Shown piece by piece: positions 1-64,000 of a stretch of DNA of 64,000 nt. The DNA comes from Corynebacterium alimapuense (GTDB lineage: Bacteria; Actinomycetota; Actinomycetes; Mycobacteriales; Mycobacteriaceae), in the NCBI RefSeq assembly GCF_003716585.1, contig NZ_PTJO01000004.1, forward strand, positions 186,001 through 250,000. The letters are read 5' to 3'. The notes under the pieces are model-generated. The model was not told where the DNA came from and searched no databases. It worked only from the letters and a program-made list of their open reading frames with translations. Position 1 is the stretch's first letter, and every line of letters begins with the position of its first letter. The position numbers were made by a program, and so were the translations under genes.

Positions 1-1632
1 TATCACGGCGGTCTCAACAGCTGCCCGATGCCCGGTTACTACCCGATCCCGACCGTGGACATCGACGCTCAGAATGCCTATCCCACCGCGATGGCGTTGG
101 TGCGCGACCTCGACTGGGAGGCCGGTGCCATCGAGGATGTTGTTCACGAAAGGGCTCTCACCCTGGACGAGGTGCCGTCGGCGACGACACCGTTCGTAGG
201 ATTCGTCTCCTTCGAGTTCCCGGACAATGTGCTGCATCCTTGCCTGCCCATCGTCGCTGACGGGACGCTCATCTACCCGCGGACCTCAGAGGGCGTCGCT
301 GGGACCTGGGTGTGCGGTCCTGAGCTGTGGCTCGCTCTCGTGGTGGGCGCGAAAGTCTACTGCCAGATCGGTTACCTCGGACGTGTCCTCAAGCTCGATG
401 GTGAGCCGAGCCTGTCGTTGCGTCATGGGGTGAAGCAGCTGATCGACGACCGCAACGCCGCTAAGGCGCTGTACGGCAAGGGGTCGCTGGAGGAGCAGAC
501 GCTCAAGACCTGCGTGAACTCGGTGTACGGCAAAACTGCTCAGGATGTCGCTGAGCAGCGGTCCTGGGACGCTCGGGCACAGGAAATGGACAACAACAGC
601 GGCTCGGCCGTGTCCAGCCCATATCACGCTGCCACCACGACCTCGTTGGTGCGTGCTCAGCTGCTGGCGACGATGAATCAACTCACCGATCACGGACGGA
701 AGGTCTACTCGGTGACGACGGATGGCTTCATCACCGACGCCACCGTGGATGAGGTCGCCGCCCTGGACCTCTACGGGCTGAAGGAGGTGCTCGGCGATGC
801 GCGCATTGCTCTGACCGGCGACCCGTCGATCTGGGAGGCCAAGCATGCGCAGCGCGACCTGGTGAACTTCATCACGCGCGGCAACGTCTCCCTCGACCTC
901 CGTGGGGTGTGTGCTCACAACGGGCTCAAGGCACCAAAGGGCGTCCTCCCTGACAGCCTTGAAGACCGCGAGTTGCTCCTGGTTTCGGTCGTGACCCGTG
1001 AGGGTCGCGTTCCGAACGGGTACACCGGGTTCCCGTCGTTCCAGGAGCTGTCTCGTACCGAAGACCGCAAGGACTTTCTTCCCTCCCGTGTCGAGCGCTC
1101 CGTGAGCATGGACTATGACCTCAAGCGCAAGCCCGTCATGTCCTCCATGACCCCAGAGATGGTGCCTCTGTCGGATGGCTCATCCAAGGAGATGGCGACA
1201 TTCCCCACCGAACCGTGGGAACGCATCGAGGACTGCGTGCGCGCCCGGCAGATCGCTCGCGAGATGGCACGGACAGGATGCCTTCGCACCGTCGCCGAAT
1301 GGCGTGACTGGGACGTGCGATACACCCACGGCAAGGGTCGCCGGATCATTACTCCGCAACGCACGGTGCTGATGTCCATTGTCATGGCACACCGGCAGGG
1401 CGTGATCACGATCCCGACATTGGCCGACCGCTCTCTGAGCATTACCGAGCGCCTTGTGTGGCTTGCTGAGTGGGGGATGGGCACCGTTTCTCGCGGCGAC
1501 TGGGACAACGCTCGACGCCCCGAGCGCGCCGCTCAGATGCTCCCCACCGACGCGCTCGCCCCCTACCTCGACCGGATGGTGGCAATGGCCTCCGGTGACC
1601 ACCCCTCGGACGCCGACCGGCTGCCGTACTGA
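1..1632 (+). CDS. Family-B DNA polymerase, C-terminal part (5' end outside window)
   Basis: The frame is open from base 1, so the gene starts upstream of the window; the first internal ATG is at 28. Just before it the frame reads Y-H-G-G, matching the YxGG element that links exonuclease and polymerase domains in family-B enzymes. Motif A follows (DIDAQNAYPTAM, Dx2xxYP type), then motif B (NSVYGK) and a motif C-like segment (SVTTDGFITD). In motif C the usual D-T-D becomes T-T-D, so one metal-binding aspartate appears replaced; this occurs in some mobile-element polymerases as far as I recall, but it may also mean reduced activity. The exonuclease domain, if present, is not in the window. The protein probably served replication of the element or of a plasmid or phage ancestor. 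Confidence 0.75.
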   Translation, partial: YHGGLNSCPMPGYYPIPTVDIDAQNAYPTAMALVRDLDWEAGAIEDVVHERALTLDEVPSATTPFVGFVSFEFPDNVLHPCLPIVADGTLIYPRTSEGVAGTWVCGPELWLALVVGAKVYCQIGYLGRVLKLDGEPSLSLRHGVKQLIDDRNAAKALYGKGSLEEQTLKTCVNSVYGKTAQDVAEQRSWDARAQEMDNNSGSAVSSPYHAATTTSLVRAQLLATMNQLTDHGRKVYSVTTDGFITDATVDEVAALDLYGLKEVLGDARIALTGDPSIWEAKHAQRDLVNFITRGNVSLDLRGVCAHNGLKAPKGVLPDSLEDRELLLVSVVTREGRVPNGYTGFPSFQELSRTEDRKDFLPSRVERSVSMDYDLKRKPVMSSMTPEMVPLSDGSSKEMATFPTEPWERIEDCVRARQIAREMARTGCLRTVAEWRDWDVRYTHGKGRRIITPQRTVLMSIVMAHRQGVITIPTLADRSLSITERLVWLAEWGMGTVSRGDWDNARRPERAAQMLPTDALAPYLDRMVAMASGDHPSDADRLPY

Positions 1633-1648
1633 CTGGAAGGAACTGACC

Positions 1649-2059
1649 ATGACGAACAACATCTCCACCAATCTCGATGAGCTGATCGAGCAGGAGCACC
1701 GCCGTGCCGCCGACCGCATCGCGAAGCTCAAGCGTGCTGCTGCTGCCGAGCAGCAGGGCGACCTCTACAACCGACTCGCCCGCGAAGCGGCTGATGCTCT
1801 CGCCGCGTATGGGCAGGGCGCGGCCCGCGACTTCTTCTTGGAAGGCGTGCTTGCACTGCCCGACGACGTCGCAGAAATGATTCGGATCTTCGTGCACGAC
1901 GAGGTTGTTCTCTCAGTCCCGCGCGACCACGCTGAGGACGTCAAACAGGCGGTCATCAGCGCCTTCGAGTCGGTGCAGCTGCCATGTGTAGAGAGTATAA
2001 GCGTCCCTGTCCTGGCCGACTCGGCGGGGCCAGAGGTCACCTGGGCAGGGTGTAAATGA
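1649..2059 (+). CDS. Stand-alone fragment resembling the C-terminus of a family-A DNA polymerase
   Basis: This 136-residue protein starts at an ATG 16 bases after the family-B polymerase gene, preceded by GGAAGGAA. Residues 1-45 are a charged helix. From about residue 50 it reads like the end of a Pol I-type palm domain: a segment resembling the helix after motif B (YGQGAARDFF, compare NYxIQGxAAD) and then a clear motif C (FVHDEVVLSVP), ending in W-A-G-C-K as many phage Pol A proteins do. The fingers O-helix and the rest of the enzyme are absent, so it cannot be an active polymerase by itself. It could be a remnant of a phage polymerase or a reused small protein. The next small ORF overlaps its stop codon by ATGA. 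Confidence 0.55.
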   Translation: MTNNISTNLDELIEQEHRRAADRIAKLKRAAAAEQQGDLYNRLAREAADALAAYGQGAARDFFLEGVLALPDDVAEMIRIFVHDEVVLSVPRDHAEDVKQAVISAFESVQLPCVESISVPVLADSAGPEVTWAGCK

Positions 2060-2172
2060 TGCCGTCTCACCTCGTTCCCCGCGGACCTCCACAGCGCAAG
2101 GGACACGGCGATTACCCGCCCCATGCCAAGACCTTTAATGCAAGCCAAAAAAGTAAAGGAGAAGAACATTGA
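2056..2172 (+). CDS. Possible 38-residue small protein
   Basis: An ORF of 38 codons starts at an ATG overlapping the stop codon of the upstream gene (ATGA) and ends in a TGA that overlaps the TTG start of the next gene (TTGA). This double coupling is the only support. The peptide is basic and proline-rich (MMPSHLVPRGPPQRK...) with no recognisable motif. It may just be a spacer that happens to be open. Confidence 0.3.
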   Translation: MMPSHLVPRGPPQRKGHGDYPPHAKTFNASQKSKGEEH

Positions 2173-2507
2173 GCAAATTGTCTTCAACGATCGCTGAAAG
2201 CGTGACGGGAACGACGAAAAAAGAACCTCTGCCGCCCGCCATCTCAGGCATACTCAGCGCAGACTGGCAGCGTCTGGCCAAACAAGCCAAGCAAGCTGCT
2301 GCCGACATGCACGAGGTCGCAGAAGCTCCGCCATCAGCCGCGCCAGAACAAGACGTGCAAGCCTCCGCCAAGGACGTCGTCGAGGCCTCCAGGCGAGACC
2401 TCCAGGAGCGTGACAACCAGCGCCGTCAACGACGTGCAGTACAACGCATCAGGATCCCGCAGGGGCCTCGTACAAAGACTAAAGAATCCGATGGAATGGA
2501 GTTGTAG
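2169..2507 (+). CDS. Hypothetical protein of the mobile element
   Basis: 112 codons from a TTG start, preceded at good distance by AAAGGAG (about 2155-2161). The protein is hydrophilic, with a middle section rich in alanine and glutamine and a C-terminus rich in arginine (RRQRRAVQRIRIP). I recognise no domain. It lies 2 bases before the next gene, so the two are probably co-transcribed. The basic tail would fit nucleic-acid binding, but that is a guess. Confidence 0.55.
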   Translation: MSKLSSTIAESVTGTTKKEPLPPAISGILSADWQRLAKQAKQAAADMHEVAEAPPSAAPEQDVQASAKDVVEASRRDLQERDNQRRQRRAVQRIRIPQGPRTKTKESDGMEL

Positions 2508-2509
2508 AA

Positions 2510-2848
2510 ATGGCTACTAAGAAGTCGAAAATCGAAATCGCACTGGAGCGAATCGAGGCTGAGAAACAGGCTCGCGAAGAAGCCAAACGGCGCGAGAGAG
2601 AACAGCACGAGAAGCTCTTGCTTGAGCTTGGTCGCGTGCTGGAAGACGCCGCTGCGAAGCCGGATTCTGAGTGGGCTGCCTACCGCAACCGCACGGTCGC
2701 CGAGTTGCTCGCCGCTGTCGGGTTGGAAGTGGTTACTCGCCATCCCGACAGCCCGCATGGCGTGCCTGATTCAGCGGCCGTGCAATCGGCCGCTGGGGAT
2801 TCTGACCAGTCCCCAGACTGGTCAGACCGAGGGGGTCAGGGGGAGTAG
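2510..2848 (+). CDS. Hypothetical coiled-coil protein of the mobile element
   Basis: 112 residues starting at ATG 2510. Residues 5-50 are almost entirely charged and helix-forming (KIEIALERIEAEKQ), a likely coiled coil, followed by a segment containing WAAYRNRTVAELLAAVGLE and a polar tail. No family is recognised. Small proteins of this build are common just upstream of mobilization regions in actinobacterial elements. The stop codon falls inside the first hairpin of the putative transfer origin, so its 3' end shares sequence with that structure. Confidence 0.6.
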   Translation: MATKKSKIEIALERIEAEKQAREEAKRREREQHEKLLLELGRVLEDAAAKPDSEWAAYRNRTVAELLAAVGLEVVTRHPDSPHGVPDSAAVQSAAGDSDQSPDWSDRGGQGE

Positions 2849-3031
2849 CCCCCTGCCAGCCACCGAGCACCGAAAGGTGCTCAAGGTGATGCTGGCCGTG
2901 ATGTTTTAATAGCCGCCCCGGACTATCGCCAGTGCAGCACGATTACGCAGTAATCGGGGTGAAGGAGATAGCGCCGGGAGAGCGGAGAAAACATCACTAT
3001 CCACCGGCTTGCGTTAAGCAAGTTGGTGGAT
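2837..3031. other. Inverted-repeat cluster, putative oriT
   Basis: Four hairpins lie in 195 bases just before mobC: CAGGGGG/CCCCCTG (2837-2855, loop AGTAG); GAGCACC/GGTGCTC around a GAAA loop (2865-2882), lengthened by CACC/GGTG; GATTAC/GTAATC (2941-2955); and ATCCACC..CTTGC/GCAAG..GGTGGAT (2999-3031, loop GTTAA). No convincing ORF fills the region. Hairpins beside mobC and the relaxase gene are what a nick region of a mobilizable element looks like. The nick site itself cannot be identified from sequence alone. The first hairpin could also serve as a terminator for the upstream genes. Confidence 0.55.
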
Positions 3032-3051
3032 TTACAGAACGTAAGGAATGA

Positions 3052-3438
3052 GTGAGGTACGAACGAATGCAATTAGAAGGTCCCGTCAAGAAAAGATTGA
3101 CACTGCGGCTGGACAGCGAGCAGTGGAACGTCGTAAGCGAAGTAGCAAAGCGCGTGAACCTAACGCCTGCGGAGGTCATGCGCGGAGCGATACATACGCT
3201 CTCGGACCGACTGCCGCGCGGTTGGTCGGAGCGGATAAATGACCCGCCAGAGTCTTTCCAGAACGACGTGAGACGGCTCTGGAAAGAGATCAACCAGATA
3301 GGCGTGAATATCAACCAGTTGACACGGCTAGCGCATCGCTCTAACGACGCGGAGTTGAAGGAGATTATGTCTCAGACAGAGGCCGCTCTACGGGGGTTGA
3401 GACGGGAGGTGACCGCAGTTGTCAATCACCACTGTTGA
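3052..3438 (+). CDS. mobC: MobC-family mobilization accessory protein
   Basis: 128 residues from a GTG preceded by AAGGA; an ATG at 3067 is an alternative start. The N-terminal half looks like a ribbon-helix-helix DNA-binding domain (VKKRLTLRLDSEQWNVVSEVAKR). The C-terminal half has the MobC signature IGVNINQLTRLAH, compare NNLNQIARxxN of the family. MobC proteins bind oriT and help the relaxase reach the nick site. The gene follows the hairpin cluster directly and overlaps the relaxase start by 20 bases, which fits a mobilization operon. Confidence 0.8.
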   Translation: MRYERMQLEGPVKKRLTLRLDSEQWNVVSEVAKRVNLTPAEVMRGAIHTLSDRLPRGWSERINDPPESFQNDVRRLWKEINQIGVNINQLTRLAHRSNDAELKEIMSQTEAALRGLRREVTAVVNHHC

Positions 3439-4921
3439 CCGGTCGAAGAGGATCTCATCGCCCGTCGTGTACGCCGTTTACGGCACCCGCGCTAACGCTA
3501 AAGCAGGCGTGGTTAGAGCGGCAGCGCTAACCGTTGTATGCGGCGGCGAAATGGAGAACCCGAACGACGGTCGATGGGCGGGAATCGAGTTTATCGAGGC
3601 CGGCCGGGAGGTCATGAACAAAAATAGCCGGCGCAGTAACCGCACTATCACTTTGGTCCAGTCATGGGCTAAAGACGAACTCAATAAAGATGACCCTGCG
3701 GATGTAGAAAAAGCCAATGTCATGGGTGCCGATTTAGCGCAACGGTTAGCGCCTGATACGCCGTATGTTGTAGCGACGCACACGGACAGTAAGTCAGGCT
3801 GCGTGCACAACCACATCGTCTTGCTTAATCATGATCTGCGTACTGGGAAAGCCGCGCCGAAGCGCGCTGGGAATTGGCACGCAGTCAAAGCTATCAACGA
3901 TGAAGTGATGCGCGACTGGGGCATGAGGACGCTGGAGCCGGAAGGCTTTGTAAAGCTACGGCGTGCTGAACGAATGGCTCAGAGAGACGGGAAGAGCATT
4001 GACTCAACCGGACTAGGCGTTAGGGAGTTGACCGGCGAGACTTGGGCAGATTATCTACGCAAGCGCGTGGATGAGTTGGTCAACGATAAGCGCGTACTCA
4101 AAGCCTCAGACGGGATGCAGAAGGCGCGTGAGGTAGCCGGCGAATACAACCTATCTCTGAGGTCAACGAACGGTGAACTCAGTATTGGATTGGTTGAAGA
4201 TGGGGAGGAAATTAATTACACAACACGCACGCCAAAAGATAACAGTCGCAAGCGCAAAGCAGTAGATGCCGGCTCCAAGTTTGGCCCCGGATACACCGCC
4301 AACGGGCTTAGCGAACGCATCGCGGAAGCGCAGGCGCAATTAGCAGCTGCTATTGCGCGACAACAACGAATTGACCGTATTAACAAGTTGAAATTAGAAG
4401 GAGAGAAAGAAGATGTCTCAGGAATTAACAGGTCAGCAAAAGGAAGCCATGGAGGACTACATCGACGAGAGTCTGGACCCGGTGATGGACGCCCTGGAGA
4501 AGATGCAGGACCGGTATACGAAGGACGCGACCAAGACCGTAGCGGCCCTCAAAGCAGTGGAAGAGCTGGAGAAGCGGATTCAGTCCATCGGCGCGTCGGG
4601 GCAGGAACTGCAGACGTTATCCGCGCAGCAGCGGCAGCTAGACAAGCAGCTGCAGAGGTTGGCTCAAACCACGGTGGGGACGAAGGAGTACGACGCAGCG
4701 CAGAAAGCGGTAGCAGAGACGATAAGCAGTCTAGTGCAGATGCTGTCGGACATTGGGCCAGCGATGCGGGGTATCCAGAAAACACTTCACGACCTGGCCG
4801 CGATGTACAAGGCGACTCTGGAAGTCGCGAAGCATCCCGTAAGGCTAAGCGACAAAAGCGCGCAGAGCGTCTCGCAAGGATTAACCAGGCAGCTCTCAAC
4901 GAGCCTGAGTTCGGAGGTTAA
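3419..4921 (+). CDS. MobA/VirD2-type relaxase
   Basis: 500 residues from a TTG inside the end of mobC. The relaxase should nick oriT, stay bound to the 5' end and pilot the strand into a recipient. The metal-binding motif is clear at about residues 121-135 (THTDSKSGCVHNHIVLL, H..HNH type), and a tyrosine pair (VVYAVYG) near residue 20 may hold the nicking tyrosine. Only about the first 330 residues look like an ordered protein. The last 170 are glycine, arginine and serine-rich and are read from DNA that encodes the next gene in another frame. The true start could be further inside, because the TTG has no strong ribosome binding site. Confidence 0.85.
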   Translation: MSITTVDRSKRISSPVVYAVYGTRANAKAGVVRAAALTVVCGGEMENPNDGRWAGIEFIEAGREVMNKNSRRSNRTITLVQSWAKDELNKDDPADVEKANVMGADLAQRLAPDTPYVVATHTDSKSGCVHNHIVLLNHDLRTGKAAPKRAGNWHAVKAINDEVMRDWGMRTLEPEGFVKLRRAERMAQRDGKSIDSTGLGVRELTGETWADYLRKRVDELVNDKRVLKASDGMQKAREVAGEYNLSLRSTNGELSIGLVEDGEEINYTTRTPKDNSRKRKAVDAGSKFGPGYTANGLSERIAEAQAQLAAAIARQQRIDRINKLKLEGEKEDVSGINRSAKGSHGGLHRRESGPGDGRPGEDAGPVYEGRDQDRSGPQSSGRAGEADSVHRRVGAGTADVIRAAAAARQAAAEVGSNHGGDEGVRRSAESGSRDDKQSSADAVGHWASDAGYPENTSRPGRDVQGDSGSREASRKAKRQKRAERLARINQAALNEPEFGG

Positions 4922-5354
4922 GCCGGTAGTAGAGACGTCTTTTAAGCGTGTTAAGACCAGTATTGAAAGAACTGTCAACGCAGCGGTAGCGCGGCTAGAA
5001 GATGAGCGTGAGCTGCTAGCTAGGCAGCTGGAGAAAGCGACCGCGGAGCGTGAGAAGCTGAACGAAGCTCTAGCGAAAGACGCTGAGAGGATGGCTGATA
5101 CAAAGCGGTTTACGCTTTGGGCAGTTGTAGCGTCAGCGCTGATCGGAGCAGGCATGACGGCCGTTGGAGCGTTGGGTGTAGGAGTGATGAGGTTCTTCGG
5201 TCTGGAGGGTGTGAGTGCACTCTGGTCGCACGTAGCGGCGGCAGAGACCTGGTACGCGACCGTTGGTTGGTTAATTTTGACGTTGGGTGTGATTGGTCTG
5301 TTAGTAAGTCCGATACTCTATGTGACGGTGAAGATACTGAACTTCAAGGATTAG
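4413..5354 (+). CDS. MobB-like coiled-coil membrane protein nested in the relaxase gene
   Basis: 313 residues starting at an ATG with a strong ribosome binding site (AGAAGGAGAG). The first 509 bases overlap the relaxase gene in another frame, an arrangement known for mobB and mobD inside mobA of ColE1-type plasmids. Residues 1-130 and 180-225 are helical and charged, likely coiled coils. Two membrane segments follow at about 232-258 and 283-305, with a short basic C-terminus. In ColE1-like systems a small membrane-linked Mob protein supports relaxase contact with the transfer channel; that role here is inferred from position and shape, not from a recognised domain. Confidence 0.7.
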   Translation: MSQELTGQQKEAMEDYIDESLDPVMDALEKMQDRYTKDATKTVAALKAVEELEKRIQSIGASGQELQTLSAQQRQLDKQLQRLAQTTVGTKEYDAAQKAVAETISSLVQMLSDIGPAMRGIQKTLHDLAAMYKATLEVAKHPVRLSDKSAQSVSQGLTRQLSTSLSSEVKPVVETSFKRVKTSIERTVNAAVARLEDERELLARQLEKATAEREKLNEALAKDAERMADTKRFTLWAVVASALIGAGMTAVGALGVGVMRFFGLEGVSALWSHVAAAETWYATVGWLILTLGVIGLLVSPILYVTVKILNFKD

Positions 5355-5365
5355 GGAGGAAAAAA

Positions 5366-5408
5366 TAACCCCTGTATTCGAGTAAAAATAGCTCGCATAC
5401 AGGGGTTA
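5366..5408. terminator. Bidirectional terminator between the mob module and the resolvase gene
   Basis: A 12-base perfect arm (TAACCCCTGTAT with ATACAGGGGTTA) is continued by CGAG/CTCG around a 9-base loop. The left flank is A-rich (AAAAA), which gives a U-run for minus-strand transcripts. It sits between two convergent genes and can stop both. Confidence 0.75.
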
Positions 5409-5414
5409 GCTGCG

Positions 5415-5978
5415 TTAGGCGGCTTCTCCGAGCGCCCGGTAGATAGTCTGCCGTGAGACCTTGAATGAGCGCGCTAGCGCAGAGACGCTTTCGCCAGCTT
5501 GAGATAGCTGTTTAATTTGCTTTTTCTGCTCTGAGTCCAGCTTCGGTTTCGGTCCCGCTACACGCCCCTGCGCTCTGGCATGTGCAACGCCTTCGCGTGT
5601 GCGCTGAACGAGCAAGTCTCTCTCCCACTCAGCTAGGGAAGCCATGACGTTAACAACAACCTTGTCTGCAGGCCGTGAAGTGTCTAGAGCGGGTTCAAGC
5701 ACTTTAACGTTGATACCGCGCTCTGCCAGGTCGGCGATAGTATTCACTGTTTCCGCCAGGTTACGACCCAAGCGGTCTAGGCGGGTCACTACGAGGGTGT
5801 CATCCGCCCGCATGTAACCAAGAGCTTTTTCAAGACCCGGCCTCTGCCACTTCGTGCCGGAAATCGTATCTGTGTAGATGTGTTTCGGGTCGCAACCAGC
5901 ATGAATAAGAGCTTCACGCTGGGTATCCAGCGATTGCCCTTGCCGAGCAGTACTCACGCGGGCATATCCGATAAGCAT
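5415..5978 (-). CDS. Small serine recombinase (resolvase/invertase family)
   Basis: 187 residues. The N-terminal catalytic domain has the nucleophile region YARVSTARQ (Ser9) and the conserved LDRLGRNL and EWERDLLVQRTREG segments; a C-terminal helix-turn-helix (SVSALARSFKVSRQTIYRAL) binds DNA. Size and order match Hin/Tn3-resolvase proteins. The ATG follows the TAG stop of the upstream specificity gene with no gap, and the ribosome binding site GGAGGTGG lies inside that gene, so the two are translationally coupled. It may resolve multimers of the element or invert a DNA segment; no target site has been identified. Confidence 0.88.
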   Translation of the reverse strand: MLIGYARVSTARQGQSLDTQREALIHAGCDPKHIYTDTISGTKWQRPGLEKALGYMRADDTLVVTRLDRLGRNLAETVNTIADLAERGINVKVLEPALDTSRPADKVVVNVMASLAEWERDLLVQRTREGVAHARAQGRVAGPKPKLDSEQKKQIKQLSQAGESVSALARSFKVSRQTIYRALGEAA

Positions 5979-7061
5979 CTAGACCACCTCCTGCACCTCG
6001 GACAGGGGCAGCAACTGTTCGAGAACATAGAGGTCAGTAGCCTTTTTCTCTAGTAACGCCTTCATGGTGGACTCCATGTACTCCCAGTCGGGGTCGCCTG
6101 ATGCGTCTATAGGAAGGCTCACAAAGTCCTGTCTTAATCGACCTAACGTCGCTCCATTAGCCCAGTTATATTTGCCGAGCACGGCTTTGATGCAGGCGAC
6201 GACAAATAATGCGTTGTAGATGTTGAACTTCTCATGCGCGATGGTATGAACATTCTGACCTGTATAGAAAGGGACAGGTTGATAGCAGACTGTTTGAGTA
6301 TCCAGCCCGACAGTAATTACATTCCCCGATTCTTTCTGATACCTCGGGTCTTGATCATCAGTAACATACATTGAAACAGCGTTGTTTCCACCGGATCGAG
6401 TTACATAAGGTATGTCACCAGGAGTTTGATTCAACCTATTTTTATCGATACCGCTTAAAGTCGAGTGAATATCGAAGATGTCTTCAATGCGGAACTCACG
6501 CCAAGCGTCAACATCAACAGATACAGGCTTTGAATTTGCTAACTCATCGATGAGGCGTAGTTTGGACTCCTGACTACCGACAATCGAACGCATCGTTTGC
6601 TCCATAGTGTCCCAATCAGGCGACCCGTCGGTAAAGACTGGTAGGAACACGGTTTCTTTAGCAAAGGCTTCGCCAGTTCGTTTCCATGCGAAACTGTAGT
6701 TATAACGCTCAATGCTCTTATTAAGACAAGCCACGAGGAACAAGCCGTTCCACTGGTTCATCCGGTGGTGGTAGCCAAGTTGTAAATCGCTACTGCCTAC
6801 AAACGGTTCTGCTTGATAAGTGTTGCGTCCAACTCCGCCGTTACCGTTAACGATCATGGCGATACAGTTACCGTCACTGGTCAACGACCCGTCAATATCT
6901 TCAACATCGCGAACGTAACCGTTGTTAGCGAAGCTAGCAGCAATGTAAGGGATATCCCCGTCCATAAAAGACCCTGCACCGCTGCCTCTACCACGTTCAA
7001 TGCGCTCGAAGAGGTCTGCTACCAGGACTTCACCCCAGTCGGAGATGTCTACTGCCTTCAT
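5979..7061 (-). CDS. Specificity (S/B) subunit of a BcgI-like restriction-modification system
   Basis: 360 residues with two similar halves, each a target-recognition domain followed by a helical piece. The repeat shows in WGEVLVADLFERIERG against WREFRIEDIFDIHS, and in NGLFLVACLNKSIERYNY against NALFVVACIKAVLGKYNW. Such proteins read the two halves of a split recognition site. The start ATG overlaps the stop of the methylase gene (ATGA) and is preceded by GGAGG. The lengths of the pair (609 and 360) resemble BcgI A and B (637 and 341, from memory). A classical type I S subunit is the alternative name, but no separate HsdR is present. Confidence 0.78.
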   Translation of the reverse strand: MKAVDISDWGEVLVADLFERIERGRGSGAGSFMDGDIPYIAASFANNGYVRDVEDIDGSLTSDGNCIAMIVNGNGGVGRNTYQAEPFVGSSDLQLGYHHRMNQWNGLFLVACLNKSIERYNYSFAWKRTGEAFAKETVFLPVFTDGSPDWDTMEQTMRSIVGSQESKLRLIDELANSKPVSVDVDAWREFRIEDIFDIHSTLSGIDKNRLNQTPGDIPYVTRSGGNNAVSMYVTDDQDPRYQKESGNVITVGLDTQTVCYQPVPFYTGQNVHTIAHEKFNIYNALFVVACIKAVLGKYNWANGATLGRLRQDFVSLPIDASGDPDWEYMESTMKALLEKKATDLYVLEQLLPLSEVQEVV

Positions 7062-8887
7062 TTCTGAACCTCCAAACGAATAGTATCGCCTTCCTCGGAG
7101 ATTTCGGAGGTATAGGTGGCAAGGTTGCCCATCGATTCACGCACGGTTGCACCATCAACACCCCGTTGGAACATCAGGTAATCAAGTGCGGTACGAGCGA
7201 AATCTTCCTCGGTGATCTCAAACGGCTTCTCCGGTGCTTGCCAGCTCAGGCAGTCATTAGTGGAGTGCCACTGCCCAGTACCAAAGCGGCTTTCGTCGCG
7301 ACGCTCAATAGCATCGACCCAATAATCCTCAAGGTCAGGCCACTTTTTATAAACGTCGTGACGTCCCTTGTTCTTGACAGTGATGAGGCCGTCTTCTTCG
7401 ATGTTGACGGCGTAAAACTTCTTTCCGCCTTGGGGGACACCCGCTTCAAAAATGAAGATGGACGTTGTAATCCCAACCCCGAAGAATAGGTTTTCCGGCA
7501 GTTTCACGACCTTCAGCAGTCGGTGATTACGGAGAATCCTATTCTTTTGCCCTTTTGAGGTCTTCTCCAGCTTTTTATCCGGCAAGATGAACCCACAAAG
7601 TACACCGCGATCAACGTTATCTAGAACGTTCTCAACAATCTTCATGCAGCCAAACTTATTTTCATAAGGAGGGTTCATTAAGACCCTGGTGGCGCCAGTA
7701 GTACTAATCCAATCACCAGCACTGTCGGTACGGGCGTCCATATGCGCCAGATTAGTCTTGCCGTCTTTGTGGATAAGCATGTTCGCGCAGGCCAGCGCAA
7801 AGATCTCACGGTCAAACTCGATGCCGTAGAGCTGCTCTCGCTTAATCTTCTTCGCCTTGCGCGTCTTCACTCCACCGGCTTCGCGGATCATATTGCTCAT
7901 AGACTTGACGAGGAACGAACCCGAACCGGCGCAGGCATCGAGTACACGGTCATCCTTGTTTACTTCGAGCAAGCGGTACATAAAGCCCGTGATGTGGTCG
8001 GGAGTAAAGATTTGTCCAGATTCGGACTTCTTCTTATAGCGGTTGAACTCGTTGAAGAAGATGGCCATAACATCTTCACCGTCCCACGCGGAAGAGTTAA
8101 TGAGACCTGAAATCTCGGTAACCCAATCGATAAAGTCCCCAATTAGGTCTTTTAGTCGTTCTACGGCTCGCGGGTCTTCCTCGTCCGTGGACACGTTCAT
8201 CTTAATCTCCGAGTACACATCAGAGAGCAGCTGCAGCTTCGCGTTCTGTTCACGGTCAGACCGGATAGCCTTGTTCAAAGCGTTCAAGATACCCGTGTGG
8301 AAATCTGAGTAATCCATACCGCGCACAAGAACCGCGTCGTAACGACGTGCAACGAGAGCACAGGCTGTAAAGATCATGCGGTGGTAGAGATTTTTAATAC
8401 CGAAATCACCGTGGAGCGAGTTGTTAATTCGCATGGTCAGGGCATAGATACGCTCCTTGTCGATGGGCCGATCCATGAGTTTGTCAATGTAATAGTCCTT
8501 GGACTGTAATTCATCAGGCACGTCTAGCGGGCGCCCGTTGACGTATGCGCGGGTTCGCTCACCGTCGTAGACGATTCCCACAACAAGGTCGTAGCGGGTT
8601 CGCACGACGTCGCAGTACCTTTCGACCTGTTCCTTGAGCTCTGGCGCGTCGATAGACATCCTGTCAGGCGCTTTAGTCTCCAGCACAATAGCGACAAGAC
8701 CCCGGTCATGCGGCAAGTACCATCCGTCGGGTTTTAGCGACGTACCCTCGCCGTTAAAGCCTAGAGATTTGAGCGTCGTAATCTGCCCCACCCCGGAAAG
8801 GGCTTCTTTGGAGCCAACGGCCCCTAATTCGAGAACCTTTCCCGCGTAGTCGCGGACCTCATCTTCTGTGGTGGGGCGATGTGCCAT
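7058..8887 (-). CDS. BcgI-like fused nuclease/N6-adenine methyltransferase (A subunit)
   Basis: 609 residues. Residues 54-72 carry a PD-(D/E)xK-type nuclease signature (KPDGWYL, then ETK: Asp54, Glu70, Lys72). A gamma-class adenine methylase follows: GQIFTPDHI at 291-299, SAM motif LDACAGSGSF at 316-325 and catalytic NPPY at 405-408. Having cutting and methylating domains in one chain next to a two-TRD specificity protein is the layout of type IIB BcgI-like systems, which cut on both sides of the recognition site. It would protect the element and its host against incoming DNA and act as an addiction module. The first gene of a three-gene minus-strand operon, it ends 4 bases into the specificity gene. 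Confidence 0.82.
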   Translation of the reverse strand: MAHRPTTEDEVRDYAGKVLELGAVGSKEALSGVGQITTLKSLGFNGEGTSLKPDGWYLPHDRGLVAIVLETKAPDRMSIDAPELKEQVERYCDVVRTRYDLVVGIVYDGERTRAYVNGRPLDVPDELQSKDYYIDKLMDRPIDKERIYALTMRINNSLHGDFGIKNLYHRMIFTACALVARRYDAVLVRGMDYSDFHTGILNALNKAIRSDREQNAKLQLLSDVYSEIKMNVSTDEEDPRAVERLKDLIGDFIDWVTEISGLINSSAWDGEDVMAIFFNEFNRYKKKSESGQIFTPDHITGFMYRLLEVNKDDRVLDACAGSGSFLVKSMSNMIREAGGVKTRKAKKIKREQLYGIEFDREIFALACANMLIHKDGKTNLAHMDARTDSAGDWISTTGATRVLMNPPYENKFGCMKIVENVLDNVDRGVLCGFILPDKKLEKTSKGQKNRILRNHRLLKVVKLPENLFFGVGITTSIFIFEAGVPQGGKKFYAVNIEEDGLITVKNKGRHDVYKKWPDLEDYWVDAIERRDESRFGTGQWHSTNDCLSWQAPEKPFEITEEDFARTALDYLMFQRGVDGATVRESMGNLATYTSEISEEGDTIRLEVQK

Positions 8888-9141
8888 AGCATTCCTTTAT
8901 GTCCAAATTCGGTCGATATCGGACACAGCGCGACCAAGGGTCAGTGAGACTCTGACAGTTGCAGCCAGGGTGTCCGAGATCCCTGTCCGTTAAATCTAAC
9001 TTACCAAAATGGTGATATTAGGGATTGCGGACACGCCGGTCCGACGCCGAGGACGCGAGCAGGGGCTGGCCTCCCCCACTCGGGCTAATGTCACTAGGAT
9101 CGAGTCTCACACACTGAAAATTCACCCCAGAAAAGGCAGTC
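8888..9141. promoter_or_regulatory. Divergent control region with repeated TGTCC(G) motifs
   Basis: Between the divergent methylase and ParA-like genes the pentamer TGTCC or its complement GGACA occurs five times: 8901-8905, 8922-8926, 8971-8975, 8985-8989 and 9029-9033. Four of the five are extended to TGTCCG/CGGACA, and some form inverted pairs (CGGACAC with GTGTCCG). This looks like an operator or a partition-type binding array, but no binding protein has been assigned. The region must also hold the promoters of both genes. Confidence 0.45.
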
Positions 9142-9813
9142 ATGATTCTAACCGTAGCCAATCTCAAAGGTGGTTCCGGCAGAACTACTACAGCACTGAT
9201 GCTGGCGCAGGTGGCCAGTGAGCATGGAGCGAGTGTCCGGGTAGTAGATGCCGACCCTCGAGGTGGTTCCGCAACAACGGCGAAATACGCGACCAAGGAG
9301 GGTAGTCCTCTACCGTTCCCCGTTGACCGCGTTCCGATCTACGAGAAGCATGCTGAGACATACCCGCTAACCGATCGAATTCTGAACCCTTCTAGGCAAT
9401 ACGATTTGACGATTATTGACACAGCGTCAGTCAGCCCCGCAGCCATTCGAATTCTCTCTCCTGTCTCAGATTTCGTGATTATACCGGCATTCCCAAGCAG
9501 CGCGGACTTCCACCCAACGCTGGCCACCGTAGAATCAGTGGCAGGGTCCTGTGCAGTACTACTCAATCGCATAGGGCGCGCCGTTACCCTTGAGGCTGAG
9601 TTCCTCCTCCAACTCCAGAAAAAGAACGTCAATATTTTCGATACGGCAATCCCGGACATAAGGGCATTCCGGGACCCACTCGAAGGACGCATGAAAGACA
9701 ATCTTTACGATTATGAAATGGTCGCCGGAGAACTTCAGGAAATGCTCCGAAGTAAGATCAACGTAGCGTGGGGAACGACGTACAAACCTAAAAGCACCGC
9801 GGTCCCAAATTAA
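9142..9813 (+). CDS. ParA/MinD-like ATPase with altered P-loop
   Basis: 223 residues. The N-terminus reads MILTVANLKGGSGRTTTALMLA, a deviant Walker A motif of the ParA type in which the usual second lysine (KGGxGKT) is arginine. The adenine/Walker A' region (VDADPRGGSATT) and Walker B-like TIIDTAS are present. ParA ATPases bind nucleoid DNA and position plasmids or complexes. No ParB partner is seen next to it; a cognate centromere could be the repeated motifs upstream. The K-to-R change may weaken nucleotide hydrolysis. It is the only gene of the right part of the element that faces rightwards, convergent with the integrase. Confidence 0.78.
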   Translation: MILTVANLKGGSGRTTTALMLAQVASEHGASVRVVDADPRGGSATTAKYATKEGSPLPFPVDRVPIYEKHAETYPLTDRILNPSRQYDLTIIDTASVSPAAIRILSPVSDFVIIPAFPSSADFHPTLATVESVAGSCAVLLNRIGRAVTLEAEFLLQLQKKNVNIFDTAIPDIRAFRDPLEGRMKDNLYDYEMVAGELQEMLRSKINVAWGTTYKPKSTAVPN

Positions 9814-9892
9814 TGACGGTCGCTAATCAGTCGGACCCTTGAGAATTAGCCTGCCCCGAGGCAGTCAACAGTGATTTACAGATTGACCAGGA

Positions 9893-11356
9893 TTATTTCC
9901 AGGTTACCTGCACACGGCTCGGGTCGAACTGCTTGGCACCCGCCCTGCCGGGAAGGATATGTATTTCCATGAGTAGACGGGTGAGCCGCCGCTTATCCTG
10001 AACCGAGGCGCCCTCCCACCACTCGGGAAAATTGGAAGCATCTGCCAGCTCAGCAGCCAGCGGATCAGCATCATGTACGGCTGTCAGCTCCGCGAGCCGA
10101 ACCTCAATGGTAGCCACCTGTTTCGCGATCTTATTCTCGAGCCGACCAAAGGTATCAACGTCAATATTACCGGCGATCACAGACTCCTCGATGCTCTCGC
10201 GGCGCGCTAAGAGAGCATTCCGATCAGCAAGTAAGTGCTGAAGCTCGTCAGTGGCAGCATCGTCCTCAGCCGGGGCAAGAGCTTGCTGTATGACCCTCAG
10301 GGCATCAGGCTCGGCCATGCGGGCTAAGATGACACGCTCGATGAGCTCGTCAATTTCGGCGCCGATAGAGACGTGCTTACCGCCTGGGTTTGAGCGTTTG
10401 CACGTGTAGAAGCGCTGCATGGAACCATCTCTACGCCGGCGACTGCGTGAATACATCGGATCACCGCAGGTACAAGTCAGCACGGAAGCAAGGTAACGCG
10501 TCGGTGCATTGCCGGAGTGATGACTTCGGCGCGCCGGATCACGAAGCACGACATCGAGATTTTCGCCAGTTGCCTCATCGATAATTGCCGGCCACGTACC
10601 CGGCCCAAGGATCTGCCTGTCCTTAATAAGTCGGTAACCAGTCGCAGGGTCGGTGGGATTGAAGGTGCTTATGCCCCGTACGCGAGGGTTAAGCAAGATA
10701 TCTCGCAGCGTCTGCGGGGACATCTCTCGGCCTGAAGTGGACTGGATGTCGCGGGCATGGAAGATCTCACGGACAATTTCGCGCAGTGTCTTGCCAGCCA
10801 GAACCATCTGTGCAGCATCGCGGATAGCCTGGGCCTCGTCGTCGATGACTGTCATACCGTCCACCCCGTAACCAAGCATCCGACGTCCACCAGTCTTGGG
10901 ACGGCCGGTACGTGCTCGGTCCTCGTAGGCTGCACGAATACGGGCAGCACGGTCAATGCTCTCCTGCTCGGCGATCAGCCCCAGGATGACGATGGTAAGC
11001 CGCGAAGCAGGGTCGGAGGGATCGATGTCATATCCGCGGTTCGCGCGCACGCGGACGTTGTATCGCTCGCACAGCTCAAACAGCGCCAACGTGTCCTTGG
11101 TTCGGCGGGTGAGCCGATCCAATGCGTACACATAGACAACGTCCAGCTCGTCGGCCTCAATAGACTTGATGAGCTTGTCATACTCCGGCCGGAACTCACC
11201 GGAGAAAGCTGAAATGTTGTTGTCGACGTAGGTGGCGACTAGGCTCGCCTCGTCGGCCTCAGCCTGCTTAGTAGCCAAGTAAACTTGTCGCTTCACACCG
11301 GCTTCTTCTTTAAGGTCGAGCGAAATACGGGCGTAAATGGCAGCACGAAGGGTCAT
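9893..11356 (-). CDS. Large serine recombinase (integrase of the element)
   Basis: 487 residues. The resolvase-type catalytic domain has Ser12 (YARISLD), YALDRLTRR and the EQESIDRAARIRAAYE region. A recombinase domain follows (about 160-280), then a cysteine-containing zinc-ribbon-like segment (LTCTCGDPMY...FYTCKR, about 295-330), a coiled coil (about 370-430) and a C-terminal tail. This is the order of actinophage/ICE-type serine integrases, which recombine short attP and attB sites. The ATG lies about 30 bases from the break in eccC, as expected when attP lies at the int start. There is no clear ribosome binding site; TACGAT sits 7 bases before the ATG, so a leaderless transcript is possible. 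Confidence 0.92.
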   Translation of the reverse strand: MTLRAAIYARISLDLKEEAGVKRQVYLATKQAEADEASLVATYVDNNISAFSGEFRPEYDKLIKSIEADELDVVYVYALDRLTRRTKDTLALFELCERYNVRVRANRGYDIDPSDPASRLTIVILGLIAEQESIDRAARIRAAYEDRARTGRPKTGGRRMLGYGVDGMTVIDDEAQAIRDAAQMVLAGKTLREIVREIFHARDIQSTSGREMSPQTLRDILLNPRVRGISTFNPTDPATGYRLIKDRQILGPGTWPAIIDEATGENLDVVLRDPARRSHHSGNAPTRYLASVLTCTCGDPMYSRSRRRRDGSMQRFYTCKRSNPGGKHVSIGAEIDELIERVILARMAEPDALRVIQQALAPAEDDAATDELQHLLADRNALLARRESIEESVIAGNIDVDTFGRLENKIAKQVATIEVRLAELTAVHDADPLAAELADASNFPEWWEGASVQDKRRLTRLLMEIHILPGRAGAKQFDPSRVQVTWK

Positions 11357-11363
11357 AATCTAT

Positions 11364-11400
11364 ATCGTACTCACAACCCGTGTTCGGAATTTCCGGAGCC
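11364..11400. other. Probable hybrid attachment site (attL/attR) of the element
   Basis: Read on the minus strand, the sequence follows eccC through GGCTCCGG and then leaves it (AAATTCCGAAC...), with a stop codon 7 codons after the Gly-Ser-Gly codons. The odd palindrome CGGAA-A-TTCCG spans the switch. A serine integrase gene starts about 30 bases away. The exact crossover dinucleotide cannot be fixed without the other end of the element or an uninterrupted relative. Confidence 0.65.
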
Positions 11401-12696
11401 CGTGGCTCCGATACACAATCCGTGCGGCCCCATCCCGCCCTGGGCAGATTCCTTCAGATCAAGCCGTACAGGGGCGCCTTGCACAGTGGTACCAATAGGC
11501 ACCACCAAGCGTTGCCGAGACTGCAAACGTGACGGCCACATCGTCTCTGGTGTCAGTTGATCGATGCTAGCCAAACCAATCAACGAGGTGAGGTCCCTCC
11601 CACCGTTTGCCGAGGTTATCTCTTCAGGCCGGCGGTAGCAGGTCAGCGCACGGGCAAGGAGCACTGCTTCCTCCGTCCGAAGCACGTCAGGCGATCCCAG
11701 TATTTCGGGCCCTGCTGAAGTATGCGCGCGAAGTCGATCGTCAGCGGAAAGGACCAGCCCTTCTTGTTCTGCTCGAATGCCTAGAGCAGTGGCGGCACGT
11801 GATCCAACATCGATAATCGTGGTCCAACTCGGATCATCGAGGTAGGTCTCCGTGCCCGTAGTAGTCACGGAATCGACCACCAAGATGCGAAAGGCTGCCT
11901 GTTGGGAATCTCGCACATGCGGGAGCCACTTGCTCCATTCCCATCCTTGACCAACCACTTCAATACCCACGGTTTCTGGTCCGTGGGAGGTAACCAACTG
12001 CGCGATGATCGACCGTGCCAGATCTGCTGCTGGCCCGGAGATTCCCAGGAATCGGAATGCCTGAAGCTGCACTGCTACCGGCATCTCCGGACAGGTGCTC
12101 ACAGCGTGGACGGTACGGCGCAAACTCACCGCACACACTGGGTCTAGATCTTCGGCCGCACCTGAGTCAGGTACCTCCACCGGAGTACACAGCGCAGTAT
12201 CTCCGATGCCTATCTGTACTTCTAGGGCATCACTGTCCCCCGCTCCACGTTCCCAAAGCCGCCGGGTGCCTGCACGTGCCCATAGCTCTTTCGGATCTGG
12301 ATGACGATGAAACTCATGGGCGCGTTGTGACTTCGCATTCTCAAGTGCTTTTTCCCGCAATGCTCCAAGATGACGCAAGTAGATCCGCCGAGCCTCATCC
12401 ACATCCTGACCTGCTTTCGGCGAAAACATCATCAACAACGACATGGCCATCATTAGTGGGAAAACCAACATCATGGGATTGGCTCCGGCCCCACCCAGCA
12501 TCATCAATCCGACCATGGCCGCCATTGCCCCGATCATCATCACGGGCATGAGAATTCGAAGCAGTGGTGTTGGACCTGGTCGGTGTGCTGGCGGCACGGA
12601 TTCAGCAGTAAGTGAGCCTTGAGGCAGCGGTGGCGCAGGCTCACGTTCAGCTGCGGTGAGCGGCTCAATAGTGCGGTTGATATCGGTTTCGAGCAT
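11371..12696 (-). pseudogene. eccC: EccC (ESX ATPase), truncated at the first Walker A motif by the mobile element
   Basis: Only 441 residues remain of a protein that is normally about 1,200 or more. Two membrane segments are visible at about 44-90 (LLRILMPVMMIGAMAAM and MMLVFPLMMAMSLLMMF), then the domain before the first FtsK/SpoIIIE ATPase. The reading frame reaches GPHGLCIGATGSG and then continues N-S-E-H-G-L-stop, where intact EccC would read GKSE and go on for three ATPase domains. So the P-loop lysine codon is lost at the junction. The start has a good AGGGGGA site. The missing 3' part should lie beyond the left end of the element. Type VII secretion cannot work with this fragment unless the element excises. 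Confidence 0.88.
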
Positions 12697-12925
12697 GCGG
12701 CAATTCCCCCTGATCTGCCCTATCCGCGGTCCGCCCGGCCACCCCGACCGAGCATCCCCACTGTCAACCGCGGAAGATGATCAATCGACATCGTATGCCA
12801 GGTCTCGCAGGAGCGCCTGCCCAAAGATTCATTCTTGCGGTGGACAGCGACGCTTGGTTGGGCGATGATGATCCGCAGTAGGACTGCAGGGGTGCGTCCT
12901 GGATCTTTCTTGGGGGAGATTATTC
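12697..12925. promoter_or_regulatory. Divergent promoter region of eccC and eccD
   Basis: 229 bases between eccC on the minus strand and eccD on the plus strand contain no convincing gene and must carry both promoters. Clear ribosome binding sites flank it (AGGGGGA for eccC, TGGGGGAG for eccD). I see no certain -10/-35 pair or operator. Confidence 0.5.
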
Positions 12926-14275
12926 GTGAGCCTCGACCATGTACTTCGGTTGACCGTTCGATTCAACGTTGGCGCCTACCTGGGGGAAGCGGATCTAGCG
13001 CTGCCGAAGAGTTCTTCATTGGCGGAAATGATCCCGGAGATCGTCGAATTATGTGGGGCTCCAAGAATCTCTCGTCCTTGGCAAGCTACGACGGCAGCTG
13101 GTAGTCCGCTTGATCCTGCGGTGCCAGTTCATCAAACCCCATTGGACCACGGTTCAGTACTTGTTTTGACACCTCGGCATGAGGTCCCTGCCCCAGTCAT
13201 CAAAGATGCAGCGGAATCACTCGTCGCCGATGATGAAGCTCCCTTAGCCCATGGAATGTCAGTGGCCGCAGCGCTCGTGGGTTGTATCGGATTAATGTCA
13301 CTGGTCTCCATCTGGCAGCCAACTTCTCAGGCCTTGGCGGCCGGTTCAGTAGCTGCGTTAACAGTACTGGTCTGGCATCGAAAATCAGGACTACTAGCAA
13401 ACACTGCCATCGTGTTGGCCACAGCTGCGGCGGCTATAGCCGTTGTAGAGGCCAGCACAATCTCAGCTAGTGACACCAACCCCTGGTGGGAGCAGTCATT
13501 AACTCTGGGGTGGGCTGGTTTAGCTGCGTCCGGGATGATGGCAGCGGTGACCGCAGGAGTCGCTTTAGTGGGGCTCTTGGGAGCACGAAGTACCACCGCG
13601 ATGGGGGCCATCGTCGTGCTTAGTACGGTGGCATCGGCTGGTGCCTTCCTACCTGCGCATGCGGCTGAACTTGGGGTAGCTTCAGCCGCATTGATGGTGG
13701 CTGTTGGGATCCCCCTCATTGGAATGACACCTGCGCTAGCTGCTCGTTGCGCGGGTCTAAAAGTCCCTCGGCTGCCTACTGCTGGCCAGGATCTTAGTGT
13801 GGCTGACCACATCCAAGATGACGTTGGCGACCGTGCCCGGCGCGCACTGTTGGTCCATGAAGGTTTAGCTATTGGCACTGCCCTCGCGCTTATTCCTGCG
13901 ATGGTGATCATCGGAGTCGAAGGAAGCGGGTTCGCGCAAGCGCTGTGTTTATCGGTAGCCGGGGCGGTGTCACTTCACGCAGCACGGCACCGGCGCTTGG
14001 TTATTGCGTGGTCGTTGCTGTCAGTGGGGCTGGCAGCCAGCGTTGGAGCGGTCTTGGCTGCAGTGCTTAGTCCAAGTCATCCCAGCCAGGTGCTGCTAGC
14101 CGTGATGGTGATGGCAGCCGCGGTGAGCGCTCCGTTGTGGACTCCACGGGTTCCTGAACTAGAGCCGACCACAATCGTGTGGTGGGAGCGCGCAGAATCT
14201 TTAGCGATTGCGGCAGCACTTCCGCTGGCAGCTCACTTGGCCGGAGCGTTCCTATTGATCAGGAGCCTGGGATGA
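12926..14275 (+). CDS. eccD: EccD, type VII secretion membrane channel component
   Basis: 449 residues from a GTG preceded by TGGGGGAG. Residues 1-90 form the ubiquitin-like cytosolic domain typical of EccD (VLRLTVRFNVGAYLGEADLALP). From about 115 onwards there are roughly eleven hydrophobic segments, matching the EccD membrane core. EccD forms the channel of the ESX machine together with EccB and EccC. It overlaps mycP by ATGA. The gene itself is intact although its partner eccC is broken. Confidence 0.88.
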   Translation: MSLDHVLRLTVRFNVGAYLGEADLALPKSSSLAEMIPEIVELCGAPRISRPWQATTAAGSPLDPAVPVHQTPLDHGSVLVLTPRHEVPAPVIKDAAESLVADDEAPLAHGMSVAAALVGCIGLMSLVSIWQPTSQALAAGSVAALTVLVWHRKSGLLANTAIVLATAAAAIAVVEASTISASDTNPWWEQSLTLGWAGLAASGMMAAVTAGVALVGLLGARSTTAMGAIVVLSTVASAGAFLPAHAAELGVASAALMVAVGIPLIGMTPALAARCAGLKVPRLPTAGQDLSVADHIQDDVGDRARRALLVHEGLAIGTALALIPAMVIIGVEGSGFAQALCLSVAGAVSLHAARHRRLVIAWSLLSVGLAASVGAVLAAVLSPSHPSQVLLAVMVMAAAVSAPLWTPRVPELEPTTIVWWERAESLAIAAALPLAAHLAGAFLLIRSLG

Positions 14276-15414
14276 AATCTGCCATCGCAATGGCACTAAC
14301 AGTGCTCTTGGTTGTTCTAGCTCCGCCCGCGCCCGCTTTCGCACAGAGTCCTTCGATCCCCTGTGCTGTGCCTATCCCCGCCCTCGCGCCTGCCTCCGAT
14401 TCCGAATTGATGATCACCCACCGGATTGCCCGTGGCGAAGGGATCCGTGTCGCAATCATCGACACTGGGGTGGCAGCGCACCCTAACTTAGGACACGTGG
14501 AAGCGGTTGCGGATCTGGTATCCCCAGAGAATCCGAACCCGCTACAAGACTGTGATGGACACGGGACGATTGTCGCGGGAGTCGTCACTGATATCGCTCC
14601 TGGGGTGCACATCCTCAGTATCCGCCAATCCAGTGCACACTTTCGACGCGCTGATGGCGATGCCACCGGCACTCTGAGCGGGCTTGCCCAGGCGCTTCAT
14701 GCTGCACTCGATGCTGATGCTCACGTCATCAACATTTCTGTCGTTTCCTGTGTCGCTCAAGAACAAGCAAGTGCCTTGGACACTGGGATACTAGAGGATG
14801 CACTCGCCCGCGCTGAAGCACTAGGGGTCGTGGTGGTCTCTGCTGCTGGCAATCTCAGCGCTACCTGCCAAGAGACCATGATGGTTTATCCAGCACAATC
14901 ACCCACCGTCCTCCCGGTGGCAGCTCAGCATGCGAATGATCCACATGTACTAGCCGATTACTCGATGGCCTTGCCTGGGCAGGTAGTCGCGCCGGGCAGA
15001 TATTCAGCTGGGCTCTCGCCCACCGGAGAGGGTTGGGCCGAAGCGATGACTAATCCGCAGGGACAGGTCACTAGTTTTGAAGGCACGAGCTTCTCAGCTC
15101 CGCTGGTTAGCGGGGTGGCAGCGTTATTGCGTGAACGTTATCCCGGAGACTCTGCGGCTCAACTACGCGAAAGAATTCGGCAGTCTGCGGAGCCTGGTCA
15201 TGGAGCTGTTGAGCCGCATACTGCGCTGACTCATCTACCCGGCCAGTTTGCAACCGCTCCGCATGCCATCGATGCGCAATTGCCTACTCCTGCTGAGCCT
15301 CATGCCCGGCGACAGGCGACCCGATTATTAGGAGTCGTGGCTGCGATATCACTGCTTGGACTAGTGTTGCTCAGCTTCAGCGTTCCAGGCCGATCCAAGT
15401 GGCAAAGGGTGTGA
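14272..15414 (+). CDS. mycP: Mycosin (MycP), subtilisin-like serine protease of the ESX locus
   Basis: 380 residues; the start was chosen at the ATG overlapping the eccD stop because it gives a signal peptide (MKSAIAMALTVLLVVLAPPAPAFA). The subtilase triad is visible: Asp64 (AIIDTGV), His97 (DGHGT) and Ser273 (GTSFSAP), with oxyanion Asn194 (SAAGN). A C-terminal membrane segment (about 355-373) anchors it facing outward. Mycosins stabilise the ESX complex and process substrates. Its 3' end overlaps the convergent membrane protein gene by 38 bases. Confidence 0.92.
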   Translation: MKSAIAMALTVLLVVLAPPAPAFAQSPSIPCAVPIPALAPASDSELMITHRIARGEGIRVAIIDTGVAAHPNLGHVEAVADLVSPENPNPLQDCDGHGTIVAGVVTDIAPGVHILSIRQSSAHFRRADGDATGTLSGLAQALHAALDADAHVINISVVSCVAQEQASALDTGILEDALARAEALGVVVVSAAGNLSATCQETMMVYPAQSPTVLPVAAQHANDPHVLADYSMALPGQVVAPGRYSAGLSPTGEGWAEAMTNPQGQVTSFEGTSFSAPLVSGVAALLRERYPGDSAAQLRERIRQSAEPGHGAVEPHTALTHLPGQFATAPHAIDAQLPTPAEPHARRQATRLLGVVAAISLLGLVLLSFSVPGRSKWQRV

Positions 15415-15805
15415 GAAAGTCGAGGGTGCCCGAGCGCCAAGCGCCGTAAATCATCCCGGTAAATACTAACCACACCAGCGCGATGAGCAGACCACTCAAC
15501 AGGATTCGCGTGCTCCGTGTTTGGCGATGAAACCACGCCACAATCAGGTCATAGATGTGCACGCCTCGGCGGAGGAGTTTGTGTGCCCAGACCTGTTCAA
15601 GGGAGAGAATTCCGACCCCGATAAACGTAGTTAGCCAACCTTGACCAGGAAGCGGGATGGTAATCAGCCCGATGATCAAGACCACCCACCCGAGGGTTAG
15701 CGTCAGTGGCCGGACGAGGAAACCATAGCGGCTGTTTTTCGAACGCGAGTGGGTCGCTGCAAAGCGTTCCACCCGTTCCGAGACCATTTTCCGCATTGGA
15801 GCCAT
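15377..15805 (-). CDS. PGPGW/TIGR02611-type membrane protein
   Basis: 142 residues with about three membrane segments: 34-50 (LTLTLGWVVLIIGLI), 58-72 around PLPGQGWLTTFIG, and 103-120 (LLSGLLIALVWLVFTG). The PLPGQGW motif at about 52-58 corresponds to the P-G-P-G-W signature of an actinobacterial family of unknown role often found near ESX-4 genes. It lies between mycP and eccB and overlaps the end of mycP. Function unknown. The start could be the ATG four codons downstream. Confidence 0.7.
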   Translation of the reverse strand: MAPMRKMVSERVERFAATHSRSKNSRYGFLVRPLTLTLGWVVLIIGLITIPLPGQGWLTTFIGVGILSLEQVWAHKLLRRGVHIYDLIVAWFHRQTRSTRILLSGLLIALVWLVFTGMIYGAWRSGTLDFLTPFATWIGLER

Positions 15806-15853
15806 AAGTAGTTAACGCCCACATACCCCGCTAGGTTCCAATCACTCTTAATT

Positions 15854-17089
15854 TTAGTATCCAGCAGTCAATGCGGTACCCCGATCTAGGGGCAGGCCTT
15901 CTGGGAGCAACCGGAGTATTGCCCAAGGAGCGGCTACGGGGTCAGGGACGCCGAGTGCGCTCAGTGATTCAGAATCCGGAACTGGGTGCCGTAAGCCGGT
16001 GGTATCAACGATATGAAATCCGAAACCAGTGTCTACCGCTGTGGCACCTTCAGGTAGTCCGATGAATTCATCTGCCACCGATTCACCGGGCAACTCCACT
16101 GGAGCGAGTCCTTCCGTTGCTGGCATTAGGGTGCTGACTTGCCCAGATCCTTCAGCACATATGGAGATCTCTGCTGGATCCACCCACATCGGGGCAAATG
16201 CCGGCAGGTCATGTTCAAAGAAGCTATCAGCATGTTCAGCAGGAACGCTCCGTGAGACGGTGCTCACCGGTACCCCGGAATCCGCCAGAATCATTGCCTG
16301 CGTCTGGGTCAGTGGTGCTATGCCTTCAGGCCCCCTTGCCCAAGACTGTGTGCCGGTATCGAAGATTTCCTCTGGCATCACTGAAGGAAGACGCAAGGGC
16401 GGCAGTTCTTCGACAGCACCGAGCACCTCCACCGGAGGCTCCCAGCTCGGGGTACCGGCGGTAATAGCTAATGCCCGACGAATGACCCGGCCTTGAGCAG
16501 TATCCGCTGGCGGGAGCTGAGAGCGCCCATCATTGGTCAATAGCCACTGGCTGTCAGCACCGTTGGCGATCACGCCGCGATGGCCTCCCAACGGAGCTGT
16601 CTGTTCGCCAGAAAGAACCGTCACTTTCTCTTGGTGGTAACAAGCCGCCCAGGGTTGTTCATCTGAAGATTGTGCCAATACCAACGGTGCCGGGTGAATC
16701 CCCAACGGTGCGCCACGGTCCAATCCCACCAGCAAATGATCCGCGATCCTGGCTGGTTCTTCAGCTTCACCGGTGATCAGACGCGCGGAGGCCAAGTTCC
16801 CAACAGGGTGGACTACCTCTCCGACTTTGACGAACAAGGCGCCATCAGCAGTCTGCAGAATGGAGCTATCTCCAGGATCAGCCGCGGGTTTCAACCACGC
16901 CAATAGACCTGATCCCAGTCCGAGTAATGCCACGGCAACCAGCCCGAACACCATCGCTCGTCGACGTACGCTCAGTGGGTCATAAATCATCCGAATATCG
17001 CCGAATACGAGACCATGCTCAACGCGACGTTGTAAAAATCGGTGTCCAGATACCTGGGCACCGGTGGTCGGCAAAAACTGCGAACTCAC
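15854..17089 (-). CDS. eccB: EccB, type VII secretion core protein
   Basis: 411 residues from a GTG with GGGGGAAGA upstream. The N-terminal part (SSQFLPTTGAQVSGHRFLQRRVEHGLVFGDIRM) is the conserved EccB cytosolic stretch; a single membrane segment at about 46-66 is followed by a large extracytoplasmic domain with two cysteines (ACYH, ICAEG) that may form a disulfide. It belongs to the inner-membrane ESX complex with EccC and EccD. This gene set beside truA matches the ESX-4-like locus of corynebacteria and mycobacteria. Confidence 0.88.
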   Translation of the reverse strand: MSSQFLPTTGAQVSGHRFLQRRVEHGLVFGDIRMIYDPLSVRRRAMVFGLVAVALLGLGSGLLAWLKPAADPGDSSILQTADGALFVKVGEVVHPVGNLASARLITGEAEEPARIADHLLVGLDRGAPLGIHPAPLVLAQSSDEQPWAACYHQEKVTVLSGEQTAPLGGHRGVIANGADSQWLLTNDGRSQLPPADTAQGRVIRRALAITAGTPSWEPPVEVLGAVEELPPLRLPSVMPEEIFDTGTQSWARGPEGIAPLTQTQAMILADSGVPVSTVSRSVPAEHADSFFEHDLPAFAPMWVDPAEISICAEGSGQVSTLMPATEGLAPVELPGESVADEFIGLPEGATAVDTGFGFHIVDTTGLRHPVPDSESLSALGVPDPVAAPWAILRLLPEGLPLDRGTALTAGY

Positions 17090-17213
17090 GCCATCTTCCC
17101 CCTTGATAGATTGCGTGGTTAGTCTTCTCGCAGCCTAAAGCCTCTTGCTAAGCAACTCCACTGGAGCAACGTCCGTTCATCGAAAATCCACTAGCCCGAC
17201 AAGCTTGAGCCAA

Positions 17214-18086
17214 CTAGCTGCTTTCTTCAGGCAGACTCCGACGATCCTTAGTGAGTGCAGCACGGGCGGCAAGATCGGGTGCGGAAGGATAATCCACCCC
17301 AACCAGGCTTAAGCCACAGGCTGCCGCCACCGGCACACGGGAAGAACGACTGCGTTGTTCAAGCAATTCACTGGGAAACTCCGCCGCTCGACGTCCCTCC
17401 CCCACTGCTAAGCAAGCCCCCACTAGAGAACGCACCATGGACCAACAGAAGGCATCAGCAGTCACTCGGGCTTCGTAGAGTTGCGGCTCTGCTGGCGTAG
17501 ATACGTCGTGCCAGGTAAAAGATTCTAGGTCGCGGACCGTGGTGGCATGAGGCTTGGCTTTACAAAAGGCAGCAAAGTCATGCAACCCGATCAACACATC
17601 TGCAGCTTCCTGCATGGCAAGAAGATCTACTGGCTTTTTCCAGGTGGCAGTGTCTCGTGCGCGAGTGGGCAATGCTCCGCGGGGATGGGTAGTCACTCGG
17701 TAGACGTAGTGGCGACGCAACGCAGAAAAGCGAGCGTCGAAAGCCTCCGGTGCGATAGTGCAGGAATGGACCCGCACGTCATCATCGAGCATTCTGCCTA
17801 GGCGACGAACCAATCGGCTAGGGTCGCCGTTGATGGAGCGTTGTTCAAGCCGGTCAGCGGGAACATCAAGGTGCGCGACTTGGCCTGCAGCATGTACTCC
17901 GGCATCGGTTCGCCCAGCGACGGTCAACGCAGCGTCGATACGCAGAATGCGGGAGAGCGCATCCTCGAGCAGCCCTTGGACGGTACGCAAAGTATGCCCG
18001 TCATGGCCTTTCTGGCTGGCCCAGCCATGAAAATCGGTGCCATCGTAGGCAAGGTCAAGCCGGAGGCGAAGCTGGTCGGTATCCAT
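17214..18086 (-). CDS. truA: tRNA pseudouridine synthase A
   Basis: Converts U38-U40 in the anticodon arm of tRNAs to pseudouridine. The catalytic aspartate lies in GRTDAGVHA; the early [14 protein letters not shown] and later [13 protein letters not shown] are family hallmarks. The ATG at 18086 gives 290 residues starting [12 protein letters not shown]; a GTG ten codons upstream is possible but has no better support. It begins just upstream of the DUF2892 gene stop in the same strand direction and follows the rplQ operon, a common actinobacterial order. Confidence 0.92.
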
Positions 18087-18112
18087 GGTGAACACAGAAT
18101 ACCGACTGAAGC

Positions 18113-18322
18113 TCACTCCGCTGCGCTACGGGTACTGATACCCAGCAGACGATAGAGCGGACAAAATCCGGTTGCCGCGGTGACGCCCATGATGACCGTG
18201 ACCACAGCTAGCAGCCCCTTCAGCGGTTTTTGAGAATCCGAAAGCTGGCAAGCAACAGCACCAGTGATCAGCGCGAGCAGACCACGCACAACACGATCAA
18301 TGAGGGTTTCGTTGCGATTCAT
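18113..18322 (-). CDS. DUF2892 (YgaP-like) small membrane protein
   Basis: 69 residues with the DUF2892 pattern: N-terminal [18 protein letters not shown], two short membrane segments ([13 protein letters not shown] and [16 protein letters not shown]) and the CPLYRLLG end common in this family. Members often occur beside rhodanese or metal-linked genes, but the role of this one is unknown. It sits between truA and the terminator of the rplQ operon. Confidence 0.75.
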
Positions 18323-18406
18323 GAAAGAGCCATCCTTAAAGTTCCAGCGGAAGTATTGGCCCCCAGCATAGGAGTTCTTGTCATCTGTCCTTCAGGCATG
18401 AAAAAA

Positions 18407-18446
18407 CCGCACCCCCTTCCCGGTTAAACCCGGGAAAGAAATGCGG
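18407..18446 (-). terminator. Terminator of the rpsM-rplQ operon
   Basis: Hairpin with outer arms CCGCA/TGCGG and inner arms TTCCCGG/CCGGGAA. Read on the minus strand it is followed by TTTTTT. It lies 32 bases after the rplQ stop codon. Confidence 0.85.
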
Positions 18447-18478
18447 TAATCAGTCTGCGACGGAAGTCGCTGAGAGAA

Positions 18479-19018
18479 TTACTTCTCTTCAGCCTTGGCC
18501 TCTGCCTCAGCCTCAGCTGCCGACGCCGGCTGTGCCGGAGCCTCAGCGGAGACGTCGCCCTCGTTGGGCTCGGTCTCGTCTGCAGCAGTGTCAGCCGGAG
18601 ATACCTCAGCCTGCTTGGAGGCTGCGGAGCGAGCGGCGCGGGTGGCCTCGGTGCTCACAGTCTCCTCGAGAACGAGGGAGATCTGAGACATCGGGGCGTT
18701 GTCGCCGGTACGGTTGTCCAGCTTGATGATGCGGGTGTAACCGCCTTCGCGGTTCTCGAACTTCGGAGCCAGCTCATTGAAGAGGTAGGCAACGACGTCC
18801 TTCTGCGGGATGTCAGTGAGCACCTGGCGGCGGGCGGCAAGTGAGCCATCCTTGGCCTTGGTGATCAGCTTCTCCACGTAGGGGCGCAAGGTTTTGGCCT
18901 TGGCGTCAGTGGTCTTGATGGCACCGTGCTCGATCAGCTGAGCAGCCAGATTGGAAAGAATCTTCTTCTGGTGCTGCGCCGAACCGCCGAGACGGGCGCC
19001 CTTCTTAGGGGTAGGCAT
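18479..19018 (-). CDS. rplQ: 50S ribosomal protein L17
   Basis: 179 residues. The first 115 are a normal L17 ([49 protein letters not shown]). The last 55 or so are an acidic, alanine-rich tail ([12 protein letters not shown]) seen in many actinobacterial L17 proteins and probably disordered. L17 sits near the peptide exit tunnel. It follows rpoA after 78 bases and is the last gene of its operon before a strong terminator. Confidence 0.97.
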
Positions 19019-19096
19019 GTAAGTACTCCTCGGGTACGAAAGTGGTGAGCGCGACGGGTGATTACCTCAGATGAGGCAAACACCCTGGTGGGCGTC

Positions 19097-20113
19097 TTAC
19101 TCGGAATCCTCGGCGTCGGTGTCGACGAAATCGCCGGTCTCAGCGTCATAGCCCTCTAGGGTGGAGGGATCGAAATCCTCAGGTGCATCTTTCAGGGTCA
19201 GACCCAAGCCTGCGAGCTTGATCTTGACTTCGTTGATCGACTTCTGACCGAAGTTGCGGATATCCAGCAGGTCCGACTCGGTGCACTCTGCGAGTTCACC
19301 GACGGTGTGGATTTCCTGACGCTTCAGGCAGTTGTACGAACGAACGGAGAAGTTAAGATCTTCGATCGGCATACCGTAGGCGGCGATGTACTCGGTCTCC
19401 TGCGGTGAGGGACCGATCTCGATGCCTTCGGCGGCGGTGTTGAGTTCACGGGCTAGGCCGAAGAGCTCAACGAGGGTCTTGCCTGCGGAGGCAACTGCAT
19501 CACTGGCGGTGATGGAGTTCTTGGTCTCCACATCGATGACTAGCTTGTCGAAGTCCGTGCGCTGTTCGACACGGGTGGCCTCGACCTTGTAGCTGACCTT
19601 GAGTACTGGGGAGTAGATCTGATCGACCGGAATACGTCCGATGTCTCCCCCGCCAGCGGTGGTTGCTGCCGGAACGTAGCCGCGGCCACGCTCGACAATC
19701 AATTCAATGTCAAGCTTTGCCTGCTCATTAAGGGTAGCGATATGCAGATCCGGGTTATGGATCTCCACACCTGCCGGCGGCTGAATGTCGCCAGCGGTAA
19801 CCGCTCCCGGGCCTTCCTTGCTCAGGTACATAACCACTGGCTCGTCGGAGTCAGAGGATAGGACCAGACCCTTGATGTTGAGGATGATCTCAGAGACATC
19901 CTCCTTCACACCGTTGATCGTGGTGAACTCGTGGAGCACACCTTCGAGCTTGACGGAGGTGACAGCTGCGCCGGGAATCGACGACAGCAGAGTCCGGCGC
20001 AATGAGTTGCCGAGGGTGTAACCGAAACCTGGCTCGAGCGGTTCAATAACGAACCGGGAACGAGCGGAATCGATGAGCTCCTCGGTGAGCGTAGGGCGCT
20101 GGGAAATGAGCAT
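19097..20113 (-). CDS. rpoA: RNA polymerase alpha subunit
   Basis: 338 residues. The N-terminal assembly domain shows [26 protein letters not shown]; the C-terminal domain that contacts UP elements and activators begins near 250 ([25 protein letters not shown]) and has the [11 protein letters not shown] helix. An acidic tail ends the protein. It lies between rpsD and rplQ, the standard bacterial order. Confidence 0.98.
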
Positions 20114-20217
20114 GAAACTCTCCTTGATGGACGTCCACTATTTGACGTCGTTTCGGAAAATGAGGATTGCGGAAACTAAAAGCCTTTGGCGACCGGAAAC
20201 ACCGGCCGACACAAGGA

Positions 20218-20823
20218 TTACTTCGAGTAGAGCTCGACGATGAGCTGCTCTTGCAGCGGCACGTCAATCTGAGCGCGCTCGGGCAGCTGGTGCACGAGGA
20301 TGCGCAGGGTGGACGGAACGACCTGCAGCCAAGCCGGAACGACGGCTTCGATGAGGCTGTCCTGAGCCTCTTCGAACCAGATCATCGACTGTGACTTCTC
20401 ACGAATGTCGATGATGTCGTACTGCGAGACCTGGAAGGACGGAACGTTAACGCGCTTGCCGTTGACCAGGAAGTGTCCGTGGGAAACCAGCTGACGGGAC
20501 TGACGGCGGGTGCGTGCCAGTCCTGCGCGGTAGATCACGTTGTCAAGGCGGGACTCGAGCAGAACCAACAGGTTCTCGCCGGTCTTGCCCTGGCGGCGAA
20601 CTGCCTCAGCGTAGTAGCGGCGGAACTGCTTTTCCAGGACGCCGTAGGTGAAACGAGCCTTCTGCTTTTCCTGCAGCTGCAGGAGGTACTCAGACTCCTT
20701 GATGCGAGCGCGGCCAGCCTGCCCCGGGGGGTAGGGACGGCGTTCAAAAGCCATGTCTCCGCCGACGAGGTCGACGCGGAGGCGGCGGGACTTACGTGTT
20801 GCGGGGCCGGTATAACGAGCCAT
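20218..20823 (-). CDS. rpsD: 30S ribosomal protein S4
   Basis: 201 residues starting MARYTGPATRKSRRLRVDL, with the S4 domain (NVIYRAGLARTRRQSRQLVSHGHFLVNGKRVNVPS) at about 90-125. S4 starts 30S assembly on 16S rRNA. No zinc-binding cysteines are seen, so this is the C-minus form. It lies 26 bases downstream of rpsK. Confidence 0.97.
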   Translation of the reverse strand: MARYTGPATRKSRRLRVDLVGGDMAFERRPYPPGQAGRARIKESEYLLQLQEKQKARFTYGVLEKQFRRYYAEAVRRQGKTGENLLVLLESRLDNVIYRAGLARTRRQSRQLVSHGHFLVNGKRVNVPSFQVSQYDIIDIREKSQSMIWFEEAQDSLIEAVVPAWLQVVPSTLRILVHQLPERAQIDVPLQEQLIVELYSK

Positions 20824-20849
20824 GTTTTTTTACCTCTTCCTTTCTCTGA

Positions 20850-21254
20850 TTAAACGCGACGGCGCTTCGGCGGGCGGCAACCGTTGTGGGGCTGCGGCGT
20901 CACGTCCGAGATGGAGGACACCTCAAGGCCGGCGGCCTGGAGGGAACGAATGGCAGTCTCGCGACCCGAACCCGGGCCCTTGACGAATACGTCAACCTTC
21001 TTCATTCCGTGATCCATTGCCTTGCGAGCAGCGGACTCGGCAGCCATCTGCGCTGCGAACGGGGTGGACTTACGAGAGCCCTTGAACCCGACGTGTCCTG
21101 AGGAAGCCCAGGCAATGACGGCACCATGCGGGTCAGTGATCGACACGATGGTGTTGTTGAAGGTGGACTTGATGTAAGCGTGGCCCTGGGCCACGTTCTT
21201 TTTGACGGCGCGACGGCCAGTGCGGCGCGCGCCAGTGCGTGTCTTCGGAGGCAT
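20850..21254 (-). CDS. rpsK: 30S ribosomal protein S11
   Basis: 134 residues. Conserved blocks are [44 protein letters not shown] and the C-terminal [13 protein letters not shown]11 lines the mRNA path at the 30S platform. It starts 3 bases after rpsM ends, so it is co-transcribed with it. Confidence 0.98.
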
Positions 21255-21257
21255 GTG

Positions 21258-21626
21258 CTACTTCTTCTTTCCGGCGATCGTCTTCTTCGGACCCTTACGC
21301 GTACGTGCGTTGGTCTTGGTGCGCTGGCCGCGGACGGGCAGGCCACGACGGTGGCGCAGGCCCTGGTAGCAGCCGATTTCAATCTTGCGACGGATGTCAG
21401 CCTGAACCTCGCGGCGGAGGTCTCCCTCGACCTTCCAGGTTCCTTCGATGACGTCGCGGAGTGCGGCAACCTGGTCATCGGCAAGGTTGTCGGTGCGCAG
21501 ATCCGGAGAGATGCCGGTTTCTTCGAGCAGCTTGGCGGCACGGGCGGGGCCGATGCCGTAAATGTAAGTGAGTGCGACTTCCATGCGCTTGTTACGCGGA
21601 AGGTCAACACCAGCAAGACGTGCCAT
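21258..21626 (-). CDS. rpsM: 30S ribosomal protein S13
   Basis: 122 residues ([48 protein letters not shown]; lysine-rich end). S13 contacts the P-site tRNA and 50S. It is the first ribosomal gene after infA; the rpmJ gene that often stands between infA and rpsM is not present in the 200-base gap. Confidence 0.98.
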
Positions 21627-21732
21627 GTGGCAGTACCTTTCGGGTTGTCACGGTGGTTTTCTCCCTACTCGCCCCCACCAAGCGGCACTGGGTCCGGACC
21701 GATGACCGGACTGGGTACCGTGGTTCGTGAGG

Positions 21733-21753
21733 CTTCGGCCACCGTGGCCGAAG
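21733..21753 (-). other. Hairpin in the infA-rpsM gap
   Basis: CTTCGGCCA and TGGCCGAAG form a 9-bp stem around a CCG loop. It lies about 110 bases upstream of rpsM on the transcribed strand. There is no U-run, so it may be a leader structure rather than a terminator. Nothing else was found in this 200-base gap. Confidence 0.4.
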
Positions 21754-21826
21754 GTGAATTTAGCGCGCTTGAGCTGTAACTAAGCAGCAATCGATGCGCG
21801 CCGGTGAGCAGGGAGGCGGGTGGTTC

Positions 21827-22045
21827 TTACTTGTAGCGGTAAACGATGCGACCGCGGGTCAGGTCGTACGGAGACAGCTCCACAACGACGCGATCCTCGG
21901 GGAGGATACGGATGTAGTGCTGGCGCATCTTCCCACTGATGTGAGCAAGAACTTTGTGTCCGTTGTCGAGCTCGACTCGGAACATTGCATTCGGTAGGGG
22001 TTCGACGATGCGACCCTCTACCTCGATGGCGCCTTCCTTTGCCAT
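21827..22045 (-). CDS. infA: Translation initiation factor IF-1
   Basis: 72 residues, starting at the ATG of [17 protein letters not shown]; an upstream in-frame start adding three residues is unlikely because IF-1 proteins are about 72 long. The S1-like OB fold is seen in [34 protein letters not shown]-1 blocks the A site during initiation. It heads the rpsM-rpsK-rpsD-rpoA-rplQ group. Confidence 0.97.
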
Positions 22046-22160
22046 ATCCTCCACTTTCTTGGTGCCGGCTGATTACGACACCTGCGCGTTTACATGTCTA
22101 CTACTGGTGCATAGCTCAGAGCATATACACCAAGGTGACATCTTACCCACAACCAGTTCA

Positions 22161-22183
22161 AAAACAAAACCCCCCACCAGGGG
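22161..22183 (-). terminator. Possible terminator of the L,D-transpeptidase gene
   Basis: On the minus strand CCCC-TGGT-GGGG is followed by GGTTTTGTTTTTG. The stem is short but GC-only and the U-run is clear. It lies about 60 bases after the stop codon. Confidence 0.45.
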
Positions 22184-22239
22184 CGCGCAGTTGGAAGATG
22201 CGTGCCGCCAGCGAAGGGAGGTTGAAGAAATTGAAAGAT

Positions 22240-22950
22240 CTAGTAGACGTAGACCTTATCCCCGATCTGAAGCTCATTAAAGAAAGTCACCGCATCATTG
22301 TGGCTCAGGTGAATGCAACCATGCGAGAGAACGTTGGGATCACCCTCATGGAAAGCGATGCCGTTGTAGGTGAAGTACACCGAATAAGGCATCGGTGCCT
22401 CATTAAACTCATAGGAGACCTCGTCTTTGACCTTCCGGTTCACCCAGTAAGTACCAGTAGGAGTCTCCCAGCCCTCGCGCCCGGCGCTCATGTACACATC
22501 GCCGTAATAGACCTGGCCGTTGTTTTGCAGCCAAGTCCGGCGACCGTTGAGGTCAATGCACGCGGTGGCATCAGCAGGACAGCTACCATAATCAAATGCC
22601 GGGATCGGAGCAGGTTCCGCGATCCGGGTCGCCGTCGGCGCGGGCAGGGCAGCGGCAGTGCGCTCGTTGATCATTCCCGGAAATGCGCTATCAACGGCAG
22701 CGTCGACGACATTGCGGATGGCAGCTGCAGTCTGCGGATTGAGCATGTTGGTTTCCTGATGAATAGCATTGCGGGTATCCCAAGTGCTATCACGAACAGC
22801 GGCATCGACAGCGTCGACAGCGTCGCTGGATCCGGAAGAAAGCCCCGGCAGCTCAACTTGAGCGTTGGCCACGGCCGGGGTCACCAGCAAGGTGGCGGCG
22901 GTGGCAGCAGAGGCGAGAAGGCCGACAAAGCGGCGAGAGATCAGACGCAT
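22240..22950 (-). CDS. L,D-transpeptidase (YkuD domain), secreted
   Basis: 236 residues from the ATG giving MRLISRRFVGLLASAATAATLLV, a signal peptide ending near ANA. The C-terminal YkuD domain (about 125-236) has the active-site motif H-x13-SHGC-IHL, with catalytic Cys at about 212. Such enzymes make 3-3 cross-links in peptidoglycan, common in mycolate-containing actinobacteria. The middle (about 35-115) is a helical linker of unknown role. A start 15 codons further upstream exists but would put residues before the signal peptide. Confidence 0.9.
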   Translation of the reverse strand: MRLISRRFVGLLASAATAATLLVTPAVANAQVELPGLSSGSSDAVDAVDAAVRDSTWDTRNAIHQETNMLNPQTAAAIRNVVDAAVDSAFPGMINERTAAALPAPTATRIAEPAPIPAFDYGSCPADATACIDLNGRRTWLQNNGQVYYGDVYMSAGREGWETPTGTYWVNRKVKDEVSYEFNEAPMPYSVYFTYNGIAFHEGDPNVLSHGCIHLSHNDAVTFFNELQIGDKVYVY

Positions 22951-23014
22951 GGCAGGAGTATATGCCAAAAACTCTATGCTTTTCGACTCGGACACTTGTT
23001 AATTTCGCAATTAA

Positions 23015-23809
23015 CTAGCGTCGAGGGGTGAGAATGCGGGGACCTGCCTCGGTAGCAGCTACGGTGTGCTCCCAGTGGGAAGCAAAGGATCCATCGAGGG
23101 TGACAACAGTCCAATCATCTTCAAGCACGGCTGAATCTGTAGTGCCTAGGGTGAGCATCGGCTCAATGGCCAACACCGACCCCGCTTGAATGGCTGGACC
23201 ACGGCCAGCCTTTCCTTCGTTAGCCAAAAAGGGATCTTCATGCATTGTCCGGCCGATCCCGTGACCGCCATAGCCATCAACGATTCCCAAAGCCACTCCA
23301 AAGCGCTTCTCTGCACTACGGGTGGCTACCTCCAGGGCATGGGAAACATCGGTGAGTCGATTACCTGGGACCATAGCCTTGAGCCCCTCAAGGAGCACGA
23401 ATTCCGTGGCTTGATTGAGCTTGGCTACTTCATCCTCAATTTTGCCGATGCCAAAGGTCCAAGCCGAATCCCCGACCCAACCCTCTAGGGTCGCGCCGCA
23501 ATCGATGGAGATCAAATCGCCTTCGGCCAAGACAGTCTCCACATGTGGAATGCCGTGGACAATTACCTCATTGACTGAGGCGCAGATGGAGCCGGGGAAC
23601 CCCTCATACCCTTTGAACGTAGGGGTAGCACCAGCGTCGCGGATGATCGACTCAGCGATCTGATCTAGCTCAAGGGTGCTCACCCCTGGGGCGGCTGCGG
23701 CTTTGACCGCTTGTAGAGCGCTACCAACGATTTCTCCGGCCGCTTGCATGGCGTCAAGTTCGCCTGCGGTCTTGGCGGGAATGGCTCGGCGTTTGGAACG
23801 AAAGCCCAT
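23015..23809 (-). CDS. map: Methionine aminopeptidase
   Basis: 264 residues from the ATG giving [21 protein letters not shown]; twenty upstream codons in frame lie across the adk terminator region and are rejected. Removes the N-terminal methionine of nascent proteins. The metal ligands are visible: His in VHGIPH, Asp in ISIDCGA and GDSAWTFG, His in [10 protein letters not shown], Glu in LAIEPML and the final HWEHTVA. It follows adk, as in most bacteria. Confidence 0.96.
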
Positions 23810-23844
23810 GATGTACTGCTCCTGCGAATAGAAAGAAAAGGAAA

Positions 23845-23878
23845 GGCCGCCCTTGGGGAAAATCCCCAAACGGCGGCC
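23845..23878 (-). terminator. Terminator or attenuator between adk and map
   Basis: GGCCGCC.TTGGGGA/TCCCCAA.GGCGGCC forms a long GC-rich hairpin with an AAA loop. On the minus strand a T-rich run (CTTTCCTTTTCTTTC) follows. It ends the secY-adk transcript 20 bases after adk and lies 36 bases before map, so map either has its own promoter here or depends on read-through. Confidence 0.78.
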
Positions 23879-23898
23879 TCATGAATCAGGCTGAAAAG

Positions 23899-24444
23899 CT
23901 AGCTCTTCAGCGCAGCCAGTGCGCGGTCGTTGATCTCAGCGACCTCGCCCTCTGCCTTGATTTCGATGATGGCATCGCCATAGTGCTCGATCAGCGGAGC
24001 AGTCTCATCGCGGTAGACACCAAGGCGGGTACGAATGGTCTCTTCGTTATCATCGGCGCGGCCACGTGAGAGCATGCGCTCTACGACCACATCTTCAGAA
24101 ACTCGGAAGTTCAGGACACCGTCAAGGTTGAGATCGCTGGCAGCCAGCAACTCGGTGAGAATATCTGCCTGCTCCACCGTGCGGGGGAAACCGTCCAGGA
24201 GGAAACCTGCCGCTGCGTCGGGTTCGGCCAAGCGGGACTCGACCATCCGAGCGGTGACATCGGTGGGGACAAGCTTGCCCGCATCGATATAGGACTTGGC
24301 TTCTAGACCGAGAGGGGTGCCTTCGCCAATGTTGGCACGGAAGAGATCACCTGTGGAGATGTGCGGGACACCCAGCTTTTCCGAAAGCAGAGCGGCCTGG
24401 GTGCCCTTGCCTGCACCGGGGGGTCCGAGGAGTACAAGTCTCAT
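23899..24444 (-). CDS. adk: Adenylate kinase, short form
   Basis: 181 residues. P-loop [14 protein letters not shown] at 7-20, the NMP-binding region with [12 protein letters not shown], and the [10 protein letters not shown] motif. The lid is short ([17 protein letters not shown]) without zinc cysteines, as in mycobacteria and corynebacteria. Balances ATP, ADP and AMP. Its ATG overlaps the secY stop by 4 bases. Confidence 0.97.
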
Positions 24445-25763
24445 TTGAGCAGTCCTTCGTAGTTGCTTTGGAGAAGCTGGGATTCGATCTGCTTCACCGT
24501 GGTCAATGCGACCGACACCAGAATGAGGATGGCAGTACCGCCAAAGGCCGTCATTCCGGAGCTCACGCTACCCACGCTCATATCAAGCGCAAGGTTGGGC
24601 AAAACGGCGATGGTACCGAGATAGATGGCACCAACGAAAAGAAGACGGTTCATGACGAAGCCGAGGTACTCTGCAGTCGGTCGACCCGGGCGAATACCCG
24701 GGATAAACCCACCGTACTTCTTCATGTTCTCTGCCTGATCATTCGGGTCATACTGCACCGAGACGTAGAAGTAGGAGAAGAAAATGATGAGGATGAAATA
24801 GAGGACAATGTACTGCCACGAAGAAGGCGTCAACAGATACTGAATAACGTTGCGCTGCCACCAGTTATCCGGAGTAGTCGCGGAGTTAGAATTAACGATT
24901 TCCGTGATCAGCACCGGCATGTAAATCAACGAGGATGCGAAGATCACTGGGATGACGCCTGCCTGGTTGACTTTCAGCGGCAGGTAAGTAGAGGTACCTC
25001 CGTATTGACGGCGCCCGACCATCCGCTTGGCGTATTGCACCGGAATCCTTCGCTGGCCCTGCTCAACGAAGACCACACCGATAACTAGCACGATGACGGC
25101 GGCGACAACGAGTGCGAACACCATGCCACCGGAGGTCTGGAGGATACTCATGCCGTCAGTAGGTAGGCGGGTGGCGATACCAGCGAAGATCAACAGCGAC
25201 ATGCCGTTGCCGACACCCTTCTCGGTGATGAGCTCACCGAGCCACATCACCAAAATTGCACCCGAGGTCATCACGAAGACCAAGAGCAGTAGGTCGAAGA
25301 TGGTGCGATCTGCGACCAACACCGAGATACCTTCGCCCAGCAGCTGCTCACGGTCGGCCAACGCAACGATGCCTGCAGATTGCAGCAACGCCAGCGCCAG
25401 CGTGAGATAACGGGTGTACTGCGTCATCTTGGACTGGCCTGACTGGCCTTCCTTCTTCAACTCCTCGAAATGCGGAATCACCACAGTGAGCAGCTGAACG
25501 ATAATCGACGCGGTGATATAGGGCATGATCCCGATCGCGAAGATAGATAGCTGTAACAGCGCGCCACCAGAGAAGAGGTTAATCAGCGAATAGACGCTGC
25601 CCTGATCTTGGGTGAGCTCACGTAGACGACCACTGATCGACGCGTAGTCGACGCCCGGGGACGGGATCTGCGCGCCAACACGGTAGAGAACGACCATCAG
25701 CACAGTGAAGATGATCTTCTTGCGCAGATCGACATCCTTGAATGCCTGGATAATGGCGGACAC
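24441..25763 (-). CDS. secY: Protein translocase subunit SecY
   Basis: 440 residues from a GTG with GGAGG upstream; an ATG 47 codons earlier is in frame but gives residues not found in SecY. The protein has about ten membrane segments; visible blocks are ADIIQ-like start [30 protein letters not shown], and [14 protein letters not shown]. It forms the main membrane export channel with SecE and SecG. Here secY-adk is separated from rplO by a terminator, so it forms its own operon. Confidence 0.95.
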
Positions 25764-26002
25764 TAAGCCTCCTGGCCTTGACTGCCCGACCATCTTGGCC
25801 AGCAGAGCAAGGGATAATGACACGATTGACTTGATCAGCCTACCAGTGAGGCCCAAGCAAGGTTTATTCGCAACCCACAAGGTAGGGACCAAGGGCCAGA
25901 GCACTCGAGTCGGCGGCGGTCATCTCAGCACCATTAGTACTGGCAATGACGTACTTTCCTCGCTAATTCGATCCATTCTGTCCGATCTTATGGACATAAA
26001 AA
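25764..26002. promoter_or_regulatory. secY promoter region
   Basis: 239 bases between the rplO terminator and the secY GTG. It must hold the secY promoter because the upstream operon ends in a strong hairpin. I could not pick out a certain -10/-35 pair and see no gene. Confidence 0.45.
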
Positions 26003-26040
26003 GACCACCGCCCCATCCCCTTAGGGATGAGACGGTGGTC
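26003..26040 (-). terminator. Terminator after rplO
   Basis: Arms GACCACCG/CGGTGGTC with inner ATCCC/GGGAT. On the minus strand TTTTTATG follows; the plus strand also has a TTTTT run, so it may work both ways. It separates the spc-type operon from secY. Confidence 0.88.
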
Positions 26041-26070
26041 AGTTTTTCGGTGGTTCGTCTACCTGAAGGC

Positions 26071-26517
26071 TTAGGCCTCGGTGACGGTTCCGCCGGCAGC
26101 CTCGATCTTTTCGACCGCGGACTTGGAGAACTTGTCAGCAGTGACATTCAGCTTGACGCCGAGGTCACCGTTGCCCAGCACCTTCACCGGCTGCTTCGGG
26201 CGCACGAGGCCCTTAGCAACGATGTCGGCGAGGGTGACGTCGCCACCCTGCGGGAAGGCAATCTCCAGGTCAGAAACATTGACAACCTGGAAGACGACAC
26301 GGTTCGGGTTCTTGAAGCCCTTGAGCTTCGGCAGACGCATATGCAGCGGCATCTGGCCACCCTCGAAAGCGGCCGAAACCTGCTTGCGAGCACGGGTGCC
26401 CTTGGTGCCGCGACCTGCGGTCTTGCCCTTGGATGCCTCGCCGCGGCCAACGCGGGTCTTCGGCGTGTTAGCGCCCTTTGACGGGCGCAGGTCGTGGAGC
26501 TTGATGATATCGCTCAT
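26071..26517 (-). CDS. rplO: 50S ribosomal protein L15
   Basis: 148 residues. The glycine-rich N-terminus ([31 protein letters not shown]) and [18 protein letters not shown] are family signatures. L15 helps late 50S assembly. Last gene of its operon, 5 bases after rpmD. Confidence 0.97.
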
Positions 26518-26522
26518 TGTTA

Positions 26523-26708
26523 CTACTCCCCTGCCACTTCTTCGACGGTGACCAGGTGGCGCACGACGTGGACCATTCCGCGCACCGAAGCGGTGTCGGG
26601 AAGGATCACGGAGTGGCGGATGCGACGAAGACCGAGAGCGCGCATGTTCTCACGCTGCTTCGGCTTGGTGCCCACTAGTCCCTTGATCTGGGTGATCTTC
26701 AGAGCCAT
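26523..26708 (-). CDS. rpmD: 50S ribosomal protein L30
   Basis: 61 residues ([35 protein letters not shown]), the usual bacterial L30 length and core. It sits 3 bases after rpsE and 5 before rplO. Confidence 0.97.
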
Positions 26709-26711
26709 GAT

Positions 26712-27368
26712 TTAGGCCTCCTGCCCTGCGCGAGCGCGCAGCATACGAGCCGGAGCGACCTCCTCGAGGGTCTTACCGCGACGAGCGGCAACCTCCTCGG
26801 GGCGGACCAGCTGCTTGAGGCCGGCCACGGTCGCATGAACGACGTTGATGGCGTTGTCGGAGCCCAAGGACTTCGACAGGATGTCCTGCACACCGGCGCA
26901 CTCAAGCACCGGACGTGCTGCACCACCGGCGATGACGCCGGTACCCGGGGATGCCGGGCGCAGCATGACGATGCCTGCTGCAGCTTCACCCTGAACCGGG
27001 TGGGTAATGGTGCCACCGACCATCGGGACGCGGAAGAAGTTCTTGCGAGCCTCTTCAGCACCCTTCTGGATTGCGGCGGGAACTTCCTTGGCCTTGCCGT
27101 AACCGACACCAACCATGCCCTTGCCGTCGCCCACGATCACTAGAGCGGTGAAGCTGAAGCGACGACCACCCTTAACGACCTTGGACACACGGTTGATGGT
27201 GACGACGCGCTCGATGTACTGATTGCGCTCGTCCTGCTGCTGGTTGCGACGATCATCGCGGCGTCCGCCACCACGGCGGTCGTTGCGATCGTTCTTGTTG
27301 TTGCTGTTGTTGTTGGAGCTGGTGCTATCGGCGGAGCGTCCGCCGTCACGCCGTTCACGTCCCGGCAT
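26712..27368 (-). CDS. rpsE: 30S ribosomal protein S5
   Basis: 218 residues. The double-stranded-RNA-binding-like N-terminal fold ([48 protein letters not shown]) and the C-terminal fold ([20 protein letters not shown]) are typical. Unusual is the first 50 residues: an asparagine, aspartate and arginine-rich stretch ([19 protein letters not shown]) that is certainly disordered. S5 supports decoding accuracy and mRNA unwinding. Confidence 0.97.
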
Positions 27369-27408
27369 TACGCGTTCCTTCCGTAGGTGTTCTTGGAGTC
27401 GATGATCA

Positions 27409-27813
27409 TTAGAACTTCAGACCACCTTCACGAGCAGCCTCGGCCAGAGCCGCGACGCGGCCATGGTACTTGTAGCCCGCACGGTCGAAGACGACCTGCT
27501 CGATACCGGCTGCCTTGGCGCGCTCAGCGATCAGCTGACCAACCTGAGCTGCTTTAGCCTTCTTGTCGCCCTCGAGGGAACGAACAGCCGGCTCCATAGT
27601 GGAAGCTGCGGCCAAGGTATGGCCTGCGACATCGTCGATCACCTGAACGTGCATGTGACGCGAAGTGCGGTGCACGACCAGACGCGGCGCCGCGAGGGTG
27701 CCACGCAGGGTCTTGCGGATACGGAAGTGACGACGTGCGCGAGCGACGCGACGACGGCTGGAAATATCCTTGCCGACCGGTGTGCGCTTGGTGTTCTCTG
27801 CAGTGTTGCTCAT
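27409..27813 (-). CDS. rplR: 50S ribosomal protein L18
   Basis: 134 residues with [29 protein letters not shown]-like [19 protein letters not shown] and the end [18 protein letters not shown]18 binds 5S rRNA. It stands 2 bases after rplF and 40 before rpsE. Confidence 0.97.
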
Positions 27814-27815
27814 GC

Positions 27816-28352
27816 TTACTTACCCGTCTTTCCGACCTTGCGGCGGACCTGCTCGCCTTCGTAGCGGATGCCCTTACCCTTGTAGGGGTCGTCCTTCCGC
27901 AGACGGCGAATGTTTGCGGCGATCTGTCCGACCTGCTGCTTGTCAATACCCGAAACCGAGAGCTTGGTGGTGCCATCAACTGCGAAAGTGATGCCCTCCG
28001 GAGCCTCGATCAGAATGGGGTGAGAATAACCGAGGGCGAACTCAAGGTTCTTGCCCTTGGCCTGGACGCGGTAACCCACGCCAAAGATCTCCATCTTGAT
28101 GGTGTATCCCGTGGTTACGCCAACAACCATGTTGTTGACCAACGAACGGGACAGGCCGTGGAGTGCACGGTTCTTGCGGTGGTCATCCGGGCGGGCGACA
28201 ACGAGTGAGTCGCCTTCGACGGTGACGGAGATCGGAGCCGGGAGCTCGAAGGACAAAACGCCCTTAGGACCCTTGACCTCGACATTTTGGCCGTCGATGG
28301 CGGTAGTGACGCCGGACGGAATGGCAATCGGATCTTTACCGATACGCGACAT
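27816..28352 (-). CDS. rplF: 50S ribosomal protein L6
   Basis: 178 residues ([67 protein letters not shown]). L6 contacts the GTPase-associated centre. It is 18 bases downstream of rpsH. Confidence 0.98.
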
Positions 28353-28370
28353 ATTTGCTCAATCCTCCCT

Positions 28371-28769
28371 CTACCAGACGTAGGCGAGAACTTCTCCGCC
28401 TACGCCCTTCTCGGTTGCCTGGCGATCGGTTAGGAGACCCTGGGACGTGGAAATGATAGCCACGCCCAGGCCGCCGAGGACCTGCGGCAAGTTGGTGGAC
28501 TTGGTGTAAACGCGCAAGCCCGGCTTGGACACGCGACGCACACCAGAGATGGAACGCTCGCGGGTCGGGCCGTACTTGAGCTCGAGAGACAGGGTCTTAC
28601 CGACCTTGGCGTCTTCGACCTCGTACTTAGCGATGTAGCCCTCCTGCTTGAGGATCTCCGCAATGTTGATCTTCAGCTTGGAAGAGGGCATCGACACGAT
28701 GTCATGGTGCGCATGATTTGCGTTACGCACGCGCGACAACATGTCGGCAATGGGGTCAGTCATGGTCAT
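28371..28769 (-). CDS. rpsH: 30S ribosomal protein S8
   Basis: 132 residues from the ATG giving [21 protein letters not shown]; more than fifty upstream codons are open but do not belong to S8. The C-terminal [27 protein letters not shown] is the rRNA-binding hallmark. It heads the operon; the usual preceding rpsN is missing here. Confidence 0.97.
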
Positions 28770-29248
28770 AGGTGTGACCGTTAACCTTTCTCGCTGCGGT
28801 TCCCTTACCCACCAGGGTCGTTTGCCGAGTGTTCCGTCGGGCCACTTCACGCTCCCCGGGCTCAATAACCCAGGGCGCTCGCTGCCACTTCTCACTCGGT
28901 CGCCGTGTTGGCGGGGGGCCTGCAACAAAGTTGAATGTTCATGTACTAGGCGGAAAAGTCACCTTAAAAAAGGCGCACGAGTCCGACGGTTAAGGCTACC
29001 CGCTCGCCCGCTGGAAACAAAATCCCACCTCGTGCACACTTGCTATCGGCCGAAGACACTGGCAGCAGATCTTCATAAACGAACACCCAGTTCCCCTACT
29101 ATCTGAGTACTTTCGATGGTGGCCATGTGCACCTTTGTGATCCCAAACGCGGATCAGCTCTGGCCAACAGCCAGCGACGGTCTAGTCTGCCCAACAAGAA
29201 TCGGTGGGCATAGACTTAACGCACACTGCACGAATAGGGAGAGAACTG
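28770..29248. other. Intergenic region with divergent promoters (rpsH / fdh cluster)
   Basis: 479 bases without a convincing gene. It must hold the rpsH operon promoter and leader on the minus strand and the promoter of the fdh cluster on the plus strand. I see no clear hairpin terminator or RNA gene in it. Confidence 0.45.
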
Positions 29249-29581
29249 GTGTCAGCACACAAACACGATGAACTTGAATCTACCCATGAGTGGTTAGCTA
29301 CGGTCGCTCTCGATTTAGATGTGGACCCAGCGCTACTGCGTCCGCTGGTCGGCGACTTGCTGAAATTGACCAAAGAAGTGGCCCATAACGGCCCTTCCCG
29401 GCCAGCTGCACCATTGACCGCTTTTCTCGTAGGCCTGTCTGCAGGCGCCGCTACGACTAACCTCGACTCCACAAATGAAGCGATGATCACACGAGTGCGA
29501 GAACGGATTGCTCAGATCGGACCTCTATTAGACGCCAGCGCTGAGAATCTGCCAGACGAATCCAACAGGCGAAGAAACTAG
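29249..29581 (+). CDS. DUF6457 family small protein of the formate dehydrogenase cluster
   Basis: 110 residues from a GTG preceded by AGGGAGAG. The pattern THEWLATVALDLDVDP...LLKLTKEVAHNGPSRPAAPLTAFLVGLSAG matches a small actinobacterial family found beside molybdenum-cofactor and fdhD genes. Its function is unknown. It runs 10 bases ahead of fdhF, so the three genes probably form one operon. Confidence 0.75.
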   Translation: MSAHKHDELESTHEWLATVALDLDVDPALLRPLVGDLLKLTKEVAHNGPSRPAAPLTAFLVGLSAGAATTNLDSTNEAMITRVRERIAQIGPLLDASAENLPDESNRRRN

Positions 29582-29591
29582 GATAGACAGT

Positions 29592-31910
29592 ATGAACTCC
29601 CACGATCAGGTCTCCCAAGTCAATGAGGTCGCCAACAGGTTCGACCACCCTAAGGTCACCGGCCCTTATAAATCAGCTGCTGGCATCGCTGGCGTTTTCC
29701 ACGCGATGGAACACGCCATTCCTGCACGTGGCCTCCTGCCACTGCTGAACATGAACAAACATGGCGGCGTCGATTGTCCTGGCTGCGCATGGCCGGAGCC
29801 GGCTCAGTCCGAGCTGGGCATGGTGGAGTTCTGTGAAAACGGTGCCAAGGCTATCGCCGAGGAAACCACTCCGCAACGCGCAGGGGTGGAGTTCTGGGCT
29901 AAGCACAGCATTGCTGACCTGCGGGAAAAGACCGATCACTGGCTAGGCAAGCAAGGCCGAATCACTCAGCCAATGCTCTACGATCGCTCCAGCGGCAATG
30001 AGCATTACCAGCCGGTGAGCTGGGATGATGCCTTCGATCTGATCGCGGAACAACTCGGACGCACCAGCGGCCAGCAGGCCGCCTATTATACTTCTGGCCG
30101 CGCCTCCAACGAAGCCGCCTATATGCTCGGCTTGCTGGCCCGTCGCCAAGGATCCAATAACCTGCCTGATTGTAGCAATCTGTGTCACGAGTCCACCGGT
30201 GCTGCGTTAAGCCAAACCGTTGGTTTAGGCAAAGGCAGCGCCACGATGAATGACCTGCACGTTACTGATCTGCTCATCTCGGTCGGCCAGAACCCAGGCA
30301 CTAATCACCCGCGTGCTTTGACTGCTTTCAAAACGCTCAAAGACAACGGCGGGAAGATCGTGGCAGTCAATCCGCTACCGGAGACCGGGCTGATGAAATT
30401 CACTGAGCCCCAGTCGATCAAGGGTGTGCTCAATATCCCGGAAACCCTCACCGATGAGTTCGTCCAGGTACGCCTCGATGGCGACCGCGCCTTCTTCCAA
30501 GCCCTCAACCGCGAGCTAATCCGCCGTGACGCACTCGATCACGTCTTCTTGGATACCTTCTGCACTGGCGTCGAAGAGACCATCGAGCATCTGATGAGTC
30601 TGGAAGATGCCGACCTCGAGCGTGGCTCCGGCATCCCGATGTCCCAGGTCCGCAAGGTCGCAGACATGGTTGAGGACTCCGATACTGCCATCGTCTCCTG
30701 GACGCTGGGAGTTACCCAGCACAAGAATGCAGTGGCCACTATCCGGGAGATGATGAACTTCCTGCTACTGACGGGCAACATCGGCAAACCCGGAGCCGGC
30801 AGTTTCCCCTTCCGCGGGCACTCCAACGTCCAGGGCGATCGGACCATGGGCATTTGGGAGAAAATGCCAGAGTCCTTCCTCCAAGCACTCGAAGATGAAT
30901 TTGGCTTCGATGTTCCTCGTGAACACGGCTTGGATACCGTCGATACTTTGCGCCACATGCGGGATGGGAACAATAAGTTCTTTCTCTCCTTGGGCGGAAA
31001 CTTGGTACGAGTCTCCTCCGATACCTCTGCGGTTGAAAAAGCGATGGCGGCGCAAGAACTGACGGTCCACCTCTCGACCAAGGTCAACGGATCGCACGCC
31101 TGGCCGGGTGAGAAGTCGCTGATTCTGCCGGTGTTGGCACGCACGGACGTCGATAAGCAGGCCTCTGGGCCGCAAAAGGTGACGGTAGAAAACTCCGCCA
31201 GCATCGTCTCGGCCTCCGAAGGCCACCGCAAGGCCAATCGAGACCTAGACCTGAAATCTGAGGTGGAGATTTTGGCCACCATCGGCAAGCGCACTTTTGG
31301 TGACGCCTTCTGGCAGCCGATGATCGACGACTACGGGGTCATCCGTGATCACATCGAAGCCACCATTCCCGGCTTCGAGCGCTTCAACGAACGGATCGAG
31401 CAGCCCGGCGGGTTCTCCCTACCCAACGGCCCGCGTGAGCGAATCTTCAACACCGCTTCGGGCAAGGCTCAGCTGGCTATCAATCAGACTGATGTCATCG
31501 AATTGCCAAAAGACTATTTCCTCATGTCCACGGTGCGTTCGCACGATCAGTTCAACTCCACTATCTATGGGCTCGATGACCGATACCGCGGCATCCACAA
31601 TGGCCGCCGCGTGGTCTTTGTCAGCCCGGCCGACTGCCGGAAACGTGGACTTAAAGACGGCGACCTAGTCGATATCGTCTCGGTCTGGGAGGACGGTGAG
31701 CGTCGCGCTCCAAGCTTCCGAGTCGTCGAGTATGACACGGCTGCAGACTGCGTCACCACCTATTTCCCAGAGACTAACGTCTTGGTCCCCCTAGATTCCA
31801 CCGCCAAGGGCTCCAACACTCCGGTCTACAAATCCGTGTTGGTCCGCTTAGAGCCGCTAGGTATTCGTGCCGAGGACGTCCCCGAGATCACTGAGACCGA
31901 AGAGGCCTAG
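29592..31910 (+). CDS. fdhF: Formate dehydrogenase-like molybdopterin oxidoreductase (FdhF/YdeP type)
   Basis: 772 residues. The N-terminus has CPGCAWPEP (Cys62, Cys65) rather than the longer four-cysteine cluster motif of classical formate dehydrogenases. The molybdenum-site region reads LPDCSNLCHEST, where Cys198 takes the place of selenocysteine. GNIGKPGAGSFPFRGHSNVQGDRTMGI is a cofactor-binding block. A dinucleotide-binding domain ends the protein (about 620-760). In C. glutamicum the homologous gene at the same place is needed for formate oxidation and depends on molybdate; that link is from the literature as I remember it. It should receive sulfur for its cofactor from FdhD next door. 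Confidence 0.88.
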   Translation: MNSHDQVSQVNEVANRFDHPKVTGPYKSAAGIAGVFHAMEHAIPARGLLPLLNMNKHGGVDCPGCAWPEPAQSELGMVEFCENGAKAIAEETTPQRAGVEFWAKHSIADLREKTDHWLGKQGRITQPMLYDRSSGNEHYQPVSWDDAFDLIAEQLGRTSGQQAAYYTSGRASNEAAYMLGLLARRQGSNNLPDCSNLCHESTGAALSQTVGLGKGSATMNDLHVTDLLISVGQNPGTNHPRALTAFKTLKDNGGKIVAVNPLPETGLMKFTEPQSIKGVLNIPETLTDEFVQVRLDGDRAFFQALNRELIRRDALDHVFLDTFCTGVEETIEHLMSLEDADLERGSGIPMSQVRKVADMVEDSDTAIVSWTLGVTQHKNAVATIREMMNFLLLTGNIGKPGAGSFPFRGHSNVQGDRTMGIWEKMPESFLQALEDEFGFDVPREHGLDTVDTLRHMRDGNNKFFLSLGGNLVRVSSDTSAVEKAMAAQELTVHLSTKVNGSHAWPGEKSLILPVLARTDVDKQASGPQKVTVENSASIVSASEGHRKANRDLDLKSEVEILATIGKRTFGDAFWQPMIDDYGVIRDHIEATIPGFERFNERIEQPGGFSLPNGPRERIFNTASGKAQLAINQTDVIELPKDYFLMSTVRSHDQFNSTIYGLDDRYRGIHNGRRVVFVSPADCRKRGLKDGDLVDIVSVWEDGERRAPSFRVVEYDTAADCVTTYFPETNVLVPLDSTAKGSNTPVYKSVLVRLEPLGIRAEDVPEITETEEA

Positions 31911-31914
31911 AACT

Positions 31915-32742
31915 ATGGGTCGTCTCAATCACAGTTTCCCGGTCACCCGGGTGCGCGTAGATGAGCAGGGTGTCCATACCGATACCCGTGGGGACTTAGT
32001 CAGCGTCGAAGAACCGTTGGAACTACGTGTTGATGGGACCACTTTCTCAACCACAATGCGAACCCCTGGCCACGATATCGAGCTAGTTCATGGCTTTCTG
32101 CACGGCGAGGGGTTGATCCACGAGGCCGCAGATGTCTCGACTGCTCGTTACTGCGCTGGCGCAACCGGCCCCGATGGGATGAACACCTATAACCTGCTCG
32201 AGGTTGATCTGGCGCAAGGAGTCCCGACGCCGGGCCCAGAGCTGATCCGATTGACAACGACGACGTCCGCTTGCGGGGTCTGTGGCACCAGCTCCATCGA
32301 CCAGATCATGCGTAGGTCCGATCACCCGCTCAAGCAGGTCGCATTGGATCCGCGAGTGGTTCTTAGCCTGCCTGGCCAGCTGCGCAAACAGCAGTTGCAG
32401 TTTCGTCGTACCGGCGGGCTGCACGCCGCGGGTGCTTTCACATTGGCGGGCGATCCGATTGTGGTGCGGGAAGATGTCGGGCGCCATAATGCCGCAGATA
32501 AGGTCATCGGCGCCTTGCTTCTCGACGACCGCTTACCCGCCGATGATCTCATCCTGGTGGTCAGTTCACGGGCGTCCTTCGAGCTAGTTCAAAAGGCCGT
32601 CACCGCCGGTTTTGGCGCGATGGTTGCGGTCTCCGCGGCTAGTTCCCTGGCGATAGAACTGGCGGAGGAAGCCGGCTTAGCATTGACCGGATTCACAAGA
32701 GATAACCACTTCAATCTCTACGCTGGCCAACTGGCTACTTAG
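31915..32742 (+). CDS. fdhD: FdhD, sulfurtransferase for the formate dehydrogenase molybdenum cofactor
   Basis: 275 residues from the ATG four bases after the fdhF stop (MGRLNHSFPVTRVRV). The cysteine motif of the family is present at about 120-124 (SACGVCGTSS). Other hallmarks are EEPLELRVDG, TTMRTPGHDIELVHGFL, GGLHAAGAF and REDVGRHNAADKVIGALL. FdhD passes sulfur from a cysteine desulfurase to the bis-MGD cofactor. Last gene of the cluster, followed by a bidirectional terminator. Confidence 0.95.
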   Translation: MGRLNHSFPVTRVRVDEQGVHTDTRGDLVSVEEPLELRVDGTTFSTTMRTPGHDIELVHGFLHGEGLIHEAADVSTARYCAGATGPDGMNTYNLLEVDLAQGVPTPGPELIRLTTTTSACGVCGTSSIDQIMRRSDHPLKQVALDPRVVLSLPGQLRKQQLQFRRTGGLHAAGAFTLAGDPIVVREDVGRHNAADKVIGALLLDDRLPADDLILVVSSRASFELVQKAVTAGFGAMVAVSAASSLAIELAEEAGLALTGFTRDNHFNLYAGQLAT

Positions 32743-32805
32743 TCGGTCTCGGAGGTCCTTCCACCGAATGGAAGGCCCAGGAGACAGAACGAAAAAGACA
32801 GAACA

Positions 32806-32839
32806 AAACCCCCGCTGACCCTAAGGTCGGCGGGGGTTT
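32806..32839. terminator. Bidirectional terminator between fdhD and rplE
   Basis: AAACCCCCGC.GACC/GGTC.GCGGGGGTTT around a CTAA loop, with an A-run on the left and TTT on the right. It lies between two convergent genes. Confidence 0.88.
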
Positions 32840-32851
32840 CGATCTAGCTAC

Positions 32852-33406
32852 CTACTTCTTGTAGGGGAAGCCCAGCTCGCGGAGCAAGACACGTCCCTCT
32901 TCGTCGTTGGTGGCGGTGGTGACGACAGTGATGTCCATGCCACGGGCACGGTCAACCTTGTCGACGTCGATCTCGTAGAACATGGTCTGCTCGGTGAGGC
33001 CGAAGGTGTAGTTGCCGTGTCCGTCGAACTGCTGGTCAGAAAGACCACGGAAGTCACGGATACGCGGGAGAGCGACAGTCAGCAGACGGTCGAGGAATTC
33101 CCACATACGGTCACCACGGAGGGTAACGCGGGCGCCAATCGGCATGCCTTCGCGAAGCTTGAAGTTCGCGATGGACTTGCGAGCGCGACGAACCTGGGGC
33201 TTCTGACCGGTAATCAGGGTCAGATCCTGGATAGCGCCGTTGATCAGCTTGGAGTCACGGGCAGCGTCGCCGACGCCCATGTTGACGACGACCTTGGTCA
33301 CGCCAGGGATCTGCATGATGTTCTCGAAAGAGAACTCATCGTTGAGCTTGGTGCGGATTTCCTCGCGGTAGCGGGTTTTCAGACGCGGGGTGTAGTTCTC
33401 GCTCAT
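32852..33406 (-). CDS. rplE: 50S ribosomal protein L5
   Basis: 184 residues ([74 protein letters not shown]). L5 binds 5S rRNA and contacts tRNA in the P site. Last gene of a three-gene operon with rplN and rplX. Confidence 0.98.
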
Positions 33407-33408
33407 GC

Positions 33409-33723
33409 TTAGATGTCCTTCCCGTTACGACGCGAAACACGGACCTTTTTGCCGTTGTCGTCGAAGCGGTAACCGACGCGAGTCGGGTTGCCTTCGGAGT
33501 CCAGGACCATCACGTTGGAGACGTTGATCGGAGCCTCCTGGGTAACGATGCCTTCGGACTCGGCGCCACGCTCCGGTGCGGAGTTAGCGACGTGCTTCTT
33601 GATGCGGTTGATGCCCTCAACGAGGACCTTCTCGGTCTTCGGGAAAGCCTGAATGACCTTGCCCTGGGCACCCTTATCGGGGCCTGAGATTACGAGGACC
33701 ATATCGCCCTTGTGGATCTTCAA
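33409..33723 (-). CDS. rplX: 50S ribosomal protein L24
   Basis: 104 residues with the KOW motif near the start ([28 protein letters not shown]) and [11 protein letters not shown]24 starts 50S assembly. Directly adjacent to rplN. Confidence 0.98.
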
Positions 33724-34092
33724 CTAGATCACCTCCGGAGCAAGCGACACGATCTTCATGAACTTCTTCTCGCGAAGCTCACGAGCGACCGGGCCGAAGA
33801 TGCGCGTACCGCGCGGCTCGTTGTCGTTCTTGATAAGGACTGCCGCGTTCTCATCGAAGCGGATGTAGGAGCCGTCTGCACGACGGGATTCCTTCTTGGT
33901 GCGGACGATGACGGCCTTGACAACCTCACCGGCCTTGACGTTTCCGCCTGGGGTTGCTTCTTTGACGGTAGCGACAATGGTGTCGCCGATTCCGGCAAAG
34001 CGTCGGGTTGAGCCACCGAGCACGCGAATGCACAGGATTTCCCTGGCACCGGTGTTGTCGGCGACCTTCATCCGCGATTCCTGCTGAATCAC
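33724..34092 (-). CDS. rplN: 50S ribosomal protein L14
   Basis: 122 residues from a GTG with GGAG upstream, giving the normal start (I)[26 protein letters not shown]; the longer frame is rejected. C-terminal [28 protein letters not shown] is typical. First gene of its own operon because a long hairpin separates it from rpsQ. Confidence 0.97.
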
Positions 34093-34363
34093 TATGGTCT
34101 CCTGACCTGGATCGTGTGCGTCAGATTTCCGGCCTGTACGCACCTGGTCTTGTTGTCTTACGTGTTTGACTTGGGCTTATCGACGAACTCGTCTTATCCG
34201 ACGGTCGAAGGGTCTCGGTGAAGGTACGGAAAAGTTCGCTTCCCCGACCAGCACAGTCAACCTGAACATTTAACCATGCCCTGGGGTGGAAACTCAAATC
34301 ACTCAAAACCGCACACAAATTGGACTCTGGCCAGTTCGCAGAGCGATACCTAGAGATGACTTC
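34093..34363 (-). promoter_or_regulatory. Promoter and leader region of rplN-rplX-rplE
   Basis: 271 bases without a gene between the hairpin after rpsQ and rplN. It should contain the promoter of the L14 operon. No certain -10/-35 pair was identified. Confidence 0.45.
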
Positions 34364-34400
34364 GGCCCCGTATCTGAACACGTGGTTCAGATACGGGGCC
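34364..34400 (-). terminator. Perfect 16-bp hairpin after rpsQ
   Basis: GGCCCCGTATCTGAAC pairs fully with GTTCAGATACGGGGCC around a five-base ACGTG loop. No U-run follows on either strand. It probably ends the S10 operon transcript as a U-less terminator of the kind known in actinobacteria, or protects its 3' end. Confidence 0.7.
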
Positions 34401-34430
34401 GAGGAAAAGATCAGGCGTTAAAGCAGTGCT

Positions 34431-34709
34431 TTACTTGGCCTTCTCGATGATCTCCACAAGACGGAAGTGCTTGTCCTTGGACATCGGGCGGGTCTCAGAG
34501 ATAAGAACCAGGTCGCCGACGCCGGCGATCTCATTCTCGTCGTGAGCCTTAACCCTGGAGTTGGAGCGGATGGTCTTGCCGTAGAGCGCGTGGCTCTTAC
34601 GGTCTTCCAGCTCGACGATGATCGTCTTCTGCATCTTGTCAGAGACGACATAGCCGGAGCGCTGCTTACGCACGCCCTTGTCGGTGTCAGTCACAGTTGC
34701 CTCACTCAT
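34431..34709 (-). CDS. rpsQ: 30S ribosomal protein S17
   Basis: 92 residues ([68 protein letters not shown]). An early 16S rRNA binder. Last gene of the S10 operon, 2 bases after rpmC. Confidence 0.98.
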
Positions 34710-34711
34710 AA

Positions 34712-34942
34712 TTAAGCCTCAGCTCCCGGAACGACGGACAGGCCCAGCTCGCGCTCGCGAATAACGGTGTAGATGCGGGCGATGTCGCGCTTGACCGTGC
34801 GAAGGCGGCGGTTGTTGGTCAGCTGACCGGTGGCCGTCTGGAAGCGCAGGTTGAACAGCTCTTCCTTGGCCTCGGTCAGACGGTTCTCAAGCTCGGTTGC
34901 GTCGAGCTCACGGAACTCGAAGGCGGGGGTACCGGTTGCCAT
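34712..34942 (-). CDS. rpmC: 50S ribosomal protein L29
   Basis: 76 residues ([53 protein letters not shown]). Lies at the tunnel exit near the trigger-factor site. Its start overlaps the rplP stop by one base (TAATG). Confidence 0.98.
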
Positions 34943-35358
34943 TAGAACTGGTCCTCCTTCTTGATGATGCGGACCTTGCAGGGAAGCTTCTGTGCGGCAC
35001 GGCGCAACGCCTCAACGGCGGTGGCCTCGTCCGGGTAGCTCATCTCGAAAAGAACGCGGCCGGGCTTAACGTTGGCCACCCACTTCTCGACAGGGCCTTT
35101 ACCGGAACCCATGCGCACGCCGAGCGGCTTCTGAGTCAGGGGGCGGTCCGGGAAGATGTTGATCCACACCTTGCCACCACGCTTAACGTGGCGGTTGATG
35201 GCAATACGTGCGGCTTCAATCTGACGGTTGGTGACGTAGGCAGGCTCAAGAGCCTGAATGCCGTAGTCACCGAAAGTGATGCGGTTGCCGCCCTTGGAGA
35301 TGCCCGAACGGCTCGGACGGTGCTGGCGGCGGTACTTGACGCGCTTGGGGATAAGCAC
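34942..35358 (-). CDS. rplP: 50S ribosomal protein L16
   Basis: 138 residues ([49 protein letters not shown]). L16 helps place the A-site tRNA arm. 2 bases after rpsC. Confidence 0.98.
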
Positions 35359-35360
35359 TT

Positions 35361-36119
35361 CTAGCCCTCCTGCTTCTGCTCGGCACGCTGACGACGCTGG
35401 CCGCCGCGGCGCGGACGGCCACCACGGTCATTGCGGTCGCCGCCGCGCCCACGACGCTCGGAAGGAGCGTTGATCTCGGACTCCCGGCGGCCGCCGACGA
35501 CGTCACCCTTGTAGATCCACACCTTGACGCCAATGCGTCCGAAAGTGGTGTGAGCCTCGTGGGTGCCGTAGTCGATCTCGGCGCGCAGGGTGTGCAGCGG
35601 AACGCGACCTTCGTGGTAGCGCTCGGTGCGGGACATTTCGGCGCCGCCGAGGCGACCCGAACAAACGACCTTGATGCCCTTGACCTGCGGCTGACGCATG
35701 GCCGACTGAATGGCCTTACGCATTGCACGACGGAAGGCGACGCGGTTAACCAGCTGCTCAGCGATAGACTGAGCGACCAGGTTCGCGTTGGCGTCGATGT
35801 TTTTGACCTCGAGGATGTTGAGGGCAACCATCTTGCCGGTGAGCTTTTCGAGCTCGCGGCGAATGCGGTCGGCCTCAGCACCGCGACGACCAATCACGAT
35901 GCCCGGACGGGCGGTGTGAATATCGACGCGGACGCGGTCACGGGTGCGCTCGATGACAACGTCGGCGATGCCGGCGCGATCTAGACCCGTGGACAGGAAC
36001 GTCCGGATCTTGATGTCTTCAGCGACATAGTCGGCGTACTGCTTCTCGGCGTACCAGTGGGACTTCCAGTCGGAAGTGATGCCCAACCGGAGGCCGTGGG
36101 GATGGATCTTCTGGCCCAC
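35361..36119 (-). CDS. rpsC: 30S ribosomal protein S3
   Basis: 252 residues ([22 protein letters not shown]-type region [50 protein letters not shown]). A basic arginine and glycine-rich tail of about 35 residues ([15 protein letters not shown]) is added to the normal core. S3 sits at the mRNA entry. Shares one base with rplV. Confidence 0.98.
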
Positions 36120-36481
36120 TAGTTGGCCCCTTCCTTCTGGGTTTCAACCACGACGGTGATGTGGCTGGAACGCTTGCGGATCTGGAAAGCACGGCCCTGA
36201 GCGCGAGGCTGGAAACGACGCATGGTCGGTCCCTCGTTAACGAATGCCTCGGAGATGAACAGGGTGCGCGGGTCCAGGCCGAAGTTGTTCTCGGCGTTAG
36301 CGGCTGCGGAAGCAACCACCTTGGCCACTGGCTTGGCTGCGTCCTGAGGTGCGTACTTCAGGATCGCGAGTGCCTCGGCGACGGTCTTACCGCGGACCAA
36401 GTCAAGGACGCGGCGGGACTTCATCGGGGAGGTGCGGACGTACTTGGCCGTCGCGCGTGCGGAGGTGATGGTTTCACTCAT
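36119..36481 (-). CDS. rplV: 50S ribosomal protein L22
   Basis: 120 residues ([31 protein letters not shown]). Its beta-hairpin ([21 protein letters not shown]) lines the exit tunnel where macrolide mutations occur; I see no insertion or deletion there. 3 bases after rpsS. Confidence 0.98.
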
Positions 36482-36484
36482 CGC

Positions 36485-36760
36485 TTATCGACGTCCCTTC
36501 TGGTCCTTGATGTGACCCTTGAAGGTCTTGGTGGGTGCGAACTCGCCCAGCTTGTGTCCGACCATTGCGTCGTCCACGAACACCGGCACATGCTTGCGAC
36601 CGTCATGGACGGCGAAGGTGTGACCGATGAAATCGGGGAGAATGGTGGAACGGCGGGACCAGGTCTTAATGACCTTTTTGGTGCCGGCCTCGTTCTGAAC
36701 ATCCACCTTGTTGAGGAGGTGCTCATCGACGAACGGGCCCTTCTTAAGGCTGCGTGGCAT
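36485..36760 (-). CDS. rpsS: 30S ribosomal protein S19
   Basis: 91 residues ([49 protein letters not shown]). S19 forms a complex with S13 in the 30S head. 16 bases after rplB. Confidence 0.98.
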
Positions 36761-36776
36761 ATCGTTTTACCTCCTC

Positions 36777-37613
36777 TTAGCGCTTCTTGTTAGACCGGCG
36801 GCGACGCACGATCATCTTGTTGGAATAACGGTTCGGGTTGCGGGTGCGGCCTTCTTTCTGGCCCCACGGCGACACTGGGTGGCGACCACCCGAGGTCTTA
36901 CCCTCACCGCCACCATGCGGGTGATCCACCGGGTTCATGACGACACCACGGACGGTCGGACGAACGCCTTTCCAGCGCATACGACCGGCCTTGCCCCAAC
37001 GGACGTTGATCTGGTCAGCATTGCCGACCTCGCCGATGGTTGCGCGGCAGGAGATGTCCACGCGACGGATTTCGGTGGAGGGCATACGCAGGACTGCGTA
37101 GTTGCCTTCCTTACCGAGCAGCTGCACGGAGGAACCAGCGGAACGAGCCAGCTTGGCGCCAGCGCCCGGCTTGAGTTCCACGTTGTGAATCGTGGTGCCG
37201 GTCGGGATGTTGCGCAGCGGCAGGTTGTTGCCAATCTTGATATCGGCAGCTGAGCCGGTCTCAATGACAGCGCCCTGCTTCAGGCCCTTCGGAGCGATGA
37301 TGTAGCGCTTTTCGCCATCGAAGAAGTGCAGCAGTGCGATGTTGGCGGTGCGGTTCGGGTCGTACTCGATGTGAGCGACCTTGGCCAAGATGCCATCTTT
37401 GTCATTGCGACGGAAGTCGATGACGCGGTAGCGGCGCTTGTGTCCGCCACCCTTGTGGCGAGTGGTGATGTGGCCGTGGGAGTTACGTCCACCGCTCTTG
37501 GTGATCGGGCGCAGCAGAGACTTTTCCGGAGTCGAACGAGTGATGTCCTCGAACACGGAAACGGAGCTCTGACGGCGACCCGGGGTTGTCGGCTTGTACT
37601 TGCGAATAGCCAT
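36777..37613 (-). CDS. rplB: 50S ribosomal protein L2
   Basis: 278 residues ([69 protein letters not shown]). L2 is needed for subunit association and peptidyl transfer; the histidine-rich HPHGGGEG loop is intact. Confidence 0.98.
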
Positions 37614-37637
37614 AATGTGTCCTTTTCTCTCGACGCC

Positions 37638-37943
37638 TTAAGCGGCGGAGCCGCCGAAGATGTCGATGGAGTCGCTGCCTTCACGCAGCGTCACGTAGGC
37701 GCGCTTGGTGGCTTTACGCTGACCGTAACCGGTGCGGGTGCGCTTGCGCTTGCCCTCACGGTTAGCGGTGTTCACGGAAGCAACCTTGACGCCGAAGATC
37801 TGCTCGACGGCAACCTTGATCTGGGTCTTGTTGGAGGCCGGGTCGACGAGGAACGTGTAAACGTTCTGCTCCATCAGACCGTAGGACTTCTCAGAGACGA
37901 CCGGTGCGATAACGACATCGCGCGGGTTAGCGATCTTCGCCAT
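37638..37943 (-). CDS. rplW: 50S ribosomal protein L23
   Basis: 101 residues ([48 protein letters not shown]). Docking site for trigger factor and SRP at the tunnel exit. Directly abuts rplD. Confidence 0.98.
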
Positions 37944-38597
37944 TTAGTTCTCCTCCTTGTCCGCAACGGTGTTGCGGCTGATGAGGGTGTGCAGTGCCTC
38001 GACGGAGAACACGACATCGTCGGCGTTCAGAACGTCGTAGGTGTTCAGCTGACCAGCATCCAGGATATGAACGCCCGGCAGGTTGTTGGCGCTGCGACGT
38101 GCGTTGACGTCTTCGCGGCCGACAACCAGGAGCACGCTGCGGCGCTCGGTAAGCTGTTCGATGAAGGTACGTGCCGACTTGGTCGACGGGGTCTGGCCGG
38201 GAACCAGCTCAGTGATCACATGAATGCGATCAGCCTGTGCGCGGTTGGTCAGAGCGCCGCAAAGAGCAGCAGCCTTCATCTTCTTGGGGGTGCGCTGGCC
38301 GTAGTCACGCGGCTTGGGGCCGTGGGAAATACCGCCACCAACGAAGTGCGGAGCACGGATCGAGCCCTGACGGGCGCGGCCGGTGCCCTTCTGGCGGAAC
38401 GGCTTGCGTCCGCCGCCACGACGCTCAGAGCGCGTCTTGGTGGAGTGGGTGCCCTGACGGGCGCCCGCGAGCTGGGCGTTGACGACCTGGTGCATCAGAG
38501 CGATGGACACCTCGCGGTCAAAAATCTCGGCCGGCAGCTCAATCTGGCCGTCGGTGGTGCCTTCGGCAGTCTTGACGTCAAGTTTCAGATTGGTCAT
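37944..38597 (-). CDS. rplD: 50S ribosomal protein L4
   Basis: 217 residues with the tunnel loop ([30 protein letters not shown]) and the C-terminal fold. In some bacteria L4 represses its own S10 operon; whether it does here is unknown. Overlaps rplC by 4 bases. Confidence 0.98.
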
Positions 38598-39250
38598 GCG
38601 TGTGCACCGCCCTTCACTGCGGTCTTAACGGTGACGATGCCGCCACGCACACCCGGGATTGCTCCCTTGATGAGCAGCAGGTTGGCATCGGAGTCAACCT
38701 TCTGAACCCGAAGGTTCTGGGTGGTGACGCGGTCATTACCCATACGGCCAGCCATACGCTTGCCCTTGAAGATACGACCCGGGGTCGCGGCAGCACCAAT
38801 GCCACCAACGCGACGGTGGGCGGCCTGGTTACCGTGTGAGGCACCCTGGCCCTTGAAGCCGTGGCGCTTCATGCCACCGGCGAAGCCCTTGCCCTTGGAG
38901 GTACCGGTAACGTCGACGAACTCAATGCCGTCGAAGATGTCCACGGTGACGTCCTGACCGACCACGTAGCCGGAGATGTCGTTGACACGAATCTCGGCGA
39001 CGTGGCGGCGGGGGGTAACGCCGGCCTTCTTGAAGTGACCTGCAGCAGGCTGGTTAGCCTTACGCGGGTCGATATCGCCAAAGGCGATCTGGATGGCGTT
39101 GTAGCCATCGATTTCCTGGGTGCGAATCTGGGTCACGACGCACGGCCCAGCCTCAACGACGGTGACCGGAACAACCCGGTTGCCTTCGTCGAAGACCTGG
39201 GTCATGCCGAGCTTGGTGCCCAGAATGCCCTTGATCTCGTTTTCACTCAT
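38594..39250 (-). CDS. rplC: 50S ribosomal protein L3
   Basis: 218 residues ([76 protein letters not shown]). Its long loop reaches the peptidyl transferase centre. 32 bases after rpsJ. Confidence 0.98.
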
Positions 39251-39282
39251 TATTTATTCTCCGCTGCCAAGTATGTCGTCGA

Positions 39283-39588
39283 TCACTGAATATTCACGTC
39301 GACGCTGGCCGGAAGGTCGATACGCATGAGAGCGTCAACCGTCTTCGGCGTCGGGTCGAGGATGTCGATCAGGCGCTTATGGGTGCGCATCTCGAAGTGC
39401 TCGCGAGAATCCTTGTACTTGTGGGGAGAACGAATAACGGCGTAAACGTTCTTCTCCGTTGGCAACGGCACAGGACCAACGACGCGTGCACCCGTACGGG
39501 TAACGGTCTCGACGATCTTCTTCGCGGATGCGTCGATCGCCTCATGGTCATAGGCCTTAAGCCGAATGCGGATTTTTTGTCCGGCCAC
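39283..39588 (-). CDS. rpsJ: 30S ribosomal protein S10
   Basis: 101 residues from a GTG (minus strand, AGGAAGAGGATAAGC before it), giving the normal [28 protein letters not shown]; the longer open frame is not S10. S10 also pairs with NusB in antitermination. First gene of the eleven-gene S10 operon. Confidence 0.97.
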
Positions 39589-40196
39589 GCTTATCCTCTT
39601 CCTCGCTTGTCCCACATCCTCGAAGGAGTGGTGGGAATCGCTTCTCGATTTCTCTATAACGTTGTCCGGGCATCGGGGCCTGGGCGCAACGCCAGTGTCT
39701 TGATTGCCATGACTGGCCAGGAGGTTCGAGGGCGTGGGCAAACCACAGCTCAAGGAAGTGCTCCTGACGGGGTACAAGACCCAAAATCAAGATTGGAAGG
39801 GATCTGCTTACCTCGCGATAAGCGTGAACCTTGCATACTGCCGCTGTTTATTTGCCATGCCCCTTCTCCGGTCCTCACTCTCGGGTGTGTCGACTATGTC
39901 GGCGACATTGACCCGATCATGAAGCCTTCCCAACCAGCCGATTAAAGCAGTCTGACGAAGGTGTCATGTTCGCTCTACCAACGACGATTTCCGATGAATC
40001 TAAATTCAAGGGTTCGCCGTGTCAAAGCAACCTGTGTATTTAACCACGTCTACACCCTCAAGCGCAATCTTTTGCTGATCTATTTTAAAACTAATTCCGC
40101 CTACCGCCACAGCCAGACGATTGGATACCCGCTCACACCAAGGAATCAGTCACAGCAGTGCTCCTATTTACCAACAATTGAGATTCAAGAGCCTAA
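39589..40196. other. Intergenic region upstream of the S10 operon
   Basis: 608 bases between rpsJ and the unknown gene before it, both on the minus strand. No ORF here has a family-like sequence or a good ribosome binding site. It should contain the S10 operon promoter and leader and the 3' end of the panD transcript. No clear terminator hairpin or RNA gene was seen. Confidence 0.5.
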
Positions 40197-40922
40197 CTAG
40201 CTCTCGAAGGGTTGGTCCTCCAACACTAGAATCTCGAGCACCTCACCTAGCTCTAGCTCTGAGGCGCCGGCCCCCAGTTTTGCTCTTAATGGCTCACCTG
40301 GGCGACAAGTTTGCAGCGATTCCCAACTGTGCGAATGATGCTCCAGTTGCCGGCGACGCGGGTTGAAGTGGTGGAGCCCATGATCTACCAACACCGTCTG
40401 CCCCTCGGCGAGGGCCACAAGGAATACTGCATCGCCAAGATCTCGACGTTGAACTCCGGATAAATCCGAAATACTCGGCAGCGGAGCATCATCAAGCAAG
40501 GTAATTCTGCTAATGACTCCGAGGCGATGATCAATGCCCTCTTGATCGCTCACGACTAACGGCCCACCGACAAAAGCTGGCCGGATGCCGATATAGGCCC
40601 AGACCCCAGGCTGAGCGGTCACCGATGGGCGACGGACAATGACACGGCTTGGGTCCAGGGTTACTCGGTGGGCCGGATTCTCAGTGTTCACCAAAAACCT
40701 TGAAGTGACTCGACCATCAATCCTGGGCAAGACACCAGGATGGGTGTGCTCAATCATCGCTAATGCGGAGAGCAGCTCGCGGTCGGTACTCCCCCAACCC
40801 ACTCCTCTGTTAGCCAGGATGCCAAAGAAGGTCGCCAAGGAGAGATCTGATTGTCCTTCCCAGGCACGACCAAGCGCTTCAAGCACAGCTGGGATGCGGG
40901 TGGGGTCTTCCTCAAAGCTCAC
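40197..40922 (-). CDS. Unknown protein coupled to panD
   Basis: 241 residues, starting inside the end of panD (4-base overlap). I do not recognise a domain. The first 90 residues look like an alpha-helical unit with small catalytic-looking pieces absent ([35 protein letters not shown]), then a beta-rich part ([67 protein letters not shown]). No signal peptide or membrane segment. Coupling to panD suggests a role linked to aspartate decarboxylase or pantothenate supply, but this is only positional. Confidence 0.7.
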
Positions 40923-41338
40923 GAATTAAAGACGTCGCGGGAAGACAGGGTCCCAGATCCTGGAACAGGCTCCGAAGGGTCATGCCCGAGTCCCACGATC
41001 CGATTATCCAAGTCAACATGCACGATCTGAGGGGTATAAGCGAGTGCTTCTTGCGTAGTCGCTTGCAGATAAGAAATCAAGATCACCATGTCTCCAGGAT
41101 GTATCAAGTGCGCTGCAGCACCATTGATACAGATCTCGCCGGATCCCGCTTGCCCGGTAATGACATAGGTCTCGAGGCGTGCGCCGTTGGTGATGTCGAC
41201 GATACTGACCTTCTCACCTTCGATCAGACCTGCGGCGTCGAGCAGGTCCGCATCGACGGTGACGGAACCAACGTAATTGAGATCAGCCTGAGTAACCGTG
41301 GCACGGTGGATTTTGGCGCCGAGAATTGTGCGGAGCAT
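40919..41338 (-). CDS. panD: Aspartate 1-decarboxylase
   Basis: 139 residues. Makes beta-alanine for pantothenate and coenzyme A. The proenzyme cuts itself at Gly24-Ser25 (NYVGSVTVD), which turns Ser25 into the pyruvoyl group. [30 protein letters not shown] is the conserved core with Tyr58-type residue. It lies 40 bases from the tuf terminator and starts a two-gene unit. Confidence 0.95.
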
Positions 41339-41375
41339 GGCAGCAGGATACCTTTATTTCCCTTGGAAACGAAAA

Positions 41376-41406
41376 ATCGGCCCAGAGGAAAAACCTCTGG
41401 GCCGAT
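41376..41406 (-). terminator. Terminator of tuf
   Basis: ATCGGCCCAGAGG pairs perfectly with CCTCTGGGCCGAT around AAAAA. On the minus strand TTTTTC follows. It lies 26 bases after the tuf stop codon. Confidence 0.9.
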
Positions 41407-41431
41407 CAATCTGGTTCAGATCATCAAATGA

Positions 41432-42622
41432 TTACTTGATGATCTTGGTGACGCGACCGGCGCCAACGGTGCGGGAGCCTTCGCGGATAGCGAAGCGCAG
41501 GCCCTCGTCCATTGCGACTGGCTGGATCAGCTTGACGGCCATGTCGACGTTGTCGCCGGGCATAACCATCTCGGTGCCTTCCGGCAGGGTAACGACGCCG
41601 GTGACGTCGGTGGTGCGGAAGTAGAACTGCGGGCGGTAGTTGTCGAAGAACGGGGTGTGGCGGCCGCCCTCGTCCTTGGCCAGGACGTAGACGGAACCCT
41701 CGAACTCGGTGTGGGGGGTGTAAGCGCCCGGCTTGATGATGACCTGGCCGCGCTCTACGTCCTCGCGCTTGATGCCGCGCAGGAGCAGACCACAGTTGTC
41801 GCCGGCCTCGGTGTAGTCGAGCAGCTTACGGAACATCTCGATACCGGTGACGGTGGTCGAGGTGGACTTTTCCTTGATGCCGATGATCTCGACGTCTTCG
41901 TTGACCTTGAGGGAGCCACGCTCCACACGGCCGGTAACGACGGTGCCGCGACCGGTGATGGTGAAGATGTCCTCGATGGGCATCAGGAAGGGCTTGTCGG
42001 TCTCGCGCTCCGGGTCCGGAACGGAGTCATCGACGGCCTTCATGAGCTCCAGGATGCGCTCGGTCCACTTGGGATCGCCCTCGAGAGCCTTCAGAGCGGA
42101 GATGTGAACGATCGGGGCTTCCTCATCGTAGTCCTGCTCAGCCAGAAGCTCGCGGACCTCCATCTCGACGAGCTCGATGATCTCTTCGTCATCAACCATG
42201 TCGCACTTGTTCAGGGCGACGAGGATGTAAGGAACGCCAACCTGGCGAGCCAGCAGCACGTGCTCGCGGGTCTGCGGCATCGGGCCATCGGTGGCGGCGA
42301 CAACGAGGATCGCACCATCCATCTGAGCGGCGCCGGTGATCATGTTCTTGATGTAGTCGGCGTGGCCGGGAGCATCGACGTGAGCGTAGTGGCGCTTCTC
42401 GGTCTGGTACTCAACGTGGGAGATGTTAATCGTAATGCCACGCTCCTTCTCCTCCGGTGCCTTATCAATGGCGTCGAAGGCGAAAGCCTCGTTGAGGTCC
42501 GGGTAAGCGTCAGACAGGACCTTGGTGATGGCTGCGGTGGTGGTGGTCTTGCCGTGGTCGACGTGACCGATGGTGCCGATGTTAACGTGAGGCTTGGTGC
42601 GCTCGAACTTGACCTTTGCCAC
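41432..42622 (-). CDS. tuf: Elongation factor Tu
   Basis: 396 residues. Delivers aminoacyl-tRNA to the ribosome. G1 [10 protein letters not shown]3 DAPGHADY (alanine where many species have cysteine), G4 NKCD and the end [20 protein letters not shown]. It has its own intergenic region after fusA and its own terminator, so it may be transcribed separately as well as from the str operon. Confidence 0.98.
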
Positions 42623-42917
42623 TGTATGTCCTCCTGGACTTCATGGTGGCTACGACCTTCGCAGCCACGTTGGTTGACAGGTGCCATCTTCACGGGACAC
42701 TAATTCGGTGTCCCACTTGATGGCGCTTTCACAATGTGCCAGTTACACGATCCTAGATATATCTAGCAAGTTTTTCAAACCGTGACCGAGCTGAGTCGAA
42801 CACGTCCTGATGCAGAGAAGTCTATGGATCACACAGCGGGTAACGGCTGACTCAGTGTCCACCTTAAAACAAGGGTGAACACTCAGCACAACCGCTACCC
42901 CACCGTGCTGGCTTGGC
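42623..42917 (-). promoter_or_regulatory. Region upstream of tuf
   Basis: 295 bases without a gene. It contains an imperfect hairpin at 42854-42883 (AGTGTCCACCTT with AAGGGTGAACACT, loop AAAAC). The tuf promoter should lie here. No certain -10/-35 pair was identified. Confidence 0.45.
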
Positions 42918-42977
42918 AGCTATGGCCGATTCTTAAAGTGCCGACACAAGGCACTCTAAGAATAAATGGCCATAGCT
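42918..42977 (-). terminator. Long hairpin after fusA
   Basis: Three helices stack in 60 bases: AGCTATGGCC/GGCCATAGCT, ATTCTTA/TAAGAAT and AGTGCC/GGCACT with loop GACACAA. It starts 23 bases after the fusA stop on the transcribed strand. There is no U-run, so it may be a U-less terminator, an mRNA stabiliser or a processing site between fusA and tuf. Confidence 0.65.
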
Positions 42978-42999
42978 TCCAGCCGGTTGACGCCGGAGT

Positions 43000-45123
43000 T
43001 TATTTACCGGTGCGCTCAGAGATGATCGACTCCGAAACAGAGGAGGGAACCTCAGCGTAGGAATCGAAGACCATAGAGTAGTTTGCGCGACCCTGGGTCT
43101 TGGAACGCAGGTCACCGACGTAGCCGAACATTTCGGACAGCGGGACCTTTGCCTTGACGACCTTTGCGCCAGCGCGGTCATCCATGGAGCTGATGTGGCC
43201 ACGGCGGGAGTTAACGTCGCCGATAACCTCACCCATGTAGTCCTCCGGGGTGATGACCTCAACGGCCATGACTGGCTCAAGCAGGACCGGCTTCGCCTTG
43301 GCGACAGCCTCCTTCAGAGCCTGAGAACCGGCAATCTTGAAGGCCATTTCCGAAGAGTCAACTTCGTGGTACTGGCCGTCAAGCAGCGTAGCCTTGACGT
43401 TAACCAGCGGGAAGCCGGCCAAGTAGCCGTACTGCAGGGCGTCCTGGATACCAGCGTCAACGGAAGGGATGTACTCACGCGGAATACGTCCACCGGAGAC
43501 GGCGTTTTCGAAGTGGTACAGAGCCGACTGGCCCTCTTCGAGGTCCTCTTCGGCCGGTGCATAAGGTTCGATGGAGATGATGACCTTAGCGAACTGGCCT
43601 GAGCCACCGGTCTGCTTCTTGTGGGTGTAGTCGAGCTTTTCCACAGCCTTGCGGATGGTCTCACGGTAGGCGACCTGCGGTGCGCCTACGTTGGCCTCAA
43701 CGCCGTACTCGCGACGCATACGGTCAACGAGGACGTCCAAGTGGAGCTCGCCCATGCCACCGATGACGGTCTGACCGGAATCCTCGTCGAGTTCAACGGT
43801 GAAGGTCGGGTCCTCTTCGGCGAGCTTCTGGATAGCGACGCCGAGCTTTTCCTGGTCACTCTTGGTCTTGGGCTCGATGGAGACCTTAATCACCGGATCC
43901 GGGAAGTCCATGGACTCCAGGATGATTGGGGAATCAAGGGAGCACAGGGTGTCACCGGTGGTGGTGTCTTTCAGACCAATCACGGCGTAGATGTTGCCAG
44001 CGAGGGCCTCATCAACCGGGTTTTCCTTGTTGGCGTGCATCTGAAACAGCTTGCCGATGCGCTCTTTCCGGCTCTTGGTCGAGTTGCTGACCTGGTCGCC
44101 GGGCAGTGCTCGACCGGAGTAGACGCGCACGAAAGTGAGCTTGCCGAAGAAGGGGTGCGCAGCAATCTTGAAAGCCAAAGCGGAGAAGGGCTCGTCAATG
44201 GAAGGCTTACGGGTGATGATCTCTTCCGGATCCTTAATCGAGTGGCCCTCAACCTCGCCCACATCGAGCGGGGTCGGCAGGTAAGCAACGACAGCATCCA
44301 GAAGTGGCTGAACGCCCTTGTTGCGGTATGCGGTGCCACAAAGAACCGGATAGATCTCAGACTTGATAACCATCTTGCGGATGGCGCCCTGGATTTCTTC
44401 CTTGGTCAGCTCTTCGCCGCCGAAGAACTTCTCCATCAGCTCGTCATCGGACTCAGCAACAGCTTCGAGCAGCTTCTCGCGGTACTCGTCAGCTTTTTCC
44501 TGCAGGTCTGCCGGGATTTCCTCGATGGTGGCGTCGGTGCCGATCGCGGTCTTGCCGCGCCAGGTCAGAGCCTTCATATCGATCAGGTCGATGACGCCGT
44601 CGAAGTCATCTTCAGCGCCGATCGGCAGCTGCATAACCAAGGGCTTAGCGCCCAGGCGATCAACGATGGTGCTGACGGTGTAGTAGAAGTCAGCGCCGAG
44701 CTTATCCATCTTGTTCACGAAGCAGATACGAGGCACGTCGTACTTAGCGGCCTGACGCCAAACCTGCTCGGACTGCGGCTCAACGCCCTCTTTGCCGTCG
44801 AAGACGGCGACAGCGCCATCCAAGACGCGCAGGGAGCGCTCGACCTCGACGGTGAAGTCGACGTGACCCGGGGTGTCGATGATGTTGATCTGGTTGTTCT
44901 TCCAGAAACAGGTAACGGCGGCGGAGGTGATCGTGATGCCACGCTCCTTTTCCTGCTCCATCCAGTCAGTGGTGGAGGCACCGTCGTGGGTCTCGCCAAC
45001 CTTACGGTTGATACCGGTGTAGTAGAGGATGCGTTCGGTCGCGGTGGTCTTACCTGCATCGATGTGGGCCATGATGCCGATGTTGCGGACCTTGTTCAGG
45101 TCCTTAAGCACTTCTTGTGCCAC
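43000..45123 (-). CDS. fusA: Elongation factor G
   Basis: 707 residues. Drives translocation. GTPase motifs are G1 AHIDAGKTT, switch [10 protein letters not shown] and NKMD; domain IV shows [20 protein letters not shown] and the C-terminal domain [13 protein letters not shown]. No fusidic acid resistance change was assessed. It is 299 bases downstream of rpsG. Confidence 0.98.
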
Positions 45124-45422
45124 AGTCTTACCCCAACTTGTAGATCATGGACGTCTTAGGTGGATTACCGTCAAACGCCGTCGGTGGATAGTTCTTGTTC
45201 AATCTTGCCATCATTTGCTCGCAGCGGCAGCGCCAAGAAGGTAAACCCTTAGCAAGGCCCGCGCGATAGCTAATCATGGCCGCCGTGATTGCCGGCTCCT
45301 ACAGACACATCAATGGCCCATGCGAAACTCGCCTCGGGACCGCTCGACACCCGCAAGAATACGGAATGACGGGCGACGCCGGATGAACGAAATTCGCGTG
45401 GGCCATGTGCAGAAGAGACTGG
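45124..45422 (-). other. rpsG-fusA intergenic region with a 94-base closed structure
   Basis: No ORF in this 299-base gap is convincing. ATGGCCCATGCGAA at 45313-45326 pairs with TTCGCGTGGGCCAT at 45393-45406 (14 bp with one G-U), closing a 94-base segment that has smaller internal pairings such as CCCG/CGGG. It lies in the transcribed leader of fusA. Nature unknown: candidate autoregulatory or processing RNA element of the str operon. Confidence 0.5.
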
Positions 45423-45890
45423 CTACCAGCGGTAGTGAGCGAAGGCGCGGTTGGCCTCAGCCATCTTGTGGGTGTCTTCGCGACGCTTGACGGAGGCACC
45501 GAGACCGTTGGAAGCATCCAGGATCTCGTTGGCGAGACGATCCACCATGGTGTTCTCACGACGCTGGCGAGTGAAGGTAACCAACCAACGCAGAGCGAGG
45601 GTGTTGGAACGGCCCGGACGGACCTCAACTGGGACCTGGTAGGTGGCGCCACCAACACGGCGGGAGCGGACCTCGAGGTCGGGGCGGATGTTGCCCAGAG
45701 CCTTTTCCAAGGTTCCGACTGGCTCGGTACCGGTCTTCTCGCGGCACTTTTCGAGGGCATCGTAGACGATGCGCTCTGCGGTGGACTTCTTACCGTCCAA
45801 CAGAACCTTGTTGACCAGCTGGGTCACGAGCTCGGACTTGTAGACCGGGTCTTTAACGACCGGGCGCTTGGGAGCAGCATTCTTACGCAT
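45423..45890 (-). CDS. rpsG: 30S ribosomal protein S7
   Basis: 155 residues ([80 protein letters not shown]). In E. coli S7 represses the str operon; the unusual structure downstream makes this worth noting. 3 bases after rpsL. Confidence 0.98.
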
Positions 45891-45893
45891 TGT

Positions 45894-46265
45894 TTACTTC
45901 TCCTTCTTGGCGCCGTAGTGGGAACGGCCCTGCTTGCGGTCCTTGACACCCTGGGTGTCGAGGGTGCCGCGGACGATCTTGTAACGAACACCCGGGAGGT
46001 CCTTAACGCGACCACCGCGGACGAGCACCATGGAGTGCTCCTGCAGGTTGTGGCCCTCACCGGGGATGTAGGCGGAAACCTCAATGCCGGTGGTAAGGCG
46101 CACACGGGCGACCTTACGCAGAGCGGAGTTCGGCTTCTTCGGGGTGGTGGTGTACACACGGGTGCACACGCCACGACGCTGGGGGGAACCCTTCAAAGCC
46201 GCGGTGGCGGTCTTCGTCTTCTTATCGTGGCGGCCCTTGCGGACCAGCTGCTGAATTGTAGGCAT
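45894..46265 (-). CDS. rpsL: 30S ribosomal protein S12
   Basis: 123 residues. The decoding-site loops are wild type: [11 protein letters not shown] and [12 protein letters not shown], so the usual streptomycin-resistance lysine changes are absent. First gene of the str operon. Confidence 0.98.
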
Positions 46266-46734
46266 GAACCGTCTTTCTTGATTGATCGACTTGTCTGGCC
46301 GGACGAGCCGACCGAGAAAAATTTCGCGCTTTTCTTAACTCGCCTGTCCAGAAATTACACGCGAAAATAATTCTTTTTAAACGTGCATAACCCAGTCAGC
46401 CGCTCTCGCTGGCCTACTGGGAGGAAAATCAGGCTCCCACAAATAATGCGTGGGACTAGTTGGTCATCCTACCTGAGCCGCGAGCCTGTTCCCAAATCTC
46501 TTGGCACACCCCTCCTACCGTAGAACCCGATCTAGCCGGGTGGGAAGGCGTCAATCCCTGTGGATGGCGGCTCAGTGACTGCTTGCTTCACAACCACTCC
46601 CCTACTTGGGACAAGATTCCAGCTACCCCAAACCTAAACTGCCTGTGCCCAGGACCTGCGGTTGTGCTTATGCCCAGATTCAACTTGGAGCATCACTCCC
46701 CCACGCATCAGGCTAAAACACCAAGCCACGAAAA
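46266..46734 (-). promoter_or_regulatory. Upstream region of the str operon
   Basis: 469 bases between the rpoC terminator and rpsL. The part nearest rpsL (46,310-46,390) is AT-rich and may hold the promoter. A small hairpin, TCCCAC/GTGGGA, lies at about 46,434-46,454. No convincing gene is present. Confidence 0.45.
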
Positions 46735-46773
46735 AGTCCCGGCACCACCCTGAAAACGGGTGGTGCCGGGACT
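46735..46773 (-). terminator. Terminator of rpoB-rpoC
   Basis: AGTCCCGGCACCACCC pairs perfectly with GGGTGGTGCCGGGACT around TGAAAAC; on the minus strand TTTTTCG follows. It lies 22 bases after rpoC. Confidence 0.92.
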
Positions 46774-46795
46774 CACGCGAGCTGAGGCTTAGAGC

Positions 46796-50806
<4,011 letters not shown>

Positions 50807-50875
50807 GTAACTCCCTTTCCCCTCCCAAACAGGAGGGATTGAATGACGAATATCGGGGGGTTGGTCTACTGGCTA

Positions 50876-53800
50876 CTAGCCGGCGTCAGCGTCGGAACGC
50901 TCATCATGGGACAGGTTGATGCCCAGTGAGGATCCAGCAGCGTCCAGCTCATCGTCATCGACGTTGGACAGCTCCATCGGGGTTCCGTCAGTGGAAAGAA
51001 CTTCCACGTTCAGGCACAACGACTGCAGTTCCTTGAGCAAAACCTTGAAGGACTCCGGGATGCCCGGATCCGGGATGTTCTCACCCTTGACGATGGCTTC
51101 GTAGACCTTGACACGACCGACCACGTCATCGGACTTAATGGTCAGCAGTTCCTGCAGGGTGTAGGCGGCGCCATAGGCCTGCATTGCCCAGACCTCCATC
51201 TCACCGAAGCGCTGGCCACCGAACTGGGCCTTACCGCCAAGCGGCTGCTGGGTAATCATGGAGTACGGACCAGTGGAACGGGCGTGAATCTTCTCGTCCA
51301 CCAAGTGGTGGAGCTTGAGCATGTACATGTAACCCACGGAGACTGGGTACGGGAAAGGCTCTCCCGAACGACCGTCGAAAAGCACGGCCTTACCGGTCTC
51401 GTCGACCATGACTTCACCGTCGCGGTTGGGACGAGAGTTGCCCAACAGTTTGGTGAGTTCTTCGTTGGTCGCGCCGTCGAAGACCGGGGTGGCGGTCAGC
51501 GAGTTGGCGGGAACCTCGTAGAGATCCTCCGGCAGCGTCTCAACCAGCGTGGCGTTGCTCGGATCCTGCGGATCCACAGACCAGCCGGCCTTAGCCAGCC
51601 AACCGAGGTGAATCTCGAGCACCTGACCGATGTTCATACGACGAGGGACACCGTGGGTGTTCAGGATGATGTCCACCGGGGTGCCATCGGGCATGAACGG
51701 CATGTCCTCCGGGGGGAGGATCTTGCCGACAACGCCCTTGTTGCCGTGGCGGCCGGCGAGCTTATCGCCGTCCTGGATCTTGCGCTTCTGAGCAACGTAG
51801 ACGCGAATCATCTCGTTGACGCCCGGAGCCAGATCGTCGTCGTCATCGCGAGAGAAGCGACGCACGCCAATGACCTTGCCGTTTTCGCCGTGCGGGACCT
51901 TCATAGAGGTATCGCGGACCTCACGGGCCTTTTCGCCGAAGATGGCGCGCAGGAGGCGCTCCTCAGGAGTCAGCTCGGTTTCGCCCTTCGGGGTGACCTT
52001 GCCGACGAGGATGTCACCAGCGCGGACATCCGCACCGAGGCGGACAATGCCGCGGTCGTCGAGGTCACGCAGCACGTCCTCGGAGACGTTCGGGATTTCC
52101 CGAGTGATCTCCTCAGCGCCCAGCTTGGTATCGCGAGCATCGATCTCGTGCTCCTCGATGTGAATCGAGGTAAGGATGTCATCTTCGACAATGCTCTGGT
52201 TGAGGATGATCGCATCCTCGTAGTTGTGGCCTTCCCACGGCATGAAGGCGACGAGCAGGTTACGCCCGAGCGACATCTCACCATTGTGGGTACCGGGGCC
52301 ATCAGCCAAAACCTGGCCGGCTTCAACGCGGTCGCCGATGTTGACCAGCGGCGTCTGGTTGTAGCAGGTTCCCTGGTTGGTGCGCTCGAACTTGCGCAGC
52401 AAGAAGGTATCGCGCAGGCCTTCATCATCCATGATGGTGACCACGTCTGCGGAGACGTTCTCCACCACGCCAGCCTTCGGTGCGATGACCATGTCACCGG
52501 CATCGTAGGCAGCGCGGCGTTCCATGCCGGTGCCCACGAACGGGGCTTCGGCGCGGACCAACGGCACAGCCTGACGCTGCATGTTCGCGCCCATCAGGGC
52601 ACGGTTAGCATCATCGTGCTCAAGGAAGGGAATCATGGCGGTGGCCACGGAGACCATCTGGCGCGGGGAGACGTCGAGGTACTCGACACCCTTGCCATCA
52701 GTAACGGCGATATCGCCGCCCTTAACGCGGACCTCAATGCGGTCAGAGGTAATCGTTCCGTCGGCCTCGCGGTCAACGGAAGCCTGGGCGATGGTGTAGC
52801 GGTCCTCTTCATCAGCGGTGAGGTAATAGACCTCATCGGTGACCTTGCCATCGACGACCTTCTGGTACGGGGTCTCGATAAAGCCGAAGGCGTTGACGCG
52901 GGCGTAGGAAGCCAAAGAACCGATCAGACCAATGTTCGGGCCCTCAGGAGTCTCAATCGGGCACATACGGCCGTAGTGAGACGGGTGAACGTCGCGGACC
53001 TCAATGCCAGCGCGCTCACGGGAGAGGCCACCCGGGCCCAGTGCGGACAGACGACGCTTGTGGGTAAGACCCGACAGCGAGTTGTTCTGGTCCATGAACT
53101 GGGACAGCTGGGAGGTTCCGAAGAACTCACGGATGGCAGCGGAAACCGGGCGAACGTTGATCAGCGAGGTCGGGGTAATCGACTCAGCATCCTGGGTGGT
53201 CATGCGCTCACGCACGACACGCTCCATGCGGGACAAGCCCACGCGGACCTGGTTCTGAATCAATTCGCCGACGGTACGCAGACGACGGTTGCCGAAGTGG
53301 TCAATATCATCGGTCTGCACCGGGATCTCGAGACCATTCGGGGAGGTCATCGAACGCTCGCCGGTGTGCAAGCGAACGAGGTACTCCAGGGTGGTAGCGA
53401 TGTCCTCTTCAGTCAGAGTCATCAAACCATCGTGGTCACCGCCCAAACCGAGCTTGCGGTTGACCTTGTAACGGCCAACCTTGGCTAGGTCATAGCGCTT
53501 GGCACGGAAGAAAGCGTTGTCGAGCAAAGAACGCGCGAGATCGCGGGTTGGCTGCTCGCCCGGACGCTGCTTGCGGTAGATCTCCAGCAGCGCTTCATCG
53601 GTGTTAGCAACGTTATCGGACTCGAGGGTGGACATCATGATCTCGGAGAAGCCGAAGCGTTCCGTGATCTGTTCAGTAGTCCAACCCAAAGCCTTCAACA
53701 GCACGGTAACTGGCTGGCGACGCTTGCGGTCAATGCGGACACCAACGGTATCGCGCTTGTCGACGTCGAATTCCAGCCACGCACCGCGCGAAGGGATGAC

Positions 53801-54376
53801 CTTAACGGAGTGCAGCGGACGCTCGGTGGACTTATCGATCGATCGATCGAAGTACACGCCTGGGGAGCGAACCAGCTGAGAGACAACGACACGCTCGGTG
53901 CCGTTGACGATAAAAGTGCCCTTAGGCGTCATCATTGGGAAATCACCAATGAAGACGGTCTGAGACTTGATCTCCTGGGTCTCGTTGTTAATAAACTCCG
54001 CAGTGACATAAAGCGGAGCGGAGTAGTTGATGTCCTTGTCTTTGCACTCGTCGATGGTGTTCTTCACATCTTCGAAACGAGGCTCCGACAGGGACAGCGA
54101 CATATTCTCTGAGTAGTCCTGGATCGGGCTAAGCTCGTCGAGAATACCCTCGAGTCCACTAATGACGTGGGCGTCCTGCCCACGCTCCTCCTGCTGGCGG
54201 GCGCGCCACTCGGGCGTACCGATCAGCCAAGCGAAGGAATCACGCTGCAGGTCGAGAAGACCCGGAACTTCGATGGGTTCGGAGATCTTAGCGAAAGAGA
54301 ATCGCTTCGAAGCTCCGGGGATGTCGGCCACTGACTTGGTCTGGCGGGAGACTGCCAAGATGGGTCCTTCCAGCAC
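50876..54376 (-). CDS. rpoB: RNA polymerase beta subunit
   Basis: 1,166 residues from the GTG giving (M)[20 protein letters not shown], the normal corynebacterial start; the frame stays open for 32 more codons upstream but these look non-coding. The rifampicin region reads [24 protein letters not shown] with the usual D, H and S residues, so it looks rifampicin-sensitive. Other marks are [12 protein letters not shown] and [13 protein letters not shown] run of four ATCG units encodes DRSIDKS at about 53,834-53,850. Confidence 0.97.
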
Positions 54377-54667
54377 CTCACGCGGGCGGCAGTTGCTCTG
54401 GCATGCAACCGCCGAATCCGCTGGTATATTTAGCATTCGGTCTGCTGTGGAATTTCCATCCCCGGATAGCACAAAATCACCTTGTCAAGTCGACTTTCTC
54501 AAGTCGGATGAACAAGGTTTCTAATGCAGTCAGGGAATAATTCCAGCGCAACGAAACAGCGTATACCAAAAATGGCCTTCTGTAAAGCCCTCGCCAGCAT
54601 TGAGCAAACTCAAATCTGCCAGCGGATTCAGGGCGGGACTCTACCACGAACCCACCCAGGCGCTATC
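54377..54667 (-). promoter_or_regulatory. rpoB promoter and leader region
   Basis: 291 bases between the DUF3068 gene and rpoB. On the minus strand a consensus TTGACA (plus-strand TGTCAA at 54483-54488) could be a -35 box; no well-spaced -10 was assigned. The 8-mer TCAAGTCG occurs twice within about 20 bases beside it. A strong hairpin was not seen. Confidence 0.4.
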
Positions 54668-55657
54668 TCAACGTCGTGACTGCGTTGCCTTCCGATTCGG
54701 TTGGCGCCGATCGAACACACCGAAAGCGCCAGCCATTCCGAGCAATGTCAACATCGCACCAACACTGAACATTACCCAGCGCAAGGTCTCCGATAGGCCT
54801 GGATCCGTAGTTCCTGCGGCTTGAGCCACATGCGCATCGATCTGTTCTTGAGCCATCCGACCTTCGAATAACAGGACCTGCTCGCGCTTTTCCCCATCAG
54901 CCGTAGCGTAATAGTCATCGACGTCCTCGCGGATCTCCACTACCAAGCCGGATGCCTGATCGACGAAGAAATCCCGAGTGGCAGAGTGGAAGAGATAGCC
55001 ACGATCGTCCTCCCCTTCAGCGGTATCAGCAAAGGTGGTGGTGCTATCCCACGACGCATAAAGTAGTGCCACATTGGTCGGTTCGACCTCTTGGCGATAC
55101 CGGTAGACAGTCTGCCCATCCAGTTCAAGTTCCTCAACGAACTCAGCGGGCCTCGTCTCACGCAATGAGGGTTCGAATACCTCATAAGTAGTTTGTTGCG
55201 CCTGTGCCGGGAATTTCAGCCAACTGCCATCGACGCTGACCTCTGTGACTGGGCTAGCCAACTGATCCGTCAGTACTGCCGATGAGGTCAGCTCACCCGA
55301 GAGCCGATCGATGCTAAAGCTCCACACCTCCGCGGAGATCAGCCGGTCCAAGTCAGACTGCTGGCTGTCCCGCATAAAGGTAGAACCCATCCGCAGTGAA
55401 GCCTCTTCGTCACTGGCTGGATCCTGAATGTCCATGTGCAGCTGATGGGAAACGGGCGAGTTGAGCACTCGTCCGTCCGGATCCGTAATCAACCTAGTCT
55501 CTGCTTCATCATCAACCAGGGTCCAGGTCGTCTCTTCTAAATCCAGCGGCATCCGACCATCAGTGTGGATGAATGCCGGTGCCGCGAAACCCGCTGCCAA
55601 CAGCGCGACACCGAGGCCGAGCAACAACAGGGAAAGGAGACGGGACTTTGACAGCAT
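54668..55657 (-). CDS. DUF3068 / PorA-family membrane protein
   Basis: About 329 residues from the ATG giving MLSKSRLLSLLLLGLGVALL; an ATG four codons earlier is possible. One N-terminal membrane segment (about 6-28), a large outside domain and a C-terminal membrane segment (about 294-312, WVMFSVGAMLTLLGMAGAFGVF) followed by a basic tail. The family is actinobacterial and is sometimes called PorA-like, but no porin activity should be assumed. In corynebacteria it commonly lies between rplL and rpoB as here. Confidence 0.8.
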   Translation of the reverse strand: MLSKSRLLSLLLLGLGVALLAAGFAAPAFIHTDGRMPLDLEETTWTLVDDEAETRLITDPDGRVLNSPVSHQLHMDIQDPASDEEASLRMGSTFMRDSQQSDLDRLISAEVWSFSIDRLSGELTSSAVLTDQLASPVTEVSVDGSWLKFPAQAQQTTYEVFEPSLRETRPAEFVEELELDGQTVYRYRQEVEPTNVALLYASWDSTTTFADTAEGEDDRGYLFHSATRDFFVDQASGLVVEIREDVDDYYATADGEKREQVLLFEGRMAQEQIDAHVAQAAGTTDPGLSETLRWVMFSVGAMLTLLGMAGAFGVFDRRQPNRKATQSRR

Positions 55658-55808
55658 GCGAGGAATCATACCCGTCCATCCATCACAGTTGCTTCTTCCA
55701 CTCTCCTATCCCAACGACAACACCCCATTTCCCTGCCACAATGGCTGGGAAATGGGGTGTGTACGAAGGAATTCAAGCCACCTTAAAGCGGCTGTGAATA
55801 CTCTTTTC

Positions 55809-56189
55809 TTACTTGAGGGAAGCCTTGGCGCCAGCTTCTTCAAGCTTAGCCTTGGCAGCCTCAGCGTCTTCCTTGGAAGCGCCTTCGATGATTGCCTTCG
55901 GAGCGGACTCGACGAGCTCCTTGGCCTCCTTCAGGCCCAGGCCGGAGACGAGCTCGCGGACAGCCTTGATGACGCCGATCTTCTTGGCGCCGGCATCCTC
56001 GAGGACGACGTCGAACTCGGTCTGCTCTTCAACAGCGGCCTCAGCGGCGCCACCGGCAGCGGCGACGGCGACGGGAGCAGCAGCGGTAACCTCGAAGACG
56101 TCTTCGAACTCTTTGACGAACTCGGAGAGCTCGATGAGAGTCATCTCCTTGAAGGCCTCGATGAGCTCGTCTTTGGTGAGCTTAGCCAT
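55809..56189 (-). CDS. rplL: 50S ribosomal protein L7/L12
   Basis: 126 residues: N-terminal dimer domain ([26 protein letters not shown]), alanine-rich hinge ([13 protein letters not shown]) and the factor-binding C-terminal domain ([36 protein letters not shown]). Forms the flexible stalk that recruits EF-Tu and EF-G. 79 bases after rplJ. Confidence 0.98.
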
Positions 56190-56268
56190 GATGGCTTCCT
56201 TTCTTCGGGTCCTAAAGGACCCAGTAAAACTTGCTGTGTGTAATTAAATGCGCACGGGGTGCGACTTT

Positions 56269-56784
56269 TTAAGCTTCCTTCTTCTCTGCCAGTGCAGCGC
56301 CGAGGCGTGCGACCTGAGAAGCGGGAGCGTTGAACAGGCCTGCGGCCTTTGCCAGATTGCCCTTCATGGCGCCGGCTAGCTTGGCGAGAGTGGTCTCGCG
56401 GTTGTCTAGTTCGGCGATGGCCTTAACCTGGTCGGCAGAAAGAGCCATGCCGTCCATGTAGCCACCCTTGACGAGGAACGCCTTATTATCATCGGCGAAC
56501 TTTTTCATCACCTTCGCAGCATCGACAGCTTCGCCCTTGATGAAGGCGACGGCGGTCGGGCCGGTCAGTTGCTCGTCAAGACCCTCGATGCCCTGTTCAC
56601 GGGCAGCGATCTTGATTAGGGTGTTCTTGGCGACGGAGTACTGGACGTCGAAGCCGAGAGCACCGCGCAGTTCAGAGATCTGCGCAACGGTCAGGCCACG
56701 GTACTCGGTGAGGACGACAGAGGATGCCTCCTCGAACTTGGCCTTGAGCTCTACGAGATCAGCCTGGTTCTTCGCGTTTGCCAT
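56269..56784 (-). CDS. rplJ: 50S ribosomal protein L10
   Basis: 171 residues ([68 protein letters not shown]). Anchors the L12 dimers and, with them, represses its own mRNA through the leader described next. Confidence 0.98.
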
Positions 56785-56856
56785 TACTACGCCTCCTTCC
56801 CATTACTTGTCGTGTTGTTCCGCCGGAGCTTTAAAACGTTGACAGGCAACGAAAAA

Positions 56857-56990
56857 GCCCCGTGCAAGAGCACAGGGCGCATCATCCTCGATTAAAAGGT
56901 GGTGGCTCGAAAGTGTCTCCTGCGTGGGTCGTCCCAGTGTCCTGGAAACTTTCAATCCTTAACGGATGACCTACGGTCTTCGGTGAAACT
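56857..56990 (-). ncRNA. L10 leader (autoregulatory 5' RNA of rplJ-rplL) with attenuator
   Basis: On the minus strand the conserved elements of the L10 leader appear in order: CCGAAGACCGTAGGTC (from 56983 down to 56968) and GACCCACGCAGGAGACA (about 56930-56914), then a hairpin GCCCTGTGC/GCACGGGGC (56878-56857, one mismatch) followed by TTTTTCG. L10-L12 binding to such a leader limits its own synthesis; the hairpin with its U-run looks like an attenuating terminator. Confidence 0.75.
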
Positions 56991-57217
56991 TGAGCTCGGC
57001 TTAATTTAAGCCGATCAAACTTCGTGGACTGACATTAGCTGCCGACTGTCCTATCTACCAAATCGCCCTTCGAAACGAGCACAACAGCCCACCCTGTCTG
57101 GAGATATAACGATACCTATATAGGCGATCGCGTCCACGTATCGGACTAGGTGAAGCGCCCAAACGTCATATGAAGATTTTCTGTTAGGTTGGGCGCAAGG
57201 CAAGGAGGTTATCCACT
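56991..57217. promoter_or_regulatory. Divergent promoter region rplJ / treC
   Basis: Holds the rplJ promoter on the minus strand and the treC promoter on the plus strand. GCGCCCAA at 57155-57162 and TTGGGCGC at 57189-57196 form an 8-base inverted repeat before treC, a possible repressor site. CCTATATAGG at about 57,115-57,124 is a palindrome in the AT-rich centre. Confidence 0.5.
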
Positions 57218-58870
57218 ATGTCCTTCCATGACAAAGTGATTTACCAGATTTACCCAAAGTCTTTCCAAGATTCCGATGGCAACGGAGTCGGCGATCTTCG
57301 CGGTGTTATTGACCGCATCCCCTATCTCGCGGAGCTGGGCCCCGACATGGTTTGGCTGAGCCCTTTCTTTGTCTCCCCACAACGAGACAACGGTTACGAT
57401 GTCGCCGACTACCGCGCGGTAGATCCCACGATGGGCACCATCGATGATCTCCAAGAGCTGATCGATGGCTTAGCCGGTCACCGGATCGGGGTGATGTTCG
57501 ACATGGTCTTTAACCACACTTCGACCGAACACGAGTGGTTCCGTCGAGCTTTAGCCGGAGAAGAACGCTTCCGCGACTACTACCTCATCCGACCACCTGC
57601 ACCCGACGGCGGTCTGCCGAATAACTGGGAGTCAAAATTTGGTGGTCCAGCCTGGTCGAAGTTCGGGGACACCGGAGACTATTACCTACATCTATTCGAT
57701 CGCACTCAGGCTGACCTGAACTGGCGCAACCCAGAGGTACGCCAAGAGATGGCCGACATCGTCAACTTCTGGATCGGCCACGGAGTCACTGGCTTTCGCT
57801 TTGATGTCATCAACCTCATCGGCAAGGAAGAACAACTCCGCTCCTCGCCTAAAGACGTTGATCCGCGGGTGATGTACACCGACGGCGAGGACGTCGAAAC
57901 TTATCTGCGAGAACTCCACGACGCATCCTTTGGCCGATTGGCTGAGCGGATCACGGTCGGAGAAATGTCTTCGACCTCGATTCAGGCATGCGCCGGATAT
58001 TCCCATCCTGACAATCAGGAATTGGACATGGTCTTTAGCTTCCACCATCTCAAGGTGGACTACCCTAACGGCCAAAAGTGGGCACTAGCTCCTGTTAAAC
58101 CCGATGCGCTGAAGCTAAAGCTCCACGAGTGGGCTGAGGGGATGCAGACCGGTGGCGGCTGGAACGCGTTGTTCCTCAATAACCACGATCAGCCCCGTTC
58201 GGTTTGCCGATTCGGTGATCCGGCTGGTTATCGCGCTGAATCCGCAACCATGCTGGCTACTATCACTCACCTGTTGCGTGGCACCCCGTTTATCTACATG
58301 GGGGAAGAAATTGGCATGACTGATCCGGAGTATGACTCGATCACCGACTATGCCGATATTGAAGCTCTCAACGCTTATGACGAACTAATCCGTTCTGGGC
58401 ATTCAGCGGCAGAGGCCTTCCGGATCGTTTCGGCCAGGGCCAGAGACAATGCCCGCACACCGATGCAATGGGACAGCTCCCCTGGCGCAGGCTTCACCAC
58501 AGGAAATGCCTGGTTGTCACCCACCAATCAGGATCGAATCAACGTAGCCACCGAGTTGTCCTCGGGTCGGATCTTCCGTCACTATCAGCGGCTCATTCGA
58601 CTTCGGCATGAGATACCTGACATCTCTGCGGGCTCCTATCGTGCATGGGCATTAGAGCATCCCAGTGTCTATGCCTACCTGCGCGATGACGTCTTCGTGG
58701 CAGGCAATCTCACTTCCGAGACCACCACTCTCCAGATTCCAGAGGAGTTCGACCATGGTGAGTATTTGATCAACAACTATCCGGGGCCTAACTATCCCCC
58801 CACCTCTGCGTCCCTGACTCTGCGACCTTATGAGGCACTGGCGCTGTCCAAAGGAGAAACCACATCATGA
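57218..58870 (+). CDS. treC: Trehalose-6-phosphate hydrolase (GH13)
   Basis: 550 residues with GGAGG before the ATG. Cuts trehalose-6-phosphate to glucose and glucose-6-phosphate. The GH13 catalytic residues are seen: nucleophile Asp196 (GFRFDVINLI), acid/base Glu249 (VGEMSST) and Asp324 (NNHDQPR). YTDGEDVETYL and ELDMVFSFHHLKVDYPNG are typical for TreC rather than for other alpha-glucosidases. It overlaps the PTS gene by ATGA, so uptake and cleavage are coupled. An oligo-1,6-glucosidase is the alternative. Confidence 0.85.
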   Translation: MSFHDKVIYQIYPKSFQDSDGNGVGDLRGVIDRIPYLAELGPDMVWLSPFFVSPQRDNGYDVADYRAVDPTMGTIDDLQELIDGLAGHRIGVMFDMVFNHTSTEHEWFRRALAGEERFRDYYLIRPPAPDGGLPNNWESKFGGPAWSKFGDTGDYYLHLFDRTQADLNWRNPEVRQEMADIVNFWIGHGVTGFRFDVINLIGKEEQLRSSPKDVDPRVMYTDGEDVETYLRELHDASFGRLAERITVGEMSSTSIQACAGYSHPDNQELDMVFSFHHLKVDYPNGQKWALAPVKPDALKLKLHEWAEGMQTGGGWNALFLNNHDQPRSVCRFGDPAGYRAESATMLATITHLLRGTPFIYMGEEIGMTDPEYDSITDYADIEALNAYDELIRSGHSAAEAFRIVSARARDNARTPMQWDSSPGAGFTTGNAWLSPTNQDRINVATELSSGRIFRHYQRLIRLRHEIPDISAGSYRAWALEHPSVYAYLRDDVFVAGNLTSETTTLQIPEEFDHGEYLINNYPGPNYPPTSASLTLRPYEALALSKGETTS

Positions 58871-60924
58871 CTAGTACTCCAGCTCTCACGGTGCTGGCGC
58901 CCATTGCCGGCACCGTTATCCCCATCGAAGAGGTTCCAGACCCAGTCTTTGCACGTAAGACGATGGGTGAGGGCTTCGGCATTTTAGATACTCCCGGCGG
59001 GGAGGTCGTCTCCCCAGTCACGGGCAAAGTAGTCATGGTGGCCAAAACGGGCCATGCTATCGGGTTCAAGACCGAAGAAGGATTGCAATTTCTCCTCCAC
59101 CTCGGGATTGACACCGTAGAGCTTGAGGGCGCACCCTTCGAGATCAACGTAGCCAAAGGTGACTTGGTCACTGCTGGTGATCGCATCGCCACCATGGATA
59201 TTGCAGCGATCCTTGAGGCGGGAAAATCCACTGCCACCGTGGTGATCGTAACCAACACCAAAAAGAAACTTGATCATCTTGACGTAGACGAGGGAGCAGC
59301 CGCACTAGGAGCCGAAGTAGCTCGGGCTTACCCCCTAGTGGCTGATCCAGCAGCGGCCCCCGCAGCCTCCCCGGAGTCGGCAAGCAAGGCCGAAGGCGAT
59401 TCGACCGTCGCTGTTGTGCAGGAAACGGAAGTAGCCTCCCAGCGGCCCACAGATTTAAGCGGATTTGATGCCTTGGCGTGGGAGATTATCGATGGCATCG
59501 GTGGTGCCAGCAACGTCCGCAGCGTTACCCACTGCATTACCCGCGTGCGCTTCTATCTCAAAGATGAATCCAAAGCTCAGGATGACTATGTCGCTGACCT
59601 TGAAGGGGTTATCGACGTGGTCAAGGCTGGTGGTCAGTACCAAGTAGTCATCGGCGCAGATGTTGAGGACGTCTACGAAGCGGTCAGCAACCAGCTTGGG
59701 GGCGGAGTCGAAGACGATGATCCCGGCGAGGCAAGAGAAAAGCCCACCACTGCCTTCGGCTGGGTGAAATATGGTTTCTCCGAGCTCATCGGTGTCATTA
59801 CCGGATCGATGATTCCAGTCATCGGTCTTTTGGCTGCGTCCGGCATCATCAAGGGAATCCTGTCGCTGCTGCTGACCTTCGATGTCATCACCGACACTTC
59901 AGATACCTTCCAGATCATCAATGCCATGAGCGATGCGGTGTTCTTCTTCTTGCCGATCTTCGTCGGTTTCACCGCTGCCAAACGCCTCGGCGCAGATCCG
60001 ATTATTGTCGCGATTATCGGCGGCGTACTGGTTTATCCCACACTGGTGGAAATGTCCGCCACTGAGGGAACTTCCTCAATCATGGGTATGTCACTCAACA
60101 GTGAATTCTTCGGAATTCCCCTCCATATGCCCAGCTACAGCTACTCGATTTTCCCGATCATCGTCGCCGCGTGGCTAGCCAGCCGAATTGAGCCTTGGCT
60201 CAAACGGGTCATCCCCAATATGGTCCGAATGATCTTCCTACCACTGGCTGAGGTCGTCATCGTCTCGCTTGCGATCCTGCTGGTACTTGGACCAATCGTC
60301 ATGTTCGTTTCCACCGGCATCGCTTCGTTGATTCAGGGACTCTACGACCTTTCCCCGACTATTTCCGGCACGGTTATCGGTGGCCTTTACCAATCTCTGG
60401 TGATCTTCGGCCTGCACTGGGCGGTCATCCCGCTGGTGGCTCAGGATATCGCCGCCTCCGGCAACTCCTATCTCAACGCCATTATCTCCGCGACGATGGT
60501 CGCCCAGGGTGGCGCGGTGCTCGCAGTATTCGTCAAAACCAGAATCGAAAAGGTCAAGACCCTCTCCGGTCCGGCCGCTATTTCCGCTTTCTGTGGCATC
60601 ACCGAACCGGCTATGTATGGTGTGAACCTCAAATATGGTCGCGTGTTCATCATGGCCTCGATCGGTGGCGCACTAGGCGGGCTTTTGACCGGACTACTGA
60701 ACGTCAATATGTGGGGGTTCACCGGTTCTTTGATCGGCTTTACCTCCTTCGTTAACCCAGAGGGGCTCGATTCCAGCTTCTGGGGATTCCTCATCGCTTC
60801 CTCGGTGTCCCTCGGTGTGGCCTTCACCCTCACGTGGTTCTTCGGCTTCAAAGATTCAGATGTTGAGACTGTCCGCGAGGTCAAGAAGGTCCGACTAGGT
60901 AGCCGTGAACCGGCACAGAAGTAG
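58867..60924 (+). CDS. PTS EIIABC, trehalose/beta-glucoside family, with N-terminal EIIA
   Basis: 685 residues. The order is A-B-C: EIIA at about 1-155 with phosphorylated His78 (LLHLGIDTVEL), a 35-residue proline and alanine linker, EIIB at about 195-280 with Cys223 (THCITRVRFYL), then EIIC with about ten membrane segments (295-665; GITEPAMYGVNLKYGR). Well-known members of the family end with EIIA or lack it, so the order is notable. It takes up and phosphorylates a disaccharide, most likely trehalose given treC next to it. No regulator gene is seen nearby. Confidence 0.85.
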   Translation: MTSTPALTVLAPIAGTVIPIEEVPDPVFARKTMGEGFGILDTPGGEVVSPVTGKVVMVAKTGHAIGFKTEEGLQFLLHLGIDTVELEGAPFEINVAKGDLVTAGDRIATMDIAAILEAGKSTATVVIVTNTKKKLDHLDVDEGAAALGAEVARAYPLVADPAAAPAASPESASKAEGDSTVAVVQETEVASQRPTDLSGFDALAWEIIDGIGGASNVRSVTHCITRVRFYLKDESKAQDDYVADLEGVIDVVKAGGQYQVVIGADVEDVYEAVSNQLGGGVEDDDPGEAREKPTTAFGWVKYGFSELIGVITGSMIPVIGLLAASGIIKGILSLLLTFDVITDTSDTFQIINAMSDAVFFFLPIFVGFTAAKRLGADPIIVAIIGGVLVYPTLVEMSATEGTSSIMGMSLNSEFFGIPLHMPSYSYSIFPIIVAAWLASRIEPWLKRVIPNMVRMIFLPLAEVVIVSLAILLVLGPIVMFVSTGIASLIQGLYDLSPTISGTVIGGLYQSLVIFGLHWAVIPLVAQDIAASGNSYLNAIISATMVAQGGAVLAVFVKTRIEKVKTLSGPAAISAFCGITEPAMYGVNLKYGRVFIMASIGGALGGLLTGLLNVNMWGFTGSLIGFTSFVNPEGLDSSFWGFLIASSVSLGVAFTLTWFFGFKDSDVETVREVKKVRLGSREPAQK

Positions 60925-60934
60925 TCTTTTCGCT

Positions 60935-62839
60935 TCAGTCCTGTGGGTCCTCGACCTCAAAGTCGGAGAGTGGCCCTTTGACCATGGCCACGCGTCCGGC
61001 GTTAAGCACAGCCAAGACGTCGATGACTTCTTGGGCGATAGCGCCGGCCAGCGGAGTAAGCAGTCCGAAAACGGCTAGAAGCATGCCGATGATCGATAGC
61101 GTCATGCCACCGACTGCTGACTGCAAGGCAATCCTCCTCATACGAGCGCCAATGTGGAGCAGTTCATCGAGCTTTTCCAGCGAGGAATCCAAGATGACTG
61201 CATCCGCGGCCTCAGAGGTCACCCCGGAGTCCGCTCCCATGGCAACGCCGATATTGGCCGTGGCCATCGCTGGGGCGTCATTGATGCCATCACCCAGAAA
61301 CATGGTCAGGCCCAGCTTGTTGTGCTCGGCCACAATATCCAATTTTCCCTCTGGGCTGACCCCGGCGTAGACCTGATTAATCCCGACTTGCTCCCCGAGG
61401 TATCGCACTTCCGATTCGCGGTCGCCAGAGATGATCATCAATTTGTCCACGTTGTGGCGCTTGGGCAGATGCGCGATGAAGCTCTGAGCTGCCGCGCGTG
61501 GAGTATCCCGCAGCTGAATCCTGGCTGCGTATTTACCATCAACGAGCACCACCGCTTCCAGGCCTTCCTCGGTATCCGGCATCAGTTCTCGGCTATCTGG
61601 GTCAAGCTCATAAGCCATGCGTCGATTGCTGATCAGGACCCGATGGCCATCGGCTTTCGCGGAAAGTCCTTGCCCTGGGCGTTCCGAAACCTCGGTTACT
61701 GTGGGTAGTTCCAAAGCGCGTTTCCTAGCGCCGGCGCGGATGGCTTCCGCTAATGGATGGCGAGAGTATTCCTCTACCGAAGCTGCCAATGCCAGCGTCT
61801 CATCGGCGTTGAATCCCGGAGCGATCGCGATATCGGTAATCACCGGGCGGCCGTAGGTTAGGGTTCCGGTCTTGTCGAACATGATGGTCCGGACCTTCGA
61901 GGTATTTTCGAGCATTCCCGGATCGCGGATGATAATGCCGCGGCGGGCAGCCAGCGAAATCGCACCAATAATTGCTACCGGCACGCCGATCAACAGCGGG
62001 CAAGGAGTGGCCACAACCACCACCGCGAGAAAACGAGTTGGGTCGCCAGAAATCACCCAGCCAATGGCACCCAATGCTAATGCGATGACGGTATACCAGG
62101 CACCCAACCGGTCAGCCAGTCGGCGCATCGCCGGACGGTTGTCTTCTGCTTGTTTTAAGACACCGACGATGTGGGCGTAACGAGAATCCTCAGCCGCGGA
62201 GGTTGCCCGAATGGTCATCGGCGACTCTGAGTTGACCGAGCCAGAGATGACGGCAGAGCCCTGAGATTTGCTCACCACATAGGGCTCACCGGTCAGGTAG
62301 GACTCATCCATTGAGCCGTGGCCACTGACTACCTCGCCGTCAACGGGGCAGAGCTCATGGGGGAATACTTCTACCAGATCACCGACTTGGATCTCAGAGA
62401 CCGGAATCTCATCGAGTCCCTCTGAGATACTTTCTCCCCGCAGGCGGTGCGCTTGGGTGGGCGAACGTTTAGCCAACGCGTCCAAGGTTCCCGATGCTCT
62501 TTTCGACGCCGCTTCCTCCAGCGCCTCCCCGCCCGAGAGCATCAGCACGATAATCGCGGCCACTAGCCACTCCCCCAAGAGCACCGCGGTGATGATGGAT
62601 ACCGCGGCTAGGGTATCTGCCCCACCGCGGGTGCGGACCGCGTTGCGCAGGACCTCAAACATCAGAGGTAATCCGCCTAAGACCACGACCATCACCAGCG
62701 GCCAGTCGCTCGCCCACCCTTCGAGTCCAAACACCAGCCAGAGCAAAAGATAACTAATGATCGCCACAAAAGTGCCAAGTGTGGTCAACCCATCTCGGGA
62801 ACGAAGGAACAGGCCCCAGGGGCTACCAGTAGTGGACAT
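60935..62839 (-). CDS. P1B-type heavy-metal ATPase
   Basis: 634 residues from the ATG giving MSTTGSPWGLFLRSRDG with AGGA before it; a GTG five codons upstream is less likely. Motifs: actuator TGEP (usually TGES or TGEA), phosphorylation site DKTGTLT, HP locus SRHPLAEAI, and MLFLGDGINDAPA. The membrane metal-site motif is TPCPLLIG (C-P-L instead of C-P-C), and no N-terminal metal-binding domain is present. It exports a transition metal whose identity cannot be read reliably; zinc, cadmium, cobalt or manganese are open. Convergent with the PTS gene, 10 bases away. Confidence 0.85.
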   Translation of the reverse strand: MSTTGSPWGLFLRSRDGLTTLGTFVAIISYLLLWLVFGLEGWASDWPLVMVVVLGGLPLMFEVLRNAVRTRGGADTLAAVSIITAVLLGEWLVAAIIVLMLSGGEALEEAASKRASGTLDALAKRSPTQAHRLRGESISEGLDEIPVSEIQVGDLVEVFPHELCPVDGEVVSGHGSMDESYLTGEPYVVSKSQGSAVISGSVNSESPMTIRATSAAEDSRYAHIVGVLKQAEDNRPAMRRLADRLGAWYTVIALALGAIGWVISGDPTRFLAVVVVATPCPLLIGVPVAIIGAISLAARRGIIIRDPGMLENTSKVRTIMFDKTGTLTYGRPVITDIAIAPGFNADETLALAASVEEYSRHPLAEAIRAGARKRALELPTVTEVSERPGQGLSAKADGHRVLISNRRMAYELDPDSRELMPDTEEGLEAVVLVDGKYAARIQLRDTPRAAAQSFIAHLPKRHNVDKLMIISGDRESEVRYLGEQVGINQVYAGVSPEGKLDIVAEHNKLGLTMFLGDGINDAPAMATANIGVAMGADSGVTSEAADAVILDSSLEKLDELLHIGARMRRIALQSAVGGMTLSIIGMLLAVFGLLTPLAGAIAQEVIDVLAVLNAGRVAMVKGPLSDFEVEDPQD

Positions 62840-62870
62840 GCTTTGATCCTGCACCGAAAAAATACTTTTT

Positions 62871-62900
62871 ACCAGTAAGTTTGGCCTGGCTTACTTGGTA
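62871..62900 (-). promoter_or_regulatory. Inverted repeat before the metal ATPase gene
   Basis: ACCA-GTAAG and CTTAC-T-TGGT are arranged around TTTGGCCTGG, about 30 bases upstream of the ATPase start. This size and place fit a metal-sensor operator. No sensor gene is next to it in the window. Confidence 0.35.
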
Positions 62901-62912
62901 TTGGCAACGAAA

Positions 62913-62947
62913 AACCCGCTCTTTCGCAAGCTGCGAAAGAGCGGGTT
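62913..62947 (-). terminator. Terminator of rplK-rplA
   Basis: AACCCGCTCTTTCGCA pairs perfectly with TGCGAAAGAGCGGGTT around AGC; on the minus strand TTTTCG follows. It lies 22 bases after rplA. Confidence 0.92.
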
Positions 62948-62969
62948 AGTCGATGAATGAGAGAGGTGT

Positions 62970-63680
62970 TTAAGCCTCGCCCAGCCAGTTCTTCTGCACC
63001 GACGGGTCAACCGGAACGCCGGGACCGGAGGTGGAAGAAAGGGTGATCTTCTTCATGTAGATGCCCTTGGAAGAGGAGGGCTTGATGCGCTGCAGTTCCT
63101 CGATGAGGGCGCCGTAGTTCTCGGTCAGCGCCTTCTCGTCGAAGGATGCCTTGCCGATAGCGGCGTGCAGGTTGGCAGCCTTGTCAACGCGGAAGGAGAT
63201 CTTGCCGCCCTTGACCTCAGTGATGGCCTTGGCAACGTCAGTAGCAACGGTGCCGGTCTTCGGGTTAGGCATGAGACCACGCGGGCCCAAGACACGAGCG
63301 ACACGGCCAACCTTGGCCATCTGGTCAGGGGTGGCGATAGCGACATCGAAGTCGATGGTGCCGTTGGTGATCTGCTCGATCAGCTCATCGGTACCGACGA
63401 TGTCGGCGCCTGCGGCCTCAGCTTCGGTGGCCTTCTCGCCAGCGGCGAAGACGGCGACACGAACGGTCTTGCCGGTGCCGTTGGGCAGGGAGACGGTGCC
63501 ACGAACGAGCTGGTCAGCCTTGCGAGGGTCAACGCCCAAGCGGACTGCAACCTCGACGGTGGCGTCGTAGTTCTTGGAGGAGGTCTCCTTGACCAGCTTG
63601 GCGGCCTCGAGGGGCGCGTAGAGGCGGTTGCCGTCGACGAGCTCGGCAGCTGCCTTGTATGCCTTAGAGTTCTTGCTCAT
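62970..63680 (-). CDS. rplA: 50S ribosomal protein L1
   Basis: 236 residues ([60 protein letters not shown]). L1 forms the mobile stalk at the E site and in other bacteria represses the L11 operon. Follows rplK. Confidence 0.98.
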
Positions 63681-63765
63681 TGGGTAATTCCTCTTTCAGA
63701 GGTTATGTGGTGAATCGGGCCGGAGCTGGCCCTGCCACGGTGTGCGTTAGGAAAAGCGGAGGGAA

Positions 63766-64000
63766 TTAACCCTCGACCTCGATGCCCATGGAACGAGCGG
63801 TGCCGGCGATGATCTTCGCTGCAGCGTCGATGTCGCGTGCGTTGAGGTCTTCCTTCTTGGTTTCCGCGATCTCATGGAGCTGAGCCATGGTGACCTTGCC
63901 CACCTTCTGGGTGTGCGGAACGCCGGAGCCCTTCTGCAGGCCAGCGGCCTTGAGCAGCAGCTTGGCGGCCGGCGGGGTCTTCAGCTTGAAGGTGTAGCTG
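63766..64000 (-). CDS. rplK: 50S ribosomal protein L11, C-terminal part (5' end outside window)
   Basis: The minus strand reads [39 protein letters not shown] and the end [12 protein letters not shown] before a TAA stop at 63766-63768. This is the rRNA-binding C-terminal domain of L11; about 78 codons are inside the window. It stands 85 bases before rplA. Confidence 0.96.

Follow-up and report, generated by a model that had tools for sequence, protein, structure and literature searches.

The gene eccC of Corynebacterium alimapuense, which encodes the motor ATPase of the ESX-4 type VII secretion system, is split inside the lysine codon of its Walker A motif by a mobile island with its own large serine integrase. 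The island is real, recurs in other species at this one catalytic codon and moves horizontally. In our assessment it is very probable that an integrative mobilizable element entered an attB in the Walker A sequence of eccC, at the AA of the lysine codon, and that its family moves between Corynebacterium species. The genome analysed (G000) is a 2.29-Mb draft of 12 contigs, and the window, the whole stretch of 64,000 nucleotides that was analysed, corresponds to C4:186001-250000 of contig C4. Coordinates without a contig name refer to the window, and G and L numbers denote genomes and loci.

Organization of the eccC locus

The initial annotation had described a truncated eccC next to a serine integrase, with the insertion lying exactly in the Walker A codons. 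The truncation was confirmed, and at both junctions the break falls inside the lysine codon, at its AA. The truncated ORF (11371-12696, minus strand, 441 aa) reads normally to ...HGLCIGATGSG and then changes to NSEHGL-stop; its nearest matches in the genus are 74-80% identical, aligned to residue 438. The absent 3' half, predicted to lie left of the window, was located there by an FtsK-family search of the whole genome (C4:177385-179709, minus strand; first residues KSELLRTLVVSLAATHSPDELN). It begins KSELLRTLV..., 17.68 kb from the break, and carries the expected second att junction. The remaining ESX-4 genes are listed in the table, eccD, mycP and eccB being open frames, as is the WXG100-type ORF (named from its sequence) behind the eccC 3' half. 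A short eccC shared with relatives that lack the element was ruled out, since in the near relatives G012 and G217 the eccC frame spans 1204 and 1223 aa, respectively.

As the genome is a 12-contig draft, a chimeric contig, in which eccC had been falsely joined to an unrelated element, was considered. It is ruled out by recurrence: other genomes have the same structure with different elements, and four of these genomes consist of a single contig (G003, G017, G025, G106); we give an assembly artefact virtually no credence.

Table. Features of the eccC island and the adjacent ESX-4 locus of C. alimapuense
Feature	Position	Strand	Evidence or remark
OLD-like nuclease gene unit	C4:179708-182024		between second internal half-site and eccC 3' half
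ApeA-like unit	C4:182024-183738 (outside window)		between first and second internal half-sites, AA-bounded
Polymerase-type gene, 3' part	1..2059	+	gene start left of window, C4:184864
MobC-like mobilisation protein	3052..3438	+	PF05713 2.3e-06
MobA/VirD2-like relaxase	3419..4921	+	PF03432 1.7e-13
Small serine resolvase/invertase, 187 aa	5415..5978	-	PF00239 2.5e-43
HsdS-type specificity subunit	5979..7061	-	
N6 DNA methyltransferase (type I/IIG-like restriction-modification)	7058..8887	-	
ParA-like partition ATPase	9142..9813	+	PF13614, PF01656 over cut-off; NCBIfam matches below cut-off
Large serine integrase, 487 aa, same direction as eccC	9893..11356	-	Resolvase 1.5e-25, Recombinase 4.9e-11 (Pfam)
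attL P' arm	11362..11391	-	23.5 bits
attL core dinucleotide AA, bases 1-2 of Walker A lysine codon	11390..11391	-	junction comparison
eccC 5' half (ESX-4 ATPase), host part to GATGSG	11392..12696	-	435 host-derived codons
eccD, divergent from eccC	12926..14275	+	PF19053
mycP-type subtilase, ESX-4 locus	14179..15414	+	PF00082
eccB	15854..17089	-	PF05108 7.7e-61

Attachment sites

The minus-strand sequence is GGC TCC GGA AA/T TCC GAA CAC GGG TTG TGA at the 5' junction and ACCCACAACCCGTGTTCGGGC AA/A TCC GAA CTA at the 3' junction, the slash marking the break. When the two junctions are overlaid in frame, AA is the sole adjacent base pair common to both in 13 of the 13 carriers with two junctions, accompanied by one further single base. 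The whole insert, core to core, spans C4:179708-197391 (17.68 kb; 17684 bp), of which the island proper takes up 13.65 kb (C4:183738-197391). No direct repeat of 8 bp was found between the two insert ends, which carry inverted arms instead: the attL P' arm is an inverted copy, over 16 of 16 bp (CACAACCCGTGTTCGG), of the half-site beside the eccC 3' half (C4:179708-179737) and, over 15 of 16 bp, of the island's own end, the first internal half-site (C4:183738-183767). Read from the junctions rather than from a circle, attP is thus dyad-symmetric, with AA at its centre and 16-bp inverted arms. Recombination of this attP with the eccC P-loop attB at AA, presumably by the integrase, would have separated the lysine from GATGSG and so split the ESX-4 motor ATPase within its nucleotide-binding motif.

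A position weight matrix was built from 14 end half-sites, those of 13 carriers and of G034, whose leave-one-out scores are 27-47 bits. With the end half-site of G000 left out of the matrix, that site scores 36.4 bits, compared with at most 15.7 bits when 447 kb (one strand) were shuffled 20 times by single bases. The half-site pattern has 37 matches in 33 of 242 genomes (13 at eccC, 3 within the islands of G000 and G003, and 21 elsewhere) and a reversed control pattern none; together these controls argue that the G000 half-site is not due to chance.

Gene content of the island

The integrase contains the domains PF00239 and PF07508 over cut-off together with a YARIS motif, which we take to be the catalytic Y.R.S motif, and so classifies as a large serine integrase. 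Membership of the Ccr recombinases of SCC elements or of XisF, the fdxN element recombinase, was rejected, the scores falling far below the NCBIfam cut-offs (CcrC 61.8 of 900 bits, CcrA 55.1 of 700, CcrB 49.1 of 900; XisF 93.3 of 375). Its gene starts 34 nt from the AA core and 14 nt after the stop of truncated eccC. No promoter-like or terminator-like site was detected on the minus strand between 9800 and 13000, in a weak scan that found none upstream of eccC either. Given this spacing on the same strand, eccC transcription may drive the integrase, which is probably under the eccC promoter.

With its own integrase and a relaxase, the island classifies as an integrative mobilizable element, and its transfer would proceed in trans, with a helper element, by mobilisation through the relaxase, as the homology of that protein suggests. 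Conjugative pilus or type IV secretion genes had no match in the subset of G000 ORFs scanned. A 114-aa island protein matches HTH_17 weakly (22.5 bits against a cut-off of 27), its G003 homologue scores 38.9 bits, over cut-off, and homologues lie near the far end in 13 of the 14 carriers; this small HTH_17-type protein is the best candidate for a directionality factor.

The polymerase-type gene consists of two overlapping frames in G000 (ending at 1632, and 1454-2059). The 201-aa frame clusters with a 1388-aa protein of G003 (DNA_pol_A, PF00476, 6e-40), and for the 922-aa frame of G017 Pfam gave no match. The arrangement is 922 plus 201 aa in G000 and G017, and one frame of about 1400 aa in G003, G031 and G106. 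The middle cargo is swapped among relatives, which carry type III (G003) or type I (G124) restriction-modification genes, HsdR (G119), a heavy-metal ATPase (G017), merA (G122), a Tet(M/W)-type gene (G136) and, below cut-off, a nikA-like gene (G074). The element most likely owes its persistence to this cargo of restriction-modification and other genes, and not to a role as a host switch.

Distribution within the genus

The genus set comprised 242 genomes, one per species. An eccC 5' match was obtained in 236 of them and an integrase match at E <= 0.001 in 108, 14 of which encode a full-length integrase at 61-100% identity; the next listed integrases are at most 41% identical, save for fragments and short partial matches. 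In all 14 carriers the 5' half of eccC breaks off at the lysine codon, and in 13 the 3' half starts at that codon, preceded by a half-site. The exception, G125, has lost that 3' part, its element being cut at an IS-type transposase gene. Every full-length copy of this family found in the genus set uses the lysine codon of eccC. The two junctions lie on separate contigs in G136, G156 and G086. The islands of G125 (L097) and G136 (L098/L099) are near-identical where aligned, G125 being without the middle and far end; the points between which this part was lost lie at the IS-type transposase gene.

Integrase fragments occur in G011 (a C-terminal piece of 164 residues, 57%) and in G105 and G132 (46-47 residues, 61-62%). 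They sit away from eccC, which is unsplit at the P-loop in these genomes, so the eccC site may not be exclusive. G034 and G183 have a half-site at the eccC 3' half without an integrase of this family, and G183 has no eccC 5' match at all. A second eccC check covered 80 genomes drawn from those unlisted or without a match in the first search, with G168, G204 and G229 set aside. Of these, 78 matched (G064 and G067 had no eccC match), and in 77 the match spans the P-loop, G183 being the exception. Searches with the integrase returned one relative (L042) from the genome contig collection; in the plasmid and phage collections all matches were below 60% identity, and below 33% among the matches listed.

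The integrases of G000, G003 and G017 are 97-98% identical, whereas the eccC 3' halves of these genomes share 46-67% identity over about 460 codons (62-82% over the first 200), which shows that the element moves horizontally and points to three separate insertions. Three more separate insertions are likely in G031, G106 and G074: their integrases are 93-95% identical and their eccC sequences 69-72% (84-87% over the first 200 codons), and each of these eccC sequences is at least as similar to intact eccC genes of other species (71-76%). In G122 a broken frame makes the eccC identity of 48-49% too low (the first 200 codons give 80-81%), and this genome was left out of the evidence for spread.

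Serine integrases in other genera and at other targets

At E <= 1e-40 the integrase search matched 37 of 401 genomes of the family. Twenty-six of these belong to other genera, with identities of 30-35%, and no out-of-genus match reached 61%. Upstream context was read for 26 of the 27 matches outside the genus (all but G315). Two of these integrases lie in eccC, reading ...HGLCIGATGSGK/P in G279 and ...HGLCVGATGSGN/P in G558, and the corresponding 3' halves begin GKSEFLRTL 17.5 kb and 9.5 kb further on. Identity between the two integrases is 51%, and they share 28-37% with those of G000, G119 and G147, the last being a different Corynebacterium integrase (34-36%) situated at the other end of its insert with the break at the same AA. 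These low identities imply that at least three integrase lineages use the lysine codon. That the P-loop coding sequence acts as attB had been proposed from the C. alimapuense window; 14 genomes together with G147, G279 and G558, all interrupted at the same codon, bear this out, and the use of one codon by distant integrases in other species indicates a reusable docking site and not an accident.

Fifteen other Corynebacterium integrase loci were examined (L070-L085 without L076). In G065 (L072, nt 1420) and G163 (L073, nt 1420) an integrase (37-38%) is fused in frame at the P-loop lysine codon of another gene, presumably yifB/comM, as named from its sequence. Other serine integrases lie near eccC codon 80 in G068 (L078) and G104 (L079), and one in a WXG100 gene in G043 (L077), so that the ESX-4 locus is hit at several points.

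Such targets bear on an alternative account, namely ordinary insertion followed by decay, in which the disruption is tolerated and recurrence merely reflects that conserved P-loop codons suit serine integrases. The related integrases in the YifB/ComM P-loop lysine codon and the insertions elsewhere in the ESX-4 locus are in keeping with it, as are the frameshifted or stop-bearing eccC genes found without insertion in G212, G073 and G148. Against this, the eccC 5' match in 236 of the 242 genomes indicates that the gene is not readily lost altogether. The account, to which we assign a little less than an even chance, is compatible with entry of a horizontally moving element at the lysine codon and denies just a selection for ESX-4 loss.

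State of eccC and prospects of excision

Both eccC halves are free of in-frame stops in ten of the 14 carriers (G003, G017, G025, G031, G074, G086, G106, G124, G136, G156); a TAA in G025 lies upstream of the lysine codon, within the element, and was not counted as damage to eccC. The gene is damaged in the remaining four: G122 has many stops, G119 a stop in the 5' half, G125 lacks much of the 3' half, and the 3' half of G000 has an in-frame TGA as its codon 94, 93 codons past the junction. The G000 stop is known from a single assembly and may be a sequencing error; unless it is one, excision could not restore ESX-4 in this genome.

The initial annotation had suggested that excision could restore the gene, after the manner of regulated gene-splitting elements. 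For C. alimapuense a restoring excision found no support, both because of the TGA and because two further gene units occupy the site, and the gene halves are not both intact, as a regulated splitting element would have them; the notion of a switch is weak here, and the ten carriers with two open halves leave it standing elsewhere. Regulated excision, by which the element would leave on a cue such as iron limitation, oxidative stress or cell contact and restore eccC, can also draw on the candidate directionality factor, encoded close to the far end of the island in 13 of 14 carriers, and on the integrase gene 14 nt behind eccC. The single type VII system of C. glutamicum, which is homologous to ESX-4, eccC included, is Fur-repressed, with a Fur site upstream of eccB (PMC12607788). 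Furthermore, the eccC 3' halves of G031 and G156, both split today, are 99% identical and differ by 14 synonymous and 3 nonsynonymous changes (dS 0.039, dN 0.003; the ratio rests on the 3' halves, the 5'-half value having been dropped as not in register). These two genomes have different attL sequences and integrase ends of 90% identity next to cargo of 98.5% identity, which indicates that the ends were exchanged or the elements inserted separately, and recent separate insertions would explain the low dN/dS equally well. The stop in G000, the damage in G122, G119 and G125 and the variation of cargo among carriers all count against regulated excision. On evidence drawn from assemblies, one genome per species, we consider it unlikely.

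While the element is inserted, ESX-4 would be off, as suggested by the split P-loop and by the delta-eccC mutant of C. glutamicum, which is H2O2-sensitive (PMC12607788). Mycobacterial ESX-4 is reported to contribute to DNA uptake by recipients (PMC9514802). Carriers should accordingly be expected to lose functions such as peroxide resistance and DNA uptake. In G000 the loss of ESX-4 is most likely permanent, because two single-gene units lie at the site and the 3' half contains a stop.

Single-gene units next to the island

Two single-gene units, each ending in the half-site of the island, lie between the island and the eccC 3' half of G000. The two internal half-sites score 35.8 and 38.9 bits, the first being identical to the end site of G017, which was included in the matrix. 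The G017 island aligns to positions 1-2388 and 6069-13654 of the 17684-bp G000 insert, so its end corresponds to the first internal half-site.

The ApeA-like gene weakly matches the ApeA N-terminal domain (PF18862, 25.7 bits against a cut-off of 25.5), and PADLOC did not hit it; at E <= 1e-20 it is present in 4 of 242 genomes. The OLD-like nuclease gene (PF13175, PF20469; PADLOC Old, 1.6e-50) occurs only in G000 among the 242 genus genomes. In G114 (L143/L177) DNA 98% identical to the ApeA-like unit (1719 bp) lies elsewhere, beside a type ISP restriction gene, ending at AA on one side and 3 bp past AA on the other. G114 is absent from the integrase matches, and its eccC frame, 1299 aa long, is uninterrupted; the occurrence of the unit alone, with matching ends, in a genome free of the integrase suggests that integrase-less cassettes exist. 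No half-site was found near the ApeA-like gene in G084 (80%) and G210 (45%).

One of the 21 half-site matches outside eccC islands is the G114 unit. Thirteen are one fixed sequence, TACCCCAAACCCATGTTCAATTAA, two mismatches from the pattern (G002 at L147, G079 at L155, G082, G099, G116, G152, G158, G171, G186, G187, G223, G235, G236), with no cassette apparent in the two loci read (G002, G079). In G126 (L165), G151 (L167) and G188 (L175) a homologous gene of about 310 aa, of no known family and broken into two frames in G151, precedes the half-site; homology between G151 and G188 ends within the half-site, and that between G126 and G188 stops about 380 bp before it. There was no clear cassette in G044, G080 and the other G171 site (G230 was set aside).

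We tentatively suggest that the eccC P-loop lysine codon is a standing dock across the Mycobacteriaceae, at which the Corynebacterium integrase may also capture integrase-less, single-gene defence cassettes in an integron-like manner, each a gene with an attP half-site whose circle would join the resident end site at AA; we regard this as possible but rather doubtful. The row unit-P/ApeA-P/OLD-P/eccC is the outcome expected from circles with one P site inserting at the end site. Counting against cassette insertion, serine integrases are reported not to recombine pairings other than attP x attB without a further factor (PMC3783163). Alternatively, the units could stem from half-site recombination, or from larger elements that lost their middle.

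Comparison with known elements

Integrative mobilizable elements combine an integrase, a MobA/MobC-type relaxase and variable cargo. The eccC island shares all of these, with no conjugation channel among the proteins scanned, and differs in its attB, which lies at the P-loop lysine codon in the gene for a type VII secretion ATPase. SCC elements of staphylococci use serine recombinases (CcrA/B/C), dock at rlmH and form tandem units ending in att half-sites. The eccC island resembles them in its serine recombinase, its one fixed chromosomal gene as dock and its tandem half-site-ended units, and differs in its target, in the presence of a relaxase and in an integrase far below the Ccr cut-offs. 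Integron gene cassettes are single genes with one recombination site, arranged in a row, their recombinase being encoded elsewhere; the G000 units likewise form a row of single genes with one site each, but the recombinase is a large serine integrase and the half-site an attP arm. Tet-carrying gut elements are an example of integrative mobilizable elements (PMC12904643).

Elements that split host genes include the comK prophage of Listeria (PMC8987985), SP-beta in spsM (PMC4191935) and the skin elements in sigK (PMC5025042). As in those cases, a mobile element splits a host gene whose frame precise excision would restore; the G000 island differs in the stop in eccC, its mobilisation genes and its spread over several species. 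Literature searches over titles and the beginnings of abstracts found, among the matches listed, no paper describing an insertion at the P-loop of eccC, and a search combining eccC, serine integrase and Corynebacterium found no paper.

Conclusions

Different integrases have repeatedly targeted the same catalytic codon in a secretion ATPase gene, which makes the loss of ESX-4 comparable across species. If half-site cassettes move in trans, they would constitute a new route for the spread of single defence genes, and the integrase together with its eccC target is a possible site-specific tool for Corynebacterium.
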